DNA of 64,000 nt from Ruminococcaceae bacterium R-25 (GTDB taxonomy: Bacteria; Bacillota; Clostridia; Saccharofermentanales; Saccharofermentanaceae): the NCBI GenBank assembly GCA_003149065.1, contig QGFZ01000002.1, forward strand, positions 124,001 through 188,000. Direction: 5' to 3'. Position 1 is the first letter of the stretch, and each line of letters starts with the position of its first letter. Below the pieces are notes generated by a model, which was not told the origin of the DNA, did no database searches, and saw nothing but the letters and a program-made list of their open reading frames with translations. A program made the position numbers and the translations under genes. Below, in pieces: positions 1-64,000 of the stretch.

Positions 1-27
1 ATTAAAGTATTGAAAGGATATGCTGTC

Positions 28-471
28 ATGGTTCGCGAAGCACGTAAAGACGAATTGGATGCATTATTGGAACTCTATCTGAACCTTCATGAAGAGGGCA
101 TTCCCGAGCATGACGATCACCTTGCCAAAACCTGGGAACAGATAATGAACGATCCCAATCACCACATCATTGTTAAAGAGATCGACGGCAAGCTCGTATC
201 CTCTTGCGTGTGCGTGATAATCCCAAATCTTACAAGAGGCATAAGGCCTTATGCTTTTGTCGAGAATGTCGTGACTCATGCTGATTACCGCAAGAAGGGT
301 TACGCTACCGAGTGTCTGGATTATGCGAAAAAGATCGCTTCTGACAATAACTGCTATAAGATGATGCTTCTGACAGGATCCAAGAGGGAATCAACACTCC
401 GTTTCTATCAGAATGCAGGATATAACTCTAACGACAAGACAGCATTCATTCAGTGGCTCGGGGAGAAATGA
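28..471 (+). CDS. GNAT family N-acetyltransferase
   Basis: Predicted acetyl-CoA-dependent N-acetyltransferase of 147 residues, cytosolic, substrate unknown. The central strand VENVVTHADYRKKGYAT followed by ECLDYAKKIA is the acetyl-CoA-binding motif A (Q/RxxGxG/A type), and the C-terminal ESTLRFYQNAGYN is the usual GNAT motif B. I chose the ATG at 28 because AAAGGA lies about nine bases upstream; an in-frame TTG at 10 would add six residues. The stop is followed one base later by a second acetyltransferase gene, so the two are probably co-transcribed. Confidence 0.88.
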   Translation: MVREARKDELDALLELYLNLHEEGIPEHDDHLAKTWEQIMNDPNHHIIVKEIDGKLVSSCVCVIIPNLTRGIRPYAFVENVVTHADYRKKGYATECLDYAKKIASDNNCYKMMLLTGSKRESTLRFYQNAGYNSNDKTAFIQWLGEK

Positions 472-472
472 C

Positions 473-1051
473 ATGAACAAGACAGGCACAAGAGTTTTGG
501 AGACCGAGAGGCTCGTATTAAGACGATTCGTAATAGAAGATGCTGATGCCATGTTTAACGGCTGGTGCAACGATCCTGAAGTCTGCAGGTTCCTGACCTG
601 GCCCCCGCACGAGAGCGTTGAAGTTACGAGATATGTTCTCAACGAATGGATCCCCCAGTATGAGAACGGAGACTATTTCAACTGGGCCATGATCTTAAAA
701 GAGAGCGGAAAACTCATAGGAAACATCTCCGTTGTAAGTCTCCGTGAGATAACAGATGAAGCCCTCATCGGCTACTGCATGTCCAGAGAATACTGGGGAA
801 ACGGTTACATGCCTGAAGCTTTGAAGGCAGTCGCAGATTATCTTTTCGATGTTGTCGGAATAAACCGTCTCATGGCAACTCATGACGTCAATAATCCAAA
901 GTCAGGCCGCGTTATGCAGAAGGCCGGAATGAAGTACGAAGGCACGCTCCGCCAGGCAGGCCACAACATGCAGGGCATCTGCGATGCTTCGGTCTATTCG
1001 ATAATCAGAAGCGACAGGGAACATAATGAAGAACAAGTCTCTGAAGAATAA
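473..1051 (+). CDS. GNAT N-acetyltransferase, RimJ/RimL-like
   Basis: Acetyltransferase of 192 residues of the RimJ/RimL type, which acetylates protein N-termini or small amines; the actual substrate is not deducible. It shows the opening TERLVLRRFVIEDADAMF, the central GYCMSREYWGNGYMPEAL acetyl-CoA site, and NPKSGRVMQKAGMKYEGTLR near the C-terminus, all typical of the subgroup. The ATG at 473 has GGGGAG eight bases upstream; a longer reading frame from 413 would overlap the previous gene heavily. The next gene starts 26 bases before this stop, which points to translational coupling. Confidence 0.88.
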   Translation: MNKTGTRVLETERLVLRRFVIEDADAMFNGWCNDPEVCRFLTWPPHESVEVTRYVLNEWIPQYENGDYFNWAMILKESGKLIGNISVVSLREITDEALIGYCMSREYWGNGYMPEALKAVADYLFDVVGINRLMATHDVNNPKSGRVMQKAGMKYEGTLRQAGHNMQGICDASVYSIIRSDREHNEEQVSEE

Positions 1052-1784
1052 GGTTTTCGCCTACATCAAAGAGAAATATCTTGTCTCTCCCGAGTATCCC
1101 TGGGAGGACAATACTTCTGCGGTATTCAGGCACAAGGAAAACCGCAAGTGGTTCGCGCTCGTAATGGACATCGGAGGAGATAAAGTCGGCCTTGATTCTT
1201 CTGAAGTTATTCCATGCGTGAACCTTAAGATCGACGATGAGATATTCCACGACATTCTTACCAAGCAGAAAGGCATAGTTCCCGCCTATCACATGAACAA
1301 GAAGAACTGGATCTCCGTGCGCCTCAATGGCGACGTTCCGGAGAAAAACGTCTTTGATCTCATCGACGCGAGCTTCGAAGCGACGGCCCCGAAAAGGCGC
1401 AAAGCCAAGGTTGTCATGCGCGAACCCAAAGAGTGGCTAATTCCTTCAAACCCCAAGTACTACGACGTTATCGCAGCATTTAAAGCATCTGATACCATCG
1501 ACTGGAAGCAGGGGCGCGGCATCCTGCGCGGCGACACGGTATTCCTCTATGTCGGCTCTCCCGTGTCTGCGATCCTTTATAAATGCAGGGTCCTTGAGAC
1601 CGACATCCCCTACGAATATTCGGATAAGAATCTCACGATAACGGCGCTCATGAAGATCAAGCTCTTAAAGCAGTATGAGCCGGATGAGTTTACTTTTGAA
1701 AGACTTAATGACGAGTTTAAGATCTTTGCGATAAGGGGTCCCAGAGGCACGACTCCGAGCCTTTCAGCAGCGCTGAACGATTAA
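1026..1784 (+). CDS. MmcQ/YjbR-like protein fused to an EVE-like domain
   Basis: The N-terminal part (about residues 1-120) resembles the MmcQ/YjbR DNA-binding-like fold: YPWEDNTSAVFRHKENRKWFALV, then CVNLKIDDEIF and GIVPAYHMNKKNWISVRL. The C-terminal part (about 135-250), beginning EWLIPSNPKYYDVIAAF and continuing with DTIDWKQGRGILRGDTVFLYVG, looks like an EVE/PUA-type domain that binds modified bases in other families. Its function is not known. It overlaps the preceding acetyltransferase by 26 bases and ends four bases inside the convergent EamA gene. The YjbR part is the more certain half; the EVE assignment is by motif only. Confidence 0.8.
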   Translation: MKNKSLKNKVFAYIKEKYLVSPEYPWEDNTSAVFRHKENRKWFALVMDIGGDKVGLDSSEVIPCVNLKIDDEIFHDILTKQKGIVPAYHMNKKNWISVRLNGDVPEKNVFDLIDASFEATAPKRRKAKVVMREPKEWLIPSNPKYYDVIAAFKASDTIDWKQGRGILRGDTVFLYVGSPVSAILYKCRVLETDIPYEYSDKNLTITALMKIKLLKQYEPDEFTFERLNDEFKIFAIRGPRGTTPSLSAALND

Positions 1785-2671
1785 GCTTTTTCTTTGCGCA
1801 GGCTCAATACTGCGATCGCAGCGAAAACCAGGATGATTCCGACTATCGCAACGAGTCCGACTGTTTCACCCATTACGAAGAACCCGAAAAGCGTTGCCGC
1901 CGCAGGCTCTACGGTCGCAAGAACCGCTGCTCTTCCGGCGGTAGTCTTGTTAAGGCCAAGCGTGTAGAGAAGGAACGGGATGACTGCGGTTACGACAGCT
2001 GTAAGAAGCACAAATCCGAACAAAGAGAGTTTGTTGTCGACGGCGGATATTTTCGCGATCAGATCGGGCGGATTTGCAACGAATATCGATCCAAAACCTG
2101 CGATCAGGAATGTATAGCAGGTGACTGTATAAGGCGAATATTTCTTCAGTGCGAATGTTCCGAAAATGCTGTAAAGACCGTAGCCCAGACCTGAACCCAA
2201 ACCCACGAGAACGCCGACTACAGTTACTTTTCCGCCGAAGCCCGATACGAGGACGCAGCCTGCAAATGCGAGGACCAGAGCGATGATCTTCTGCAGCGTG
2301 ATCTTTTCCTTAAGAAAGATTATCGCGAGGACCATTACCCAAATGGGCGAAGTATAAAGAAGGATTGCCGCGGTGGACATTGTCATCAAGCGGATCGCGG
2401 TGAAGTAACAGCATGTGAAGAACAGGATGCTCACAAGGCCGAGCGCTAAGAATAACGGGATATCTTTAGGATTAATCTTAAAGCCTTTGCGGTCTTTTAT
2501 GAGCAGTATGAGCGCGAAAAGGATTCCTGCCGTGACAAGTCTTAAGCATGCTACCTGAATGGACGTAAATCCGAGGTCGTTTAAGTGGCGCACGAAGATT
2601 CCCATGCTGCCCCAGAAAAGTCCTGCGATTATTATGAGGATGTCACCTAAGTAGTTTTTTGTCTTGCCCAT
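1781..2671 (-). CDS. EamA (DMT) family transporter
   Basis: Integral membrane protein of 296 residues with about ten hydrophobic segments arranged as two EamA repeats, characteristic of drug/metabolite exporters. GLFWGSMGIFVRHL near the N-terminus and LGLNKTTAGRAAVLATVEPAAATLFGFFVMGE near the C-terminus are the standard signatures of the two halves. The substrate cannot be told. A TATAAT lies only eight bases before the ATG and no Shine-Dalgarno sequence is visible, so this mRNA may be leaderless. It is divergent from the XRE-type regulator at 2768, a natural candidate regulator. Its stop overlaps the end of the convergent upstream gene by four bases. Confidence 0.9.
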   Translation of the reverse strand: MGKTKNYLGDILIIIAGLFWGSMGIFVRHLNDLGFTSIQVACLRLVTAGILFALILLIKDRKGFKINPKDIPLFLALGLVSILFFTCCYFTAIRLMTMSTAAILLYTSPIWVMVLAIIFLKEKITLQKIIALVLAFAGCVLVSGFGGKVTVVGVLVGLGSGLGYGLYSIFGTFALKKYSPYTVTCYTFLIAGFGSIFVANPPDLIAKISAVDNKLSLFGFVLLTAVVTAVIPFLLYTLGLNKTTAGRAAVLATVEPAAATLFGFFVMGETVGLVAIVGIILVFAAIAVLSLRKEKA

Positions 2672-2679
2672 AGTTACGC

Positions 2680-2685
2680 ATTATA
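2680..2685 (-). promoter_or_regulatory. -10 element for the EamA gene, possible leaderless start
   Basis: On the minus strand the sequence reads TATAAT ending eight bases before the ATG at 2671. With a start site six to eight bases past the -10, transcription would begin almost at the ATG. No good -35 hexamer is visible at 16-18 bases, and there is no purine-rich ribosome binding site, so this is suggestive only. Confidence 0.45.
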
Positions 2686-2767
2686 GCACCAAAAGACTCC
2701 ACGGAACGTGGGTACTTTTACAAATCATGCTGTGTTATTTTGATAGCGGAAAGGAGGCGCAAATGCC

Positions 2768-3352
2768 ATGGATAAATATGTAACCGGAGCAGTGATAAGA
2801 AAGCTCCGCGAGAATAAGAAAATGACGCAGGAAGAGCTTGCTGAGAAATTGTTTGTCAGCAGCAAGGCTGTGAGCAAATGGGAGACCGGTCAGGGCTTTC
2901 CCGATGTAAGTCTTATAGAGCCTTTGGCAAAGGCGCTGGGAATCTCTGTGATCGAGCTTTTATCGGGCGAAGACATTAAGAATATTAACCGCGCATCGAA
3001 CATGAACAGATGCAAGTTTTATGTATGCCCTGTGTGTGGAAATGTGATAGAGGCAACAGGCGAAGCGGTAGTCAGCTGCTGCGGGATCACCCTGCCGCCC
3101 CTCGAAGCGGAAGCATGTGACGCGGAGCATCAGATTAAGAAAGAAACAGTTGAAGACGAGTACTATGTGACGCTGGACCACCCAATGACAAAGGAACATT
3201 ACATATCATTTATCGCAGCAGTCTCAGACGACGGTATCCAGCTTAAAAAGCTCTATCCTGAAGGTCCCTGTGAAGCGAGATTCAGGATCAGGGCGGTAAG
3301 GAAGATATATGCTTTCTGCAACCGCCACGGGCTGTTTTTGCTTAAGATGTAA
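2768..3352 (+). CDS. XRE family regulator fused to a complete desulfoferrodoxin-type domain
   Basis: A 194-residue fusion. Residues 7-62 form an XRE helix-turn-helix (MTQEELAEKLFVSSKAVSKWE). Residues 83-194 match desulfoferrodoxin: Cys87, Cys90, Cys104 and Cys105 in the CPVC...SCC arrangement of the rubredoxin-like iron centre, then His121, His138 (HPM), His144 (EHY), Cys184 and His187 (CNRHG) as the Fe(His4Cys) superoxide-reductase site. All ligands appear intact. I infer a DNA-binding protein that senses superoxide, oxygen or redox state through iron. The ATG at 2763 sits nearer the GGAGG but opens only a six-codon frame (MPWINM) across this start; 2768 is the start of the full product. Confidence 0.85.
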   Translation: MDKYVTGAVIRKLRENKKMTQEELAEKLFVSSKAVSKWETGQGFPDVSLIEPLAKALGISVIELLSGEDIKNINRASNMNRCKFYVCPVCGNVIEATGEAVVSCCGITLPPLEAEACDAEHQIKKETVEDEYYVTLDHPMTKEHYISFIAAVSDDGIQLKKLYPEGPCEARFRIRAVRKIYAFCNRHGLFLLKM

Positions 3353-3379
3353 GGAATCAATATTGTCCTAAAAACAAAA

Positions 3380-3408
3380 TTGACGACAGTATAAGCAGAA
3401 GCTATAAT
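3380..3408 (+). promoter_or_regulatory. Consensus-like sigma-A promoter for a small RNA
   Basis: TTGACG (3380-3385), a 17-base spacer, and TATAAT (3403-3408). This is one of the best-matching promoters in the window and it does not lead to an open reading frame. It points into the small structured RNA that follows. Confidence 0.75.
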
Positions 3409-3414
3409 GACCTT

Positions 3415-3500
3415 AGGAATGAGGCATTACCGTATAGACGGTTATCCTCGAAGTGTTAGTTTATAAGCCGCGACTTCTTGGACGAGGGGCGGCTGTTTTA
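3415..3500 (+). ncRNA. Orphan structured small RNA of about 85 nt
   Basis: Starting about seven bases after a near-perfect promoter, the sequence forms two hairpins. The first pairs GAGG (3421-3424) with CCTC (3446-3449) and, above an internal loop, ACCGT (3429-3433) with ACGGT (3438-3442) around the tetraloop ATAG. The second pairs AGCCGC (3466-3471) with GCGGCT (3489-3494) and is followed by GTTTTA, acting as an intrinsic terminator. No open reading frame with a ribosome site lies in it. From memory, it resembles antisense RNAs found opposite small holin-like toxin genes in Bacillota, but no toxin frame is visible on the other strand here. That assignment is therefore only a guess. Confidence 0.6.
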
Positions 3501-3506
3501 TTGAAA

Positions 3507-3524
3507 ACTTAAGAAAAACTTAAG
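3507..3524 (+). promoter_or_regulatory. Direct repeats ACTTAAG at 11-base spacing upstream of the VanZ gene
   Basis: ACTTAAG occurs at 3507-3513 and again at 3518-3524. An 11-base period of direct repeats is typical of OmpR/PhoB-family response regulator sites, and the pair lies upstream of a TATAAT at 3569-3574. Binding by such a regulator is an inference. Confidence 0.4.
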
Positions 3525-3568
3525 GGGATTACCCTATTTCTGCACGAGTTTTTTAATTCTCCGGTAGT

Positions 3569-3611
3569 TATAATATTAGTGAGCTGACTTATGGGGATAG
3601 GTCAGCCTCAC
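3569..3611 (+). promoter_or_regulatory. VanZ gene -10 element and 5' leader hairpin
   Basis: TATAAT at 3569-3574 with only a poor -35 candidate. It is followed at once by a stem: GTGAGCTGAC (3579-3588) pairs with GTCAGCCTCAC (3601-3611) with one bulged base. The hairpin would sit at the very 5' end of the mRNA, ahead of the GGGAG ribosome site at about 3621. It may stabilise the transcript or affect initiation; there is no T-run, so it is not a terminator. Confidence 0.45.
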
Positions 3612-3627
3612 AATATAGTTTTGGGAG

Positions 3628-4182
3628 ATGATAGGAATGAGAGTTATACCGTATGTTTACATAGCAGCGGTCTATACAGCTATATATCTGCTGGTCCGTG
3701 CCGCTGTCAGTATCCGCAATAAGAGGATCGACTGGAAGCGTGAGAGACTTCATATTCTGATGTACATAAATCTTCTTGTCATCATATATTTCACGTTCTC
3801 ACCGCTGCTCCTTGATCCAGATGCGGTCTTCAACTGCAGGATCAATCTGATCCCGTTTGTGTATCTTTTGGATTACGAGAATGAGGCGCACATGATCTTT
3901 AATGTGTTCGGCAATATCCTGATGTTCGTTCCGACGGGAATCATACTGCCTGTGCTTTATAAGCGTCTGGATAATTGCTTCAAGGTTGTGGGAACAGGAT
4001 TCCTTATGTCCTTGGCCATTGAGATACTTCAGCTGCCGTTTGCAGACAGGACATCTGATGTTGACGACCTCATCATGAACACATTAGGCGTAGCCATAGG
4101 TTATGTTCTTTACATGATCGTGCATTATGCAAGGAACCTGGGAAAACAGAAAGCAAGCCTTTCCGGGGGTTCCCGGGCCTGA
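3628..4182 (+). CDS. VanZ family membrane protein
   Basis: A 184-residue membrane protein with about four hydrophobic segments. The core (about 60-175) carries VanZ-family features: YFTFSPLLLDPD, NLIPFVYLLDYEN, NVFGNILMFVPTGIILPVL, and EILQLPFADRTSDVDDLIMNTLGVAIGY. VanZ-like proteins are linked to low-level teicoplanin resistance in enterococci, but most genomic copies have no defined role, so no resistance is claimed. GGGAG precedes the ATG at 3628 closely; an in-frame ATG at 3637 is an alternative start. The gene stands alone between a small-RNA unit and a terminator. Confidence 0.85.
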   Translation: MIGMRVIPYVYIAAVYTAIYLLVRAAVSIRNKRIDWKRERLHILMYINLLVIIYFTFSPLLLDPDAVFNCRINLIPFVYLLDYENEAHMIFNVFGNILMFVPTGIILPVLYKRLDNCFKVVGTGFLMSLAIEILQLPFADRTSDVDDLIMNTLGVAIGYVLYMIVHYARNLGKQKASLSGGSRA

Positions 4183-4209
4183 CGGGTGCATAACAGAACA
4201 CAAATGAGA

Positions 4210-4245
4210 AAGAGCCATTTCCGACAAGGAAGCGGCTCTTTATAT
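4210..4245 (+). terminator. Intrinsic terminator after the VanZ gene
   Basis: AAGAGCC (4210-4216) pairs with GGCTCTT (4234-4240), followed by TATATT. A 17-base loop is rather long and the T-run is interrupted, but the position between two genes fits termination. Confidence 0.65.
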
Positions 4246-4273
4246 TGTTACGCGTGTGTGTTTTTTATATAAT
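4245..4273 (+). promoter_or_regulatory. Promoter of the P-type ATPase gene
   Basis: TTGTTA (4245-4250), 17-base spacer, TATAAT (4268-4273). The implied 5' leader is only about 30 bases, so there is no room for a magnesium riboswitch of the kind often found before mgtA. Confidence 0.6.
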
Positions 4274-4310
4274 TTTTCACGAACGAAAAGTTTTAAACCG
4301 GGAGAGGGAT

Positions 4311-6935
4311 ATGAAGAGAAAAGAGAACACAGAACGCCGCAATGAAGTGGAGAAGACACTTCTTGAATTAAGCGCATTGGATCAGAAGGACCTTTTCGCG
4401 AAGTATGAGACTGACGAATACGGTCTTGATCCTGTGCAGGCGGCAGACAGACTTGAAGAGTATGGCAGGAACATTATTGATTTCGGTAAGGAAAAGAACC
4501 TTGCCGTACGTATTAAGGACGCGATAATTAACCCTTTCAACATCGTGCTCCTCGTAGTTGCGATGATCACATTCGCGACAGATGTTGTGCTCGCGGATGA
4601 GCCTTCATTTGCGACATTCATAATGCTCGTAGCGGTAATCATTATCTCCGCGACGATCTCTTTTATTCAGGAAGAGAAATCCAACAACGCAGCCAAGAAA
4701 CTGCAGGGCATGATCACCACCAAGCTCGATGTTATCCGTAACGATGTCGAGATCGAAGTCGATATCGAAGAGCTCGTTCCGGGCGATATCGTTAAGCTCG
4801 CATCAGGCGACATGATCCCCGGTGACGTAAGATTCATCGAGACAAAGGACCTCTTCATCGACCAGTCTCAGCTCACGGGTGAGAGCAACCCCGTAGAGAA
4901 GTTTACGACAAGCGATAAGAACGTCGGCGTCACAGACCTTGCAAATATCGGATTCATGGGATCCAACATCGTATCGGGAAGCGCCAAGGCAATTATCCTT
5001 TTGACAGGCGGAGATACATATTTCGGAAGCATGGCAAAGAGCCTCAACTCCTATGAGGAGAAGAGCGCATTCGAGCGAAACCTCGATTCCGTAAGCAAGC
5101 TCCTTATCCGCTTCATGCTTATAACAGTTCCGGTAATTTTCATTGCCAACTTTATCACCAAGGGCAGGGGAGGCTGGCTCGAATCCCTCATGTTCGGCAT
5201 CACGATCGCTGTCGGAATCATGCCGGAGATGCTGCCTGTTATCATGAACTCCTCACTTGCAAGGGGCGCTATCAACATGTCCCGCAAGAAGACCATCGTT
5301 AAGCGCTTGGGCGCAATCCAGACCTTCGGTGAGATGGACGTCTTCTGTACCGATAAGACCGGTACGCTCACGCAGGACGAGATCATCCTCGAGAAATACA
5401 TGGACGTTCTTGGCCGTGAGGACAAGCGTATCTTAAGACACGCATTCCTTAACAGCTATTTCCAGACCGGCCTTAAGAACCTCATGGATGTTGCCATCAT
5501 CAACCGCGCAGACAAGGAAGACCTTGGCTACCTTAAGGAAGCTTATGTAAGAGAAGACGAGATCCCGTTCGACTTTACGCGCCGCAGAATGAGCGTTGTA
5601 TTAAAGGACAAGAACGGCAAGCGTCAGCTCATCACAAAGGGTGCCGTTGAAGAGATCTTATCGATCTGCTCCTTCATCGAGATCGACGGTGAAGTTAAGG
5701 ACATTACTGACGAGCTTAAGGCGAATGCGAAAAAGATCGCCGAAGAGAATAACCTTGAAGGCATCCGTGTTATCGCCGTAGCACAGAAGAATAACGTTCA
5801 CGGCGTTGATGTTTTCGGTGTTCAGGACGAGAGCGAGATGGTACTCATCGGATTCGTAGGATTCCTGGATCCTCCGAAGGAATCTGCAGGCGAAGCCATC
5901 AACGCGTTAAGAAAGAACGGCGTTCGTACGATAGTACTTACAGGCGACTCCGAAGGCGTTGCCATCAACATCTGCGGCAGACTCGGCTTCTCAACTGAGA
6001 TGTCTCTTACGGGTGCCAAGATCGAAGCAATGACTGACGACGAGCTCAAGGAAGCATGCGAAAAGTGCGACATCTTCTCCAAGCTCTCACCTTACCAGAA
6101 GCAGCGTGTAGTTAAGATGTTCCAGGTTAACGGACACACCGTAGGCTACATGGGTGACGGCATCAACGACAGCTTGCCCTTAAAGCAGGCAGATATTGGT
6201 ATCTCCGTTGATAACGCTGTTGATATCGCGAAAGAGGTCGCTGACATTATCCTCCTCGAAAAGGATCTCATGGTATTGGACGAGGGCGTTGTCGAAGGCC
6301 GTTCCACTTTTGCGAACATGTCCAAGTACCTCAAGATGTCCGTTTCAGGCAACTTCGGAAACATGTTCTCGGTACTTATCGCGAGCATCTTCTTACCGTT
6401 CCTGCCGATGCTTCCTGTACATATCCTCGTGCAGAACCTCTTAAACGACTTCGCTCAGCTCGGTATGCCTTTCGACCACGTCGAATCCAAGTACATCGAG
6501 AAGCCAAAGAAATGGGACCTCGGCGGCATCAAGGGCTTCATGGTATCATTTGGCTTGTTGAGTACTGTCCTGGACGTTTTGTGCTTCCTCGTACTGTGGT
6601 TCATCTTCGGATACAACAACCCTGAGATGGCAGGCTATTTCCAGTGCGGCTGGTTCATGTTCGGCGTTATCTCACAGACGATGGTAATTCACACGATCAG
6701 AACACCGAAGCTCCCGTTCATCGGCGACAGGGCATCGATCCAGCTTACACTCTCGACACTTGCAGTCATTGCAGTTACGCTCGTCATCGGATTTACCGGT
6801 GTATCAACGCTTTTCGACCTTCCTACGATGCCTTTAAGCTACGTGCTCTGGCTCGTTATCCTCATGGTCGTTTACATGGTTTTCGCGCAGATCATGAAGG
6901 TCATCTACATCAATAGACACAAGGATTGGTATTGA
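4311..6935 (+). CDS. mgtA: Magnesium-translocating P-type ATPase
   Basis: An 874-residue P-type ATPase of the MgtA/MgtB class, which brings Mg2+ into the cell using ATP. Visible motifs are the actuator TGES (about 189-192), the phosphorylated aspartate in DKTGTLT (Asp348), FLDPPKESA and GDGIND (about 615-620). The M4 helix carries PEMLPV, typical of this class rather than Ca2+ or heavy-metal pumps. The C-terminal block of membrane helices is complete and length matches the family. The start at 4311 has GGGAGAGGGA just upstream; the frame extends to 4245 but without a ribosome site. The following gene begins three bases after the stop. The window also holds the Mg2+ channel gene mgtE. Confidence 0.93.
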   Translation: MKRKENTERRNEVEKTLLELSALDQKDLFAKYETDEYGLDPVQAADRLEEYGRNIIDFGKEKNLAVRIKDAIINPFNIVLLVVAMITFATDVVLADEPSFATFIMLVAVIIISATISFIQEEKSNNAAKKLQGMITTKLDVIRNDVEIEVDIEELVPGDIVKLASGDMIPGDVRFIETKDLFIDQSQLTGESNPVEKFTTSDKNVGVTDLANIGFMGSNIVSGSAKAIILLTGGDTYFGSMAKSLNSYEEKSAFERNLDSVSKLLIRFMLITVPVIFIANFITKGRGGWLESLMFGITIAVGIMPEMLPVIMNSSLARGAINMSRKKTIVKRLGAIQTFGEMDVFCTDKTGTLTQDEIILEKYMDVLGREDKRILRHAFLNSYFQTGLKNLMDVAIINRADKEDLGYLKEAYVREDEIPFDFTRRRMSVVLKDKNGKRQLITKGAVEEILSICSFIEIDGEVKDITDELKANAKKIAEENNLEGIRVIAVAQKNNVHGVDVFGVQDESEMVLIGFVGFLDPPKESAGEAINALRKNGVRTIVLTGDSEGVAINICGRLGFSTEMSLTGAKIEAMTDDELKEACEKCDIFSKLSPYQKQRVVKMFQVNGHTVGYMGDGINDSLPLKQADIGISVDNAVDIAKEVADIILLEKDLMVLDEGVVEGRSTFANMSKYLKMSVSGNFGNMFSVLIASIFLPFLPMLPVHILVQNLLNDFAQLGMPFDHVESKYIEKPKKWDLGGIKGFMVSFGLLSTVLDVLCFLVLWFIFGYNNPEMAGYFQCGWFMFGVISQTMVIHTIRTPKLPFIGDRASIQLTLSTLAVIAVTLVIGFTGVSTLFDLPTMPLSYVLWLVILMVVYMVFAQIMKVIYINRHKDWY

Positions 6936-6938
6936 TCT

Positions 6939-7994
6939 ATGGGTAAAAAGACAGGTTCCAAATTTAAGAAAGTCATTATCACCATTCTGGTGGTTTTAGT
7001 TGCCCTCGTAGCAGTCGTTCTGACCGGAGCGAGGATCTACTTCAGGGCGCCTGTCAGCAGTTACTACAAGGCTTCGGAGAAGGCTTTTGTCATACCGGGG
7101 CTTATGGATAACATGACGCCGCAGGGTCTGGATTATGTATCTTCCGCTGACACATATCTTATCTGCGGATATCAGAAGGACGGCTCTCCGTCGCGCATTT
7201 ACAGGGTTGACGGCACGAGCGGAAAAGACGGCGGTTACGTTATCATGGGCGACGAGAACGGCAATGCAATTAAGCCCCATGCAGGCGGCCTTGCTTCGCA
7301 CGGTGAATATCTATTCGTAGCAGGCGACGAGGATGCGTGCATTAATGTTTACAACTTGAATGACGTTCTTTCCGCAAAGAGCGGAGATACAGTAAAGAAG
7401 CTCGGAAGTTTTTCCACCAAGTTTTTTGGTGACAAGATCAATGTGGCCTGGATCTGTTTTGCCGATGACCGCATGATCGTAGGCGAGTTCTACAGGGATC
7501 CGAATTACATGACCGACAAATCCCACTGGATCACGACAAAGACAGGCGAGGAGAACCGTGCAATTGCTTGGGCTTATAAGTTCAGTAATGATGAGGATTC
7601 GGTTTTCGGCATCGCTAATAAGCCTTTTGAGATGTATTCGATGCCTGGCCTGGTTCAGGGCATGACGGTCAGGGACGGAAAGATCTGGATCTCCCAGTCT
7701 TACGGAACTGCAAAATCCACGATCAGATGCTACGACATTTCCGGCAGTGAACCTGTGTCTTTTATGGCGAAGATATATTCCGGCATAGCCGAAAAGGATA
7801 TTCTCGTACCCATCTATGCATTTGACAGCTCGACTCAGGTATCTGCATTTGATGCTCCGCCGATGGCAGAAGAGATCATTTTCAAGGACGGCAAGCTTCT
7901 CATAATGAGCGAGTCCGCTTCAATGAAATACATCTTCGGCAACTTTACCGGCGGAAGATGGTGCTATGCGACGGACATAGACAAGCTCGTTTAA
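6939..7994 (+). CDS. Membrane-anchored hypothetical protein, propeller-like
   Basis: A 351-residue protein with an N-terminal membrane anchor (about 10-32, VIITILVVLVALVAVVLTG) and a large extracellular part. Spaced blocks such as GLDYVSSADTYLICGYQ, GGLASHGEYLFVAGDEDACINVYNL and VQGMTVRDGKIWISQSYG look like blades of a beta-propeller. I do not recognise a specific family and assign no function. It starts three bases after the mgtA-type ATPase gene, so it is probably expressed with it. Its last 27 codons plus stop (7911-7994) are tandemly duplicated in diverged form immediately downstream. Confidence 0.8.
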   Translation: MGKKTGSKFKKVIITILVVLVALVAVVLTGARIYFRAPVSSYYKASEKAFVIPGLMDNMTPQGLDYVSSADTYLICGYQKDGSPSRIYRVDGTSGKDGGYVIMGDENGNAIKPHAGGLASHGEYLFVAGDEDACINVYNLNDVLSAKSGDTVKKLGSFSTKFFGDKINVAWICFADDRMIVGEFYRDPNYMTDKSHWITTKTGEENRAIAWAYKFSNDEDSVFGIANKPFEMYSMPGLVQGMTVRDGKIWISQSYGTAKSTIRCYDISGSEPVSFMAKIYSGIAEKDILVPIYAFDSSTQVSAFDAPPMAEEIIFKDGKLLIMSESASMKYIFGNFTGGRWCYATDIDKLV

Positions 7995-8078
7995 CAGTTT
8001 GCTTTAATGAAGTGCATCTTTGAAAACCGCACAGGCGGCAAATTGTGCTATATGACAGAGAAAACGCGTCTGATATAA
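7995..8078 (+). pseudogene. Tandem duplicate of the 3' end of the preceding gene
   Basis: Reading straight through the stop at 7992-7994 in the same frame gives QFALMKCIFENRTGG and then KLCYMTEKTRLI plus a stop. The last codons of the gene give ESASMKYIFGNFTGG and then RWCYATDIDKLV plus a stop. The two 84-base segments (7911-7994 and 7995-8078) align without gaps. The second copy has no start signal of its own, so I read it as a remnant of a tandem duplication, or of a longer ancestral protein that gained an early stop. Confidence 0.7.
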
Positions 8079-8154
8079 GAAAAACTTATTCCTGCTGCAT
8101 TTTACAAAAGTGATATAATTCCACCCTGAAAGCGTTAAAAAGGGAGCTTAAGTT

Positions 8155-9630
8155 GTGCGCAGTAAAGCGTTTAAGAACATAACGTTATATCTGTTTTGCC
8201 TGTTTGCAGCGACATTGTTTACAGCCGTTTTTTCCCAATCAACAACACCGCTCGCAAAGAACAGCTGGGGATTTGATTCGGCATTCTTTATCCTGGTCGG
8301 ACAGGGAATGACAAAGGGTCTTTTGCCTTACAGGGATTTCTTTGATATGAAGGGACCATATCTTTTTCTTATCGAATATATCGGACAGAAGATCTGTTAT
8401 GGAAGGACAGGTGCTTTCATAATCCAGTGTTTTAATATTTCTTTTTGCCTTTACATCATAGGCAAAATGTCTGATCTTTTTGCCGCAAAACTTATATGGC
8501 TTAGTAGGATCATTGCATTTCTGCCTGCACTGGCAGTGGCAGCCATTAACTATGAGAAAGGCAATCTTACTGAGGAGTACTGCCTCCCTGCGGTGCTTCT
8601 GAGCCTCTATTTTTGTCTTAAGTATTTCAAGGATGCCGAAGCCGGAAAAGGTTTTAAGCACCCGCTTTTGTACTCGCTCTTTTACGGCTCTGCCGTCGGG
8701 TTTATCTGCTTTATCAGGATAACGAATGCAGCGACTGTAGGAGCTATACTCGTTGTTATATTTCTCTTTCTCCTCCATAAAAGGGAGATTAAGAATGCCG
8801 TTTTGAACTTGTTGATGGTATTCACAGGTTTTGCGGCAGCATGCGCCGGTCCGTGTATCTTCTTTTACTCGAAAAACCTGCTCCCGGAAATGCTCAACCA
8901 GGTATTTGTTTTCGGTGCCACATATTCATCCGAGTTTACATTTGCGGAAAAGCTCCAGCGTTCCTTCTCTCATTATGGTTTCTACTTTTTGATCCTTTTG
9001 TTGCCTGTGGTTATATGTATCATTTACCGTGAGAAGTGGTATATGATGCTGTTAAGCCTTTTATCAGCGCTGTTACTTCTTTTTGCCGTAATCCTGGGCA
9101 ATGCTTACGCGCACTATCTGATGCTCTTTATTCCGCATGTGGTGCTTGCCGTGGTTATTGCCATTAAGAACGGAAGCGGGGCATTTAAGACCAGGAAGAA
9201 CATCATATGTGTGATCTGTTTTGCCCTTTTCTTTTCCATACATGTTGTAAGATTCACCAGGAAAGCCGCTTCTTTACAGAATTCTAATTCCGGTTCCGGC
9301 GGGGGTTCTTATGCACAAGATATCGTCTCGCACATTCCTGAGAATGAGCATGGCAGTGTCTATTGTTTCGGTAATGAATACTGGTCCAAATGGTATACAT
9401 CAACTGGCACAATGCCTGCCAACAAATATATGGACTGGCAGTTGCATTATATTAAACTGATGCCTGAGATCGAGGATGAGATCGCGTCACAGATCGAAAA
9501 TGACGGCTGTTTGTGGATAGTTGTTCCGGCAGAAGGCGAGTCAATATCTGACAAGGTCGATGCTGTCATTACCTCTAACTACGATATTGAATACTCGAAC
9601 GAGAAATACATTCTCTATCACAGAGTGTGA
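8155..9630 (+). CDS. Polytopic membrane protein, GT-C glycosyltransferase-like
   Basis: A 491-residue membrane protein with about ten hydrophobic helices. Near the N-terminus it has SWGFDSAFFILVGQGMTKG followed by LPYRDFFDMKGPYLFLIEY. An acidic residue in the first extracellular loop and the YRDxxDxKGP block are typical of ArnT/PMT-like (GT39/83-related) lipid-linked sugar transferases. The C-terminal soluble part (about 390-491) is short. Donor and acceptor are unknown. The start is a GTG with AGGGAGC about eight bases upstream, and a GATATAAT at about 8110 could be its -10 element. It is transcribed alone. Confidence 0.75.
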   Translation: MRSKAFKNITLYLFCLFAATLFTAVFSQSTTPLAKNSWGFDSAFFILVGQGMTKGLLPYRDFFDMKGPYLFLIEYIGQKICYGRTGAFIIQCFNISFCLYIIGKMSDLFAAKLIWLSRIIAFLPALAVAAINYEKGNLTEEYCLPAVLLSLYFCLKYFKDAEAGKGFKHPLLYSLFYGSAVGFICFIRITNAATVGAILVVIFLFLLHKREIKNAVLNLLMVFTGFAAACAGPCIFFYSKNLLPEMLNQVFVFGATYSSEFTFAEKLQRSFSHYGFYFLILLLPVVICIIYREKWYMMLLSLLSALLLLFAVILGNAYAHYLMLFIPHVVLAVVIAIKNGSGAFKTRKNIICVICFALFFSIHVVRFTRKAASLQNSNSGSGGGSYAQDIVSHIPENEHGSVYCFGNEYWSKWYTSTGTMPANKYMDWQLHYIKLMPEIEDEIASQIENDGCLWIVVPAEGESISDKVDAVITSNYDIEYSNEKYILYHRV

Positions 9631-9643
9631 TGACCGTACTCTC

Positions 9644-10207
9644 TTAAGAATCGATATTTACGGCTTCAAGGTCACCAAGGCCTCTTTCGTCATGGCTCGT
9701 GACGATGAGAAGGCGGCCGTTTAAGCGCTCCTTTATGAAGTTGATGGTTTTTTCTCTGGCTTCGTCATCCAAGCCTGTCAGAGGCTCATCAAGTATTACG
9801 CATTCTGATTCGTGAAGCATCGCTCTTATAACGGCGAGGCGCCTCTTCATGCCGCCGGATAATTCACCGGCCTTCTTGTTCGGTGAGTCGGCAGGGAGGA
9901 GCTCTAATATCGCGGATGTCGCATCAGTTACCGATACGCCATCATTTACAGCTAAGATGTTCGTTAATACTGTCTCCTTCTCGAAAAGCCTGTTCTCCTG
10001 GAAACACACTGAAAAGCGCATATTATCAGGCTTTTTGATCTCGCCTTCATCAGGCTCAAGGAGTCCTAAGATCAGGCGGATGCAGGTCGTTTTGCCGATG
10101 CCTGAAGGGCCCTTTAAAAGATACATTCCGTCTTCGAAAACGGCGCTGAATGAATCCAGCACCTTCTTGTCATCAAATGATTTACTGACGTTCTTAAGTT
10201 CGATCAT
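9644..10207 (-). CDS. ABC transporter ATP-binding protein, nitrate/sulfonate/taurine type
   Basis: A small (187-residue) ABC ATPase with Walker A (GPSGIGKTT), Q-loop (CFQENRLF), signature (LSGGMKRRLAVIRAML), Walker B (CVILDEPLTGLD) and H-loop (TSHDE). It is shorter than the usual 240-260 residues for SsuB/TauB-like subunits but all motifs are present. The ATG at 10207 overlaps the permease stop as ATGA; the frame runs upstream to 10282 within the permease gene, so 10207 is the natural start. It is the last gene of a three-gene importer operon transcribed leftwards. Confidence 0.9.
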   Translation of the reverse strand: MIELKNVSKSFDDKKVLDSFSAVFEDGMYLLKGPSGIGKTTCIRLILGLLEPDEGEIKKPDNMRFSVCFQENRLFEKETVLTNILAVNDGVSVTDATSAILELLPADSPNKKAGELSGGMKRRLAVIRAMLHESECVILDEPLTGLDDEAREKTINFIKERLNGRLLIVTSHDERGLGDLEAVNIDS

Positions 10208-10941
10208 TTGAGCACCTTCTTTACTATGAACGAGATGAGCTTTTCGATGATGAATGCGCTTAATACGGCAACTAAGGTCCACGCGAGCATGTCGGATGTC
10301 GCGAGGTTGATCTTCGACCTGTAAAGGCCGTTGCCGATGGATCTTAAGGGCTGTCCGACTACCTCTGCGGTGATGCCTCCGCGAAAAGCCATTCCGATAG
10401 CAAGTGAAATGGCGCTCTTAACGTGGGAACTTACCGAAGGCAGATAGATATACTGGAACCTTTTCGATGCCTTCATCTGGAAAACATCTGCAAGTTCGAG
10501 CATCTTTTGGTCAGTTACCAGGAGGCCTTCAAGAATGTTTTTGTAGAAGATAGGAAAAGATATTATCGCCGATACGATTATCGTTACGAAGCTGCTTCCG
10601 GCCCAGATAAGGGCAATGATTATGAAGCTTACGATAGGGATCGATTTTACGACCGAAACGAAGGGCGAAAAGAATTCTCTTACGATGCCGATCTTATATG
10701 ACAGGATCGCGAGTATTACGCCTGAGAACATACCGATGATGAAACCCAGTAAGATCTTGGCGACCGTCATGCCGACGGAAAGATAGAAAGATGAAGTGGA
10801 ACCGAGAGTAATCAGGGCTTTGAACGTTTCGACCGGCCCTGACAGGAGGATGTTGTTATTTACAACAACAGACGCTGCCTGCCAAATGACAAGCCAGATC
10901 AAAACGATCAAAGTTGTCCTGATGTACTTCTTGTTCTTCAT
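10204..10941 (-). CDS. ABC transporter permease, SsuC/TauC/ThiX-like
   Basis: A 245-residue membrane permease with about six helices. The coupling-loop region reads LADVFQMKASKRFQYIYLPSV, matching the EAA motif of permeases for sulfonate, nitrate, taurine and thiamine-precursor importers. VVGQPLRSIGNGLYRSK, close to the end, is also typical. It starts on the last base of the binding-protein gene (TAATG) and overlaps the ATPase gene by four bases, so the three are translationally coupled. Confidence 0.9.
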   Translation of the reverse strand: MKNKKYIRTTLIVLIWLVIWQAASVVVNNNILLSGPVETFKALITLGSTSSFYLSVGMTVAKILLGFIIGMFSGVILAILSYKIGIVREFFSPFVSVVKSIPIVSFIIIALIWAGSSFVTIIVSAIISFPIFYKNILEGLLVTDQKMLELADVFQMKASKRFQYIYLPSVSSHVKSAISLAIGMAFRGGITAEVVGQPLRSIGNGLYRSKINLATSDMLAWTLVAVLSAFIIEKLISFIVKKVLK

Positions 10942-11957
10942 TAAGTCGCTTTTGTAGTGATCTCAGTGTCCGAATTATCGGGCTTGTAGAAATAGAATTC
11001 CTTCGGAGGGAGTTTGCCGCCGATTGATTTCGGATCAGCCTTATAGAGGACTTCGAGATAAGCGGAGAGTGTGGTCTTCATTGACTGGCCTGTGATGCAG
11101 GTAACACCGCACTCGGGGATAGCCTTCTTTGCGAGATCCTCATCAGCGATGATCTCTTTTGCAACGACAAGCTTTGCAGTCTTCTTGAGGTCAGTATCAA
11201 CAGCATATGTGCTGAATTCGTGTTCCATGATGAACTGGACTACAGCGTCTCTGTGAGCTTCAAGGAACTCGTTTCTTACGATGGTAACGCCTGTAACCAT
11301 GGAGCCGCCGTCAGATACTGCTGCCCACTCGTCATCGAGGGAGAAAGCAACGTTAAGATTCTTGTTTTTCGCGCAAGCAACTGTTACGAAAGGCTGGGGA
11401 AGTACTGCAATCTGGTTGGGATCTTCAGCGAGAACTGCTGCGACCTCAGTAGATTCAGACTTGAACTCGATCTCGATATCCTCATCTGTGATTCCGTTCT
11501 TGGAGAGGAGATATCTCAATGAGTATTCAGGTGTAGCGCCCTGGCCTGTTGTAATGACTTTCTGACCCTTAAGATCCTTTACGCATGTGATTCCCTTATT
11601 GCCTGTTACGCAGTAAAGAACGCCTGCTGTGTTGATGTCGATAACGCTTATTCCGCCGTTCGTCTTGTTGTAGAGAACGGATGCGAGGTTAGCAGGGATA
11701 AGAGCAATGTCGAGGTCTCCTGATACGACCTTGGCAGCGATCTCATCAGGTGCTGCTGACATCGTGAATTCATACTTTCCTTCAGACTTGCCCTGGGCTG
11801 CTTCGTCCATGAGGTTTACAAGACCTATAGTTGTAGGTCCTTTAAGAGAGCCTACTCTGATGACTGTATCATCTTTTGTTTTATTCTGTGCGCATCCTGC
11901 GAGCATTCCCAAAGAGAGAACTGCAGTAAGAATTGATGCGATAATCTTATTTTTCAT
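10941..11957 (-). CDS. ABC transporter substrate-binding lipoprotein, NMT1/SsuA-like
   Basis: A 338-residue lipoprotein with signal peptide and lipobox (LGMLAGC, Cys22). The mature part shows the NMT1/THI5/SsuA layout: VGSLKGPTTIGLVNLMDEA, VVSGDLDIALIPANLASVLYNKT, DLKGQKVITTGQGATPEYSLRYLL, and VAVLAEDPNQIAVLPQPFV. Such proteins deliver sulfonates, nitrate, or thiamine precursors to the SsuBC-like pair encoded downstream. The ligand is not settled: no linked desulfonation or thiamine gene lies here. GAAGGA precedes the ATG, and on the minus strand GTGTATAAT near 11977-11982 is a likely -10 element. Confidence 0.88.
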   Translation of the reverse strand: MKNKIIASILTAVLSLGMLAGCAQNKTKDDTVIRVGSLKGPTTIGLVNLMDEAAQGKSEGKYEFTMSAAPDEIAAKVVSGDLDIALIPANLASVLYNKTNGGISVIDINTAGVLYCVTGNKGITCVKDLKGQKVITTGQGATPEYSLRYLLSKNGITDEDIEIEFKSESTEVAAVLAEDPNQIAVLPQPFVTVACAKNKNLNVAFSLDDEWAAVSDGGSMVTGVTIVRNEFLEAHRDAVVQFIMEHEFSTYAVDTDLKKTAKLVVAKEIIADEDLAKKAIPECGVTCITGQSMKTTLSAYLEVLYKADPKSIGGKLPPKEFYFYKPDNSDTEITTKAT

Positions 11958-12005
11958 AAGATTTCCTTCTTTCTAATATAAAATCGCTCTGATTATACAC
12001 TCTTA

Positions 12006-12034
12006 TTCGACAATTGGCATTTCTGTTGTATTAT
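12006..12034 (+). promoter_or_regulatory. Probable promoter of the mscS gene
   Basis: TTCGAC (12006-12011), 17-base spacer, TATTAT (12029-12034), about 30 bases ahead of the ATG at 12067. Confidence 0.45.
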
Positions 12035-12066
12035 TAACGCAATGAAGCAAAAAAGAGGGTCAAATT

Positions 12067-12921
12067 ATGTTTGGAAACGTATTTGATAATTTCGATATAA
12101 AATCACTTTTCGATACCACCACTACGCTCGGCCAGATCGTTGAGCTCGTCATATATGCCGTAATCGCTGCAGTGGCTACCACGGTGATCCTTCTTATCTA
12201 CGGCAAGTTCGTAAAGAACAGGCTCAAGGCCAAGAACAATCTTACGATCCGATTCACACAGAACATCATCAGGGTTGCTATAATCCTCATCGCCGTTATC
12301 TGGGTCCTCGTAAGCTCGACAGCAACTACCGATATCGGTAAAGTCCTCTTCCAGGGAACTGCAATACTCGGTGCTGTTTTCGGTCTCGCTGCCCAGCCTG
12401 TATTGGGCGACTTCTTCAGCGGCATCGCCATCACTTTGAACAGACCTTTTGAGATCGGCGACTGGATCGAACTCGAAAACGGCACGGCAGGCGTAGTTGC
12501 TGATATTACACCCAGACATGTAGTCTTAAGAAGCCTTGGCACAGTTGAGATCATTGTCCCCAACAGCAAGATCAATGCGCTCATGATCAAGGACACGAGC
12601 TTCAAGAAATTAAGATCAACAAAGATGGAATTCAACGTTGCTTACGGCACCGATGTCGATAAAGCATCCGAGATCATCAAGAATGCGGTCACTGCTTCCG
12701 AACTTACTGTTCCTGCAAAAGATGAAGATTACGGTCCTGTATTCTTTGAAGCTTTTGCTGACAGCAGCCTCGTTCTCACAATGGTCGTTTACTACAAGCA
12801 GAGTACGTCAGGCCTTGAAGTTAAGACCGACGTCAACAAGCGCGTCAACGACGCATTCAATGAAGCCGGCATCGAGATTCCGTTCAACTACGTCAATGTT
12901 GTTATGCAGGGTAAGGATTAA
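12067..12921 (+). CDS. mscS: Small-conductance mechanosensitive channel, MscS family
   Basis: A 284-residue membrane channel expected to open on hypo-osmotic shock. Three hydrophobic stretches lie in the first 110 residues. The pore-lining and beta-domain region reads LFQGTAILGAVFGLAAQPVLGDFFSGIAITLNRPF and then EIGDWIELENGTAGVVADITPRHVVLRS, which is the canonical MscS sequence. GTVEIIVPNSKI and a C-terminal alpha/beta part complete it. The length matches E. coli MscS (286). It is divergent from the SsuABC-like operon and followed by an unrelated gene 37 bases later. Confidence 0.93.
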   Translation: MFGNVFDNFDIKSLFDTTTTLGQIVELVIYAVIAAVATTVILLIYGKFVKNRLKAKNNLTIRFTQNIIRVAIILIAVIWVLVSSTATTDIGKVLFQGTAILGAVFGLAAQPVLGDFFSGIAITLNRPFEIGDWIELENGTAGVVADITPRHVVLRSLGTVEIIVPNSKINALMIKDTSFKKLRSTKMEFNVAYGTDVDKASEIIKNAVTASELTVPAKDEDYGPVFFEAFADSSLVLTMVVYYKQSTSGLEVKTDVNKRVNDAFNEAGIEIPFNYVNVVMQGKD

Positions 12922-12958
12922 AGGCAGGTGTTTTTTCACATAAGTTAAGGGGGTTCCG

Positions 12959-14377
12959 ATGGCTGAATTAAAGGGTTATTCGTGTCCGAAGTGTGGAAGT
13001 TATCTTGATGTTGACAGAGACCGGGATGTGTTTGAATGCCCTTTCTGCGGAAACCGTTTTAATGCTCTTGTTTTCCACCGGGATGAACTGTTAGCGGAGG
13101 CCAGAAGGTTGGCACGAAGCGGAGATATAGGTCAGGCGATGGAAAAATACGAATACCTGCTAAATCTCCTGCCTGATGATTTTGACATTAAGAATGAATA
13201 TGCATGTGCCGTAGACGGCATTAAGTCTTCCAAAGCCTTATCGATCGATCTTCCTAAGGAACCCGATCTTGTGGTTGCACACGAAAGACTGCGTGCACTT
13301 CTAATTAATGATAAGAGGTTCAGTTTAGGTCCGGGAGCAGATTACTTTGCAAAGCTCTGTGAGGTTCTTTCCCTTGAGGTTAAATACAAAGAGCTTTACG
13401 GAAAATACGAGAAGAAACTTAAAGAGGCTGAAGAAGCGAAAGGCGGCAAAGATAAACCGCTCAAATATATAGTTGCTATATACGCTGTCGCGGGCGGAAT
13501 TCTTGCGTTTGGCTATTATGCTGAACTGAGAAAATACTACATAGCTTCTGACATACGTGCCACCTGGCCGCTCTGGACATACTTCTCGATACTGGCGGTC
13601 CTGATCATTGCATGTGTTGCCATATACTTTATTTCAGCCTGGAAAAATAAGGATCAGACCGCGCGGTACAACAAGTATAAAAAGAGCGCTGAAGACTTTT
13701 ACAATAACGAAATAGTGCCTCTTCTGGAGTTATACAGACAAGGTGTTGATGAGCTCGAAAAGCTTAAGCCCGTTACAAATAAGAATGCAGAAGTTAATGG
13801 TGAAGATAAGACAGTTACTTCGCAAGCGTCAAAAAGCACTTCTGATCTGCAAGAGCATATTACCTGTTCCAAGTGCGGCGGTGAGCTTATCCTTGATAAC
13901 AAAAACAAGGTTTATATCTGCAGTCACTGCGGTGTCTCTTTTGATTATTCGATGTTTATCGGAACGCCAGTTTCAAAGGCTTTCAAGGAATTGGCAGATG
14001 GTGAATTCGACCTCGCAGATAAGAGGTTTTTAAAGATCCTTGAAGAGAATCCGGGTGACTTTGATGCTAACTTCGGCCGTGTTCTCTGTGCCGGAAAATG
14101 GAAAAATCTGCGTGAGATAGAGCTTAACGATCAAGCGAAAGATATCGACTGGGATGAAATGAAAAAACGTGTGGATCAGGCGATCGAAAACAGTTTTGGC
14201 AGCGGCAGACGGTATTTTAAGGCTTTTGAGGTGCTTTTAAATCCCATAAGAACGTATTCCCGATTATCTGATAAGACTGATGAGGAGAGTAAGACAGCAG
14301 TTAAAGAGGCTGAAAATGATTTCAAAAACGAGTATCCCCGTTTCCTTTTGATGGATAAGCAATTCAGAAGAACATAA
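12959..14377 (+). CDS. Zinc-ribbon membrane protein of unknown function
   Basis: A 472-residue protein with two zinc ribbons: CPKCGSYLDVDRDRDVFECPFCG at the N-terminus (about 9-31) and CSKCGGELILDNKNKVYICSHCG (about 303-325). Each is followed by a helical stretch resembling a tetratricopeptide-like unit (LARSGDIGQAMEKYEYLLNLLPDD and LADGEFDLADKRFLKILEENPGD), so the protein looks like an internal duplication around two membrane helices (about 164-184 and 202-222). I do not recognise the family. GGGGG precedes the ATG. A small membrane protein gene follows after 25 bases. Confidence 0.75.
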   Translation: MAELKGYSCPKCGSYLDVDRDRDVFECPFCGNRFNALVFHRDELLAEARRLARSGDIGQAMEKYEYLLNLLPDDFDIKNEYACAVDGIKSSKALSIDLPKEPDLVVAHERLRALLINDKRFSLGPGADYFAKLCEVLSLEVKYKELYGKYEKKLKEAEEAKGGKDKPLKYIVAIYAVAGGILAFGYYAELRKYYIASDIRATWPLWTYFSILAVLIIACVAIYFISAWKNKDQTARYNKYKKSAEDFYNNEIVPLLELYRQGVDELEKLKPVTNKNAEVNGEDKTVTSQASKSTSDLQEHITCSKCGGELILDNKNKVYICSHCGVSFDYSMFIGTPVSKAFKELADGEFDLADKRFLKILEENPGDFDANFGRVLCAGKWKNLREIELNDQAKDIDWDEMKKRVDQAIENSFGSGRRYFKAFEVLLNPIRTYSRLSDKTDEESKTAVKEAENDFKNEYPRFLLMDKQFRRT

Positions 14378-14402
14378 GGTGTAAAGCATCGGAGATAATT
14401 CT

Positions 14403-14756
14403 ATGTCACGAAAGAAGATAATAACAAAACCAGTTGTACTGATAATAGTGACCGTTTTAATAGCCGTGTTGATCATCCCGTTTTTCAAATTGAGTTTTAA
14501 AGACGGCGGGAGTGATGCTTATCATCCTCTTATTCCGTGGTACATATATATCAACTATCACCAGCTTCCTGATAAATATCCGCCGCATAGTATGGGAGAT
14601 GAAAATGAGGAACCGGACTTTTCAAGTTATCCGCTCTATGTCGGAGGACACGGATTGATCCTTTTTGGTGTTGTCACGATAGTTTTCGATAAGTATGAAG
14701 TTTATCCTGACGGACATAAAGAAAATATCAGCGGATTCAATATCGGGGTTGTATGA
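14403..14756 (+). CDS. Small membrane-anchored hypothetical protein
   Basis: A 117-residue protein with one N-terminal membrane helix (about 8-24, VVLIIVTVLIAVLIIPFF) and an extracellular tail rich in Tyr and Pro. No family recognised. A GGAG lies ten bases before the ATG, and the gene follows the zinc-ribbon gene by 25 bases, so they are probably one transcript. A perfect hairpin overlaps the stop. Confidence 0.6.
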   Translation: MSRKKIITKPVVLIIVTVLIAVLIIPFFKLSFKDGGSDAYHPLIPWYIYINYHQLPDKYPPHSMGDENEEPDFSSYPLYVGGHGLILFGVVTIVFDKYEVYPDGHKENISGFNIGVV

Positions 14757-14776
14757 TCAGCAGCAATTGCTGATCG
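14754..14776. terminator. Hairpin between convergent genes
   Basis: TGATCAGCA (14754-14762) pairs with TGCTGATC (14769-14776) around a short loop. There is no T-run on either strand, so intrinsic termination would be weak, but it lies exactly between the stops of two convergent genes. Confidence 0.4.
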
Positions 14777-14789
14777 TGCCGAAAAGTCC

Positions 14790-15626
14790 TCAGTCTGTTG
14801 TAACAACCTCTCCGTCAGCACCCGGAATATCCCTGATAATGTCTCCTACATCAGGAACTGTAATACGCCCTGACAGAGGGTTCTTGATGCTGATAACTGG
14901 TGTTGTGATCTCAGCCTCGACTTCAGATCTCTCAAATGCCAGATCGCAGTCTATCATCTCGCAGTTTATGAGCTTTAAGCCCTTGCAGTAACAGAGGGGC
15001 TGCGTGCCCTTTATCGTGCAGTTTATGAGGGTCAGGTTTTCCGAATACCAGGCTAAGTATTCACCGTTGATGACAGAGTCTCTTACGGTCACGTTTTTCG
15101 CGTGCCAGAAAGCGTCCTTGGTATTGAGGACGGAATTGGTGATCTCAACATTTTCGACATACTGGAAAGAATACTTTCCGTTCAGCCTGAAATTGTCCAT
15201 GACGATGTCAGAAGATCTCATGAGAAAGTACTCTGATTCGGCGGTCGTGTCAGTCACCTTAAGGCCGTGAACAGACCATCCGAATTCGGGCGAGATTATG
15301 CCTGAAGAACTGATAGTAACCTTTGAGCATTCGCGGAGAGCCTTGATGCCGTGGAGCTTTGAGCCGGCGATGTCGATGTGGTCCGAATACCACATGGCAG
15401 CTCTGCATTTATCGGTCAGTTCGGAATTCTTTATTGTAAGTCCGTGGTCGTGCCAGAAGGGGTATCTCAAGTTGAAAAAGGAGTCTTCAACGATAACGTC
15501 GGTGCTCTCTTTTAATGCGCTCTCACCGTCGGCGGGACCGTCAAATCTGCAGTTTCTGACCATGATGCCGCAGCTCCCGTAAAGGGCGCGTTCCTGGTCC
15601 ATCGTCTGGTTTTCGATTACCTGCAT
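14790..15626 (-). CDS. DUF3737 family right-handed beta-helix protein
   Basis: A 278-residue protein with repeated short strands of the kind seen in parallel beta-helices. The opening QERALYGSCGIMVRNCRFDG, then PADGESALKESTDVIVEDSFFNLRYPFWHDHGLTIKNSEL, matches the DUF3737 family well. The family is widespread in Bacillota and has no proven function; no signal peptide is seen, so it is probably cytosolic. I chose the ATG at 15626, five bases after GAGG, over a GTG at 15632. Confidence 0.85.
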   Translation of the reverse strand: MQVIENQTMDQERALYGSCGIMVRNCRFDGPADGESALKESTDVIVEDSFFNLRYPFWHDHGLTIKNSELTDKCRAAMWYSDHIDIAGSKLHGIKALRECSKVTISSSGIISPEFGWSVHGLKVTDTTAESEYFLMRSSDIVMDNFRLNGKYSFQYVENVEITNSVLNTKDAFWHAKNVTVRDSVINGEYLAWYSENLTLINCTIKGTQPLCYCKGLKLINCEMIDCDLAFERSEVEAEITTPVISIKNPLSGRITVPDVGDIIRDIPGADGEVVTTD

Positions 15627-15760
15627 AAGCACCTCGAAGAACTTGATAAGAATACGATACCAAATCCCGGAAAAAATTTGTGTTACCGGGATAACATTTA
15701 TATCAAATACTTTTTAGCCGTGTGCGCGAAAATGTAGTAAAATAACATAAGTTTCGTAGA

Positions 15761-15776
15761 ATTAACAAAAGTTAGT
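15761..15776. promoter_or_regulatory. Inverted repeat before the DtxR-type gene
   Basis: ATTAAC (15761-15766) and GTTAGT (15771-15776) form an almost perfect inverted repeat with a four-base centre, about 37 bases before the regulator start and downstream of a TAAAAT at about 15738. It could be an autoregulatory operator. There is no independent support. Confidence 0.3.
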
Positions 15777-15812
15777 TTGTCGGGCAAGTGCATCTGATCT
15801 TGAGGTATTAAT

Positions 15813-16217
15813 ATGAAAAACGATATCGCAATCGGCAAGTCGGCAGAGGACTATCTTGAGTCCATGATCATTCTTAAGGAGAAGAACGGATATATCCGCT
15901 CAGTAGACATCGCAGGTTTCCTTGGCGTTACCAAGCCCAGTGTAAGTAATGCAATGAAGCGCCTCCGCGAGGAAGGCTATATCGAGATGAACCGTTCGGG
16001 CTTTATCACGGTTACCGAGAAGGGCATGGAGATCGCTGACAAGATCTACACACGTCATAAGAAGCTCACTGATTTCTTCGTAGCACTCGGTGTAAACGAA
16101 GAGGTTGCTGAAGATGATGCATGCAAGATCGAGCATGACTTAAGCGATGAGACTTTCGAAGCCATCTGCAATCACATCGAGAAATTCGGCAAGGCCAATA
16201 AGTCAAAAAAGAAGTAA
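15813..16217 (+). CDS. DtxR/MntR family metal-dependent regulator
   Basis: A 134-residue regulator. A winged helix-turn-helix spans about 8-75 (SVDIAGFLGVTKPSVSNAMKRLREEGYI), followed by the dimerisation and metal domain. Metal ligands appear as in DtxR: acidic residues in SAEDYLESM at the N-terminus, His in YTRHKKL, and Cys, Glu and His in ACKIEHDLS. The Cys at the first position of that motif is like DtxR/IdeR rather than B. subtilis MntR, which has Glu. There is no SH3-like third domain. It stands just before the lar cluster, which needs nickel, so it could control metal supply there; the metal sensed is unknown. Confidence 0.85.
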   Translation: MKNDIAIGKSAEDYLESMIILKEKNGYIRSVDIAGFLGVTKPSVSNAMKRLREEGYIEMNRSGFITVTEKGMEIADKIYTRHKKLTDFFVALGVNEEVAEDDACKIEHDLSDETFEAICNHIEKFGKANKSKKK

Positions 16218-16248
16218 TTATTTACGCTTAACTGATATATGCCTATTT

Positions 16249-16271
16249 ATTTAGTTTGATAAAATCTAAAT
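16249..16271. promoter_or_regulatory. Candidate metal-regulator operator over the lar operon promoter
   Basis: ATTTAG (16249-16254) and CTAAAT (16266-16271) form a perfect inverted repeat with an 11-base centre. The centre holds the likely -10 element TAAAAT (16260-16265) of the operon beginning at 16299. A dyad overlapping a -10 is a typical repressor site, and the DtxR-type gene is immediately upstream. Binding is inferred. Confidence 0.4.
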
Positions 16272-16298
16272 ACACTATTTATCGGAGGAGAGTTATTT

Positions 16299-16658
16299 AT
16301 GGCATGTTTTTTGGTACCTACAACTGAAGCAATCGTAACAACAGTAATCAAGAAAGTCGCAGACAAGAAAGGTTCTGACAATATCTTCATCAAGAAGATG
16401 GGATGGCTCAATAACATGCTTTGGGGTGGTTCCGCTCTCTTAGCTTTCGAGCACGTTTGGCACGGTGAAGTTACACCCTGGTTCCCTTTCCTCACTGCAG
16501 CTTCAAATGCTGAGGACGCAGCTGAGATGCTCCACGAGATGAGTACGAGCGGCGTTGCTATGGCAATACTTGTCACGTTAGCGTGGGTGGTCATGGTGCT
16601 TGTGGCACAGGCCGTTTCCAAGAAGAAAGCTCCGGCACAAGCTAAGGCAAAGGCATAA
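16299..16658 (+). CDS. Small membrane protein at the head of the lar operon
   Basis: A 119-residue protein with two hydrophobic stretches (about 35-47 around WLNNMLWGGSALLAF, and about 88-106, GVAMAILVTLAWVVMVLVAQAV) and a Lys/Ala-rich basic tail. Between them is FEHVWHGEVTPWFPF, with two His and two Glu close together that could bind a metal at the membrane face. I do not recognise the family. Strong ribosome site GGAGGAG. It and the next gene precede larE directly with spacings of 14 and -1 bases, so they belong to the same operon. A role in nickel entry or membrane association is a guess. Confidence 0.7.
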   Translation: MACFLVPTTEAIVTTVIKKVADKKGSDNIFIKKMGWLNNMLWGGSALLAFEHVWHGEVTPWFPFLTAASNAEDAAEMLHEMSTSGVAMAILVTLAWVVMVLVAQAVSKKKAPAQAKAKA

Positions 16659-16672
16659 GGGGGGCTCTTCAC

Positions 16673-16978
16673 ATGACATTACTTATCACAGTTTTCGCAG
16701 CAGTTATCACATCCATTCTCTGGTACAACTCAAAGGTTGACAGAAAGCTCGGCACACTTGCCCTTATGTACTGGGGCGCAAGCCTTATGTGGCTCGTTGA
16801 CGCAGTTGTTGAGTACATCGAATTGGGCGCAGAGTTCTTTGAACAGGCTCCCAAGGACATGATCAACGATGCATATCTCGGATTATCAGTAGTAGCTTTA
16901 GGCCTCGTTATCTGGTTCGTGATCCTCCTCGTTAAGGATCCTGAGGGCAAGGTCAAGGCAATGCTCGCATCCAAGTAA
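16673..16978 (+). CDS. Second small membrane protein of the lar operon
   Basis: A 101-residue protein with three likely membrane helices (about 2-18, 29-47, 70-88) and charged ends. No known family recognised. AGGGGGG lies about ten bases before the ATG. The stop overlaps the larE start by one base (TAATG), a sign of translational coupling, so it is probably functionally linked to the lar genes. With the previous gene it could form a two-subunit membrane complex. Confidence 0.7.
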   Translation: MTLLITVFAAVITSILWYNSKVDRKLGTLALMYWGASLMWLVDAVVEYIELGAEFFEQAPKDMINDAYLGLSVVALGLVIWFVILLVKDPEGKVKAMLASK

Positions 16979-17787
16979 TGGATACCGCGCAGGACATCAG
17001 AAATAAAGTTATTACGCTCGAAGAGCGAATTAAGGCCGCCGGGAAACTGGCGGTCGCTTTTTCAGGTGGCGTGGATTCCACTTATCTTCTCTACAAGGCG
17101 CACGAGGTTTTGGGCGACGACTGCATCGCGGTTACAGTAAAGTCATTGGTCCTTACTTTCGAAGAGTTCGAGAGAACAACTGAATTCTGTAATAAGATCG
17201 GCGTGAAGCAGATAGTAATAGACTTCGATGTTTTCTCTGTTCCCGAGTTCGAAAACAACCCGCCCGACAGATGCTATTACTGCAAGAAAAAGATCTTCAG
17301 CAGCATCAAGGAAGCGGCACCCGGATATGTTGTTGCTGACGGCAGCAATGTCGACGACCAGGGCGATTACAGACCGGGAATGCGCGCGATAAAAGAGCTT
17401 GAGATCACGAGTCCTCTTAAGGATTCAGGCCTTACCAAGAGCGATATCAGAGAGCTCTCGAAAGAAGCAGGAATTCCCACATGGGATATGCCTTCTGCGG
17501 CCTGCCTCGCATCAAGGATCGCATATGGCGAGAAGATCACGGCTGAGAGCCTGATGCGCGTCGCATATGCAGAGAAGATCATTAAGGATATGGGGTTTGA
17601 AGGCATCCGCGTAAGAGTCCACGGAGACCTCGCAAGGATCGAAGCGATGCCTGAAGACATCCCGCTCCTTTCTTATGTTCACACCAGGGAAGAAATATCC
17701 TCAGAATTAAAGCGCCTGGGCTTCAAATATGTAACAATTGATATAGACGGATACAGGACCGGCAGCATGAACGAGGTTCTAAAATGA
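16978..17787 (+). CDS. larE: LarE, ATP-dependent sacrificial sulfur transferase
   Basis: A 269-residue PP-loop protein ([12 protein letters not shown], about 27-38) that activates pyridinium-biscarboxylic acid mononucleotide with ATP or CoA chemistry and adds sulfur, a step in making the nickel-pincer nucleotide cofactor. CYYCKKKIF (99-107) and [14 protein letters not shown] are family signatures. The Cys in the latter falls at residue 176, the same number as the sacrificial Cys of Lactiplantibacillus plantarum LarE. I see no extra cysteine pair of the [4Fe-4S]-carrying variant. It overlaps larB by four bases. Confidence 0.92.
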
Positions 17788-18524
17788 TCAGCGCAAAAGA
17801 TATCTTGGAAAAAGTCGCCAGTGGTGAGATGACTCCCGAAGAAGCAGAGCTTCAGCTTAAGATGAAGCCCTTTGTTGACTTGGGCTTTGCAAAGCCTGAC
17901 CTCCACAGAGGCTTAAGACAGGGCGTTCCGGAAGTTATCTACGGTGAAGGAAAGACTCCTGAGCAGATCGATAAGATCACGGCAAGTCTTCTTGAAGGCG
18001 GCCAGGAGACAGTTCTCATCACGAGGGTTTCCGCTGAAAAAGCTGCCGCTCTTACAACTCCCGTCAAATACTATGATGTCGCACGCATAGGCGTTGCAGG
18101 AAAGATCCCTGAGCCTTCCGCCAAGGGCACGATAGTTGTCGCAACAGGCGGCACATCAGATCTTCCTGTTGCTGAGGAAGCAGCTGTCACTGCAGAGCTT
18201 CTGGGCAATAAAGTCGAGCGTGTTTACGACGTCGGCGTATCAGGACTTCATCGCCTTCTCGCGCAGAAGGATAAGCTCATGAGCGCGAGTGTAATTATCG
18301 CAGTCGCAGGCATGGAAGGAGCCCTTGCAAGCGTTATCGGAGGGCTTGTAGACTGCCCTGTCATCGCTGTTCCGACGAGCGTCGGATATGGCGCATCTTT
18401 TGAAGGACTTACGGCGCTTCTTGCCATGATGAACTCATGCGCGAGCGGTGTCACGGTCGTTAATATCGACAACGGATTCGGTGCGGGCTACTCTGCCAGC
18501 ATGATCAACCACATCGGAGGTTAA
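17784..18524 (+). CDS. larB: LarB, nicotinic acid adenine dinucleotide carboxylase/hydrolase
   Basis: A 246-residue protein with a C-terminal PurE-like (AIR carboxylase-like) domain (about 115-240: [62 protein letters not shown]). The N-terminal part carries [26 protein letters not shown], a LarB signature. LarB carboxylates the pyridinium ring of NaAD and hydrolyses the phosphoanhydride, the first step of nickel-pincer cofactor synthesis. It overlaps larE by four bases and is followed three bases later by larC. Confidence 0.93.
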
Positions 18525-18527
18525 CCC

Positions 18528-19811
18528 ATGAAGACTCTTTATATCGAATGCAATATGGGCGCAGCAGGGGACATGCTCCTGGCATCTCTTGCAGAGCTTA
18601 CGGGTGACGTTAAAGCATGTGAGGGAAAACTCAATTCACTTGGCATTCCCGATGTCACATATGAGTTCGAAAAGAGCGTCAAATGCGGTATCGAAGGCAC
18701 CCACGCACATGTAGCAGTTCATGGTGTTGAAGAAGATGAGCACATGCATGAGCATGCTCACGAACATGAGGTTCACGAGCACCACCACGATTACGAGCAT
18801 GATCACGGGCACGACCATCACCATGAAGAACACGACCACGCTCACGAACATGAGCATGACCATGATCACCATCACGATCATGAGCACGAAGAACATTCTC
18901 ACGAACACCACCATCACCACACTCATATGAGTGATATCGAGAACATTATTAACGGACTTAATGTATCTGATAAGGTTAAGGCAGATGCTCTCGCGGTTTA
19001 CGGTCTCATCGCTGAGGCTGAGAGCAAGGCTCACGGAAAGCCCGTTACTGATATTCATTTTCACGAAGTGGGCACGATGGATGCGGTCGCAGATATAGTC
19101 GGCGTATGCGTACTTTTGGAGCAGACCGGCGCAGATAAGATCGTCGTATCACCTCTCGCAACAGGCTTCGGTCAGGTAAGATGCGCGCACGGAATACTTC
19201 CTGTTCCCGCACCCGCTACTGCAAGCATAATCGAAGGCATTCCGACATACAGCGGCGATGTCGAAGGCGAACTCCTTACACCTACAGGCGCAGCTCTCTT
19301 AAAGCACTTTGCTGACAGCTTCGGAACAAGACCTGTCATGGCAATTGAGAAGACCGGCTACGGCATGGGCAAAAAGGATTTTGCAAAGGCAAACATGCTC
19401 CGCACATTCATCGGTGAAGCAGACAACGAGAGCGATAAAGTCGTTGAGATGAAGTTCAACGTCGATGACATGACCGGTGAAGAGATCGGTTATGCGACAG
19501 GCGTTCTGATGGACAACGGCGCTTTGGATGTTTTCACGACATCCGTATACATGAAGAAGAACCGCCCGGGCATCCTTTTCACGGTGCTCGTAAAGCTTGA
19601 AGATAAAGAGAAGTTCGCGAAGCTTATTTTCGAGAACACCACGACGATCGGAATCAGATATAACGAGATGGAGAGATTCAAACTCGCAAGGCGCGAAGAG
19701 AAGGTCATGACCAGATTCGGCGAAGTCTCATTCAAGGTATCTGAGGGCTTCGGCGTTACAAAGACCAAGCCTGAGTACGACGACGTCAAAGGTATCGCGG
19801 AAAAGGAATGA
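18528..19811 (+). CDS. larC: LarC, nickel-pincer cofactor nickel insertase (single-frame form)
   Basis: A 427-residue LarC, the CTP-dependent cyclometallase that inserts nickel. It starts MKTLYIECNMGAAGDMLLASL and carries TDIHFHEVGTMDAVADIVG and TPTGAALLKHFADSFG; the C-terminal LarC2 region (KFNVDDMTGEEIGYATGVLMDNGALDVF) continues in the same frame. In L. plantarum the two halves are joined by a programmed frameshift; here no shift is needed. Residues 72-133 are a His/Asp/Glu-rich insert with 34 histidines in 62 residues, a likely nickel store. Last gene of the lar operon; larA is not in the window. Confidence 0.93.
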   Translation: MKTLYIECNMGAAGDMLLASLAELTGDVKACEGKLNSLGIPDVTYEFEKSVKCGIEGTHAHVAVHGVEEDEHMHEHAHEHEVHEHHHDYEHDHGHDHHHEEHDHAHEHEHDHDHHHDHEHEEHSHEHHHHHTHMSDIENIINGLNVSDKVKADALAVYGLIAEAESKAHGKPVTDIHFHEVGTMDAVADIVGVCVLLEQTGADKIVVSPLATGFGQVRCAHGILPVPAPATASIIEGIPTYSGDVEGELLTPTGAALLKHFADSFGTRPVMAIEKTGYGMGKKDFAKANMLRTFIGEADNESDKVVEMKFNVDDMTGEEIGYATGVLMDNGALDVFTTSVYMKKNRPGILFTVLVKLEDKEKFAKLIFENTTTIGIRYNEMERFKLARREEKVMTRFGEVSFKVSEGFGVTKTKPEYDDVKGIAEKE

Positions 19812-19830
19812 CTATTTGGGGAAATAGGAA

Positions 19831-21312
19831 ATGAAGAGTTCAACTATCAGGAAGATAGCCTGTGTTCTGGCGCTGGCAAATATGGTCTCAGCGCTGGCTG
19901 TAACGGGCTGCAATAGCAAAGATGCAATAGATCCTTCAGGCACGCCTGAAGTCACTGAAGAGCCCGCAAAGAGCGTGAACGGGATCTTTGCCACGATCGG
20001 CAAGGATTATTATGTTCCTTTCCAGAATCCCGAGCACAGCTATTGCACGATAAATGAAGGATACGGAGCCCCGTTAAGGGAGCAGGGAATGGGTGGATGC
20101 TACAGCTATGCCGCTGTTACTTCGATGCAGTCTAATTACCTTCAGAAGAACGGGGAGCTGATCGATATCAATCCCATTGACATCATCTACCGCATCTATG
20201 AAACTCCCGAAAAGGATAAGAACGGACAGCCGCAGTACCCTAAAGAGAAGTTCTACCTCGACACAGTCTCGCCGTTAGATCTCGGAGGCGATGCTATGCG
20301 TGTCACAGGTGCTCTCTGCGCAGATCCCTTGAACGGTTACCTTATATCGGAAACAGCTGTTCTTGGCGCTTATAATGCAACTGTTAAGGGCACTCCCACG
20401 ATAACGGAAGACGATGTCAAAGCAGCTATCAGAGAACACGGCGCGATCTGTCTCGGCATCAACTACAAAAAAGACTGCAAGATCGTAAACGGTTTTTATA
20501 CGCAGAATCACCCGACCAATGTGGAAGACATTGATCATGTTGCAACGATAGTCGGGTGGGATGACGATTTCCCGGCTGAGTGCTTTACGATCCCTGCATC
20601 AAGAAACGGCGCCTGGCTCGTCCAGAACTCCTTCGGACCTTTCTGGGGCAACGCCGGATACTACTGGGTCTCCTACGACACACCGCTCCCTGATCTTGTA
20701 AAATACAGCGTTACCAAAGAATATTCCTCCGCCATTTCATACGGCAGATTCGCTGCGGGAGCGATCATATCAACAGATGTCGTAGCTATGATAGAAGGCG
20801 GGAAGGATCCTGAGACTATCACGCTTGAAGACATATCAAACAGTAACGATGTAACGGTTGCTATCGTTTTCGAAAAGAAGGGAAATGTCGCAGCAATCGG
20901 CATCTGGACCACAGTTCCGGACCAGCCCTATACCATTGAGATCTTAGACGGCGAATTCGGCAAAGTGCTCGCGAGCACAAGCGGATCTTTCAAAACCTGG
21001 GGTTATCACACCGTAAAGCTTGATACACCTGTATCAGTAAAGAAATTCACTGTTGTCTTAAAGATCGCAGGCGAGTATTTCTTCGAAGGCGGCCCGTCAG
21101 ATACGATCAGGGTATCAACCGCTATCCGTAAGACTGAAGCTCATTATGAAGCGAAAACCAAGCCCGGCAGATCCTTCGTTAAGGTCGGCGAAGAGTGGGT
21201 CGACGTAACCGATCCCACACTCATTTCGCGCCTTGGAAAAGACAACATGGGCGACAAATTCAAAGAAGCTGGAACGATCGGCGACCCGTGCATAACGGTG
21301 CTGTTTAAGTAA
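19831..21312 (+). CDS. Papain-like (C1A) cysteine peptidase lipoprotein
   Basis: A 493-residue exported lipoprotein with lipobox LAVTGC (Cys27). The peptidase domain (about 55-305) has the expected triad: Cys90 in GMGGCYSYAAV, His236 in DIDHVATIVGWDD, and Asn266 in WLVQNSFGPFWGNAGYYWVSY. The rest (about 310-490) is a beta-rich extension like the lectin-like domain that accompanies many clostridial C1 peptidases. The substrate is unknown. It starts 19 bases after larC, so may be on the same transcript, though no functional link is apparent. Confidence 0.88.
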   Translation: MKSSTIRKIACVLALANMVSALAVTGCNSKDAIDPSGTPEVTEEPAKSVNGIFATIGKDYYVPFQNPEHSYCTINEGYGAPLREQGMGGCYSYAAVTSMQSNYLQKNGELIDINPIDIIYRIYETPEKDKNGQPQYPKEKFYLDTVSPLDLGGDAMRVTGALCADPLNGYLISETAVLGAYNATVKGTPTITEDDVKAAIREHGAICLGINYKKDCKIVNGFYTQNHPTNVEDIDHVATIVGWDDDFPAECFTIPASRNGAWLVQNSFGPFWGNAGYYWVSYDTPLPDLVKYSVTKEYSSAISYGRFAAGAIISTDVVAMIEGGKDPETITLEDISNSNDVTVAIVFEKKGNVAAIGIWTTVPDQPYTIEILDGEFGKVLASTSGSFKTWGYHTVKLDTPVSVKKFTVVLKIAGEYFFEGGPSDTIRVSTAIRKTEAHYEAKTKPGRSFVKVGEEWVDVTDPTLISRLGKDNMGDKFKEAGTIGDPCITVLFK

Positions 21313-21324
21313 GCGGAGCATTCT

Positions 21325-21843
21325 ATGAGATGTCTGTTTGAAATCGATCTTAAAGACTACGAAGGCTGCACAAAGGTGTTCAGAAGGCCTTCCGCCAGAG
21401 CTGTGATCCTTAAGGGCGACAAAATCGCGCTCGTGTACGCCACGGAAGAAAAATACTATAAGTTCCCCGGCGGCGGCATTCACGAAGATGAGGATAAGAA
21501 AGAAGCGCTCATCAGAGAGGTCAGGGAAGAGACAGGCCTTAATGTTATTCCGGAAAGCATCAGGGAATATGGCAGCGTTTTAAGAAAGCAAAAGAGCGAG
21601 AAGGCTGACGATACGGTTTTCGAACAGGAGAACTACTACTATCTTTGTGAGACTGAAGACACCTGCGGCGCCCAGGATCTTGATGAATACGAGAAGGATG
21701 CCGGCTTCATGCTCGTATATGCCGATATCGATGAGGCGATAAAGACAAACGGTTTATTCACGAGCGACAGCAAAGTAGACGAGATCATGATCGACCGCGA
21801 GAGAAGAGTCCTGGAGATGATCAAAGAGGAATTCTTCGGCTGA
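21325..21843 (+). CDS. Nudix hydrolase
   Basis: A 172-residue Nudix protein. The Nudix box GGGIHEDEDKKEALIREVREETGL contains the needed G-x5-E-x7-REVxEE-x-G pattern, with the catalytic glutamates present. It should hydrolyse a nucleoside-diphosphate-linked compound; specificity is unknown. It follows the peptidase gene by 12 bases with GCGGAG as ribosome site. No clear terminator follows, but a long hairpin lies at 21986. Confidence 0.9.
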   Translation: MRCLFEIDLKDYEGCTKVFRRPSARAVILKGDKIALVYATEEKYYKFPGGGIHEDEDKKEALIREVREETGLNVIPESIREYGSVLRKQKSEKADDTVFEQENYYYLCETEDTCGAQDLDEYEKDAGFMLVYADIDEAIKTNGLFTSDSKVDEIMIDRERRVLEMIKEEFFG

Positions 21844-22128
21844 TCCGGCCGCATGGTTTTCGAGCTTGTTTGATGCCTGGAAAAACAGGCAGTGCCATTG
21901 ATCTTGGTCTCCTTGTCTATTCCTATGGAAGGCCGCCCATCAGCTTTATTTTGGGACCCCATGTCCGGCCTTCTACCCTATATAACAATTCGAAAACCGG
22001 ATCTGTGACAAAATGCGGTAAAAAAGTTTTCGAGTTGTTTATAAAGTATTTTGTCTTTTTATATTAGGCATAGATGCAAGAAATTCAGCATTTTCGAGCA
22101 ATTGAAAAAAAAATTTTAAATAAACCCA
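21844..22128. other. Intergenic stretch with hairpins, no gene
   Basis: About 285 bases before the cysteine leader promoter. TGCCTG (21875-21880) and CAGGCA (21887-21892) form a small stem. A larger one pairs CAATTCGAAAACCG (from 21986) with CGGT and GTTTTCGAGTTG (ending at 22037), a 52-base imperfect palindrome. An open frame at 21870-22067 has no ribosome site or recognisable content. The TTCGAAAA/TTTTCGA arms recall those of the repeat element at 24728. Confidence 0.5.
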
Positions 22129-22157
22129 TTGACATAGTAGGTAAAAGCATTTATCAT
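22129..22157 (+). promoter_or_regulatory. Promoter of the cysteine leader/metY/cysK unit
   Basis: TTGACA (22129-22134), 17-base spacer, TATCAT (22152-22157). Transcription from here gives a leader of about 170 bases before the metY-type start. Confidence 0.7.
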
Positions 22158-22193
22158 AAGCGAAAATTCCAAAGAGAGAGGAGGACGGAAGTT

Positions 22194-22310
22194 ATGTACG
22201 ACCATAAGTTCTATTTTCAATCACTTGTCCGCGCTAACTTCCGTTGTGGACGAATGTGTTGTTCTTGTTCAAACAGCCGCTGTTCCGACAGCACAACTAT
22301 AACTATTTGA
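22194..22310 (+). CDS. Cysteine-rich leader peptide (38 residues)
   Basis: A short frame with a strong ribosome site (GAGGAGG nine bases upstream) 23 bases before the metY-type gene. Residues 18-30 read CGRMCCSCSNSRC: five Cys in 13 codons, all UGU. RNA of the second half can fold, pairing GTTGT (22243-22247) with ACAAC (22293-22297) and GCTGT (22279-22283) with ACAGC (22288-22292), so ribosomes stalling at Cys codons would open the structure. I infer a translation-based sensor of cysteinyl-tRNA that controls the sulfur genes behind it. No terminator hairpin with a T-run is seen, so the output may be translational or Rho-dependent. Confidence 0.65.
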   Translation: MYDHKFYFQSLVRANFRCGRMCCSCSNSRCSDSTTITI

Positions 22311-22333
22311 ATTAAGAAAGGAATAACACAATT

Positions 22334-23614
22334 ATGTCTAACTATAAATTTGAAACTCTCCAGCTCCACGTAGGCCAGGAACAACCCGATCCCGCATCCG
22401 ATGCACGTGCAGTGCCGATCTACGCAACAACTTCTTACGTTTTCCATAACTCAGCTCACGCAGAAGCACGTTTCGGACTTGCAGACGCAGGCAACATCTA
22501 CGGCAGACTTACAAACTCCACACAGGGCGTTTTCGAAGACAGAATCGCAGCTCTTGAAGGCGGCGTTGCAGGTCTCGCAGTTGCATCCGGCGCGGCAGCT
22601 ATCACATATGTAATCGAAGCTCTCGCAGTTAAGGGTGAGCACATCGTAGCTCAGAAGACGATCTACGGCGGTTCCGAGAACCTTCTCGCACACACACTTC
22701 CCCTTTATGGTATCGAGACAACATTCGTCAACATCCATGATCTGGACGAAGTAAAGGCTGCAATCAGACCTAATACAAAGGCTCTCTACATTGAGACACT
22801 CGGCAACCCTTCATCTGACATCCCGGATATCGAAGCACTTGCTAAGATCGCTCACGAGGCAGGCATCCCGCTCGTTATCGACAACACATTCGGTACACCT
22901 TACCTCATCAGACCTATCGAGTACGGTGCAGACATCGTAGTTCACTCTGCTACAAAGTTCATCGGCGGCCACGGCACAACATTGGGCGGCGTTATCGTTG
23001 ATTCCGGCAACTTCGACTGGGCAGCTTCCGGCAAGTATCCATGGATCTCTGAACCCAACCCCAGCTATCACGGCGTTAAGTTCACAGATGCAGCAGGCAA
23101 GGCAGCATTCGCAGTTTATATCAGAGCTATCCTCTTAAGAGATACAGGTTCTTCCATCTCACCTTTCGCAGCATTCCTGCTCCTCCAGGGCACAGAGACT
23201 CTGTCCTTGAGACTTGAGCGTCACATCGAGAATACAAAGAAGGTATTGGACTTCCTCACAAATCATCCGAAGGTAGAGAAGGTCTTCCATCCTTCACTTG
23301 CAGATCATCCGGATCACGAAGTATATCAGAAGTACTTCCCTAACGGCGGCGGCTCCATCTTCACATTCAACGTAAAGGGCGGCAAGAAGGAGGCATTCGA
23401 TTTCATCGACCACCTCGAACTGTTCTCACTCCTTGCTAACGTTGCTGACGTTAAGAGCCTTGTTATCCACCCGGCAAGCACAACACACTCACAGCTTTCC
23501 GAGGAAGAGCTCAACGACGTAGGCATCTATCAGAACACGATCCGTCTCTCTATCGGTACAGAACACATCGATGACATCATCGCAGACCTCGAAAAGGGCT
23601 TCGCTGCCATCTGA
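22334..23614 (+). CDS. metY: O-acetylhomoserine aminocarboxypropyltransferase
   Basis: A 426-residue PLP enzyme of the Cys/Met metabolism family. The cofactor lysine is Lys208 in HSATKFIGGHG, and ETLQLHVGQEQPDPASDARAVPIYATTSY is the typical N-terminus of O-acetylhomoserine sulfhydrylases, which make homocysteine from O-acetylhomoserine and sulfide. Some members also act on O-acetylserine. Length (about 425-430) fits MetY rather than the shorter MetB/MetC. It sits behind the Cys-rich leader and 60 bases before cysK. Confidence 0.92.
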   Translation: MSNYKFETLQLHVGQEQPDPASDARAVPIYATTSYVFHNSAHAEARFGLADAGNIYGRLTNSTQGVFEDRIAALEGGVAGLAVASGAAAITYVIEALAVKGEHIVAQKTIYGGSENLLAHTLPLYGIETTFVNIHDLDEVKAAIRPNTKALYIETLGNPSSDIPDIEALAKIAHEAGIPLVIDNTFGTPYLIRPIEYGADIVVHSATKFIGGHGTTLGGVIVDSGNFDWAASGKYPWISEPNPSYHGVKFTDAAGKAAFAVYIRAILLRDTGSSISPFAAFLLLQGTETLSLRLERHIENTKKVLDFLTNHPKVEKVFHPSLADHPDHEVYQKYFPNGGGSIFTFNVKGGKKEAFDFIDHLELFSLLANVADVKSLVIHPASTTHSQLSEEELNDVGIYQNTIRLSIGTEHIDDIIADLEKGFAAI

Positions 23615-23674
23615 ACACCACACAATTAAATTGATATAATCTAATTTAGCATCCGCTACAGGAGGAGAATCACC

Positions 23675-24607
23675 ATGACTAAAATCTATACATCCGCAGA
23701 TCAACTTATCGGCAAGACACCTTTGCTCGAACTCACACATCTTGAGAAAGCTTTAGGCCTTGAAGCAAAAGTCGTTGCAAAACTTGAATATTTCAATCCT
23801 GCAGGAAGCGTTAAGGACCGTATCGCAAAGGCGATCATTGAGGACGCAGAAGCTACAGGCAGACTTAAGGAAGGCAGCGTAATCATCGAGCCGACAAGCG
23901 GTAATACAGGAATCGGACTCGCTTCCGTAGCGGCAGCTAAGGGCTACAGACTTATCATCACAATGCCTGAGACGATGAGCGTTGAGAGAAGACAGCTCAT
24001 CAAGGCTTACGGTGCAGAGCTTGTTCTCACCGAAGGCTCAAAGGGCATGAAGGGTGCAATCGCAAAGGCTGAGGAACTCCAGAAAGAGATCCCTAACAGC
24101 ATCATCGCAGGCCAGTTCGTTAACCCCGCAAATCCGAAGGCTCACAAAGAGACTACAGGTCCTGAAATCTGGGAAGACACAGACGGCGAAGTTGATATCT
24201 TCGTTGCAGGCGTAGGCACAGGCGGAACAGTAACAGGTGTAGGTGAATTCTTAAAGTCACAGAAGGCATCTGTAAAGGTCGTAGCAGTCGAACCTGCTGA
24301 TTCTCCCGTTCTGAGTAAGGGCACTGCCGGTGCGCACAAGATCCAGGGTATCGGCGCAGGCTTCGTACCTGACGTTCTCAACACAGCTGTATATGATGAA
24401 GTTATCCCTGTTACTAACGATGATGCATTTGCCACAGGCAAGCTCTTAGGCAAGAGCGAAGGCGTACTCGTAGGCATCTCATCCGGTGCAGCCCTCTGGG
24501 CAGCTATCGAGCTCGCTAAGCGTCCCGAGAACAAGGGCAAGACGATCGTAGCATTGCTCCCTGACACAGGTGACAGATATCTCTCTACACCGTTATTCCA
24601 GGATTGA
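23675..24607 (+). CDS. cysK: Cysteine synthase A (O-acetylserine sulfhydrylase)
   Basis: A 310-residue PLP enzyme that makes cysteine from O-acetylserine and sulfide. The PLP lysine is Lys47 in [11 protein letters not shown], the substrate loop is [11 protein letters not shown], and the phosphate-binding glycines are in [12 protein letters not shown]. Length and motifs match CysK rather than CysM. AGGAGG precedes the ATG. A possible weak promoter (GATATAAT near 23633) lies in the gap, but a strong terminator follows the gene, so metY-cysK is probably the whole operon. Confidence 0.95.
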
Positions 24608-24636
24608 TTTAAATAGAACATATGCCATAAAACCCG

Positions 24637-24680
24637 AAGCGTCCGTTCTCTGCAGAAGAGGGCGGACGCTTTATTATTTT
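24637..24680 (+). terminator. Intrinsic terminator of the cysK operon
   Basis: AGCGTCCG (24638-24645) pairs with CGGACGCT (24663-24670), followed by TTATTATTTT. Confidence 0.85.
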
Positions 24681-24692
24681 GCATCAAATTAC

Positions 24693-24709
24693 ATACCCCT
24701 ATGGGGTAT
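24693..24709. promoter_or_regulatory. 17-bp palindrome of CsoR/CstR operator type
   Basis: ATACCCC-TAT-GGGGTAT, a perfect 7-3-7 inverted repeat. C-tract/G-tract dyads of this form are bound by CsoR/RcnR/CstR-family repressors, which sense copper, nickel or persulfide. It lies just past the cysK terminator and about 370 bases before the aldo/keto reductase gene, so it is not clear which promoter it would control. A further ATACCCCCA occurs near 24899. Confidence 0.45.
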
Positions 24710-24727
24710 AAACGCCTTTTTTGAGAG

Positions 24728-24955
24728 AGACCGACATATAAAAATAGCAAAAAGGCGATTTTCGTATGCAGGTTTTAATCAAGGATGCTCTTTTCACAGC
24801 TCGAAAACAGTACGGAAGGAGCTTTTCGAGCATTAAACAACGCTTGAATCATGAAATGCAGGTGGTAAAACACGTTAATACACAGGATACCCGGTCAATA
24901 TACCCCCACACCTACATACGAAAATCGGGAAAACCGCTTTTTTATATGTCGGTCT
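24728..24955. repeat. Nested inverted-repeat element, 228 bp, with three internal palindromes
   Basis: The two ends (24728-24773 and 24910-24955) are inverted repeats of about 46 bases; the outer 17 are perfect (AGACCGACATATAAAAA). Each end is itself a 34-base palindrome (24735-24768 and 24915-24948) with CATAY...RTATG arms, and a third perfect palindrome in the middle (24799-24831) has GCTCGAAAA/TTTTCGAGC arms. There is no target-site duplication and no credible gene inside; an open frame at 24766-24999 has no ribosome site. It is MITE-like in form. The CATACGAAAA arm recurs at 63068. Confidence 0.6.
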
Positions 24956-25079
24956 GTTGCTCTACGCCAAGAACCCCGCAAGAAACATTACATTTTTAAA
25001 CCGAATCAGACAATACTCCCAAAACCGTTCGTTTATAATGCAAGCATAATCACAAATTTATTAGTCAGGAGGTGCTGCT

Positions 25080-26213
25080 ATGAGCATTGATGTAAGCAAG
25101 ATGCCGAAGATCGGTTTTGGTCTTATGAGACTTCCGGAAACAGACGGAGTCATTGATCTCGACAAAGCCTGCAAAATGGTAGACGCGTATCTCGATGCCG
25201 GATTCACTTATTTCGATACCGCATATGTTTATCACGGCGGCAACTCCGAAAAGACAGTAAAGGAAGCTATCGTAAAGCGCCATCCGAGAGATTCTTTCAC
25301 ACTCGCAACAAAGCTTCCGGCGTGGAGCATACATTCTCTTGAAGACAGGGATAAGATCTTCGAAGAACAGCTCGACAGATGCGGTGTGGACTATTTCGAT
25401 TTTTACCTTCTCCACAGCATTGAAGACGGCAACAACTACAATACATACGAGAAGTACGATTGTTTCAATTGGGGTATTCAGAAGAGGGAAGAAGGCAAGA
25501 TCAAGCACTTCGGATTTTCTTACCACGGCACACCCGGACTGCTCGAAAAGATCCTCGACAAGCACCCTGAGATCGAGTTCGTCCAGATCCAGCTGAACTA
25601 TGCTGACTGGGACAATCCGCTCGTACAATCAGGCGAGCTTTATAAGATCCTGTCAGAGAGAAATATTCCGATCATTGTAATGGAACCCTGCAAAGGCGGC
25701 AGGCTCGCAAACCACGATGATGAGTGCACTGAGATCTTAAAGAGCGTTCGCCCTGACAAGTCCATCGCTTCATGGGCATTCCGTTTTGTAGGAAGTCTTC
25801 CCGGTGTTACCACGATCTTAAGCGGCATGACCACGCAGGATCAGATGGAAGACAACATGAATACTTTTAAGGATTTCGAGCCGCTCACAGATGAGGAGCG
25901 CGCTGCGATCGACAAGGTTATTGAAGTAATGTTCCGTGTTGAGCAGATCGGCTGTACTGCATGCAGATACTGTGTTGACGGATGCCCGATGAGCATCAGC
26001 ATTCCTGATGTTATCAGCGCTATCAACACCAAGCGCAAGTTCCCGGGCGATATGAGACCGCAGTTCTTCTATAACGGACTTATCGCAAGAGACGGCAACG
26101 GCAAGGCTTCAGACTGTATTGAATGCGGCCAGTGTGAAGGCGTTTGCCCGCAGCACCTGCCGATCATTACGATCCTTAAGGAAGGTGTCGAAAAGTTCGA
26201 AGTCCGGGGCTGA
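25080..26213 (+). CDS. Aldo/keto reductase with C-terminal 4Fe-4S domain
   Basis: A 377-residue protein. Residues 1-265 are an aldo/keto reductase barrel: GFGLMRLPETDGVIDLD, the catalytic region FDTAYVYHGGNSE (Asp and Tyr), Lys in LATKLP, and His in FYLLHSIED. Residues 280-377 hold two ferredoxin-type motifs, CTACRYCVDGCPMSISIP and CIECGQCEGVCPQHLPI, for two [4Fe-4S] clusters. Such fusions are common in anaerobic Clostridia; they presumably pass electrons between ferredoxin and a carbonyl substrate, which is unknown. AGGAGGTG precedes the ATG, and a TATAAT lies at 25033-25038. Confidence 0.9.
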   Translation: MSIDVSKMPKIGFGLMRLPETDGVIDLDKACKMVDAYLDAGFTYFDTAYVYHGGNSEKTVKEAIVKRHPRDSFTLATKLPAWSIHSLEDRDKIFEEQLDRCGVDYFDFYLLHSIEDGNNYNTYEKYDCFNWGIQKREEGKIKHFGFSYHGTPGLLEKILDKHPEIEFVQIQLNYADWDNPLVQSGELYKILSERNIPIIVMEPCKGGRLANHDDECTEILKSVRPDKSIASWAFRFVGSLPGVTTILSGMTTQDQMEDNMNTFKDFEPLTDEERAAIDKVIEVMFRVEQIGCTACRYCVDGCPMSISIPDVISAINTKRKFPGDMRPQFFYNGLIARDGNGKASDCIECGQCEGVCPQHLPIITILKEGVEKFEVRG

Positions 26214-26230
26214 TCGGAGCCATCTTCCCC

Positions 26231-26299
26231 ATGGTGCTCATAATATCCGTTGCGGGGATCATGATAAAAACTCGAAAAGAGCGTGAAAATAAGGGTTAA
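26231..26299 (+). CDS. Possible tiny membrane peptide (22 residues)
   Basis: An ATG at 26231 with GGAG 12 bases upstream opens a 22-codon frame reading MVLIISVAGIMIKTRK followed by a charged tail. A short hydrophobic stretch plus basic tail is the form of many small membrane proteins. The stop falls inside the -35 region of the mgtE leader promoter. It could equally be chance. Confidence 0.22.
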   Translation: MVLIISVAGIMIKTRKERENKG

Positions 26300-26324
26300 C
26301 AAATGCTTTTTACCGTGCTAAAAT
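26296..26324 (+). promoter_or_regulatory. Promoter of the mgtE leader
   Basis: TTAACA (26296-26301), 17-base spacer, TAAAAT (26319-26324). The predicted start near 26331 lies just before a GGGG/CCCC stem (26332-26335 with 26342-26345). Confidence 0.55.
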
Positions 26325-26330
26325 TTCGAA

Positions 26331-26490
26331 CGGGGAGAAAACCCCAATCCCATTGACAAAAGTGAGGTGAATACGGTGGACGCTGGTGACAGTTGCGACA
26401 AACGAGGGAAACGTGGCCGAAATATCCTTTGTTCCTTAAAGCGCCAGGCGATGACCGTATCGGACCTTAAGGACTAAATGATATATCGTC
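26331..26490 (+). ncRNA. Structured mgtE leader, candidate metal riboswitch of unassigned class
   Basis: About 160 bases between the promoter and a textbook terminator directly before mgtE. ATACGGT (26371-26377) pairs with ACCGTAT (26454-26460), closing a multibranch domain in which CTGG (26383-26386) can pair with CCAG (26444-26447), and ACAAA (26398-26402) with TTTGT (26428-26432). GTTCCTTAA (from 26431) can also pair with TTAAGGAC (26467-26474), a possible switching helix. The position suggests sensing of Mg2+ or another divalent ion. I cannot match it to the M-box (ykoK), yybP-ykoY or NiCo consensus from memory; a diverged M-box is possible. Confidence 0.55.
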
Positions 26491-26491
26491 T

Positions 26492-26524
26492 CCTCTGTTT
26501 GCCGAAGCAAAGCAGAGGTTTTTT
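26492..26524 (+). terminator. Attenuator-type terminator before mgtE
   Basis: CCTCTG+TTTGC (26492-26502) pairs with GCAAA+CAGAGG (26507-26518, one bulged G) around CGAA, followed by TTTTTT. It lies in the leader, 36 bases before the mgtE start, so it must be read through for expression. Confidence 0.85.
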
Positions 26525-26559
26525 GTTCCCGTCGTTTGTTTACTTTTCAGGAGGAACAA

Positions 26560-27963
26560 ATGGCAGAGAAGGAAATAAGAAGAGATTATCAGGACGAGAT
26601 AATCTCGCTGATGAGGGGTAACGATTCCCCAAGGGTAATTCATTACAAGTTAGAAGATTATCACGCGAGTGACATCGCGCAGATCTTAGAGGAGCTTTCC
26701 GACCAGGAGAGAAAAAAGCTCTTCAGAGTCTGCGGCAAGTCTCTGCTCGCGGAAGCATTCGAGTGTCTGGAAGAAGAGCAGGTAAGTGCCTATCTCAACG
26801 AGATGGACATCAGACGTGCTGCGGCAGTAGTTGCTGAGCTCGAGACGGATACTGCTGCGAACGTATTGCGTGAACTTGAGAAAGAGAGACGCGGACTCAT
26901 TATCGATGCTCTCGATACTGAAGTCCGTAAAGAGATCAGCATCATCGCATCCTACGATGAAGACGAGATCGGTTCAAGGATGACCGCGAACTTCATCACG
27001 ATCGGCTTGAACCTTACGGTCAAGCAGGCGATGACAGAGCTCGTAACCCAGGCTGAAGAGAACGATAACATCTCGACGATCTTCGTTCAGGATGACGAGG
27101 GACTCTTCTACGGCGCTCTCACATTAAAGGATTTGATCACGGCAAGGAGCACAACGGACTTAAACACGCTGATAGTTACGTCGTTCCCTTACGTTTACGC
27201 TAACGAACAGATCGATGAGTGTATCGAGAAGCTCAAGGACTATTCGGAGGACTTGATCCCTGTACTTGATGAAGATAACAAGATCTTAGGCGTTATCACA
27301 TCGCAGAGTATCGTAGAAGTTGTCGATGATGAGCTCGGTGAAGACTACGTTAAGTTCGCCGGACTTATTGCAGAAGAAGACCTGAAGGAACCTTTGGGCC
27401 AGAGTATCAGGAAGAGAATGCCTTGGCTTCTCGTCCTCTTGTGCCTCGGCATGATCGTATCAACTCTGGTAGGTGCTTTCGAGGCAGTAATCGCACAGCT
27501 TACGATCATCATGGCATTCCAGTCCCTGATCCTCGACATGGCAGGTAACGTCGGTACACAGTCGCTTGCTGTCACGATCAGAGTATTGACCGACGAGAAC
27601 CTGACTGCAGCGCAGAAGTTCAAGCTGGTATTCAAGGAATCAAAGGTCGGTCTTTCAGTAGGTCTTATTTTAGGTATCGCATCGGTGATCCTTATCGGTG
27701 TTTACCTTATGGTCCTCAAGCACAAGGAACCTGTATTTGCATTTGCTGTAAGCGGATGCATCGGCGTATCTTTGCTCATATCGATGATATTCTCGTCCAT
27801 CATCGGCACATTGATCCCGCTGTTCTTCAAGAAGATCAATATTGACCCTGCGGTAGCTTCAGGCCCCCTGATCACGACAGTTAACGACCTTATTGCCGTA
27901 GGCTGCTACTACGGAATGAGCTGGCTTTTGCTGATCAACGTCATGCAGCTTCACGCTATGTAA
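26560..27963 (+). CDS. mgtE: Magnesium transporter MgtE
   Basis: A 467-residue Mg2+ channel of the MgtE/SLC41 type. It has the N-terminal helical domain (about 1-125, DIAQILEELSDQERKKLF), two CBS domains (about 130-250) with IGSRMTANFITIG, and five membrane helices in the C-terminal part (from about 285) including ILDMAGNVGTQSLAVTIR, the pore signature. The start at 26560 follows AGGAGG by five bases. Expression is probably set by the leader and terminator directly upstream. Together with the P-type ATPase at 4311 the window has two Mg2+ uptake systems. Confidence 0.95.
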   Translation: MAEKEIRRDYQDEIISLMRGNDSPRVIHYKLEDYHASDIAQILEELSDQERKKLFRVCGKSLLAEAFECLEEEQVSAYLNEMDIRRAAAVVAELETDTAANVLRELEKERRGLIIDALDTEVRKEISIIASYDEDEIGSRMTANFITIGLNLTVKQAMTELVTQAEENDNISTIFVQDDEGLFYGALTLKDLITARSTTDLNTLIVTSFPYVYANEQIDECIEKLKDYSEDLIPVLDEDNKILGVITSQSIVEVVDDELGEDYVKFAGLIAEEDLKEPLGQSIRKRMPWLLVLLCLGMIVSTLVGAFEAVIAQLTIIMAFQSLILDMAGNVGTQSLAVTIRVLTDENLTAAQKFKLVFKESKVGLSVGLILGIASVILIGVYLMVLKHKEPVFAFAVSGCIGVSLLISMIFSSIIGTLIPLFFKKINIDPAVASGPLITTVNDLIAVGCYYGMSWLLLINVMQLHAM

Positions 27964-28000
27964 CTGACGCATGTAACAATGTTAAAAGAGGAAAAATAAT

Positions 28001-28249
28001 ATGGAACATGTAACTTTCAACCCCAAGGGTGTCTGCTCTATCCAGATTGACTTCGATATTGAGGATGGCAAGCTCTATAACGTTAAGTACATTGGCGGCT
28101 GCAATGGCAATCTCAAGGCAATCGGAAAACTTGTCGAAGGCAGGGATGCAAAGGAAGTTGCAGATATCTTAAGGGGCAACACCTGCGGCATGAAGCCTAC
28201 ATCATGCGCTGACCAGCTCGCACAGGCTATCGACCAGTACGCAGGATAA
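28001..28249 (+). CDS. TSCPD domain-containing protein (TIGR03905 type)
   Basis: An 82-residue protein consisting of a TSCPD domain, related to the C-terminal domain of B12-dependent ribonucleotide reductases. Four conserved Cys: GVCSIQIDF, GGCNGNLKAI, NTCGMKPTSCADQL (the TSCPDQ motif, here TSCADQ). The function of the stand-alone form is not known; a metal or nucleotide link has been proposed. It lies 37 bases after mgtE and ends before a strong terminator, so could be co-transcribed with it. Confidence 0.88.
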   Translation: MEHVTFNPKGVCSIQIDFDIEDGKLYNVKYIGGCNGNLKAIGKLVEGRDAKEVADILRGNTCGMKPTSCADQLAQAIDQYAG

Positions 28250-28291
28250 GATCTGCCGGTGCCAATGCCCTGAACAAAACAAAAAGAAACC

Positions 28292-28335
28292 ATGAATAAA
28301 GCCCGCCGGAACAAGATATGGCGGGCCTTATTCAT
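28292..28335. terminator. Bidirectional terminator
   Basis: GCCCGCC (28301-28307) pairs with GGCGGGC (28320-28326), extended by ATGAATAA (28292-28299) with TTATTCAT (28328-28335). It sits between convergent genes and has A/T-rich arms on both sides, so it can serve both strands. Confidence 0.85.
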
Positions 28336-28345
28336 ATATTAAAAC

Positions 28346-29203
28346 TTATTCCTTATAAGCTGTATACGTCTTGACGTTCAGCACTGTCTCGCCGTCGATC
28401 TGGAGAGCGACCGGCCTGTCGAATGTGACCTTGATCCTGTGGCCTGTCTTGACCTCAACGTTCTTTTTGTGATCTACGTGCTTGCCCTTGAAGATGGAAG
28501 GGAAGATAGCAAGTGTCGGGATTTTTCCGCTGCCGTGGAAGATAAGGAGCGAGAGAAGTCTGTCCTTGCCTAATCTGTCTTGGGCAGGTGTTGCGATCAT
28601 ACCGCCGCCGTAATAACGGCCGTTCATCGAAGGAGCGAGCCATACCTTCTTGTAGGAGTAATGCTGTCCGTCGACTTCGATCTCTGCGTTTGTGGGCTTA
28701 TAGTGGAAAAGCAGGCCCTTGATGGCGATGCCGGCGTAGTCGATCTTCTTGTTTCCGGCAGCTCTCTGCTGGTCGCCGACTTCACAGCAGTAACCGTCGA
28801 TGCCGTAGCCGATGCCGTTTATGAAGCGTTTCTTCATGCCATTAACTTCAACAAAAGGAAGGTCCTTCAGGTACTGCTCGATCCTGACCGGATTATCGCC
28901 GGGCTTCTTGCCGATATCGTTCCAGAAGTCATTGCCGCTTCCTGTCGGATAGTAATAGAGGGGGATGCTGTATTTTAAGCCGTCAGTGTCGTTGATGAAG
29001 TGATTTAACGTACCGTCGCCGCCGCACAGGATGACTTCGTCTTCCCTGTAGTTTAATTCAGCGAAAAAGCTCTCCCAGTCAGATATCTTGGTAACGTCTT
29101 TGTACACGGCCTTCTTGCCGCGAAGGAAAGTCTTGAGATCATCAGCTTTTTCCTTACCTGTTCCGTTGCCGGAAGCCATGTTAAACAGTACGTAAGTTGA
29201 CAT
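28346..29203 (-). CDS. Diacylglycerol kinase family lipid kinase
   Basis: A 285-residue kinase of the DAGK catalytic family (DgkB/YegS type), acting on diacylglycerol or a related lipid. MSTYVLFNMASGNGTGK gives the N-terminal phosphate-binding loop, and LCGGDGTLNHFINDT is the GGDGT motif; PLYYYPTGSGNDFWNDIG follows. The ATG at 29203 has AGGAGG seven bases upstream, and it overlaps the end of plsC by 23 bases. Co-transcription with a lysophosphatidate acyltransferase supports a role in glycerolipid turnover. Confidence 0.9.
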   Translation of the reverse strand: MSTYVLFNMASGNGTGKEKADDLKTFLRGKKAVYKDVTKISDWESFFAELNYREDEVILCGGDGTLNHFINDTDGLKYSIPLYYYPTGSGNDFWNDIGKKPGDNPVRIEQYLKDLPFVEVNGMKKRFINGIGYGIDGYCCEVGDQQRAAGNKKIDYAGIAIKGLLFHYKPTNAEIEVDGQHYSYKKVWLAPSMNGRYYGGGMIATPAQDRLGKDRLLSLLIFHGSGKIPTLAIFPSIFKGKHVDHKKNVEVKTGHRIKVTFDRPVALQIDGETVLNVKTYTAYKE

Positions 29204-29942
29204 TCTGTTCTTCCTCCTGATTCTTTTCAACAAATGACAACATCAGATTTCTTGCGTAATCTCCTATATCGTTGCAGCGGGTCGTCCTGACCTGTTCCTC
29301 TGTAAGAACGTCCAGAACTTCGAAATATATATCGGTCCCGTGAAGCGGGAAATTCTTAGGCATCTCATGAGCTCCCCACATGCCGCAGATGACGACGGGG
29401 ACGTTTGCTTTCTGTGCGATCTTGAAGATCCCGTTGTGGAACGGGAGAAGACCTTCGCCGAAATTTCTCGTGCCTTCAGGGTAAACAGCGATCGATACCT
29501 GGTCGTCCTTTATGAGCTTGGCTGCCATGTCGATCGTCTTCATTGCGTTTCTGGGATTCTCGCGGTCGATGGGCAGAAAGCAGCAGCGCCTTATGATCCT
29601 GCCCCAGCAGGGAACCTTAAAGTTCTCTTCTTTCGAGATGAATGCGAGATCGAAATCCTTAAGCAGATACCATGATGTGATCGGATCTAACTTTGAGCGG
29701 TGGTTGCAAACGAGAAGAAATCTGCGGTTCAGAGGGATCTTTTCCATGCCTTTGGTGTGAAAACGGACTCTGCCTACAAAGATCAGGTGCCATGTCGAAC
29801 TGACGAGGAGCCACCTGTAAAAGCGGCTGTGTTTATCGTAAAGCTTCTTCGTATTTACGAAGCATGAGCATATGAAAAGGAATGCCCAGTACGACAAAAA
29901 AAGCGCTACGAGAATAACGACCAACCAAAGTAAATATTTCAT
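29181..29942 (-). CDS. plsC: 1-acyl-sn-glycerol-3-phosphate acyltransferase
   Basis: A 253-residue membrane-bound acyltransferase. One N-terminal helix (about 2-24), then the HX4D motif in CNHRSKLDPITSW, FISKEENFKVPCWGRIIRR as motif II, and VYPEGTRNFGEG as motif III. It makes phosphatidic acid from lysophosphatidic acid and acyl-ACP or acyl-CoA. First gene of a two-gene operon with a DAGK-type lipid kinase. Confidence 0.9.
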   Translation of the reverse strand: MKYLLWLVVILVALFLSYWAFLFICSCFVNTKKLYDKHSRFYRWLLVSSTWHLIFVGRVRFHTKGMEKIPLNRRFLLVCNHRSKLDPITSWYLLKDFDLAFISKEENFKVPCWGRIIRRCCFLPIDRENPRNAMKTIDMAAKLIKDDQVSIAVYPEGTRNFGEGLLPFHNGIFKIAQKANVPVVICGMWGAHEMPKNFPLHGTDIYFEVLDVLTEEQVRTTRCNDIGDYARNLMLSFVEKNQEEEQNVNLRTV

Positions 29943-30148
29943 TTTTAACCCTACCTAATAAGGTAAATATATCAGAATAGTTTTTATTTTGATAATCAAA
30001 TTTTCGGGCAAATGTTCGTAAGAATCACCAAAAAGAAAGATTACATAAATTGCGAATGAATTGTTCAAATAGCAAGAAATGTATAATACAAATGTCAAAA
30101 TAACAGAATTTACCGCATATTTTTAGGGCTCCCGCCAAATCCGAATGC
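29943..30148. other. AT-rich divergent intergenic region
   Basis: Together with the promoter that follows, 285 bases separate plsC and the xylanase gene. On the plus strand TATAAT at 30082-30087 has TTGTTC 15 bases before it, a possible further promoter. The minus strand has TATATT-like sequence about 30 bases before plsC. No other structure is seen. Confidence 0.4.
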
Positions 30149-30178
30149 TTGTTTATTCAACCATTCTTGCGGTAGAAT
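30149..30178 (+). promoter_or_regulatory. Possible promoter of the xylanase gene
   Basis: TTGTTT (30149-30154), 18-base spacer, TAGAAT (30173-30178), about 50 bases before the ATG. Confidence 0.4.
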
Positions 30179-30227
30179 TATCAGTACGAACAACAAACAA
30201 TATGAAGGCTTTTTTCGTGGAGGTAAT

Positions 30228-32252
30228 ATGAAAAAAGGATTTATCAAACTCGTTGCAGCTGCTCTGGCAGGCATGTGCCTCTTGAGCGGATGTAACTCAC
30301 TTCCTAACGGATCCAACGGTCCGGTCGAAGTTCCGACAACCATCAAGGCGGACTTCACACAGAAGGAAAAGAAGGGTAACTGGATCAAGTACGGCGACTG
30401 CAAAGTTACTCTCAAGGACGGTACAGCTGTAATTACAGACCGTACAGCAAGCAATACGGGTATTGCAATTCCTTGTGAGAACTACAGAGGCAACACGGTA
30501 AAGGCCTATGTTAAGGCTTCTTCCGCAAACGATTCCATGACTCTCTCATTGAAGTATGAGTTCTACGGAAACGTTTCCTATGTAAACATCGCAGCAGGCC
30601 AGGCTGACGAAGCCGGCATCACCGAGATCACAGGCACTATCCAGATCCCTGACAATGCCCAGAACGCAATGGTATATCTCGAAGCAAGCGATGTCAGAGA
30701 CATCACGGTTTCCGAGATGGAAGTCAGCATCGAAGGCGAATTCAATAACCTGACAGGCACACCTGTCGAGTCATTGGAAGATCCTTCAAAGACAGCATCA
30801 CTCGCTGCTGCATATGCTGATTATTTCAAGTTCGGTGTTGCATCTCCTGCAACAGTTATGACGAACAAGAACGATTCTTTCAGAAAGCTCCTCAAGACAC
30901 AGTTCAACTCAGTAACACCTGAAAACGAGCTCAAGCCTGATTCCGTTCTTGATGCAGCAAAGTGCAAGGCTGATCCCGCAAAGTACAACGAGGCACCTGC
31001 TATCCATTTCGATGCAGCTAAGCCTATCCTTGACTACTGCAAGAAGAATAACATCCCTATGAGAGGCCACACTCTCGTTTGGTATTCACAGACACCTTCA
31101 TGGTTCTTCTATGAGAACTACGATGTAAACGGACAGCTCGCGAGCAGAGAACTCATGCTCAAGAGAATGGAGAGCTATATCGACCAGGTAACCAACTGGT
31201 GCGAAAAGAACTACCCCGGCGTTATCTACGCTTGGGACGTAGTAAACGAAGCTGCCGCAGATGATGGGGGAATGAGAGACTGCTACTGGAAGCAGGTAAT
31301 AGGAGACGATTATGTAGAGAAGGCTTTCGAGTTCGCAAGAAAGCACGCACCTTCCAATGTCCAGCTCTTCTACAACGACTACAACGAGTATCAGACATCA
31401 AAGCAGGAAGACATCCTTACAATGCTTAAGCCTGTCGCAGCAGCAGGCAACATCGACGGTATGGGCATGCAGAGCCACATCAGCTCAGGCCTCAATGTCG
31501 ATAACTACATTGCTGCAGCAAAGAGATATGCAGACGAGCTTGGCGTCGTAATCCACATCACAGAGCTCGACGTCACAGCACCTAAGTCACTTAACCCTAT
31601 GTACGACCAGGGTGTTTACATGAAGAAGTTCTTCGAAGCAGTCATCGCTGCTGACAAGGCAGGCGTTCCGATCGAGTGCGTAACGGTATGGGGTCTTACA
31701 GACGACATGAGCTGGAAGTCTTCCACAAAGCCGTTGCTCTTCTACGGAAACCTCTCACCCAAGCCCGCTTACGAAGGCGTTATGTGCGCTCTTAACGGCG
31801 GCGAAGTAACTAAGCCCGCTGACTACCAGGAGCCTAAGACAGACTCAACACCTTTCGTTGAGGACTACGAAGACCAGAAGAAGATCGGCGGCCCGAGATA
31901 CAGCTCCGTCCAGAAGATCGTCAAGGGCGGCTACGAGAGTGACTACTGTCTCGAAAACTCCGAAGGCTACGCTGAGTACGACGGATATTCCATCGACGTA
32001 ACCAACTATGTCGGCCACACGATCAAGGTAACATTTGCCATCAAGTCCAAGGCACCTACATGTAAGTGCACAGCAGACATCGACGGCACATGGCCTACGA
32101 TCGCCGAGGTTCAGACAGGTTCAGACGAGTGGGTATTGGGTGAAGGCCAGTACACGATCGAAGAAGGCACACCGAGCCTCACGATCTATTTCGAGAGTGT
32201 CGACATGAATCCTTTCTATCTCGATAACGTAAAGATCGAAGTAGTTGATTAA
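30228..32252 (+). CDS. Endo-1,4-beta-xylanase, GH10, lipoprotein with flanking carbohydrate-binding-like domains
   Basis: A 674-residue surface-anchored xylanase. The lipobox is CLLSGC (Cys22). A beta-rich domain of about 140 residues (35-180, resembling CBM4/9 or 22) precedes the GH10 barrel (about 190-530). The acid/base is Glu341 in DVVNEAAADDG and the nucleophile Glu446 in HITELDVTAP; RGHTLVWYSQTPSWF is a further GH10 signature. A C-terminal beta-sandwich (about 540-674) repeats the style of the N-terminal one. It should cut xylan outside the cell. GGAGG precedes the ATG and a terminator follows, so it is a single-gene unit. The pentose uptake operon at 45-52 kb may use its products. Confidence 0.93.
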   Translation: MKKGFIKLVAAALAGMCLLSGCNSLPNGSNGPVEVPTTIKADFTQKEKKGNWIKYGDCKVTLKDGTAVITDRTASNTGIAIPCENYRGNTVKAYVKASSANDSMTLSLKYEFYGNVSYVNIAAGQADEAGITEITGTIQIPDNAQNAMVYLEASDVRDITVSEMEVSIEGEFNNLTGTPVESLEDPSKTASLAAAYADYFKFGVASPATVMTNKNDSFRKLLKTQFNSVTPENELKPDSVLDAAKCKADPAKYNEAPAIHFDAAKPILDYCKKNNIPMRGHTLVWYSQTPSWFFYENYDVNGQLASRELMLKRMESYIDQVTNWCEKNYPGVIYAWDVVNEAAADDGGMRDCYWKQVIGDDYVEKAFEFARKHAPSNVQLFYNDYNEYQTSKQEDILTMLKPVAAAGNIDGMGMQSHISSGLNVDNYIAAAKRYADELGVVIHITELDVTAPKSLNPMYDQGVYMKKFFEAVIAADKAGVPIECVTVWGLTDDMSWKSSTKPLLFYGNLSPKPAYEGVMCALNGGEVTKPADYQEPKTDSTPFVEDYEDQKKIGGPRYSSVQKIVKGGYESDYCLENSEGYAEYDGYSIDVTNYVGHTIKVTFAIKSKAPTCKCTADIDGTWPTIAEVQTGSDEWVLGEGQYTIEEGTPSLTIYFESVDMNPFYLDNVKIEVVD

Positions 32253-32281
32253 TACCAGTTATTAATAAAGACAAAAGGAAT

Positions 32282-32314
32282 GAGGGTGCCGGTCATGGCA
32301 CCCTCTTTTCTTTG
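32282..32314 (+). terminator. Intrinsic terminator of the xylanase gene
   Basis: GAGGGTGCC (32282-32290) pairs with GGCACCCTC (32297-32305), followed by TTTTCTTT. Confidence 0.88.
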
Positions 32315-32454
32315 CTCTTCTCTGTGTCTTACGGCATCAATTCGGCATATTTTCCGTGTCTTTTTCGCGTTTTCTATTCCAAAAAAGCAAAATTCTTTTA
32401 CAGTATAGTCAGGGGATCTTAAGGATCATATTTAGTAGTAAAGAGGGATAATCT

Positions 32455-34839
32455 ATGTGGAAAAGAAAAATAGTATCTTCACTTTTGGCTGTCAGTCTGC
32501 TCGCACCGCTCCTGATGTCATGTTCAAAGCAGGGCAGCGACAAGACAGTTAGCGGGAAAGACCCGTGGTATGAATCGACAAGGCTTGAACTCAAGACAGA
32601 TCAGCAGCCCACCGAGATGCTCGACAGCAGCATCGTAAGCTACAGCAACGGAAAGCTCTACCATCTGTACAGCCTTACGAATCTTGCCGATTACGATAAT
32701 TACAGAAGAACGATGCTCACCACCTACGACGATAAGGGCAATCAGCTGAGTTCTTTGAAGGTTACGGATCCGAAGAACTATTCCATAGACAGGATCATTT
32801 CCGCTAAGCCTGATGAGAATGGGAAGACTCTTGAGGCCGTTATCACGGCTTTTGCTTCCGGTGGTTTTGTGACAGCGATCATCGATATCGATATTGAAAG
32901 CGGCAAGAGCGGTTCTCCCAGATTTCTCGAAAAAGAGAAGGGCAAGGCATTGGAACTGTCGGGAGACGGCATGGATACGTATGGCGTATCAGATGTATAT
33001 GTGGCCGGTGACTATTATATTCCCGTGATCTACGCAGGTATGGATGCAACGGAGATGGGTGCCCATGCATTCGTATTCAAAGGCTCGGAATATAAGGCAG
33101 ACCTGGATTTCACGGGTATTCCGTCCGTGTATGTGATCGACGGATTCTCTTACGATTCAAGAAATAAGACTGTACTTGCCGTCGGTTATACGAGGAGCGA
33201 CGGTGCTGTGGTAATAGAGTTCGATCCTGAGACCGGCAAGCGTATAAAGTACGAGAAATACACCGTGCAGAATGGTGAGGAAGTGAACCTTGCCGACTTC
33301 AGCGCAGTAACTTCAGGCGAGCTGTGCAAGATAGATATGCTCGGCAATATTACGACATTTGACATGCAGTCCCAGGAAGTAAAGACAGTCATCGACAATA
33401 ACTGGTATACGCCTTATTTCTCAGATCTGATGATACAGACCAAGCTGATTTCATGCGACAGCGAGAGAGCTGTTTTTGTGTCAAGCAAAGAGTCAGATTA
33501 TTCAATGTTCTTCTCAGGGATGGACGAGACGGTCACTATCCTTACCAAGGCGGACAAGAATCCTCATGCAGGCAAGAAAGTAATAGAGATCGCGGCTCCG
33601 ATCGATAAGGGAATGTCCGAATATCTTTCGAATGCGATCTATGAATTCAACAAGTCGGACAACGAGTATCTGATAAGAGTCTGGAGCAAATATAAGACGG
33701 GCATCAAGGTCGGAAGAGACATGAGCATGTTGAACGTTTCCGACGAGAAGCTCTACACGATGATCCAGGAGCTTAAGGGTTCTGAAGCGCCGGACCTTGC
33801 GGTCGGAATCCAGAAGTATTATGCGATGAGGGATGATATTTTCGAGGACCTCACAGGATATCTTGACCAGTCCGTAATGGACAAGCAGTTCTCCAACATG
33901 ATCGAATCTTCCAGGTTCGGAGGAAAGCAGTATTTCCTGCCCGTAACCATAGAGATCGAGGGTCTTGTAACGGATAAGAGCCTTGTGAAGGCCGGCGATG
34001 TCGGCATCACTTTCGAAGACTTCGATAAGCTGATCAAGGACAAGCTCGAGGGCTTCTCGCCTTACGATTACCCGATGTCGAAAAGCTACTACAAAAAGGA
34101 TTTTGTCCTTTCCTGCATCGATATCAAGTCTGCCGTTGAAGGCGGCAAGGTCGACTTCGGCACTGACCAGTTCAGAGCGGCTGCCGAATATGCAAAGGAT
34201 AACTTTGCTGAGGACGGATTCACAAAGCCTGAGGATTATGTCTGGGCAGAAGAAGAGAAGCGTGTCCGCACCGGATGCAGATATGACAAGATCGACAGTT
34301 ATGTCGCTTTCATCCGCGCGTGCAAGACGACCGAAGGCGAATATACGATACTCGGAACACCTTCAGTCGATGCTTCCGGACCGAGATTCAGAGCCTCTGA
34401 GACAATATCGGTTACTTCGTCTTCCGCAAGGAAAGAAGGCGCAAAGAAGTTCTTAAATTTCCTCTTTTCCGGTGCAGGTTATTCCGATTCGGCAAGAGAA
34501 TTCCAAAACATCGTCACCAACAAGGAGATAATGGCCAGGAACATGTCGATCATCACGGAGCAAAACAACCGTGCCCAGGATATGTTTGAGGCTTTGGCTT
34601 CTTACATGACAGGTCTCGAAAAAGATGCAAGGATCTACGGCTATAAGAGGACTACCAAAAAACTGGAAGAAAACTTCATGGCAAGCCTCTCGTCACTGTC
34701 GAGATACTATTACGACGATCCAGTGATCACCACATTCCTTACGGAGGAGATCGCTCCGTACTACGCAGGCGACCGTTCGATCGACGATGTCATAAAGATC
34801 CTGAACGACCGTACCTCCAAGTATGCCAACGAGATGTAA
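32455..34839 (+). CDS. Large solute-binding lipoprotein with N-terminal propeller-like part
   Basis: A 794-residue lipoprotein (lipobox LLMSC, Cys23). The C-terminal half (about 380-790) has the layout of family-1 extracellular solute-binding proteins: IDKGMSEYLSNAIYEFNKSDNEYLIRV, KLYTMIQELKGSEAPDLAVG, FEDLTGYLDQS, FLPVTIEIEGLVTDKSLV. The N-terminal half (about 30-370) has repeated strand-rich blocks like a beta-propeller. Such fusions recur in Clostridia without a known role. No ABC permease or ATPase gene is nearby. GAGGGA precedes the ATG. Confidence 0.8.
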   Translation: MWKRKIVSSLLAVSLLAPLLMSCSKQGSDKTVSGKDPWYESTRLELKTDQQPTEMLDSSIVSYSNGKLYHLYSLTNLADYDNYRRTMLTTYDDKGNQLSSLKVTDPKNYSIDRIISAKPDENGKTLEAVITAFASGGFVTAIIDIDIESGKSGSPRFLEKEKGKALELSGDGMDTYGVSDVYVAGDYYIPVIYAGMDATEMGAHAFVFKGSEYKADLDFTGIPSVYVIDGFSYDSRNKTVLAVGYTRSDGAVVIEFDPETGKRIKYEKYTVQNGEEVNLADFSAVTSGELCKIDMLGNITTFDMQSQEVKTVIDNNWYTPYFSDLMIQTKLISCDSERAVFVSSKESDYSMFFSGMDETVTILTKADKNPHAGKKVIEIAAPIDKGMSEYLSNAIYEFNKSDNEYLIRVWSKYKTGIKVGRDMSMLNVSDEKLYTMIQELKGSEAPDLAVGIQKYYAMRDDIFEDLTGYLDQSVMDKQFSNMIESSRFGGKQYFLPVTIEIEGLVTDKSLVKAGDVGITFEDFDKLIKDKLEGFSPYDYPMSKSYYKKDFVLSCIDIKSAVEGGKVDFGTDQFRAAAEYAKDNFAEDGFTKPEDYVWAEEEKRVRTGCRYDKIDSYVAFIRACKTTEGEYTILGTPSVDASGPRFRASETISVTSSSARKEGAKKFLNFLFSGAGYSDSAREFQNIVTNKEIMARNMSIITEQNNRAQDMFEALASYMTGLEKDARIYGYKRTTKKLEENFMASLSSLSRYYYDDPVITTFLTEEIAPYYAGDRSIDDVIKILNDRTSKYANEM

Positions 34840-34897
34840 GCACTAGAAAGACAGACAGATTTGCATTCACATTGATACTGTTTTATTCTTTCTATTG

Positions 34898-36364
34898 ATG
34901 GGAATGAAGATCAACACAAAAGGAAAGCTTTGGATCGATATAGCCGCCTGCGCTGTATGGTCTTTGTTTGTGCTCATAGTTTCTGGCTGCAGTTTTGCGC
35001 TGATGAACCCTGTGACGATCGTAATCCTGATTATCGGTTTTGCAGGTTTTTCATATCTCATTTTGAAAAATGAAGGCGTCGGAAAGCAGGCCAGGATCAT
35101 GGCTGTTGTAACGATTCTGGCGGTCTTTGTCAGGACCCTTTATGTGCTTTATACGGGTGCCGAGCAGAGGCAGCACGACGTTCAATCTTTTGATACCGAT
35201 TACGGATTGTTCTATCACAGCGAATATATTGAATATCTTTTGAACAATCATAAGCTTCTTAATGAAGATATAAGACTTCATGACCAATTCTATCAGCCGC
35301 CACTCACGCATATCTTCAGCGCGGTATTTTTCGGCATCTATAGAAAAGTCGCGCCGGCGTATGCGCACAACTGGGATGCGCTTCAATGCCTTTCGCTGTT
35401 CTATTCTCTCGCAACCCTTGCTGTATTAAAGAAGCTTACGGAACTCTGGGACTTAACCGAAAAGGGAAAGACTTTAGCTTATCTGACATTCTCATTTCTT
35501 CCGCAGTTCATTTATTTCTCAGGTGCGCTCAATAACGATCCGCTTGCAGTCTTGTTTATGGTCGCTGCTCTTTATCTTGCGCTCATCTGGTACAACGATG
35601 AGAAGAAGTCATTCTTAAAACTCATGGGACTGAGCCTCTGCATTGGTCTTGGCATGATGGCAAAGCTGTCTGCAGGACTTATCGCGGTACCGATAGCTTT
35701 CGTTATGCTGAAGGCATTTTTCGAATCGAAAACAAAGCTCAAAATGTTCTTTGAATACGTGGCCTTTCTAGCGGTCTGTGCTCCTTTGGGCCTTTGGTAT
35801 CAGGTAAGAAACTATATCCTTTGGAAGATCCCGATCACTTATGTAGTAAGACCCGATGTAGTGACCAATCCCTGGTTTTTGATCGAGCCTATGCCTTTCT
35901 GGAAAAGGTTTTTTGATTTTGGAGACGGTGTTGACTACAACATAATAACAGAGACTCTTAATTCGGCTTGTTTCGATGATGAATACTACCGCGATTACCT
36001 GCCGCTTGCTTTAGTCGGGTATCTCTTGCTGTTTGCTTTTACTGTCTTTACGATTACCATTCTCATCAATTTCATCGTCTCATGGATAAAAGAACGGAGC
36101 ACATTGAATATTGTATTTACGATACTTCTTATATCCCAGTTGGCTTCTTATGTTTATTTCTGTTTTGACTATCCGTATATATGCACCATGTCATACAGAT
36201 ATATCGTTCCGACGATCATTGCGGGAGCGTATTATTCCGGCAAATCAACAGGCAGAGCTCCGCATCTTCTGGCGCTCATTACGAAAATCACCGTATATGC
36301 GGTCGCGATCTTCTCGTTTATCCTGTACTGCTTCGCCTGGCTTCTGGATTTCAGGACCGTATAA
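34898..36364 (+). CDS. Polytopic membrane protein, GT-C/GT39-like glycosyltransferase
   Basis: A 488-residue membrane protein with about ten helices. The loop after the second helix reads HDVQSFDTDYGLFYHSEYIEYLL and then HDQFYQPPLTHIFSAVFFGIY, the acidic and Pro-rich first-loop pattern of PMT/ArnT-like enzymes that use polyprenyl-phosphate sugars. The substrate is unknown. No clear ribosome site is visible: the ATG at 34898 is my choice, with 34904 or a TTG at 34895 as alternatives. A small anchored protein gene follows after 26 bases. Confidence 0.7.
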   Translation: MGMKINTKGKLWIDIAACAVWSLFVLIVSGCSFALMNPVTIVILIIGFAGFSYLILKNEGVGKQARIMAVVTILAVFVRTLYVLYTGAEQRQHDVQSFDTDYGLFYHSEYIEYLLNNHKLLNEDIRLHDQFYQPPLTHIFSAVFFGIYRKVAPAYAHNWDALQCLSLFYSLATLAVLKKLTELWDLTEKGKTLAYLTFSFLPQFIYFSGALNNDPLAVLFMVAALYLALIWYNDEKKSFLKLMGLSLCIGLGMMAKLSAGLIAVPIAFVMLKAFFESKTKLKMFFEYVAFLAVCAPLGLWYQVRNYILWKIPITYVVRPDVVTNPWFLIEPMPFWKRFFDFGDGVDYNIITETLNSACFDDEYYRDYLPLALVGYLLLFAFTVFTITILINFIVSWIKERSTLNIVFTILLISQLASYVYFCFDYPYICTMSYRYIVPTIIAGAYYSGKSTGRAPHLLALITKITVYAVAIFSFILYCFAWLLDFRTV

Positions 36365-36390
36365 ATATTTTTTCTTCAGGAGATTTAATA

Positions 36391-36909
36391 ATGAAAAAGG
36401 GCTTTTGGATCGGTTTGATCATTTTTGCTGCGATTTTCCTTTTGGCAGGCGGGTATATTTTCGTAACGGTCAGGAATTACCTGGATAGCGACAAGTGGGA
36501 AGTCCACGATCCGATCCCGGATGACAGAAGAAAGTTCTATGCCAATACCGCGCTCATGCCTGAGCTTTCTGATGACTTCGAGAGGTTTGCGATAAGGGGC
36601 ATAAGGGATTTCGATTATATGGTCGAGACATATAGTTTTTCCGGCACGGATGAGATGTACGAAAAACTTCCTGAAGGCTGCGAAAACGGTATCGCACAAG
36701 CTCTTTCTGACGGCGCTTATGAGACGACTAAAGACCTCAAGGGCAAGGACGTTTCAAGATATGAGATCACGACCGGCCTGCCGCTTTTAGACAAGGATGA
36801 GATCAATAAGGATGACGGCGGCATGTTAACTAATGCATTCGTTTATTACTATGTTCTCGAATATCCTGACGGAACTTACCGTTTTGCGCTCCTTATAAGA
36901 GATACCTGA
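36391..36909 (+). CDS. Membrane-anchored hypothetical protein
   Basis: A 172-residue protein with one N-terminal helix (about 4-26, GFWIGLIIFAAIFLLAGGYIFV) and an exported acidic domain. No family recognised. The open frame extends upstream into the previous gene, but the ATG at 36391 has AGGAG ten bases before it. It follows the GT-C-like gene closely and is likely co-transcribed. Confidence 0.7.
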   Translation: MKKGFWIGLIIFAAIFLLAGGYIFVTVRNYLDSDKWEVHDPIPDDRRKFYANTALMPELSDDFERFAIRGIRDFDYMVETYSFSGTDEMYEKLPEGCENGIAQALSDGAYETTKDLKGKDVSRYEITTGLPLLDKDEINKDDGGMLTNAFVYYYVLEYPDGTYRFALLIRDT

Positions 36910-36910
36910 T

Positions 36911-37492
36911 CTAACTTAACTTGGCATTTGTCAGAGCCCAGTATTCTGCTCCGTCTTCTTCGTATGTCCCGAAAACGCCCTCTACGCAGATCTCAGCGCC
37001 TTCAGCAGGGTAATCTGCAGGATATGCCTTGTTGCCGTCTAAAATGAATTCTATGCCCTGCTGGCAGCATGCTGCGGCATCCGAAACGAAGCATGCGAAG
37101 TGGTATTTGTCATTTGCCTCGTCGTAATAGACAGTGAATATGCCTTTAACCCTGACAGATCTCCCGATATATGTTTTGGGGAATATCATCATGTTATAGA
37201 TCTCAGCATAGACCATGTCTGAACCCAATATTGTCAGATCGTAATCGACACCGTTAGCACCTAAAGATTCTGCGGTCTCGTCCGTTAAGGGATCAGGTGT
37301 GGGAGTCGGCAGGGAAGTTTCTGAAGATGTTTCCTCTGTTCCGTCTTCTATGGCCATCTGTGATTTTATTACATCTCTAACGCCTGTAGTCTGCGCGATT
37401 ATCCTGGTCTTCGGGTCGTCGCTGTTTTCGCTGCAGCCGGAAAGAAGAGTGAATAAGAAAAGGCATAGGATCAGGCTTGTAAATCTTTTCAT
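36911..37492 (-). CDS. Hypothetical lipoprotein with OB-fold-like domain
   Basis: A 193-residue lipoprotein with lipobox TLLSGC (Cys20), a Thr/Ser/Pro-rich linker and a C-terminal domain (about 90-190). VYAEIYNMMIFPKTYIGRSVRVKGIFTVYYDE and EGAEICVEGVFGTYEEDGAEYWAL look like an OB-fold barrel of the kind in tRNA_anti-like proteins. Function unknown. It lies downstream of the znuA-type gene in the same direction, after a strong hairpin, so may be partly co-expressed with it. Confidence 0.7.
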   Translation of the reverse strand: MKRFTSLILCLFLFTLLSGCSENSDDPKTRIIAQTTGVRDVIKSQMAIEDGTEETSSETSLPTPTPDPLTDETAESLGANGVDYDLTILGSDMVYAEIYNMMIFPKTYIGRSVRVKGIFTVYYDEANDKYHFACFVSDAAACCQQGIEFILDGNKAYPADYPAEGAEICVEGVFGTYEEDGAEYWALTNAKLS

Positions 37493-37512
37493 AAATACCT
37501 CTGTAAATGACG

Positions 37513-37547
37513 AACATCTGCAAGAGATTATACAGCTTGCAGATGTT
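37513..37547. terminator. Perfect 35-base palindrome after the znuA-type gene
   Basis: AACATCTGCAAG (37513-37524) pairs perfectly with CTTGCAGATGTT (37536-37547) around 11 bases. On the minus strand the loop contains TATAAT, 35 bases before the next ATG, so a promoter for the following lipoprotein could lie in the loop. There is no T-run, so it is not a classic terminator. Confidence 0.45.
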
Positions 37548-37578
37548 CATTGTGCCTCTGAAAGGGTATTAATATGGT

Positions 37579-38625
37579 TTATTTTAAAGCTTCCTTAAGG
37601 ACGGAGAGGTTAGATTCCATTATAGAAATGTAAGTCGTTCCGTTCCTAACGTCGCTTGACGAGACTGACTGCATTGAATCAAGAGTCAGCACCTTCTGAG
37701 TTTTGGAAGCGGTATTCTCAATGATCGTTTCTGCGATCCTCTTATCCTTTCCTTCGATCGTAAGAACGACGGGGAGGGATAATTCATCGACCTTCTTTGA
37801 GAGGAATGTTATCGTCTCAAAGCTTGCTTCTGATTCAGCAGAGCATCCTACGAAAGCCGCATAGTAAGTGAGGTCGTAATCGTCAACCATGTATCTGAAA
37901 GGGAAGCGGTCGCCGAAAAGGATAGTCTTTGTGCTTGCGGCATCAACAACTGCCTTATAATCTGCGTCCAAAGCTTTCAGTGATTCGATGTAGGAATCTG
38001 CATTCTTCTTATATGTATCAGCATTAGCGGAATCGATCTTCTGGAGAGCATCAGAAATGCTCTTTACGAGAACCTGAGCGTTTCTTAAAGAGAGCCAAAC
38101 ATGCTCGTCGTACTCGACCTCGCCTTCTTCGTGATGATGCTCGTGCTCGTGATCTTCGTCATGATCTTCATGATCGTGATCCTCAACATGCTCGTGATCG
38201 TGGTCATGATCTTCTTCGTCTTCGCCCTGCATGCCTTCGACGAGCTCTTCTTCCTTAACAGCATCGCCTAACTCGTCTAAGAGGTCGATTACGATCATGT
38301 TCTTATTTACTGCTTCCTTGAGCGCATCTTCGACCCACTCGTCAGACTCGCCGCCGACATAGATGAAAAGGTCACAGGATGAGATCTTCATGATGTCTGC
38401 TGCAGTAGGCTGGAAACTGTGGAGATCAACGCCGTTATCAAGAAGCATCGTAACTTCTGCATCAGATGCCTTATCGCCCAATACGTTCATTACCCAGTCG
38501 TACTCAGGAAAGATCGTGGTTACGATCTGGAGCTTGCCATTTCCCTTGGCGCCTGCCGAGTTGCACGCAGTAAGAGAACCGAGTGCCAAAAAGCCTGCAA
38601 CAACTGCTGATATAAACTTTTTCAC
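37579..38625 (-). CDS. znuA: Zinc ABC transporter substrate-binding lipoprotein
   Basis: A 348-residue cluster A-I metal-binding protein. The lipobox is LTAC (Cys21). The family pattern is present: TTIFPEYDWVMNVLGD, LLDNGVDLHSFQPTAADI (first His ligand), an acidic His-rich loop (about 138-170, repeated HDHDHEH units) before DEHVWLSLRN (second His), and ILFGDRFPFRYMVDDYDLTYYAAFVGCSAESEAS with later ligands. It should capture Zn2+ at the cell surface. No znuB or znuC is beside it, so the permease must be elsewhere. Its promoter carries two Fur-family boxes, which fits Zur control. Confidence 0.88.
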   Translation of the reverse strand: MKKFISAVVAGFLALGSLTACNSAGAKGNGKLQIVTTIFPEYDWVMNVLGDKASDAEVTMLLDNGVDLHSFQPTAADIMKISSCDLFIYVGGESDEWVEDALKEAVNKNMIVIDLLDELGDAVKEEELVEGMQGEDEEDHDHDHEHVEDHDHEDHDEDHEHEHHHEEGEVEYDEHVWLSLRNAQVLVKSISDALQKIDSANADTYKKNADSYIESLKALDADYKAVVDAASTKTILFGDRFPFRYMVDDYDLTYYAAFVGCSAESEASFETITFLSKKVDELSLPVVLTIEGKDKRIAETIIENTASKTQKVLTLDSMQSVSSSDVRNGTTYISIMESNLSVLKEALK

Positions 38626-38705
38626 TTTAATGAATAACCGCCCAAAGACGGTTTACCCCCTGACTAATTGTTGAACTTTCTTATACCCGTTCGAAAACGC
38701 GAATA

Positions 38706-38770
38706 TGAGAATCGTTCTCAATTGTAGTCAGGAGGTGATACTTTGTCAATAGATTTGAGAACAATTCTCA
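38706..38770 (-). promoter_or_regulatory. znuA promoter with two Fur-family (Zur-like) boxes
   Basis: On the minus strand, TTGACA (38749-38744), 17-base spacer, TACAAT (38726-38721): a near-consensus promoter. TGAGAATCGTTCTCA (38706-38720) abuts the downstream side of the -10, and TGAGAACAATTCTCA (38756-38770), extended to 19 bases as a perfect dyad, lies just upstream of the -35. Centres are 50 bases apart, close to five helical turns. Binding by Zur is likely from the gene content, but Fur and PerR boxes look alike. Confidence 0.8.
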
Positions 38771-38783
38771 AATTAAGTTTTTA

Positions 38784-39728
38784 TCACAGATCCATCTTGA
38801 TGAAATCGTCAACGGAATAGGTCTTCATAAGGTCATCGGGGAGGACCATGCATCCTGCCGAACCGAAGTCCTTAGCGGCCTTTAAGACCTCATCCTTGTT
38901 AGAGCATGTGCCTTCGGATTGGAACTTGTTATTCCACTTTGTAGCGCCCCATGATTCGGTAACGGAAATGATGTTTATATATTTATACCCTGTGCCGTCC
39001 TTGTAGATAAATGTCTCATACATGATCTCGCCTGCGCCATCTCTCAATGAAGCGATCCAGCCGTCGGGAAGCTTATAGTCCTTCTCGAGCGTTCTGGGAT
39101 CCACATCAATATTGCCGTTACTGATGACAGTTCCGTCAGAGTTAACATCGGATAAAACTTTTCCGGAGTTATCAATGACATGGAACTTAGGCGGCATCTT
39201 ATTGAGCTTGAGCACGCAGCAAGGATATGTGAATGCCTGGGTGACTATATCGCCCGGAGCAGGTGAAGTCTCTTCGACAGTGATCCAAAGCTCGCCATCC
39301 TGGAGACCGATATCGATGATCTTTATACCGTAACCGCCGGTATTCTTTTCGCCTGCGCAGATAATAATGAAATAAGGCGCGTCAGGCTCGTCCAAGGTAT
39401 CAACATAATATCCGCGTTCCTTGATCATAAGAGGAGATGAGTATTGATCTGATAACTCAAACTCATATTCTCCTAAGACTCCTTTATCAGGCACTTCGCC
39501 GTTATAGTATTCCTTTACGGATCTGTAGTCACCGGGCTTTGGTTCCGATGTTTCTCCGGTTGTCTCGACAGGTACCGTGATGCTGTTATCATCTGCGGCG
39601 GAAGTCTCTTCCGCTACATCTCCTGATGAGGCCCTTTCCCCGTTTGTAACTTTACAGCCTGTGACAAAGCCTGCAATAAGCGCAAAAGTCGTTGTTGCGC
39701 ACAAAATTATCTTTATCCCCTTGTTCAT
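38784..39728 (-). CDS. Hypothetical lipoprotein
   Basis: A 314-residue lipoprotein with lipobox FVTGC (Cys25), then an acidic Thr/Ser/Glu linker (about 35-70) and a soluble domain of about 240 residues. No known family recognised. AAGGAGG lies seven bases before the ATG at 39728; the frame runs on to 39794 without support. It is upstream of the znuA promoter and transcribed in the same direction, with its stop 14 bases from the outer Zur-like box. Confidence 0.72.
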   Translation of the reverse strand: MNKGIKIILCATTTFALIAGFVTGCKVTNGERASSGDVAEETSAADDNSITVPVETTGETSEPKPGDYRSVKEYYNGEVPDKGVLGEYEFELSDQYSSPLMIKERGYYVDTLDEPDAPYFIIICAGEKNTGGYGIKIIDIGLQDGELWITVEETSPAPGDIVTQAFTYPCCVLKLNKMPPKFHVIDNSGKVLSDVNSDGTVISNGNIDVDPRTLEKDYKLPDGWIASLRDGAGEIMYETFIYKDGTGYKYINIISVTESWGATKWNNKFQSEGTCSNKDEVLKAAKDFGSAGCMVLPDDLMKTYSVDDFIKMDL

Positions 39729-39866
39729 AATAAGTTCCTCCTTTGAACTTCTATGCCATATATACAGACAAACAAATAAAAAAGTTGCAGGCATAAACCG
39801 ACCACATTACTATGTTTTTAAATGATATAATAGTCAGCATAAAGGGAAATTAGGAGGAGAACGGTT

Positions 39867-40094
39867 ATGCCGCATGTAGTAATCAAATGCTTCCCCGGAA
39901 GAACTGAAGAACAGAAGACAAAGTGTGCTGAAGAGGTTACAAAAGCCATAGCGGAAACGATGGGCTGCAACGAATCCAGCGTATCCGTAGACATAAAAGA
40001 GATCGCTCAGGACGACTGGAAAGACCAGGTATGGGATAAGGAGATTCTCCCTCTGGAGAACCTTTACAAAAAGCCCGGTTACACCTGCGAATAA
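39867..40094 (+). CDS. Tautomerase family protein (4-oxalocrotonate tautomerase-like)
   Basis: A 75-residue protein with Pro directly after the initiator Met (MPHVVIKCFPGRTEEQKTK), the catalytic proline of the tautomerase superfamily. Length matches 4-oxalocrotonate tautomerase/PptA subunits, which form multimers. Substrate unknown. AGGAGGAG precedes the ATG and a nitroreductase gene follows after 18 bases. Confidence 0.88.
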   Translation: MPHVVIKCFPGRTEEQKTKCAEEVTKAIAETMGCNESSVSVDIKEIAQDDWKDQVWDKEILPLENLYKKPGYTCE

Positions 40095-40112
40095 GCCTTA
40101 AGGAGGCTTCAT

Positions 40113-40625
40113 ATGGATTTCAGAAAAGTAGTCGAAAACCGTTATTCATGCAAAAGTTTTGACGGCCGCAAGGTCGAACCCGCAATATTAGACAGGATCT
40201 TGGAAGCAGGAAGGCTCGCTCCTACCGCAAAGAACCTTCAGGAACAGCACATCTATGTTCTCCAGTCCGATGAGGATCTGGAGAAGGTCGATATGGTAAC
40301 GCCGTGCAGATATAATGCCGGCACATGCCTTATAGTCGCTTTCGATAAGAATAATGTCTACACATATCCCGGTTCCCAGAGAGAGTCAGGCGTTGAGGAT
40401 GCAACTATAGTCGCGACACATCTTATGCTCGCAGCAGCAAACGAAGAAGTGGATTCATGCTGGCTCAACTGCATTGATCTCGCTAAGACAAAAGAATTAT
40501 TCGGCCTGCCCGAAAACGAAGAGGTCCTCATGATCCTGGATCTCGGCTATGCATCAAAAGGCACGGGCCCTTTGGGTAACCACGGAAGCAGAAAGCCTCT
40601 GACAGAGACAGTTACTTATTTGTGA
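40113..40625 (+). CDS. Nitroreductase family protein
   Basis: A 170-residue FMN-dependent nitroreductase. MDFRKVVENRYSCKSFDGRKVEPAILDRILEAGRLAPTAKN is the standard N-terminal FMN-binding pattern. The rest is short, with VATHLMLAAANEEVDSCW typical of the family. It probably reduces quinones, flavins or nitro compounds using NAD(P)H. Co-transcribed with the tautomerase. Its end overlaps the convergent transglutaminase gene by 14 bases. Confidence 0.9.
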   Translation: MDFRKVVENRYSCKSFDGRKVEPAILDRILEAGRLAPTAKNLQEQHIYVLQSDEDLEKVDMVTPCRYNAGTCLIVAFDKNNVYTYPGSQRESGVEDATIVATHLMLAAANEEVDSCWLNCIDLAKTKELFGLPENEEVLMILDLGYASKGTGPLGNHGSRKPLTETVTYL

Positions 40626-43137
40626 CCTTTATAAGCAGGATATTAAATAAGAACCGCTTATATTTGTTGAAGCCTTTTGCAATTTCTTTCATATCTTTAG
40701 AGCAGGATTCAACCAGCGCCCCTACTTCACGGGGCGTTATTTTTCCTTGGGCAAATGCAGCTTTCTCCGCTATCTGACGCGCCCTTCTGGGCAGGGCATA
40801 TTTAAACAGACGGCCCATAAACTCGAAATAGTGGTAGTAAGCGATAGCCTTTGCGTTCGTGTCTTTTTTCGAGAAATGGCGGCGCCAGTATACATACCAG
40901 CCGATGATGCAAAGATCGATCACGAGTGCGATGATGGAGATCGTGAGAACTATATTGTTAATTGTATCGAGCACCTTGCTGGCTTCGATCTCTACGACAA
41001 GACCTTCCTTGTTTTCATAAACGATCTTGAACGGCACATTGTCGAACCTGAAAGCCGAACCTGCACGCGGGATCTTATCGAGATCGATATCAAGGTCTTC
41101 ATCAGGATTTTCCGGGTCGCCGGTTCCGGTTCCTACGTTGAAAACATCGACGGAAGAAGAGGTCTCATCAGGCACCGGAGACGGTGTGGGATCATCCGGA
41201 GCAGTCTCGGCAGGTGTCGGTGTAACATCTTCATTAGTTTCAGATTCTGACTCCGATGTTGTCGTTGTTGCTTCAGTCGATTCTGTTGTTGATTCGCTGG
41301 TGTAATCAGGGTTGAAGATCGATGTATAGCCTCTCGCAAAGCTTGCCTGTTCGATCTCGGGATATGCTCTGGATACGGCATTGATGTCGAAATCAGATGC
41401 ATCGGCAGCGCAGCCGGGTGTCGAATCGCCCATGATCCAGCCGTATCCGGGAACGAAGAATTCGAACCAGGCATGTGCCGAGCTCGCATAAACATAATTC
41501 TCGGTATTTATGTGTGACATTGAATCTGCGTAGCCGCGGACATATCTTGCGGGAATGCCGATAAGTCTTAAGAGGATAACTGTTGTGACCGCATAGTGAA
41601 CGCAGATTCCCGTTTCCGCATCACTGATGAACCATGCGACGAAATCAACATTCTTCGGAGGATAAGCCGAATCCCTGCTGTAGGGGTGGAGGGTGCTTAC
41701 ATAAGATGTGACGCGCCTTACTTTCTCGGCATCCGACATCGAGACATAGCCGTGATAAACATCCAGATACCAGTCGGGCAGAGCACCGCTGCTGATGATC
41801 GCCATCTCAGTTGACTTGGGCACTTTGAGATTGGTGCCGTAGACGTAATCCTCAATATATTCGTCCGTATAGACATCGCCTACCTTCACAGGATATGGTG
41901 AATATGCGTAATTGGTGTGATCTTCATTGGTGTTGTTATAGGGGTTTACCGTCTCGTATCTGTTGTTTCCGGCGACATAGAAGTCAGTGTAATAAGGTAC
42001 GACGTCCACCCATTTTTCGACCACGGGTTTGATCTTAACCTTGAACGGAGCCTCCTTCGGCTCAGGATCAAAGTCATCCTTGAATACTTTCTGCTTTATC
42101 TTGGTGCTGCTGAGATTATTGTCTTTATACTCATCCATCGATTCGACCTTGAGATAAAGCGCGGTAGCCTGATTGGTGTCATAAGGGCCCTGATAATCCG
42201 TATTGCGGGTCTTTTCGACCTTAAGGATCGCTTCTTCGCTCGGATTGAAAGGACCTACGTGATTAAGATTCGTGGATGACGGGAACAGCGAGAAAAGCGC
42301 GCTCGTTTCTTTCGACAGCGTGGGATCGTCTACGCCATAGATGATCGTATCGAAGATTTCGCTTAATGAACCTGACCATTCTGAAGCCGTATCCTTTATA
42401 TCGTTGAGCAAGTTGGTTGCGAGCTCATACTTGTCATAGTTCTTTGCCGGGAAAATGATCCCAAGAAGTATCGAAAATATAAGCACCGGAACGATCAGTA
42501 CCGCCAGGAGTTTTCCCGAATAATTAATGTCCTTGTTCCTTACCGCATGTGCAAGTATCAGAAGGATGATTCCCGTTGCGGTAATTATGCTGGGCGCCGC
42601 ATCAGGGAGCATGGTCGTATTGAATACTGCCATTACAAAGACCGGCGCATAGAACAGCAATGATAAAGGTATGCATTTACGTCTGATAAGGAAGAATGTT
42701 GTAAAGCATATCGCTACTGAATTATATGCGTTGAGGAAGATCAAAGCGCCGCCAAGTTTAAGCGTGCTCTCACCCGAAAGGTTGGGCAGGACATTCAGGA
42801 AATAGAGGTAATTTTGAAGGTAGTCTATCATCGCGATAAGACTATCCTTGAGATTGAAGAGATTTATGAGGACCATGCCGGCAACGCTGATGGGCACAGC
42901 AATCAAGGCTATGGCCGAGAGCCACTTTTTATTTACAAAATGGATCCCTGTAAATGCCGCTGATGCGATGAGCGAAAAGAAGAATGCTCCCCAGACGCTG
43001 AAATCAAAATCAAAAGCAGTACCGAACATCATGGTAAAACCGATGGTCAGGAGCATAGAAATGACCACGGCCATCACTGCATGAATGGCGTTGGGATACT
43101 GGTTATCCTTTACGATCTTGTATTCATTAGTCCGCAT
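40612..43137 (-). CDS. Membrane protein with transglutaminase-like domain (TgpA-like)
   Basis: An 841-residue protein. The first 230 residues hold about six membrane helices, followed by an extracellular transglutaminase-like domain (about 445-600): Cys in TGICVHYAVTTVILLRLIGIPARYV, His in SSAHAWFEFFVPGYGW, and Asp in IMGDSTPG, the expected triad. A Thr/Ser/Pro/Glu-rich linker leads to a last membrane helix (about 725-745) and a cytosolic tail. The ATG at 43137 has AGGAGGT seven bases upstream and overlaps the DUF58 gene by 11 bases. Third gene of a MoxR-DUF58-transglutaminase operon; the substrate of these systems is unknown. Confidence 0.9.
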   Translation of the reverse strand: MRTNEYKIVKDNQYPNAIHAVMAVVISMLLTIGFTMMFGTAFDFDFSVWGAFFFSLIASAAFTGIHFVNKKWLSAIALIAVPISVAGMVLINLFNLKDSLIAMIDYLQNYLYFLNVLPNLSGESTLKLGGALIFLNAYNSVAICFTTFFLIRRKCIPLSLLFYAPVFVMAVFNTTMLPDAAPSIITATGIILLILAHAVRNKDINYSGKLLAVLIVPVLIFSILLGIIFPAKNYDKYELATNLLNDIKDTASEWSGSLSEIFDTIIYGVDDPTLSKETSALFSLFPSSTNLNHVGPFNPSEEAILKVEKTRNTDYQGPYDTNQATALYLKVESMDEYKDNNLSSTKIKQKVFKDDFDPEPKEAPFKVKIKPVVEKWVDVVPYYTDFYVAGNNRYETVNPYNNTNEDHTNYAYSPYPVKVGDVYTDEYIEDYVYGTNLKVPKSTEMAIISSGALPDWYLDVYHGYVSMSDAEKVRRVTSYVSTLHPYSRDSAYPPKNVDFVAWFISDAETGICVHYAVTTVILLRLIGIPARYVRGYADSMSHINTENYVYASSAHAWFEFFVPGYGWIMGDSTPGCAADASDFDINAVSRAYPEIEQASFARGYTSIFNPDYTSESTTESTEATTTTSESESETNEDVTPTPAETAPDDPTPSPVPDETSSSVDVFNVGTGTGDPENPDEDLDIDLDKIPRAGSAFRFDNVPFKIVYENKEGLVVEIEASKVLDTINNIVLTISIIALVIDLCIIGWYVYWRRHFSKKDTNAKAIAYYHYFEFMGRLFKYALPRRARQIAEKAAFAQGKITPREVGALVESCSKDMKEIAKGFNKYKRFLFNILLIKVTNK

Positions 43138-44083
43138 CCGAGACCTCCTCAAGAACCTCTTTTTCCGGAGATTCTTCAGTCTTTGATCCCTTTTCCGATG
43201 CTTCATCAGGAATCTTCATATGCAAAATGACCGCAATAGCTTTTTCGAGATCGAGGTTCGACTCGATATTAAATGCGACTTCTCTGCTGTCAGGCGGAAT
43301 GACCCTTATGATGTGTGACACTTCGTGATCCAGGAAGAATCTTGAAGTGAAGAGGATCTGCCCTAAGTGGAGATCAAGTTCGTCCCTGTTATCCGTCATC
43401 TGAAGAATGACGCGCGAATAACCGCCGTATTCTTCGAGCGGCTCTTTTACGAGGAGCTTCTCCTTCTTGGCAGACATCTTCCAGTGTATCGTCTTGACTG
43501 AATCACCGAGCTGGTAATCCCTGATGTCGTAGATCTCAGAATGCGGCTTTTTGGATTTTCTCAGATTCTTTGCCTTAAAGCCGTACATGTCAGGCATATA
43601 TCCCGGCATCGCCGGCGCCGGCTTAACGAGAAGCTCGATGTCTTTATTAAGATTCGTGCTGAAATGGAAAAAGCCCAGGATGTCATAAACTTTGAGCTTT
43701 CCGAGCTTATACGAATACGCTCCGCAGTGATCCGTTTCAAGAGGCAGACTTGTCACGCCGTTATCGTAAATGGTGATCGCTTCCTTTTTCTTCTTGCCGG
43801 ACATGTGGTCTGTTATCGTCATCTTGAGTTTGTAGAATGAGAATACAGATGCGATGCCTTCGACCGACAGCTTTATGTAAGCCGGCTTGCCCTTGATAGT
43901 CGCACACGGAGCTTCCGTCTTTACCTTCAGGGTCAGTGAAGATACGATTGCCACGATGAGCGCGAAAACAGGTACCAGCAAAAGCGCGATGAGACAATAC
44001 CATGAGACCCACATCTTATAGAACAGAAAGAAGATGAAGGTTGATATAAGCGTTAAAAAATATATGACCCAGGTCTTCAGCAT
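43127..44083 (-). CDS. DUF58 domain-containing protein
   Basis: A 318-residue protein with two N-terminal membrane helices (about 5-50) and the DUF58 signature GDSVKTIHWKMSAKKEKLLVKEPLEEYG around residues 195-225, preceded by EIYDIRDYQ. DUF58 proteins carry a von Willebrand A-like fold and are almost always next to MoxR ATPases, whose targets they may be. It lies seven bases after the MoxR gene stop and overlaps the transglutaminase gene. Confidence 0.92.
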   Translation of the reverse strand: MLKTWVIYFLTLISTFIFFLFYKMWVSWYCLIALLLVPVFALIVAIVSSLTLKVKTEAPCATIKGKPAYIKLSVEGIASVFSFYKLKMTITDHMSGKKKKEAITIYDNGVTSLPLETDHCGAYSYKLGKLKVYDILGFFHFSTNLNKDIELLVKPAPAMPGYMPDMYGFKAKNLRKSKKPHSEIYDIRDYQLGDSVKTIHWKMSAKKEKLLVKEPLEEYGGYSRVILQMTDNRDELDLHLGQILFTSRFFLDHEVSHIIRVIPPDSREVAFNIESNLDLEKAIAVILHMKIPDEASEKGSKTEESPEKEVLEEVSDAD

Positions 44084-44090
44084 ATGCCGA

Positions 44091-45023
44091 TCAGATCTTG
44101 GGAGAAAGAGTGTCCTTAAGGATCTCTTGTGCTATGTCGGTAGCCCTGATGTTGTTGATCTCAGCTTCAGGTGTGAGCATCAGCCTGTGGGCAATTACCG
44201 GCAGGAAGACCTTCTGGACATCCATCGGCACAACGTAATTTCTTCCATTTAAATAAGCGCAAGCCTTCGCCATCGAAGTAAGCGCCAGCGTTGCGCGCGG
44301 ACTTCCTCCGCGCACCAGATTCTTATGTCCCCTCGTCTTGTTGATCAAGTTGACAATATAGTCGGTGCAGTTCTCATGCACAAAGATGTTATTTACTTCA
44401 GCCTGCATATGCACGATCGTGTTTACGTCGCACACGGTCTGCACGCTGTCCATAGGATTAATACCGTTCTTACGGCTGTCGATCATGGCTTTCTCATCCT
44501 TGGGGGAAGGATAACCGATCGATACTCTGATCATGAATCTGTCGATCTGCGAGTCAGGAAGAAGTGATGTTCCCGATGCACCCGTCGGATTCTGTGTGGC
44601 AATTACGGTAAACGGCTTGGGAAGGATATAAGTATTACCGTCAACAGTTACATTGCCCTCTTCCATCGCTTCAAGGAGCGCGGACTGCGTACGTGTCGAA
44701 GCACGGTTTAACTCATCTGCCAGAAAGAGATTGTGAAAGATCGCACCCGGCTGGTATTTCATTGTATTTGAAGCCTTATCATAAAGCGAAAAACCCGTGA
44801 TATCCGACGGCAGTACGTCAGGTGTAAACTGGACTCTTCCGAAGTTCAGTCCCATCGTTTTCGAGAATGCGACCGCCATAGTCGTCTTTCCGACACCCGG
44901 CACGTCCTCCATAAGTATGTGACCGCCTGCCAGGATCGCCGTCAGCGTCTGCGCAATAATGTAATCCTTGCCGCAGATCACCTTTTTCACTTCATGAACA
45001 ATGTTCTCAGTCGTGGTACCCAT
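44091..45023 (-). CDS. MoxR family AAA+ ATPase
   Basis: A 310-residue AAA+ ATPase of the MoxR type: Walker A in EDVPGVGKTTMAVAFSK, Walker B in NLFLADELNRAS, then ARTQSALLEAMEEGNVTV and sensor 1 in VIATQNPTG. MoxR proteins act as chaperones for metal-centre or vWA-containing partners; here the partner is probably the DUF58 protein. The ATG at 45023 has GGGGGA seven bases upstream; a TTG five codons earlier is not supported. A TATACT lies at 45055-45060 on the minus strand. Confidence 0.93.
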   Translation of the reverse strand: MGTTTENIVHEVKKVICGKDYIIAQTLTAILAGGHILMEDVPGVGKTTMAVAFSKTMGLNFGRVQFTPDVLPSDITGFSLYDKASNTMKYQPGAIFHNLFLADELNRASTRTQSALLEAMEEGNVTVDGNTYILPKPFTVIATQNPTGASGTSLLPDSQIDRFMIRVSIGYPSPKDEKAMIDSRKNGINPMDSVQTVCDVNTIVHMQAEVNNIFVHENCTDYIVNLINKTRGHKNLVRGGSPRATLALTSMAKACAYLNGRNYVVPMDVQKVFLPVIAHRLMLTPEAEINNIRATDIAQEILKDTLSPKI

Positions 45024-45060
45024 AAATATATCCCCCAAGATTTTTGCATTTTTTAGTATA

Positions 45061-45336
45061 CATTAATCTATTTCACGCGCATTAGAAAAGTGAGGGATTT
45101 TTGGGAGAGGGCGGGAGATGAGCGGTATTGGAGTAACGTATTTTGCGCCAGCGCTAGCCCCCTGCGAGAGGGTGTTTCCATTTTTCGTCTACAAAATATG
45201 CACATAGGAAAATTCAATAACGAATAAGTGTTTTCCCCCACAAAGTAAGAACCCGCTGCACTTAAGTACAACGGATTCTTACTCGAACAAGAAGCAAACA
45301 ATACGAAATCGTTTACATAAGTTAGGGGTGTGCCTG
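45061..45336. other. Intergenic region with a 40-base palindrome
   Basis: No gene is visible. AGTAAGAA (45244-45251) pairs with TTCTTACT (45276-45283), with an inner CCG/CGG stem and CTTAAG near the centre, a hairpin of 40 bases. On the minus strand it follows the araD-type gene and could end the sugar operon, though only TTTG follows it. Confidence 0.5.
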
Positions 45337-46026
45337 TCAGCCCTGGCCGTAGTAGGCGTTGGCACCGTGCTTGCGCAGATAATGCTTGTCCAATAATGTC
45401 TGCTGCATTCTTCCTGCTGAAGGATTAAGCGTCATTGCGTGATAATCCATGAATGCGACTTCTTCCATTACGACTGCATTATGTACTGCGTTGAAAGGAT
45501 CTGTTCCCCATGTGAACGGTCCGTGTGAGAAAACGTTTACGGCGGGGATAGCGTCCGGGTCTTTGTCCTTGAATGTTTCGACGATTACGTTGCCGGTTTC
45601 CTTTTCGTACTCGCCCTTGATCTCTTCATCTGTCATGGGGCGTGTGCAGGGGATGTCACCGTAGAAGTAATCGCCCTGGGTGGTTCCCATTGCGGGGATT
45701 GCCATGCCTGCCTGGGCGAAAGTAACTGCCCAACGGGAGTGGGTGTGAACAACGCCGCCGATGTTGGGGAAGGCCTTGTAGAGAACTACGTGTGTGGGTG
45801 TGTCGGAAGAAGGCTTCCACTTGCCCTCAACGACCTTGCCGTCCAGATCTACTACAACCATATCTTCTGCCTTCATGACATCGTATTCGACGCCGGAGGG
45901 CTTGATTACAACGAGACCGGATTCACGGTCGATGCCTGATACGTTGCCCCATGTGAAGGTAACGAGGCCGTGCTTGGGGAGGAGGAGGTTTGCCTCCAAA
46001 ACTTTTGCTTTAAGTTCTTCTAACAT
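45337..46026 (-). CDS. araD: L-ribulose-5-phosphate 4-epimerase
   Basis: A 229-residue class II aldolase-family epimerase that turns L-ribulose 5-phosphate into D-xylulose 5-phosphate. [23 protein letters not shown], then [35 protein letters not shown] with the zinc histidines and the [12 protein letters not shown] region are typical of AraD. Length equals E. coli AraD (231). It follows the FGGY kinase by two bases with GGAGG as ribosome site; it is the last gene of the six-gene sugar operon. Confidence 0.94.
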
Positions 46027-46028
46027 CT

Positions 46029-47582
46029 TCAGACTACCTCCGTTGCGATCTTTTCCATAGGAAGAGCTGCCTTGTATTTAGCAAGGAAATCAGCAAAGCC
46101 CTTAACATCGGATTCGTCTGCCATTACGCTGACGCTCTTTGCGCCTGCGAAAACCTTGTTGTCGAGGTAGTCAGGAAGCGTTTCGCCATCTTCCTTGTTG
46201 ATCATGTAAGCAACGAGGAGAGCCATGCCGTAAGGTCCGCCTTCGCCTGCTGTCTCCATTACGGAAACGGGTGCGTTAACTGCAGCGCTTAAGCATTTCT
46301 GGCCGACTTCAGGTGTCTTGAAGAAACCGCCGTGGCCGTAGAGCTTATCAATACGGACATTTTCTGTATCCTGAAGAATATCCATGCCGATCTTGAGCGT
46401 AGCAAGAGCGGAGAGAAGGTGTGTTCTCATGAAGTTTGCGAGAGTGAAATTGCAGTTGGGTGTTCTTGCGAAAAGCGGACGGCCTTCGTCCAGATCCGTT
46501 ACGCCTTCGCCTGAGAAGTAGTTGTAAGACAGGAGCCCGCCGCAGTCAGGATCGCCCTTCATCGCAACCTGGAAGAGCTTTGTATAGAGATCATTTTTCG
46601 AGATCTCAACGCCGAATAATGATGCGAACTGATCGAAAAGGCTGACCCACGCATTGATGTCAGATGTGCAGTTGTTGCAGTGGACCATTGCGACAGGTGC
46701 GCCTGCAGGTGTTGTGACCATATCGATCTCACGGTGAACGCCGAGATCGTGATCAACTACGACCATTGCGAAGTCGGAAGTTCCGGCGCTGACGTTACCT
46801 GTGTAAACGCGTACGGAATTTGTAGCGACCATGCCTGTGCCTGCGTCGCCTTCACAAGGTGCTATCGGGATGCCTGCCTTAAGGTCGCCTGCAGGATCAA
46901 GGAACTTCGCGCCGTCTTCTGTGAGGGTGCCTGCATCTTCGCCTGCAACCAATACCTTAGGAAGGATGGAGAGGAGATCGCCGCCTGTAAGCTCATTGAA
47001 CTTAGAGACCATATCCTTGTTGTAATCGTTAGTGGATGAATCGATAGGGAACATGCCGGATGCTTCGCCGACACCCATGACCTTGAGGCCTGTGAGTCTC
47101 CAGTGAATGTAACCTGCGAGTGTTGTTAAGTAATCGATATCTCCAACGTGTGATTCGTTGTTAAGGATTGCCTGATAGTAGTGTGCGATGCTCCAGCGCT
47201 GGGGGATGTTGAAGCCCAAAACAGATGTGAGCTTTTCAGCTGCTTCGCCTGTGATCGTGTTTCTCCATGTGCGGAATTCTGCGAGCTGCTTTCCGTCCTT
47301 GTCGAAAGGAAGGTAGCCATGCATCATTGCAGAGATACCGATGCCGCCGACTTCAGTAAGAGTTACTCCAAACTTAGCCTGAACGTCTGCTTTGAGTGCG
47401 GCATAGCAGGCCTGGATGCCCTTATGGATCATGTCTGAAGAATAAGTCCAGATGCCGTCTACGAATTGGTTTTCCCATTCGAAATCGCCTGATGCGATAG
47501 GCAGATGATCCTTGTCGATAAGTACTGCTTTGATACGTGTAGAACCGAGTTCGATTCCCAGTGCTGTAGTTTTAAAATCCAC
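46029..47582 (-). CDS. FGGY family carbohydrate kinase, probable ribulokinase
   Basis: A 517-residue FGGY kinase. It opens [19 protein letters not shown] (ATP site) and has [33 protein letters not shown] and [13 protein letters not shown] for sugar and nucleotide binding. It differs from classical AraB, but next to AraD the likely job is phosphorylation of L-ribulose or a related pentulose; xylulose is an alternative. No arabinose isomerase gene lies in the operon, so that step must be elsewhere. AGGAGG precedes the ATG. Confidence 0.88.
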
Positions 47583-47602
47583 TTTGGAGCCTCCTTAAAG
47601 AA

Positions 47603-48670
47603 TTACTTCTTGTTTTTGTTCTTACGTGCAAGTATAACACTCTGAACGAGGAGGAAGATACAGAGCATTAAGCCTACGGTGATGTTTGTCCACCATGCAT
47701 CTTCAAGACCCAAAGAGGTAACGATATTCTTGATTGTTGAGAGTGAGAGAACTCCGAAAAGCGTACCAACGATATTTCCGACACCGCCTGAGAGCAATGT
47801 ACCGCCGATAATTGATGAAGCGATTGCGTTCATCTCGGCGCCCTGTGCGTGCAGAGGAGAACCTGAGCATGCGTGGAGGAAGAAGAGGTAGCCGCCGATT
47901 CCTGCGCAGAGGCCGCAGAGAACGTGAGCCAGGAACTTTGTGAGCTTAACGTTGATACCGAGCATGTTAGCGCTCTGGTTGTTTCCGCCGACTGCGTAGA
48001 AATTACGTCCGAGCTTTGTCCACTTGAGGAGGCAGAAGAGGAGGATTACGACGATGATCGCAACGATAACTCCGACCTCAACATATGCAGGAATGTAGAT
48101 TCCTTTTTTGTTTACTGAACCTAAGAAAGGGATGTTGACTTCTGTTCTTGCGAGCTTAACGAACGGATCGTATGTAACGGGGACACGGTCGCTGCAGACT
48201 ATGGTGGTCATACCTTTCGCAAAGAACAAACCGGCGAGCGTGACTATGAAGGGCTGGAACTCGAGGTAAGCTACGAGGAAACCCTGTACGATACCGAATG
48301 CGAGGCCGATTCCGAGAGCGATAAGGATCGATGTGAGAACATTACCGTGAGCAAGGCCGTCATTTACTTTCTGAAGGTGTACTGCGCATGCCATGCAGAC
48401 GAGACATGTTACCTGGCCTACGGAGATATCGATACCGCCTGTAATCATGACGAGCGTCATGCCGCATGAGAGGACCAGGAGCGAAGCGTTTTCGTTAAGG
48501 ATATTGAAGAACATCTGGGGCTTCGTAAATCCTTTTTTGAGGAATACGACAGCGCAGACATACATTACTACGAATACTATGATCGTGATGATAAGAAGAA
48601 GATTCGTATCTGTTAAGGAAGCGCGCCTCTTAAGCTTGTTGCCACCCAAAACATTAGTATTTACTGACAT
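47603..48670 (-). CDS. Sugar ABC transporter permease, YjfF-like
   Basis: A 355-residue permease of the ribose/galactofuranose class with about nine helices. LVMITGGIDISVGQVTCLVCM and FYAVGGNNQSANMLGINVKL, followed by GTLLSGGVGNIVGTLFGVL, are the characteristic motifs. I chose the ATG at 48670, ten bases after GGAG; a GTG three codons upstream is also in frame. Second of two permease genes in the operon, as in the ytfQRT-yjfF system for galactofuranose. Confidence 0.92.
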   Translation of the reverse strand: MSVNTNVLGGNKLKRRASLTDTNLLLIITIIVFVVMYVCAVVFLKKGFTKPQMFFNILNENASLLVLSCGMTLVMITGGIDISVGQVTCLVCMACAVHLQKVNDGLAHGNVLTSILIALGIGLAFGIVQGFLVAYLEFQPFIVTLAGLFFAKGMTTIVCSDRVPVTYDPFVKLARTEVNIPFLGSVNKKGIYIPAYVEVGVIVAIIVVILLFCLLKWTKLGRNFYAVGGNNQSANMLGINVKLTKFLAHVLCGLCAGIGGYLFFLHACSGSPLHAQGAEMNAIASSIIGGTLLSGGVGNIVGTLFGVLSLSTIKNIVTSLGLEDAWWTNITVGLMLCIFLLVQSVILARKNKNKK

Positions 48671-48671
48671 A

Positions 48672-49805
48672 TCAGACACTCTCCTTTCCTGCAGCAGCTT
48701 TTAAGGCTTCTGCTTTTGCAGCTTCTCTCTTGTTCTTCTGGTCTTCGAAAAACTTACGAACGAAAGGAGAAGAAATGATTATGAGAAGGATAACTACGAC
48801 TGCCTTGTAAGCAGAGATAGAGCTGGAGTCGATCTCCTTGAACTTATAAAGCGTGGTTGTAAGGAACTGGATTACATAAGCACCAAGGACTGAAGCAGAA
48901 AGATTGAACTTACCGCCGCCTAAGTTATTACCGCCCAATGCAACTGCCAGGATCGCGTCCATCTCGATGTTGTTTGCAATAACTGAATATGTGATAGATG
49001 AAGTTCTTGATACCTTGATGAAGCCGCAGACTGCAACGCAGATGCCGAGGATAACGAAGGTTAAGAGCTTGATCATCTTAGGGTTGATACCGTTAAGTCT
49101 TGATGAAGAAGCATTGATACCTACAGACTGTGAATAGAGTCTTAAGTTGGTTACTTTCAAAACGATCGCGATTATTATCAAGCATATGATCGTGATGAAT
49201 ACCGGTGTCGGAACTGCGATTCCGGGAATGAAGTTTCCAAAGTAGCTGAAACGCTTATCGGTAATTGAGATGTTGTCGTTGTTGTTGATCCACGCTGCGA
49301 TCGAACGTCCAGCTGTGAAAAGGATCAATGTTGCGACCATCGGCTGGATCTTGAAGAATGCGACGAGCGCACCGTTGAAGGCTCCGAAAATTGCGGAAAC
49401 GAGAACGCAAAGGAGGAAAGATCCGATGATGATCCCTGCAAATTTAGCACCTGAGATATCAGGGGACTGTGTCTTAACGATCCTTAATACAGTAGATCCT
49501 GCAATTGCGATAGTTGCGCCGACGGAAATATCCTGACCGCCGGATGCTGAAGTTACGAGTGTCATTCCGATAGCGAGGATAACGAGCTCGGATGCATAGT
49601 CGATCATGGTGATCAGGTTGCCCGACAATACCATGTTTCCGTCGCTGTTCGGTTCTAACGCGATCTTGAAAAATCCCGGATCAGTAGCCAGGTTGAAGAT
49701 TACAAGGAGTAGCAGGGCAACAAGCGGGATAAAAAGCTGGTTGCGTACTATCTTTAACAAGATATTTGAATTTGCACTTTTTATAGCATTTTCGGATGAT
49801 ATCAT
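48672..49805 (-). CDS. Sugar ABC transporter permease, YtfT-like
   Basis: A 377-residue permease of the same class: LVTSASGGQDISVGATIAIAG, LYSQSVGINASSSRLNGINPKM and LAVALGGNNLGGGKFNLSASVLGA. About nine helices and a Lys/Ala-rich tail. Its ATG overlaps the ATPase stop by four bases (ATGA), showing tight coupling. Confidence 0.92.
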   Translation of the reverse strand: MISSENAIKSANSNILLKIVRNQLFIPLVALLLLVIFNLATDPGFFKIALEPNSDGNMVLSGNLITMIDYASELVILAIGMTLVTSASGGQDISVGATIAIAGSTVLRIVKTQSPDISGAKFAGIIIGSFLLCVLVSAIFGAFNGALVAFFKIQPMVATLILFTAGRSIAAWINNNDNISITDKRFSYFGNFIPGIAVPTPVFITIICLIIIAIVLKVTNLRLYSQSVGINASSSRLNGINPKMIKLLTFVILGICVAVCGFIKVSRTSSITYSVIANNIEMDAILAVALGGNNLGGGKFNLSASVLGAYVIQFLTTTLYKFKEIDSSSISAYKAVVVILLIIISSPFVRKFFEDQKNKREAAKAEALKAAAGKESV

Positions 49806-51313
49806 TTGGATTCACCTCCGGCAATCGTTGCCATGATCTTATTCTGGTTGAGATCGTCTCCCTTGAGCTCGCCAACGACTTTACCGTCACGCATGACGAT
49901 AAGCCTGGAGCAGGTACGGATCATCTCGTCTATTTCGGAAGAAATAAAGGTTACGCTCTTTCCTTCCGCAGCAAGTTTTAATACGAGCTTCTGGATCTCG
50001 ACCTTTGTACCTACGTCGATACCTCTCGTAGGTTCATCGAGAATGAGATATTGAGGATTTGCAAGAAGCCATCTTGCGAGGATAACTTTCTGCTGGTTAC
50101 CGCCGGACAGGGACTTGATAGGTGTGTCCTGTGAAGCTGTCTTGATATTCAGGAGCTTGATGTATTCATCTGCAAATTTCTCAGCCTGTGCTTTTGAGAA
50201 AGGTCTGAAAAATCCCTTCATTACCTGAAGCGCCAAAATGATGTTATCTCTTACCGAGAGGTCGCCTACGATACCGTCGAGCTTTCTGTCTTCAGGCAGA
50301 TAGCTGATGCCGTGCTTCATGGCGTCCAAAGGCTTTCTGATCTTTACTTCCTGGCCGTTGATCTTTACCTTGCCGCCGACTACTCTGTCTGCGCCGAAAA
50401 TAGCACGGACGCTTTCAGATCTGCCGGAGCCCAGAAGGCCGGTAAAGCCGTTGACTTCGCCTTGATGGATCTCAAAGTCGAACGGCTTTATGCCGGTCGT
50501 TCCGGTAAGGTTAATTGCCTGGTAAACGGGGGTGCCGTTAAGGTCTATGATGTCGGTCTCGCTTCCGCTCTTGATGTCGGCCATGTCATCGAAATCTTTA
50601 CCGAGCATCTTGGAAACGAGCTGTACTCTTGGCAGTTCTTCAATGATGTATTCGCCTACGAGCTTGCCGTCACGGAGGACCGTGATGCGGTCGCAGACTT
50701 CATATACCTGCTCAAGGAAGTGTGTTACGAAGATAATTCCTACGCCCTTTGCCTTAAGATCTCTCATAAGGTTGAAGAGCTTCTGAACTTCCTGTTCGTC
50801 CAGGGAAGATGTAGGCTCATCCAGGATAAGGACTTTACAATCCATATCTACGGCACGTGCGATCGCAACCATCTGCTGGATAGCGATTGAGCAGTTGCCG
50901 AGCTGCTCTGTGGGACCTACGGGGATTCCCAGTTCATCGAGGAGTCTTCCTGCGGATTTGTTTATGAAATTCCAATCAGTAAAAGGACCTTTGGTACGGC
51001 CGATATACATGTTCTCAGCAACCGTGAGGTTAGGGCAGAGGGTGATCTCCTGATAAACAGTTGCAATACCTTTATTCTGTGCATCCTGAGGTGACTTGAT
51101 GTGAACGGGATTATCTGCGAGCCAGACATCTCCGCCGTCCTTTGGATATACGCCGGTCAACACCTTGATAAGTGTCGATTTACCTGCACCGTTCTCGCCC
51201 ATCAGAGCATGGATTTCGCCTTCTCGTAATGTGAAATCAACGTTCTCAAGAGCGCGCACGCCCGGGAAAAATTTACATATCCCACGCATTTCCAAAATTG
51301 GTCTGTTTGCCAT
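49802..51313 (-). CDS. Sugar ABC transporter ATP-binding protein, double-domain
   Basis: A 503-residue ATPase with two ABC domains. The first has GENGAGKSTLIKVLTG, Walker B VLILDEPTSSLDEQE and an unusual signature GNCSIAIQQMVAIARAV. The second has GLLGSGRSESVRAIFG as a degenerate Walker A, LSGGNQQKVILARWLL and LILDEPTRGIDVGTKVEI. This arrangement is that of RbsA/MglA/YtfR. It follows the binding-protein gene after 129 bases that contain a strong hairpin. Confidence 0.95.
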   Translation of the reverse strand: MANRPILEMRGICKFFPGVRALENVDFTLREGEIHALMGENGAGKSTLIKVLTGVYPKDGGDVWLADNPVHIKSPQDAQNKGIATVYQEITLCPNLTVAENMYIGRTKGPFTDWNFINKSAGRLLDELGIPVGPTEQLGNCSIAIQQMVAIARAVDMDCKVLILDEPTSSLDEQEVQKLFNLMRDLKAKGVGIIFVTHFLEQVYEVCDRITVLRDGKLVGEYIIEELPRVQLVSKMLGKDFDDMADIKSGSETDIIDLNGTPVYQAINLTGTTGIKPFDFEIHQGEVNGFTGLLGSGRSESVRAIFGADRVVGGKVKINGQEVKIRKPLDAMKHGISYLPEDRKLDGIVGDLSVRDNIILALQVMKGFFRPFSKAQAEKFADEYIKLLNIKTASQDTPIKSLSGGNQQKVILARWLLANPQYLILDEPTRGIDVGTKVEIQKLVLKLAAEGKSVTFISSEIDEMIRTCSRLIVMRDGKVVGELKGDDLNQNKIMATIAGGESK

Positions 51314-51362
51314 GACCTATTGTCCTCCTGTTGTTCCTCTTGTCTTACTTCTTTAAAAGAAA

Positions 51363-51396
51363 TGTGCGATGCGATGAGATTGCATCGCATCGCACA
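51363..51396 (-). terminator. Hairpin between the binding-protein and ATPase genes
   Basis: TGTGCGATGCGATG (51363-51376) and CATCGCATCGCACA (51383-51396) are perfectly complementary around six bases, and on the minus strand TTTCTTTT follows. A partial terminator here would let the binding protein be made in excess over the membrane parts, as in many sugar ABC operons. Confidence 0.7.
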
Positions 51397-51442
51397 CTCT
51401 GTGTTAGCTAAATACTCTTATTTTTGGAGAGAGAGTAAGTTA

Positions 51443-52468
51443 TTAGATACCGTAATTCTTTACGTCATCAGCTGTGATTGTCTTAGCGTCGAAGCCCTTT
51501 TCTTCCATGATAACTACCTTTGTCTTAACGCCATTCTTGATGATGTCGTCGATGTAGGAAGCCTGGAAAGGATTGCACTGACCGTCATAGTTCCAGTTGC
51601 CTGCGAGGAGCTCTTCAAGTGCCCATGTGTTGCAGTCGAAACCGATGATGATAACGTCCTTGCCTACGCCGTGAGAAATGTTAGCCTTGTCGAGAGCTGC
51701 TGCAGCACCCTTAGCCATGTTGTCATTCTCTGCATAGATAACGTTGAACTTTTCGCCTGAGTCGATAACAGCCTGAACGATCTGCTGAGCTGTCTCTTCA
51801 GACCACTCTGCTGTCTGCTGCTTAACGATTGACCAGTTAGCTTCTGCCTTTACCTTCTCGTCGAGAGCGCCGGAACGGCCGATCTGAGCGGAAGAACCCA
51901 TAACACCCTGGATGTGGATGATCTTGTATTCAGAAAGACCCTGGGAAGCGAGCCAATCAACTGCCTGCTGACCTTCCTTAGCCATGTCGGAAACGATGGA
52001 AGCTTCATAGAGGCTCTCGTCTGCGTCGATTGTTCTGTCGAAGAGGATAACCTTGATGCCAGCCTTCTGAGCCTGCTCAAGAACTCCGTCCCAACCTGAT
52101 GTACCAGCTGCTGAGATCAAGAGGTAGTCAACTTCGTCCTGGATGAACTTCTGAGCTGCTGCGATCTGCTCTTCGTTCTTAAGTGAATAGAAGAAAGATG
52201 CCTCATAGCCGTTTTCCTTAGTAAAAGTTGCCTTCATGTCTCTGTCGTTAGCTGTACGGTAACCGGACTCGTTAGGATCGTTATTGATGATACCAACCTT
52301 AATGAGTTCGTCGCCTGTCTTAGGTGCTTCCGTAGCAGGTGCTTCTGTAGCGGGTCCCTCTGTAGGTGTAGGTGCCTGTGTAGGGGTTGTGCCGTTACAA
52401 GCGCAAACGCCGAATGCCATAGCTGCAACGAGAGCGGAAGAAACCAACAATTTTACAAATTTCTTCAT
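51443..52468 (-). CDS. Sugar ABC transporter substrate-binding protein, YtfQ-like
   Basis: A 341-residue type I periplasmic-binding-fold protein, exported and probably lipidated (VCAC at residues 21-24), with a Thr/Pro-rich linker. The ligand domain runs from about 50: IKVGIINNDPNESGYRTANDRDMKATF, LLISAAGTSGWDGVLEQAQKAGIKVILFDR, AENDNMAKGAAAALDKA. The GYRTAN segment recalls galactofuranose-binding YtfQ, but with AraD downstream the ligand may be a pentose or arabinofuranose. First gene of the operon. Confidence 0.92.
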   Translation of the reverse strand: MKKFVKLLVSSALVAAMAFGVCACNGTTPTQAPTPTEGPATEAPATEAPKTGDELIKVGIINNDPNESGYRTANDRDMKATFTKENGYEASFFYSLKNEEQIAAAQKFIQDEVDYLLISAAGTSGWDGVLEQAQKAGIKVILFDRTIDADESLYEASIVSDMAKEGQQAVDWLASQGLSEYKIIHIQGVMGSSAQIGRSGALDEKVKAEANWSIVKQQTAEWSEETAQQIVQAVIDSGEKFNVIYAENDNMAKGAAAALDKANISHGVGKDVIIIGFDCNTWALEELLAGNWNYDGQCNPFQASYIDDIIKNGVKTKVVIMEEKGFDAKTITADDVKNYGI

Positions 52469-52918
52469 AGTAATTCTCCTTTACATTTTGAGGTTATTTC
52501 TCGGGCCGTTTACTTACCCGATGTACTCTGCCCCAAATAAACACCCGTTCGTCAACAGCCGCAACGAATCTCGTATGCCTTTACAAGAATGGTAATTTTG
52601 CATAAATACAGATTTGGGAATTTTTGATCACAAAACGTACAGGTTTGCCCGAAGAGCACTTTTTCGCGCGCCGATGTCGAAAATCTTAAGACGCCTTGTC
52701 GGATATTTTTTGATGGCGCCTTTTGAACCTTCCTGAAACTTACGTTGTCATTTTTAACAATCAAATATTTTTACTCGAAAATCATTATTTTGAGATTTTC
52801 AAACAGGATAAGATTCCTTACATTTTCGGGCGTTTGAAATAACACCTCAAATATTTATCGTATCTTTGCACAAGGTCGGAACCCTATAATTTTACTAAGA
52901 AATATAAGGGGTTTGGCA
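52469..52918. other. Divergent regulatory region between the sugar operon and its probable repressor gene
   Basis: About 450 bases without a gene. GAAAATC (52777-52783) and GATTTTC (52794-52800) form a 24-base dyad, and TATAAT at 52885-52890 is the likely -10 of the regulator gene. TTGACG occurs on the minus strand near 52555, but no matching -10 is convincing. Operators of an AraR-type repressor would be expected here; I cannot name one with confidence. Confidence 0.5.
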
Positions 52919-53941
52919 ATGGCAGAGAAGTATATCGTCATAGCAAATAAGCTCGAATTAGAGCTCAAGAAAATGAGGGCGGAGGGAAGGCTTAGACTCC
53001 CTTCGGAAAACTCTCTGGCTGAAAAATACTCCTGCAGCAGACAGACGGTCCGCGCAGCATTGGATATCCTCTTGAAGGCCGGCCTTATCGAAAAGCGCAC
53101 CGGCTCCGGATCTTATATAGTAGAAGAATCTCATAAGAATAAAACTGTATTTTTTATTACCGAAGACTGCGACAGATATCTGAGCCCGTTGCTTATAGCC
53201 GGATTAAGGTCAGCACTCGCGTCATCGAAATACACACTTCAGGCATTCTCTACCTCCGGCAGCAGCAAAGAAGAAGGCGTTGCTATTTCGCGCGCTATCA
53301 AAGAGAAAGCCGCGGCTGTCATAATCGAACCCGCGCACGACCTCATCCCAAATGCAAACGGGAGACTGATCGAAGAAGCAATAGGCGCCCTGATACCGGT
53401 TATCTATCTGAATTCATCCAGTGCACCTTCGGGCGTTATAAGTATCGCGCCTGATTACAGGGAAGCAGGGAAGGTCCTTACCGAAAAGCTTAAGGGAGAG
53501 GGCAGGCGCAAGACTGCCTGCATCTTCTGCACAGATAATTCTTCAGGCATGGACGAATACAAGGGTTATATCGATGAGGTCAGTTCATTTGACGAGAGCA
53601 GATGCCTGCTGCTTTCCTACAAGGAAGAAAAAGAGATCCTCGAAGGGAAACATGATCTGTTAACTTCATTTATCGATACACTCTCTGACTGCGATTCCGT
53701 GATCTGCGAAAACGGCATGATCGCGCACAGCCTTGCAGGTCTTCTTAATAAGCGCGATATTAAAGTTCCGGACGACATAACCGTCGCGTGCTTTGACAAC
53801 GGTTATTATTCAAATGATTCCATAATTTCCATGGGTTACGATACTGACCTTCTTTGCAAAAAGCTCGCAAAAACATGCGTTGCTCTTGCAGAAGGCGGCA
53901 ATTACAAAGAATTTGCTGTCCCTGTGGCAGTTATAGAGTAA
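52919..53941 (+). CDS. GntR-type winged helix fused to LacI-type sugar-sensing domain (AraR-like)
   Basis: A 340-residue repressor-type regulator. Residues 1-70 form a GntR winged helix (LPSENSLAEKYSCSRQTVRAALDILLKAGLIEKRTGSGSYI). Residues 75-340 form a LacI/periplasmic-binding-like domain with ALASSKYTLQAFSTSGSSKEEGVAISRAI and VPDDITVACFDNGYY. This is the domain order of B. subtilis AraR, which is released from DNA by L-arabinose. Divergent from the transport/kinase/araD operon, so it is the obvious candidate regulator. The ATG at 52919 has AAGGGG eight bases upstream; the frame opens with a TTG at 52913. Confidence 0.9.
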   Translation: MAEKYIVIANKLELELKKMRAEGRLRLPSENSLAEKYSCSRQTVRAALDILLKAGLIEKRTGSGSYIVEESHKNKTVFFITEDCDRYLSPLLIAGLRSALASSKYTLQAFSTSGSSKEEGVAISRAIKEKAAAVIIEPAHDLIPNANGRLIEEAIGALIPVIYLNSSSAPSGVISIAPDYREAGKVLTEKLKGEGRRKTACIFCTDNSSGMDEYKGYIDEVSSFDESRCLLLSYKEEKEILEGKHDLLTSFIDTLSDCDSVICENGMIAHSLAGLLNKRDIKVPDDITVACFDNGYYSNDSIISMGYDTDLLCKKLAKTCVALAEGGNYKEFAVPVAVIE

Positions 53942-53994
53942 GCAGATAGTTTTTCACTTACTTTGAAACATCGTTTAAATAATTAAACCCTGGA

Positions 53995-54083
53995 TTTTAC
54001 ACCACTTTGAAATTATTATAATTTGGTGTAAAAAAAGCCCTGTTTTTTACACCAAACTGAAATAATATCGTTTTGGTGTAAAA
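53995..54083. repeat. Two-unit palindrome array (39-base units, 50-base period)
   Basis: Two units, 53995-54033 and 54045-54083, each with arms TTTTACACCA and TGGTGTAAAA around a 19-base centre, separated by 11 bases. The arms are identical between units; the centres share only part (TTGAAATTATT against CTGAAATAATA). They lie between the regulator and the following gene, with no open frame. A further TTTTACAC is at 54175. Confidence 0.7.
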
Positions 54084-54138
54084 CGCAGTATGAATAGCAC
54101 AGATTTACGCCTGAAATTCTCAAAGAAAAATTAGAAAC

Positions 54139-54178
54139 AGTCTCAACTTTTGCTCCAGCAGCAGATTGAGACTCTTTT
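54139..54178 (+). terminator. Terminator-like hairpin before the nuclease-like gene
   Basis: AGTCTCAA (54139-54146) pairs with TTGAGACT (54166-54173), followed by CTTTTA. It may end the regulator transcript. Confidence 0.5.
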
Positions 54179-54231
54179 ACACTAGGCGGGACCATATAAT
54201 TAAGCAACTTAATCGAAAGGGGCGGTTCTAT

Positions 54232-55020
54232 ATGGTTAATAATCATGGCGAAGAGATGCGCAAAAGAAGTGAACTTATAATGAAGACTTTGGAAGCGTTG
54301 GATAAGAAGATAGAATCTTTCCCTGATGGCAGGATCAAGATAAAGAAATGCAAAAGCGGAGTGTATCACTATCTTTCCATAAAAGGGAAAAAGGACCGGC
54401 TGCTTAATGAGAACGAAACAGACCTCATCAGGGATTTGATCCAGAAAAGTTATCTCAAGCAAATGAGGGTTTCCTTAAGATCCGAACTGAAAGCATTGAG
54501 CAGGATGCAGAAAATCTATCCTTCTGTTATTGCAGAAGATCTGTTTGATCAGCTTTCTGAAGAACGGAAAGCGTTTGCGAAGCCGGCAATGGTCGGTGAT
54601 GAGGATTTTGCCCGTAAGTGGATGCAAATGCCTTATAAGCGAAAACCGTTTAAGAAAGATGCGCCATACTATCTAACCATCAAGGGCGAAAGAGTCAGAT
54701 CAAAGTCGGAAGTGATTATCGCTAACAGGCTGTATTTTAAGGGGATTCCATATAAGTACGAATGCCCGCTTAAAGTCGGGAACAAGATCATTCATCCGGA
54801 TTTTACGATTCTCAGACTAAGCGATTGCAGCGTGGTCTATTACGAACATTGCGGAAAGATGGACGATGAGACCTATATGGATGATCTGGTCGAAAGAGTC
54901 AATGATTACAGCGAAGCAGGAATCCTGCAGGGAGACAGACTTTTCTTTTCGTTTGAAACCTCGAAAAAGCCGTTAGACTTGAGAACTGTAGACAAACTTA
55001 TCGATCGTTATTTTAGATGA
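54232..55020 (+). CDS. PD-(D/E)XK nuclease-like protein
   Basis: A 262-residue cytosolic protein. The N-terminal two-fifths is basic and helical. The C-terminal part (about 145-260) has VRSKSEVIIANRLYFKGIPYKYECPLKVG, IHPDFTILRLSDCSVVYYEHCGKMDD, and ILQGDRLFFSFETSKKPLD. The order Glu in SEV, Asp in HPDF and Glu-His in YEHCG resembles the PD-(D/E)XK nuclease core with an E-x-H variation. The role is unknown; no methyltransferase or helicase gene adjoins it. AGGGG lies 11 bases before the ATG. It is flanked by the 53995 palindrome array. Confidence 0.65.
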   Translation: MVNNHGEEMRKRSELIMKTLEALDKKIESFPDGRIKIKKCKSGVYHYLSIKGKKDRLLNENETDLIRDLIQKSYLKQMRVSLRSELKALSRMQKIYPSVIAEDLFDQLSEERKAFAKPAMVGDEDFARKWMQMPYKRKPFKKDAPYYLTIKGERVRSKSEVIIANRLYFKGIPYKYECPLKVGNKIIHPDFTILRLSDCSVVYYEHCGKMDDETYMDDLVERVNDYSEAGILQGDRLFFSFETSKKPLDLRTVDKLIDRYFR

Positions 55021-55026
55021 AGAATA

Positions 55027-56004
55027 TCAGTATTCTCTCGAATCTACGAAATCCTGCGTGATGCTCTGCGTTGTATAAGCGGATTCGTTGACGTGGACCT
55101 GCTTCGGGATCGTTTCGCCTTTTCTGTATTTTTCAATGAGCTCTTTGATCTGCGGGCCGAACATCGGGTTGCACTCGACACAGAGATTTATCTTGCCGTC
55201 GTGGCAGTACTGGAGAGCTTCTTTTGTGGCGTCGAAAGTAATGATCTTCACCTGACCGCCGTTGCCGTAAGTGATACCGGCTTCGTTGAGCGCGCGCATT
55301 GCGCCAAAGGTCATGTTGTCGTTTTCGGAATAGAGGACATTGATGTCCTTGTTTGTCTTAAGATATTCGGTCATGACCTCATAAGCCTTGGCTTCGGTGA
55401 AGTCGCCGTAGAGCTGGCTCGTGATCTCCCAGTTGGAGTGCTTGGCTACTGCATCTTCCAATGCCTTTGTTCTCATGATCTGGGCGGTTGCACCAAGCGT
55501 TCCCTGGAGGTGGAGGATCTTTGCTTCCTTGTCTGCAGGGATCTCTCCTTCGAGCCATTTGACGGCGAGGTTGCCCTGACCCAAAAAGTCGGAACCGATG
55601 TTGGTTAGATACAGCGAATCATCGTCAACTGCGACGGATCTGTCCATGATTATTACAGGAATTCCGGCATCCTTGATCTCTTCCAGGATCGTCTGCCAGC
55701 CTTCTTCAACTGTGGGCGCGATGATTATAAAATCGACTCCTTCGAGGATGAAGCGGCGGATTGCGGTGAACTGGTTTTCCTGTTCCTGTCTCGCATTTTC
55801 CATGATGAATTCATATTCCGGGTCGTTTGCGAAAGTAGCTTCCATGGACTTGGTGTTTGCGACTCTCCAATCGGACTCGGAACCGATCTGCGAAAAGCCG
55901 ATCACATATGCTTTGTTGGAAGGCTCAGCCGGTTTGGTTCCCAGGCATCCTGCCATGCATAAGATCATGCTTAAGCAAAGTAAAACACTACAGAATCGTT
56001 TCAT
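55027..56004 (-). CDS. Sugar-binding lipoprotein, likely sensor of the three-component system
   Basis: A 325-residue type I periplasmic-binding-fold lipoprotein (lipobox CMAGC, Cys19). AYVIGFSQIGSESDWRVANTKSMEATF, FIIIAPTVEEGWQTILEEIKDAGIPVIIMDR and YSENDNMTFGAMRALNEAG are very like the YtfQ-type protein at 51443. Unlike that one, it has no ABC genes of its own and overlaps the histidine kinase gene by 17 bases. I infer it presents the sugar to the kinase, as XylFII does for LytS in Clostridium beijerinckii. Confidence 0.88.
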   Translation of the reverse strand: MKRFCSVLLCLSMILCMAGCLGTKPAEPSNKAYVIGFSQIGSESDWRVANTKSMEATFANDPEYEFIMENARQEQENQFTAIRRFILEGVDFIIIAPTVEEGWQTILEEIKDAGIPVIIMDRSVAVDDDSLYLTNIGSDFLGQGNLAVKWLEGEIPADKEAKILHLQGTLGATAQIMRTKALEDAVAKHSNWEITSQLYGDFTEAKAYEVMTEYLKTNKDINVLYSENDNMTFGAMRALNEAGITYGNGGQVKIITFDATKEALQYCHDGKINLCVECNPMFGPQIKELIEKYRKGETIPKQVHVNESAYTTQSITQDFVDSREY

Positions 56005-57424
56005 TGTTTATGTCCGCCTTCCCGGGTATTTCGATGCTTATATAAGTTCCTTCCTGCGGCACGGACTCGATATCGAATTTGCATGCATCGCCGTAAAGGA
56101 TCTTCAGTCTCTTATAAGATGATGTGAGACCGAAGCTCGTCGTGTCCTCATTAAGTACTCTTGTCTTTAAGCTCTCCAGTTCTTCTTTCTGCATGCCAAG
56201 ACCCGTGTCTGTTACCTTAAGGACGATCTTGTCTCCTTCGAGAGTTCCGGTTACCTTGATCTTACCCTTGCCGCGCTTAGGCTTAAGGCCGTGATAGATA
56301 GCATTTTCGACGAGCGGCTGCAAAGTCATTTTCGGGAGCTTCGTGTTTTCGATCGCAGGATCGATGTCGATCTCAAATTCCATGATATCCCTGTATCGTA
56401 CCTGCTGTATCTCGAGGTAACTCTGGATGTGCTGTTTTTCTTCGGCGAGCGTTACGATATCCTTACCGTCGCTTAAGAATGAGCGGAAATAAGATGAAAG
56501 GCTCGTTACCATCTGTTCTGCCTGATCGTTCTTGCCGATCTCGATGAGCCAGACGATCGCGTCCAAAGTGTTGTACAGGAAGTGAGGATTGATCTGCGCC
56601 TGGATGAGTGAGAGCTCGATGTCGCGGAGCTTGATCTGCTCTTCGCGGTTTAACTGGATCTGCTTATCGAGTCTTGCCGCCATGTCTTCGATACCGGTGG
56701 AGAGGAGCGCGAGGCTCGTATCGTCGGTCTTTACGGGAGTGTGGGGGCTTAAGTCGCCGTCACCGATCTCCTTAACGCGGCCGTTCATTTCAACGATAGG
56801 ATCAGTGATACTTTTCGAGAGCTTGACCGCACGGCTCAAAACGAGAGGGACTACAACGAGCATGACCAGGACGACGAACACGATTTCGATACTGAGCCAG
56901 AAATCGATCTGCTTCTGGATGCTCGCCATCTCGCCGGCCTCGTAGTAGAGGTAAGAATACATGTAGTCTTCGATGAGGCCCGTTGTGATGTAGATATTTT
57001 TCGTGAGCTGGTCCATACGGTTGTCGTAACTCGTTGTGCTCTCAATATCGTGCATGTATGAGCTTAACTTATCGCAGAGTGAGAGAACGCTAGTAATGGA
57101 TTTGCGGCCTTCGGAATTTGACGTGTTTTTCAACAGGTCTTCAGCGAGGGCTCTTGCGGATTCGACGTCGTCCCACGGCATCTCATCGCTGTATCCCGTT
57201 ACGTAGAAATACATCTGCTCATCGATCTCCTGCTTAAACTTCTGGTTGAAGCCGGATACCTTGACGATGTTTCCCGATACCGATGCGTACATGAGGTTAC
57301 GTGTAAGTAGCATTACGAAAATGCTGACGAGAATGACAGCAATCGGGATAAACATCTGAAGCATAAGACGGTACATTTTTCCCTGTACCGTATTCTTGTT
57401 TAACCTGTCGGGCGGACGTCTCAT
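55988..57424 (-). CDS. Sensor histidine kinase, LytS/YesM type
   Basis: A 478-residue membrane kinase. Two helices (about 24-45 and 177-198) bracket an extracellular region of about 130 residues, followed by a HAMP domain (about 200-255). The phospho-acceptor region is QAQINPHFLYNTLDAIVWLI and the ATP site has LQPLVENAIYHGLKPKRGKGKI and DTGLGM. This is the His_kinase group of YesM/LytS. It overlaps the response-regulator stop by four bases and the sugar-binding gene by 17. Confidence 0.93.
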   Translation of the reverse strand: MRRPPDRLNKNTVQGKMYRLMLQMFIPIAVILVSIFVMLLTRNLMYASVSGNIVKVSGFNQKFKQEIDEQMYFYVTGYSDEMPWDDVESARALAEDLLKNTSNSEGRKSITSVLSLCDKLSSYMHDIESTTSYDNRMDQLTKNIYITTGLIEDYMYSYLYYEAGEMASIQKQIDFWLSIEIVFVVLVMLVVVPLVLSRAVKLSKSITDPIVEMNGRVKEIGDGDLSPHTPVKTDDTSLALLSTGIEDMAARLDKQIQLNREEQIKLRDIELSLIQAQINPHFLYNTLDAIVWLIEIGKNDQAEQMVTSLSSYFRSFLSDGKDIVTLAEEKQHIQSYLEIQQVRYRDIMEFEIDIDPAIENTKLPKMTLQPLVENAIYHGLKPKRGKGKIKVTGTLEGDKIVLKVTDTGLGMQKEELESLKTRVLNEDTTSFGLTSSYKRLKILYGDACKFDIESVPQEGTYISIEIPGKADINNETIL

Positions 57425-59034
57425 TCTTCAGGAATTTCCCCGTTGCGGTACTGGCTCGGCGTGCATCCCTGATTCTTCTTGAATACGAATGAGAAATATC
57501 TGGGATCCTTGTAGCCGATCTCGTTCGCGATCTCGCCACTCTTCTTGCTCGTGTTGCGCAGGAGGATCTTAGCCTTGGCCATTCTCTTTTTGGTGATATA
57601 TTCGACGAAGGATAATCCGACCTTGTTGGAGAAGACGGCGCTCAAATAGTTCGCGCTGATATTGATCTCCTCTGCAACGGAATCAAGAGAGATATCCTCG
57701 TCCGCATAATGTTCATTGATGTAATCGACGGCATTGTTGATGATGTCGTTTCCGCGCTTCTGCGCTTCAGCGTCCCTCATCTTGATCGCAACATTAAGTG
57801 CGTCGATAAGATAGCCCTTAACCTCGTCTGCCTGAATGTTCGTGTCGAACGTCGGCAGGCTCGAAGAGATCAGTTCCGAATCAACATTAGCTTCCTTCAA
57901 AGCAAGTTCGACATTGACCCTGATGCTGACCAGAAGATAGTAGCGGAACAGGATCGAATTGACGCTCGCCTCAACGCTCTTAAGGTAGTCGTCGGCAAAT
58001 GTCTCGACTTCGTTTATCGTACCTGTCTGCACGAAATATCTTATGATCATGGGATCGAACTTGCCCGCATCGATCTGGTGTATCTCGCTGTCATTTGCAA
58101 CGAACTGTTCGGTTTTTAACTGCTCGGAAGTAAAGATGTGCTGGTTAGGGAAGATGTGTCTGTATGCAAATGCCCTGTTCGCATCCTGATAGCATGAAGA
58201 AAGTCCGCTCAGTCTGTTTGTCGGTGCGCCGACCGCAACGTGCCAGTCGAGCTGCGACGGAGTCTCTTCGCAGTGCTGCATTATCATCTTTACGCACTTG
58301 TCTTCCATTCGCTTGACGCTCTCGTCGTCGCCCTTGATGAGGACGGCATATGAAAAGAGGTTGCATCTGAAGATGATATAATCCGGATACTGCATGAACT
58401 GGTTAAGAAGGCTCTCTGTAACGCCCGATGCGTTGTCCGAATATGTCGACTGGTCAAGGTCCCTGATAGAGAAGATGACGATGTTATAAGCGTCTGCGGA
58501 AAGATTGAGATGGAGCTTGTCTGCCTCTTCGTAGATCTCCTGTACTGACAGTGATCCTTCTACGAGCTTCTCGAAAAATACTCTGTGCGTTAATCTCTCG
58601 AACTTCTTGAACTCCTGCTCGTAGAGCTTTACGTAGTCTTTCTGTTCGTTCTCTTCGGTGATCTTTTTTCTGACGCCTTCAAGGGCATTGATCATGTCGG
58701 TCTTGGTGACGGGCTTTAAGAGATACTGCTCGACGCCGATCTCTATCGCTTTTCGCGCGTACTCAAAATCGCTGTAACCGGAGATAACAATGATCTTTAT
58801 ATTAGGCAATTCCTTCGTGACGGTTTTGCTCAATGAAAGGCCGTCCATGAAGGGCATGGTGATATCGGTGATGAGGACATCGGGCTTAAGCTTTCTGATC
58901 ATGGGCAGGGCCATCTCGCCGTCAGGCGCATCGCCTGCGAACTCGAAACCGTACTTCTCCCACGGGATCATGTCGCGAAGTCCTTCGCGCACGATACTCT
59001 CGTCTTCACAAATAAAAACCTTAAAAAGATCCAT
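57421..59034 (-). CDS. Response regulator, AraC type, YesN-like
   Basis: A 537-residue regulator. The receiver domain (about 4-122) has CEDESIVREGL, the phosphorylated Asp57 in DVLITDITMPFMDG and Lys in YLLKPV. A long middle part leads to a C-terminal AraC-type HTH (about 435-535: ISANYLSAVFSNKVGLSFVEYITKKRMAKAKILL, then GEIANEIGYKDPRYFSFVFKKNQGCTPSQYR). The ATG at 59034 has GGAGG seven bases upstream. First gene of the sensing operon; it probably activates a sugar-uptake operon, perhaps the adjacent one. Confidence 0.93.
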   Translation of the reverse strand: MDLFKVFICEDESIVREGLRDMIPWEKYGFEFAGDAPDGEMALPMIRKLKPDVLITDITMPFMDGLSLSKTVTKELPNIKIIVISGYSDFEYARKAIEIGVEQYLLKPVTKTDMINALEGVRKKITEENEQKDYVKLYEQEFKKFERLTHRVFFEKLVEGSLSVQEIYEEADKLHLNLSADAYNIVIFSIRDLDQSTYSDNASGVTESLLNQFMQYPDYIIFRCNLFSYAVLIKGDDESVKRMEDKCVKMIMQHCEETPSQLDWHVAVGAPTNRLSGLSSCYQDANRAFAYRHIFPNQHIFTSEQLKTEQFVANDSEIHQIDAGKFDPMIIRYFVQTGTINEVETFADDYLKSVEASVNSILFRYYLLVSIRVNVELALKEANVDSELISSSLPTFDTNIQADEVKGYLIDALNVAIKMRDAEAQKRGNDIINNAVDYINEHYADEDISLDSVAEEINISANYLSAVFSNKVGLSFVEYITKKRMAKAKILLRNTSKKSGEIANEIGYKDPRYFSFVFKKNQGCTPSQYRNGEIPEE

Positions 59035-59152
59035 CAGCTGCCCTCCGTTAACATACCCTAATTCTAACACAGGGGCAAAAGCATAGTCTTTACATAATTT
59101 TATTAATTAAGTGCAATATCTTTATTTCCGCGTGGATTTAAAAGCTTCGGTG

Positions 59153-59158
59153 TATAAT
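59153..59158 (+). promoter_or_regulatory. -10 element of the acetyltransferase gene
   Basis: TATAAT, 20 bases before the ATG at 59179. No convincing -35 hexamer at 16-18 bases. Confidence 0.4.
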
Positions 59159-59178
59159 GATTTCTGAGGTATAGATCT

Positions 59179-59724
59179 ATGGTTTTTAACACGAAAGTCA
59201 CCGACAAAACAGGCAAAGAAATAGAGCTCCGAAACGCTGAATTAAAGGACGCGGAGGCTCTTTTGAATTATCTTAAAGTCACTAATACTGAATCGAAATA
59301 TCTCATCTGCGAACCCGATGAGATCACCATGACTTTGGATGACGAAAAGGCTTTTATCACGCGCAAGACCGAGTCTGAGAATGAGCTCCTTCTGCTCGCT
59401 TTTGAAGACGGAAAACATATCGGCAACTGCTCTCTCATGAGTGTCGGAACTTCCACAAGATATAAGCACAGATGCACTATTGCAATTGCCCTGTATAAGG
59501 CTTACTGCGGCAGGGGGATCGGCAGGCTGATGTTGGAGACCGTTTTGAGCGAAGCAAAAAAACTCGGCTACGGACAAGCAGAGCTTGAGGTCGTAACCGA
59601 GAATCTTGGTGCTATAGCGCTTTATGAAGCTGTTGGTTTTGTTAAGTGCGGCGTGCTCCCGAACAGTATGAAATACAGGGATGGCACGACTGTCGATTCT
59701 TACTGGATGGTAAAGATCCTTTAA
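59179..59724 (+). CDS. GNAT family N-acetyltransferase
   Basis: A 181-residue acetyltransferase. IAIALYKAYCGRGIGRLMLETVLSEAKKLG is the acetyl-CoA site and LEVVTENLGAIALYEAVGFVKCGVLPNSMKY the C-terminal motif; the latter with KYRDGTTVDSYWMVKIL is like the SpeG/PhnO group, but the substrate is unknown. GAGG is nine bases before the ATG. Its stop overlaps that of the convergent MFS gene by four bases. Confidence 0.88.
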   Translation: MVFNTKVTDKTGKEIELRNAELKDAEALLNYLKVTNTESKYLICEPDEITMTLDDEKAFITRKTESENELLLLAFEDGKHIGNCSLMSVGTSTRYKHRCTIAIALYKAYCGRGIGRLMLETVLSEAKKLGYGQAELEVVTENLGAIALYEAVGFVKCGVLPNSMKYRDGTTVDSYWMVKIL

Positions 59725-60986
59725 GCTGTTTCGACCTGTGTGGCTGCGGGCTCGTCCGTGTTTTCGAGCTCTCTGATCTTCTTGATACCGGACATTGCGA
59801 CTGCGACGATTATGAGGCAGATGCCTGCGCCGATTATCGTTATTGAAGATCCTGTGCCGACGCCCTTTCCTGTTGCCTTGCCGATCACGTCAGCGGTAAC
59901 GCCGCTAAGTGAATAAGCGACGACATATCCGAGCTGTGAGATGAATCCCAGGAAGCCCCATGCGCGGCCCTGGAGTTCAGCGGGAATGTTGGTCCTTACG
60001 AGATAATCGAGGCTGTTGTTTGCAAAAGGCAGAGCTGCGAAGAATAAGAATCCGAATGAGCAGATGAGCACGGGATTCTCGAAAACAGCGAACAGCGACA
60101 TTCCGACACCTGATACCGCAAGGCCCATCCAGAGCGCCCTTACGAAGTGCTTCTTGATGCCTCTGATGCCTAAGAGGATGCTTGTTACGAGCATGCCTGA
60201 AGCTGCCACCGTCTCAACGATTCCCAATGTTTTTGAATCAGAGAATGAGAGCACGAAAGGCTCGCCCAATACCTGGAACACGCCCATGAATAGGCAGATC
60301 AGGGAAGATACGACTACGAGAACGATAAGGCCCTTCTTTGCAGTAACTGCTGCCAAGCCTTCCTTCATGCTCTTGAAGAACGGCTCCGGTTCACTCTTAA
60401 CGCTTGTCTTGATGCCTGCTCTTACAACTGCGGCGGCAACGACTGTAAGGAAGAATGTGCAGATGTCGATTATAAGGATCAGCTTGATGTCGCTTACTGC
60501 AAGAATGAAGCCTGCGATGATAGGCGAGAAGATGTATCTTGATGAACCTGCCATCGATACAAGACCGTTAGCCTTTGAGTACTGTTCCTTTGTGAGGAGG
60601 TCTGTAATCGTTGCTGTATAAGAGGGCTCCAGAAGTGCCGAGAAAACAGAGCTTACCGTGGTGCCGAGATATATCTGCCAGAGTGCTGCTTCTCCCTGAA
60701 GCATGCAAATGAGGATGAAGAGAACGCCAAGACCTGATAAGCCGTCGCCGATCATCATGAGAAGTCGTCTGTCATAGCGGTCAGCAAGAACACCTGCAGG
60801 AACTCTGAGGATCAATGCCGGAAGGAATCCCAGAAGTGTGAGGAACGCCATGTCTGCAGCACTTCCCGTTTTCTGGAAAATATAAAGGCCAAGGCCGAAG
60901 CTTGTAAGTCCGCCGCCTATCGATGAAATGAATTCGCCCGCCCAGAGCAGGAGGAATCTTCCGTAATTGTTGTTTGTCTTTGTCAT
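59721..60986 (-). CDS. MFS transporter, macrolide-efflux-like
   Basis: A 421-residue major facilitator protein with 12 hydrophobic segments. FISSIGGGLTSFGLGLYIFQKTGSAADMAFL at the N-terminus, VLADRYDRRLLMMIGDGLSG as the loop 2-3 signature, and QLGYVVAYSLSGVTADVI late in the protein fit the MefA/enterobactin-exporter-like branch. The substrate is unknown and no resistance is claimed. It ends four bases into the convergent acetyltransferase gene. Confidence 0.9.
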   Translation of the reverse strand: MTKTNNNYGRFLLLWAGEFISSIGGGLTSFGLGLYIFQKTGSAADMAFLTLLGFLPALILRVPAGVLADRYDRRLLMMIGDGLSGLGVLFILICMLQGEAALWQIYLGTTVSSVFSALLEPSYTATITDLLTKEQYSKANGLVSMAGSSRYIFSPIIAGFILAVSDIKLILIIDICTFFLTVVAAAVVRAGIKTSVKSEPEPFFKSMKEGLAAVTAKKGLIVLVVVSSLICLFMGVFQVLGEPFVLSFSDSKTLGIVETVAASGMLVTSILLGIRGIKKHFVRALWMGLAVSGVGMSLFAVFENPVLICSFGFLFFAALPFANNSLDYLVRTNIPAELQGRAWGFLGFISQLGYVVAYSLSGVTADVIGKATGKGVGTGSSITIIGAGICLIIVAVAMSGIKKIRELENTDEPAATQVETA

Positions 60987-61127
60987 CTTGAATGACCGCC
61001 TTTTCGATATTGTTGACTATACTCTATCGTGCCCGTCGCGGTAAATCTTGAGTTATTCCTTGAATAATCCTTAAATGTTTCTTAAATCGGCGCGTGCGCT
61101 CTTTAATGCAATAAAAGATTTTTCTGT

Positions 61128-61133
61128 TATAAT
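61128..61133 (+). promoter_or_regulatory. -10 element of the putP gene
   Basis: TATAAT, 32 bases before the ATG. The -35 region is poor (AATGCA at 17 bases). Confidence 0.4.
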
Positions 61134-61165
61134 ACGGGAGTTATCAATCCCCAAAGGAGTATGTT

Positions 61166-62713
61166 ATGGACAAGATTATTGCTTTCGTACTCTATTTCGT
61201 GGTTGTCCTTGCCATCGGTATATTCTTCTTCATAAAGAGTAAGGGCGGCGACGAGAAAGAGTATTTCCTTGGCGGTCGTCACATGGGTCCTTTTGTTACT
61301 GCGATGAGTGCGCAGGCATCGGACATGAGCGGCTGGCTTTTGATGGGTTTCCCGGGTTCGCTTTTTGCGTTCGGTATGGGACAGGTTTGGATCGGAATCG
61401 GTCTGGCATTAGGAACAGCTGCCAACTGGATCTTTGTAGCTACAAGGCTCCGCCGTTTCTCCAAAGCTTCCGGCGACTCCATCACGCTTCCCCAGTACCT
61501 CACAAACAGATTCGCAAGCCAGAGCTCGGTTCTGAAGGTCGTATGCGCTATCATCTTCCTTATCAGCTTCACGGTTTACGTAGCTTCAGGCTTCGTTGCA
61601 GGTACTGCAGTATTCACATCAGTTATCCCGTGGTTTGCAGATCATCAGCACCTCGCTATGATCCTCTTTGCGGTTTTGATCCTTATCTATACATTTTTAG
61701 GCGGTTACAAGGCTGTTTGCTGGACAGACTTTTTCCAGGGCCTCATGATGCTCGTTGCGCTTCTCGCAGTTCCGATCGTTATGCAGGCAGTCGGCAGCCA
61801 CGATGCTTCCTTCTACGGTGCGTTCAATAGTGAAGTTTCCGCTTTTGGCACAGATCCTTTCGCAGCTCCCTGGCAGGAGATCGTTACGGGTCTTGGCTGG
61901 GGCTTAGGTTACTTCGGTATGCCTCATATCCTCGTACGTTTCATGTCCATCGAGAAGCCTTCCCAGATTAAGAAGTCTGCTACAGTTGCAATTATCTGGG
62001 TAATTCTCACTTTAGGCGCTGCTGCAGTTATCGCTTACCTCGGAAGAACTTACATTCTTCCCAACGGCGAATCACTTGCTGAGATGCTCCTTCCTGACGC
62101 ACGTAAGAACATCTTCATCGAAGTTGTTACACACATCTTCCCGGGCTTCATCGCAGGCATTTTGCTCTCGGCTATCATCGCTGCCGCAATGTCTACGGCT
62201 GACTCCCAGCTCCTCGTTGCATCTTCCGCATTTACGAGCGATATCTATAAGCCTTTGATCCGTAAGAACAAGGCTTCCGATTCAGAGATGCTCTGGCTTG
62301 GCCGTGTCGTCGTTCTTGTAGTTGCTATCGTCGCTTTCTTCATCGCTGTTCAGGGTCTTGACGATCCCAAGTCCTGGGCTTCCGACATCATGAACATGGT
62401 TGAGAACGCATGGGGTCTCTTCGGCGCAGCCTTCGGACCTGTCGTTATCCTCTCACTGTTCTGGAAGCGCTTTAACTACAAGGGCGCTGTTGCAGGCATC
62501 ATTGCAGGCGCCGTTGCCGACATCGCTTGGCTCCTTCTCTTCACAGACACGATCATGCCTGCCGCTATTAGCAGCACAGGTGTTTATGAGATTGTTCCCG
62601 GCTTCATCTGCGGTCTTATCGTTGCAATTATCGTTACAGTTGTAACAAAGGCTCCGGGCAAGGAAGTCGAAGCAATCTACGCAAGAGCTACAGATAAGTC
62701 CATCGACGACTGA
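61166..62713 (+). CDS. putP: Sodium/proline symporter
   Basis: A 515-residue member of the sodium:solute symporter family with 13 helices. EYFLGGRHMGPFVTAMSAQASDMSGWLLMGFPGSLFAFG is the PutP-specific N-terminal sodium and proline region; FLGGYKAVCWTDFFQG and SAIIAAAMSTADSQLLVASSAFTSDIY follow. It imports proline with Na+. Length matches E. coli PutP (502). AAAGGAG is six bases before the ATG. A strong terminator follows, so it is a single-gene unit. Confidence 0.95.
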   Translation: MDKIIAFVLYFVVVLAIGIFFFIKSKGGDEKEYFLGGRHMGPFVTAMSAQASDMSGWLLMGFPGSLFAFGMGQVWIGIGLALGTAANWIFVATRLRRFSKASGDSITLPQYLTNRFASQSSVLKVVCAIIFLISFTVYVASGFVAGTAVFTSVIPWFADHQHLAMILFAVLILIYTFLGGYKAVCWTDFFQGLMMLVALLAVPIVMQAVGSHDASFYGAFNSEVSAFGTDPFAAPWQEIVTGLGWGLGYFGMPHILVRFMSIEKPSQIKKSATVAIIWVILTLGAAAVIAYLGRTYILPNGESLAEMLLPDARKNIFIEVVTHIFPGFIAGILLSAIIAAAMSTADSQLLVASSAFTSDIYKPLIRKNKASDSEMLWLGRVVVLVVAIVAFFIAVQGLDDPKSWASDIMNMVENAWGLFGAAFGPVVILSLFWKRFNYKGAVAGIIAGAVADIAWLLLFTDTIMPAAISSTGVYEIVPGFICGLIVAIIVTVVTKAPGKEVEAIYARATDKSIDD

Positions 62714-62736
62714 TCTGTTTCCACTCATGTTTTTAC

Positions 62737-62770
62737 CGGCCCTGAGGTTCGCTTCAGGGCCGTTTTTATT
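62737..62770 (+). terminator. Intrinsic terminator of putP
   Basis: CGGCCCTGA (62737-62745) pairs with TCAGGGCCG (62754-62762), followed by TTTTTATT. Confidence 0.9.
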
Positions 62771-62797
62771 GGGCGTTTTTGGGGTGTTATTGGTGTG

Positions 62798-63051
62798 ACG
62801 GACTAATTTTATGTTTTTGGTTTTTTAGTACGTAATTTTTGAGGCTTTAGTTGGCTTCCCAGGATTTTTTACGTACTAATTTTCGAAAATGCATTATTAG
62901 TCCGTAACTATTTGGAAAATAGCTGCCACAGAAGGCTGATTTTACGTACTAATCTTTAAAGACGCATTTTTAGTACGTCGAATTGGTCATATAACGCGAG
63001 TTGAAGGGTGAAAACTACGTACTAATTTTAGTGTTTGAGTTTTTAGTACGT
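62798..63051. repeat. Four-unit palindrome array with an exact 73-base period
   Basis: Units at 62798-62833, 62871-62905, 62944-62978 and 63017-63051 start exactly 73 bases apart. Each is an inverted repeat with arms ACGKACTAAT and ATTAGTMCGT (the first and second carry one G-for-T change in one arm), 35-36 bases long. The centres differ, and the 37-38-base stretches between units are unique apart from weak end similarity. No open frame is credible here. It fills the gap between putP and a convergent kinase gene. Not a CRISPR: the repeats are conserved only in the arms. Confidence 0.75.
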
Positions 63052-63067
63052 CATAGTTGTAGTGTGT

Positions 63068-63103
63068 CATACGAAAATAAACGTAAATCTACCTTTTCGT
63101 ATG
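63068..63103. repeat. Perfect palindrome sharing arms with the 24728 element
   Basis: CATACGAAAA (63068-63077) and TTTTCGTATG (63094-63103), perfect ten-base arms around 16 bases, directly after the four-unit array. The same CATACGAAAA arm occurs at 24915 and, as TTTTCGTATG, at 24759; GTCGG follows the arm both here and at 24949. Confidence 0.65.
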
Positions 63104-63134
63104 TCGGCCCGAAAAAACAAAAACCACCAAAAAA

Positions 63135-63168
63135 CAAACGGCCTCAAAGAAAACTTCAAGGCCGTAAC
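63135..63168 (-). terminator. Intrinsic terminator of the histidine kinase gene
   Basis: On the minus strand CGGCCTTGAAG pairs with CTTTGAGGCCG (63139-63164), followed by TTTGTTTTTT. It lies 23 bases past the kinase stop. Confidence 0.8.
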
Positions 63169-63190
63169 ACTACTAATAGATTCAAATCAC

Positions 63191-64000
63191 TCAGAATGAG
63201 ACTTTTATCGTCATGCTCTTGCCGTCGGGGCAGATTGCTTTGATCGAGCCGCCGTGAGCTTCGGCAACGGCCTTGGCGATCGCGAGGCCTACGCCTGTGC
63301 CGCCGGTCTCAGTATTACGGGAACTGTCAGGGCGGTAGAAGCGGTCGAACAAAAGATCAACGTCCGGCGGAGTTTCGTAATTGCAGGTGTTGTAGACTTC
63401 GATTCTGGCCTTGTTCTTCTTGGAATAGACGGAGAATCTGATCTCGCCTCCCTTGTCGGAATAGCGGACGGCGTTATCGAGGAGAACGGACATCATCTGC
63501 TGGATGCCGGCCTTGTCGCCAAAGACATCAACGTTCTCGGAAATATCAACTGTCATCTTTTTGCCGCGGCCCTTTGCCTGTGACTGGTAGATATCGACGG
63601 TCTCCCATGCGGCGTTGCTTAATGAGAAGCGCTCCTTGTTTGGCAGAGGGAGGTCTTCATCGAGCCTGGATAAGGTGACGAGTTCGCTGACGAGCTTTGT
63701 CATGCGGCCTGTCTGCTTCTTGATATTGTCGGTCCATTCATCGTCGCCGTGCTCTGCCGTAATGACGTCGAGGCTCGTGGAGATGGACGTCAGAGGGGTC
63801 TTGAGCTCGTGGCTCGCGTCGGTGATGAACTGTTTTTGCTGCTTGATGTTGTTTTCGATAGGCTTGATCGCTTTCTTGGATATGATCACGACAAGGATGA
63901 AAACAAGTGTAAGACTTAAGACAGAGATGATTATGGACAGATCCAGGAGAGACTTTGCGATCTGGAGTTCTCTGCTGGCATTAAGGAAAATGATGACCGT
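63191..64000 (-). CDS. Sensor histidine kinase, C-terminal part (runs off the window)
   Basis: The frame is open to the last base of the window, so the N-terminus lies outside; 269 residues are visible. A membrane helix (LLDLSIIISVLSLTLVFILVVII, near 63890-63960) is followed by the HisKA domain with the acceptor His in DASHELKTPLTSIS and the ATP-binding domain with MSVLLDNAVRYSDKGGEIRF, DRFYRPDSSRNTETGGTGVGLAIAKAVAEAHGG. It is the OmpR-partner (HisKA) type, different from the LytS-type kinase at 55988. A cognate regulator gene is expected upstream, beyond the window. Confidence 0.92.
   Translation of the reverse strand, partial: TVIIFLNASRELQIAKSLLDLSIIISVLSLTLVFILVVIISKKAIKPIENNIKQQKQFITDASHELKTPLTSISTSLDVITAEHGDDEWTDNIKKQTGRMTKLVSELVTLSRLDEDLPLPNKERFSLSNAAWETVDIYQSQAKGRGKKMTVDISENVDVFGDKAGIQQMMSVLLDNAVRYSDKGGEIRFSVYSKKNKARIEVYNTCNYETPPDVDLLFDRFYRPDSSRNTETGGTGVGLAIAKAVAEAHGGSIKAICPDGKSMTIKVSF

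What the first reader, a model, noticed from the sequence alone, without database searches (positions are those of the whole stretch)
62798..63051. Four palindromes at an exact 73-base period between putP and a kinase gene
Units of 35-36 bases start at 62798, 62871, 62944 and 63017, each with ACGKACTAAT/ATTAGTMCGT arms. The arms are held while the centres and the intervening 37-38 bases vary, including paired one-base changes (ACGGACT and AGTCCGT). That is what selection on a hairpin or protein-bound dyad, rather than on sequence, would leave. The spacing resembles a CRISPR but the repeat type does not. It could be a protein-binding array, a transcribed hairpin array, or a minisatellite with a palindromic core.
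Basis: seen in the sequence. Interest (0 to 1): 0.72.

Follow-up and report, generated by a model that had tools for sequence, protein, structure and literature searches.

The report
Nuclease genes with private palindrome arrays
The four evenly spaced palindromes look like a dispersed copy of a target-site array that belongs to one member of an unnamed family of nuclease-like genes, many of which carry their own, differently spelled array in front of them, so that gene and DNA site seem to evolve as matched pairs.

Summary
The array is real: four 35-36 bp units at exactly 73 bp; 0 of 5000 shuffles give one unit. The claimed paired arm changes are not: position 4 varies independently on the two sides in 97 units, so this looks like a protein-read DNA dyad, not a hairpin. 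The genome holds at least 8 arrays, 32 units. One lies 25 bp from the start of a 266-aa gene with no Pfam family. Of 60 same-genus relatives of that gene read, 46 have upstream an inverted half-site array, mostly in their own spelling, against 0 of 60 shuffles, 0 of 83 other same-genus genes and 11 of 500 genes of other taxa. Array period follows protein subfamily (73 versus 52 bp) and falls on whole helical turns. One such gene and its array lie in the window (53995-55020). The protein ends in a PD-(D/E)XK-like domain. Best reading: each protein binds its array cooperatively, probably controls itself, and array copies spread between genes, REP/RAYT-like in logic but with another enzyme. Binding, cleavage and mobility are untested.

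The parts
62798..62833 (.). unit 1 of the array, ACGGACTAA-N18-TTAGTACGT (36 bp)
62871..62905 (.). unit 2, ACGTACTAA-N17-TTAGTCCGT (35 bp); an identical 35-mer lies in the C3:33247 array of the same genome
62944..62978 (.). unit 3, ACGTACTAA-N17-TTAGTACGT (35 bp)
63017..63051 (.). unit 4, ACGTACTAA-N17-TTAGTACGT (35 bp)
62737..62762 (+). GC-rich hairpin followed by a T run (terminator-like) after putP; it goes along with the array in the copies at other loci (in the C3:33k copy only its 3' part aligns)
63068..63103 (.). palindrome with other arms (CATACGAAAA-N16-TTTTCGTATG) directly beside the array; its arms are not upstream of any of the six full-length copies read in this genome
53995..54033 (.). 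unit 1 of a second array, TTTTACACCA-N19-TGGTGTAAAA (39 bp)
54045..54083 (.). unit 2 of the second array (39 bp), starting 50 bp after unit 1
54232..55020 (+). 262-aa member of the nuclease-like family, with the TTTTACACCA array just upstream (G000:C2:178232-179020)
61166..62713 (+). putP-type sodium symporter gene, left neighbour
63191..64000 (-). histidine kinase gene, right neighbour, running off the window
   Evidence: named from its sequence by me, not searched

Best explanation
Shown: the genus of this genome, and some other Clostridia families, carry a multicopy family of ~262-aa proteins with a variable N-terminal half and a conserved C-terminal PD-(D/E)XK-like domain. Most of the same-genus copies read have, just upstream, an array of inverted half-sites, mostly in their own spelling; array period follows protein subfamily and equals whole helical turns. 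Three of these half-site families are also seen dispersed in this genome, without the gene, at other places, most of those looked at being intergenic; the window array is such a copy of the family whose gene is at G000:C1:63455-64252. Inferred: each protein binds its half-sites, two per palindrome, and neighbouring palindromes on one face of the helix are bound cooperatively; bound upstream, it controls its own gene. Inferred with less certainty: nicking or cutting at the arrays drives their tandem growth and their copying into other gaps by recombination, so protein and arrays behave as a selfish pair, as RAYT transposases and REPs do, but on double-stranded phased arrays and with another enzyme.
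For: Dispersal: at least 8 arrays, 32 units in G000; 97 units in 5 genomes, gap between units exactly 38 bp in 43 of 68 intervals, 17 in 6, 59 in one, steps of 21 bp. Linkage: array score >=6 upstream of 45 of 60 same-genus copies as first scored, 46 of 60 after one region read at the wrong place was corrected; 0 of 60 shuffles, 0 of 83 other same-genus genes and 11 of 500 genes of other taxa. Subfamily: in the tree of 56 proteins, 20 of 20 labelled members of one clade have 73-75 bp, 20 of 22 of the other 50-53 bp; label changes 2-3 against about 14 in shuffles, 0 of 500 as low. Helix: 37 unlike arrays, periods 50-54, 63-64, 72-75 and 83 with one at 58.5, Rayleigh R 0.82, p about 2e-11 at 10.5 bp (not corrected for shared descent). 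Arm and protein similarity correlate, rho 0.27, 0 of 1000 permutations. Arms conserved between orthologous arrays: 3.4% differ against 17.4% and 12.3%. Arms read at gene-free loci were then found upstream of a copy in the same genome: GCATACC in G007, CAGATACA in G015 (same contig), ATAATTATATAA in G000. Mobility: G019 holds an array where G000's orthologous gap has 58 other bases. Outside the genus: 11 of 28 full-length copies score >=6, and a Lachnospiraceae locus found by its arms holds a full-length homologue. Nuclease: E160, D190, E205 invariant and K/R222 in 28 of 28; 28 of 28 match PDC-S68 C-termini, 11 of 28 HEAT_CxxC_PDDEXK; residues 140-262 align to Bax1 (Z 8.0), ngo0050, PspGI and DrdV.
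Against: 14 of 60 same-genus and 17 of 28 other-family copies have no array by this score; four distant same-genus copies (G003, G016, G054, G073) show none, nor do the 3 read in family f5. Scores of 6-7 also occur by chance (11 of 500). Several dispersed families lack a cognate gene among the copies read: CATACGAAAA in G000, GTTGACG in G006, CAATTGTT in G042, CGGACACA and GGTGAC in G007 (5 of 7 copies read), ACGGGTAA in G022 (8 of 10 read). G002 carries ACGGACTAA arrays, but its best copy has CATATAAG arms. G040's copy, 79% identical to that of C1:63455, has other arms (ACCTACAG). Gene and array could be linked by autoregulation alone, with dispersed copies as ordinary regulatory sites. No terminal repeats or target duplication define a mobile unit. 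No binding, cleavage, expression or transposition data exist here. Fold matches are middling: Foldseek gives nothing at E<=0.001, and a mitoribosomal protein scores as high as Bax1 over the same residues (Z 8.1).
Confidence: 0.7

Rival explanations
1. A self-regulating DNA-binding protein family whose nuclease fold serves only binding; dispersed arrays are its regulatory or insulating sites, for instance roadblocks between convergent genes.
For: Arrays sit upstream of the genes, last half-site a median 61 bp from the nominal start in 45 same-genus copies. Of 26 family-1 arrays with neighbours tabulated (of 29), 11 lie between convergent, 10 between codirectional and 5 between divergent genes, by mechanical ORFs. 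Arms and spacing are conserved.
Against: E160, D190, E205 are invariant and K/R222 is in 28 of 28, not expected of a dead nuclease. The neighbours of the 8 G000 arrays form no obvious regulon by my reading. Half-site spelling differs between close relatives at the same gap.
Confidence: 0.3
2. An anti-phage nuclease held on, or controlled by, its own arrays and released or induced on infection.
For: The C-terminal domain is shared with PADLOC candidates PDC-S68 (28 of 28) and HEAT_CxxC_PDDEXK (11 of 28) and with the ends of long proteins in 9 viral contigs. Copy number varies between species.
Against: Widespread in the genus: 57 of 58 genomes have a match at E<=0.001, 45 of 58 a best match at E<=1e-20 (my count). 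No defence neighbours were sought; PADLOC matches cover only the C-terminus.
Confidence: 0.15
3. Transcribed RNA hairpins (mRNA 3' stabilisers or attenuators).
For: Palindromic; 11 of 26 arrays lie between convergent genes; the window array follows a terminator-like hairpin.
Against: No covariation at position 4 in 97 units; mirrored inner positions pair at or below expectation; no Rfam match; array period follows a protein phylogeny.
Confidence: 0.04
4. Chance local duplication or minisatellite with a palindromic core.
For: Two G019 arrays are four near-identical 73-bp copies, so tandem duplication occurs.
Against: Arms are held while centres and spacers diverge; like periods occur with unrelated spellings; a strict array finder gave 0 in 1.99 Mb of 238 loci from other taxa and viruses, though it also missed the L176 units.
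Confidence: 0.01

Closest known systems
REP/REPIN elements with RAYT (Y1, HUH) transposases
   Same: A gene with its own family of short palindromes beside it, repeat-specific pairs in one genome, and dispersed intergenic copies (REP side: passages of PMC3733652).
   Different: No fixed GTAG or CGTC tag, no Y1 transposase in G000, G007, G019 or G022, no sign of pairing selection, arrays at whole helical turns, and a PD-(D/E)XK-like rather than a HUH protein.
PD-(D/E)XK nucleases of the Bax1/DUF790 kind
   Same: C-terminal fold (Z 8.0, rmsd 2.9, 95 residues to 6p4w_B) and a basic residue in the motif IV helix where motif III lacks its lysine, as reported for DUF790 (passages of PMC1913061). That Bax1 is DUF790 is recalled.
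   Different: Pfam DUF790 hits only 4 of 28 members weakly (best E 0.015); no XPB partner is implied; no relation of the N-terminal half to Bax1 was found.
PDC-S68 candidate defence proteins (PADLOC)
   Same: The same C-terminal domain (28 of 28 members, best E 1.3e-28).
   Different: PDC-S68 models are 1202-1273 positions long; this family is ~262 aa and lacks the large N-terminal part.
Autoregulated tandem operators, plasmid iterons (recalled)
   Same: Repeated sites in helical register upstream of the gene of their binding protein.
   Different: Here the sites are inverted half-sites dispersed over the chromosome, and the protein has a nuclease-like domain. Iterons were not tested.

Membership tests
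REP/RAYT | GTAG or CGTC tag at one end of the palindrome | tested here: not met
   71 unique 35-bp units: arms ACGKACTAA/TTAGTMCGT; the base after the right arm's CGT is A in 82%, C in 18%, so no fixed tag
REP/RAYT | Y1 (HUH) transposase in the genome | tested here: not met
   PF01797: none in G000, G007, G019, G022; one interrupted match in G002
REP/RAYT | palindrome acts as a single-strand hairpin (pairing conserved) | tested here: not met
   no covariation at position 4; pairing not above expectation
REP/RAYT | repeats beside a dedicated gene and dispersed elsewhere | tested here: met
   but with a gene of another superfamily
PD-(D/E)XK nuclease superfamily | acidic triad E / D / E with a basic residue in motif III or IV | tested here: met
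   E160, D190, E205 invariant and K/R222 in 28 of 28
PD-(D/E)XK nuclease superfamily | restriction-endonuclease-like core fold | tested here: inconclusive
   model pLDDT 82.6, pTM 0.55; residues 140-262 align to several such nucleases at Z 5.9-8.0 but also to a mitoribosomal protein at 8.1; Foldseek nothing at E<=0.001
PD-(D/E)XK nuclease superfamily | nuclease activity | not testable with these tools
   needs purified protein
CRISPR array | near-identical direct repeats separated by unique spacers | tested here: not met
   only the arms are conserved, centres vary; cas genes were not sought
PDC-S68 defence protein | ~1200-aa protein with a C-terminal nuclease domain | tested here: not met
   262 aa; only residues 143-261 match profile positions 1096-1219 of the best model
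Known structured RNA | match to an Rfam family | tested here: not met
   0 matches in window 53800-64000 at gathering scores
Plasmid iteron / partition site | bound by a replication or partition protein | not tested
   no such gene sought

The most novel reading that the evidence does not exclude
A previously unrecognised class of gene-plus-site elements in Clostridia: PD-(D/E)XK-like proteins that each read a private 7-10 bp half-site code laid out in helically phased inverted arrays, regulate themselves through them and spread the arrays through the genome. Period is set by the protein subfamily, and spelling turns over so fast that close species carry unrelated codes at the same gap. The paralogues would be a natural library of DNA-recognition pairs.
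Probability: 0.5. Interest if true: 0.92.

Novelty: categorically new. Interest (0 to 1): 0.85.

Why it matters
If right, palindromes that would pass as anonymous repeats gain an owner: in genomes with this gene family the private site code can often be read from the gene's own upstream DNA. It would be a second, independent case of a protein living with its own palindrome family, on a different enzyme and on double-stranded DNA, and it makes the question of how such pairs change specificity testable, since dozens of protein-site pairs, from over 90% to about 30% identical in protein, can be compared. It also shows a bare spacing rule, whole helical turns set by protein subfamily, that predicts how the complex is built.

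Tried and rejected
RNA hairpin array: rejected on lack of covariation and no Rfam match. REP/RAYT membership: rejected, no Y1 transposase in four of five array-bearing genomes. Phage or plasmid origin: a viral scan for the arms at array spacing gave one stretch, which looks like chance; plasmids gave 6 of 72,556 records, none covering 80% of the protein, four annotated as AAA ATPases, one as a RecQ helicase, one unannotated; phages 2 of 50,697 records, one near full-length on a 4.2-kb faecal contig with no array upstream. The genome contigs and viral scans used a pattern too loose; both stopped at 120 stretches, so they give no distribution; L063, L142 and L176 are those I took as real, the others I took as chance without checking each. 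Known protein family: no convincing Pfam, NCBIfam or PHROGs family, no PDB sequence relative.

Results and controls partly against me: the first gene control (261 genes in loci held mostly because of arrays) had 16 at score >=6; by my reading 12 of the 16 are known arrays seen from neighbouring genes and 4 (two places, L313 and L038) are not; I replaced it. There 11 of 500 genes of other taxa reach 6 or 7, so scores of 6-7 alone are weak; 37 of 60 family copies reach 8 or more, none of 583 controls does. The 60 copies are those I fetched of more than 150 matches, orthologues included; L437, L442 (not full-length members), L415 and L419 (edge or partial) were left out, as were second reads of the same copies. 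One region, G040:C35, was scored at the wrong place (3) and rescored (7). From the tree four proteins were dropped (G047:C12:121733, G040:C35, G067:C17 as short; G048:C79 for an odd end). In one search loci on the minus strand show the wrong side of RNase J and the output was cut, and three of eight loci do so too; gaps named here are only those seen. My notebook says 9 arrays in G000; recounting one search gives 8 (two lone stretches with 4 mismatches dropped). The shared element TGAGACNNGTCTCA near many copies looked like a common operator; of its 7 sites in G000, 3 lie upstream of family copies, 1 upstream of a distant relative, 3 are unexplained. Literature: eight searches, open-access PMC only, showed no description of these arrays or of this gene family with arrays in the listings; PMC3733652 and PMC1913061 were read as passages only, the rest as listings and abstract starts. 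Novelty rests on those searches alone.

Full report
1. The observation. The window (G000:C2:124001-188000) holds four units at 62798, 62871, 62944 and 63017, 36, 35, 35 and 35 bp long, starts 73 bp apart. All match ACGKACTAA-N17/18-TTAGTMCGT; 0 of 5000 dinucleotide shuffles of 62700-63190 contain one such unit.

2. It is a dispersed family. The own genome has at least 8 arrays with 32 units: C1:64277 (4 units), C1:69493 (4), C1:81043 (5), C1:1106221 (6, at 52, 52, 74, 52, 52), C2:186798 (window, 4), C3:33174 (4), C3:183793 (3), C4:55110 (2, 180 bp apart). Of 40 genomes, 5 match the arms (G000, G002, G007, G019, G022), all of the same genus. In 97 units from these 5 genomes the gap between units is exactly 38 bp in 43 of 68 within-array intervals (52 of 68 within one base), 17 in 6 and 59 in 1. 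17, 38 and 59 are steps of 21 bp, two helical turns.

3. It is read as DNA. In 71 unique 35-bp units with flanks, positions 1-9 and 27-35 are near-invariant apart from position 4 and its mirror 32; positions 16-18 and 24-26 hold no C and few G, and 10-12 few of either; pairing of mirrored positions does not exceed expectation. Left and right K/M states are independent in 97 units. In five orthologous arrays of G000 and G019, arms differ at 11 of 324 aligned sites, centres at 55 of 317, spacers at 67 of 546 (the putP pair aligns poorly and is included).

4. Arrays move, and spellings turn over. The window array and its upstream terminator-like hairpin have partial copies at C3:33k and, in G019, at three loci besides putP itself. 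The G019:C2:292k copy stands where the orthologous G000 gap has 58 other bases. At the putP gap the relatives whose gap was seen have other inverted half-sites: GTTGACG in G006, CAATTGTT in G042, CAGATACA in G015, while G019 has ACGKACTAA and G007 a single ACGGACTAA unit; at the RNase J gap G007 has CGGACACA, GGTGAC and GCATACC where G000 and G019 have ACGKACTAA. G042 has a PIN-like gene there, G022 another kind of repeat. A strict alternating-array finder found none in 1.99 Mb of 238 loci from other taxa and viruses, but it also missed the units of L176 described below.

5. The owner. The array at C1:64277 lies 25 bp from the start of a 266-aa gene without a Pfam family, likewise in G019 and G022 (26 and 32 bp). 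A search of 58 same-genus genomes, own included, with that protein gives a match at E<=0.001 in 57 and a best match at E<=1e-20 in 45 (my count). G000 has six copies in that listing (a profile search adds four weaker matches); the copies at C2:178253 (window 54232-55020) and C1:15455 lie right beside two other palindrome families already seen (TTTTACACCA; ATAATTATATAA). I read the DNA upstream of 60 same-genus copies. Score of the best alternating 8-mer chain: >=6 in 45 of 60 as first run and 46 of 60 after one correction, >=8 in 37 of 60; shuffles 0 of 60 at >=6; other same-genus genes 0 of 83; genes of other taxa 11 of 500 at 6-7, none higher. All six G000 copies have palindromes upstream, each in another spelling: ACGKACTAA, ACTGAAAT, TCGATACA, ATAATTATATAA (a single palindrome, array score 4), AAATTGCA and TTTTACACCA.

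6. The protein sets the spacing. A maximum-likelihood tree of 56 proteins splits in two; 20 of 20 labelled members of one side have array periods of 73-75 bp, and 20 of 22 of the other 50-53 bp (exceptions 58.5 and 72); 0 of 500 shuffles cluster as well. Labels come from the automatic score, and some at score 6 may be wrong. Outside the genus (196 class genomes searched, own and a few same-genus included, 32 with a match) I read all 28 near-full-length copies, from families f28, f17 and f5: 11 score >=6, all in f28 and f17, in about 8 distinct spellings, periods 52-54, 63-64, 74 and 83. Over 37 unlike arrays the periods fall on multiples of 10.5 bp (R 0.82, p about 2e-11, mean phase -0.2 bp); since two subfamilies supply most of them the points are not independent and the p-value is too small, but four separate period classes lie on the grid. 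Arm similarity follows protein identity weakly (Mantel rho 0.27, 0 of 1000, 43 proteins). One locus, found by its arms, is a Lachnospiraceae MAG (L176) with a full-length homologue (E 1e-62) and, after the gene, two ACTAA/TTAGT units with starts 84 bp apart and a third ~73 bp before by eye.

7. What the protein is. Alignment A1 (28 copies): residues 1-60 share 23% mean pairwise identity, 61-140 35%, 141-262 49%. RSKSE160, D190-F191 and E205-H206-x-G208 are invariant, and position 222 is K or R in 28 of 28. Motif III lacks its lysine; a move to the motif IV helix is described for DUF790 (PMC1913061, passages). PADLOC: the C-terminus of 28 of 28 matches PDC-S68, and 11 of 28 match HEAT_CxxC_PDDEXK. 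The model of the window protein (pLDDT 82.6, pTM 0.55) has an alpha-beta-alpha-beta end that aligns to Bax1 (6p4w, Z 8.0, rmsd 2.9, 95 residues), ngo0050 (Z 7.5), PspGI (6.1), DrdV (5.9) and XisH (5.9), but a mitoribosomal protein scores 8.1; the N-terminal half is a long helical hairpin with strands at its tip, whose matches are unspecific.

8. Mechanism. Shown: linkage of gene and spelling, spacing by subfamily, helical register, arm conservation, dispersal. Inferred: the variable N-terminal half, perhaps its stranded tip, reads the half-site; two half-sites 26 bp apart (about 2.5 turns) and units at whole turns make a cooperative filament or bridge; binding upstream controls the gene (last half-site a median 61 bp from the nominal start, 45 copies). 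Less sure: cutting or nicking at arrays drives their tandem growth (two G019 arrays of four near-identical copies) and their copying. The use of dispersed copies is open: they may serve the host.

9. Limits. 14 of 60 and 17 of 28 copies lack a scored array; at least five dispersed families have no owner among the copies I read; G000's CATACGAAAA palindrome at 63068-63103 is one of them. Protein and spelling can part company: G040's copy, 79% identical to the owner of the window's arms, has other arms. Most genomes are drafts, and G022:C73 looks like a stray contig. Gene neighbours rest on mechanical ORFs.

Noticed in passing
window 63068-63103: Palindrome CATACGAAAA-N16-TTTTCGTATG next to the array; the only exact copy in G000, G019, G007 and G042, with a degenerate relative beside the C3:33k array. 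Possibly a relic of a lost gene-array pair.
   Followed up: partly
L525-L531 (G000): Element TGAGACNNGTCTCA, often with a third AGTCTCA half-site, occurs 7 times in G000; 3 lie upstream of family copies and 1 upstream of a distant relative. It may be a shared control site.
   Followed up: partly
L303 4603-4856 and L311 5211-5464 (G019): Two arrays of four near-identical 73-bp units, i.e. recent tandem growth by exactly the array period.
   Followed up: no
L466-L474: Nine viral contigs with the same nuclease-like domain at the end of long open frames (747-1133 aa); the one read in full looks RecD-like to me.
   Followed up: partly
L317 (G022:C73): A 4.7-kb contig with a second close putP relative and a G019-type 35-bp array in a genome whose other arrays are 36 bp; probably a contaminating contig.
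   Followed up: no
L164, ORF starting at 4263 on the reverse-complement strand: Lachnospiraceae RUG13174: alternating AGTTCGTA half-sites at 29/24/30/23 bp upstream of a gene; the family profile matched nothing in this locus.
   Followed up: no
L331 (G022, after RNase J): Three ~55-bp direct repeats of another kind fill the gap that holds arrays in G000, G019 and G007.
   Followed up: no
L313 and L038: Two further alternating half-site pairs (ATACAGAA at 34/18/34, AAAAGTTG at 39/23/39) turned up in the gene control, with no family gene noted beside them.
   Followed up: no
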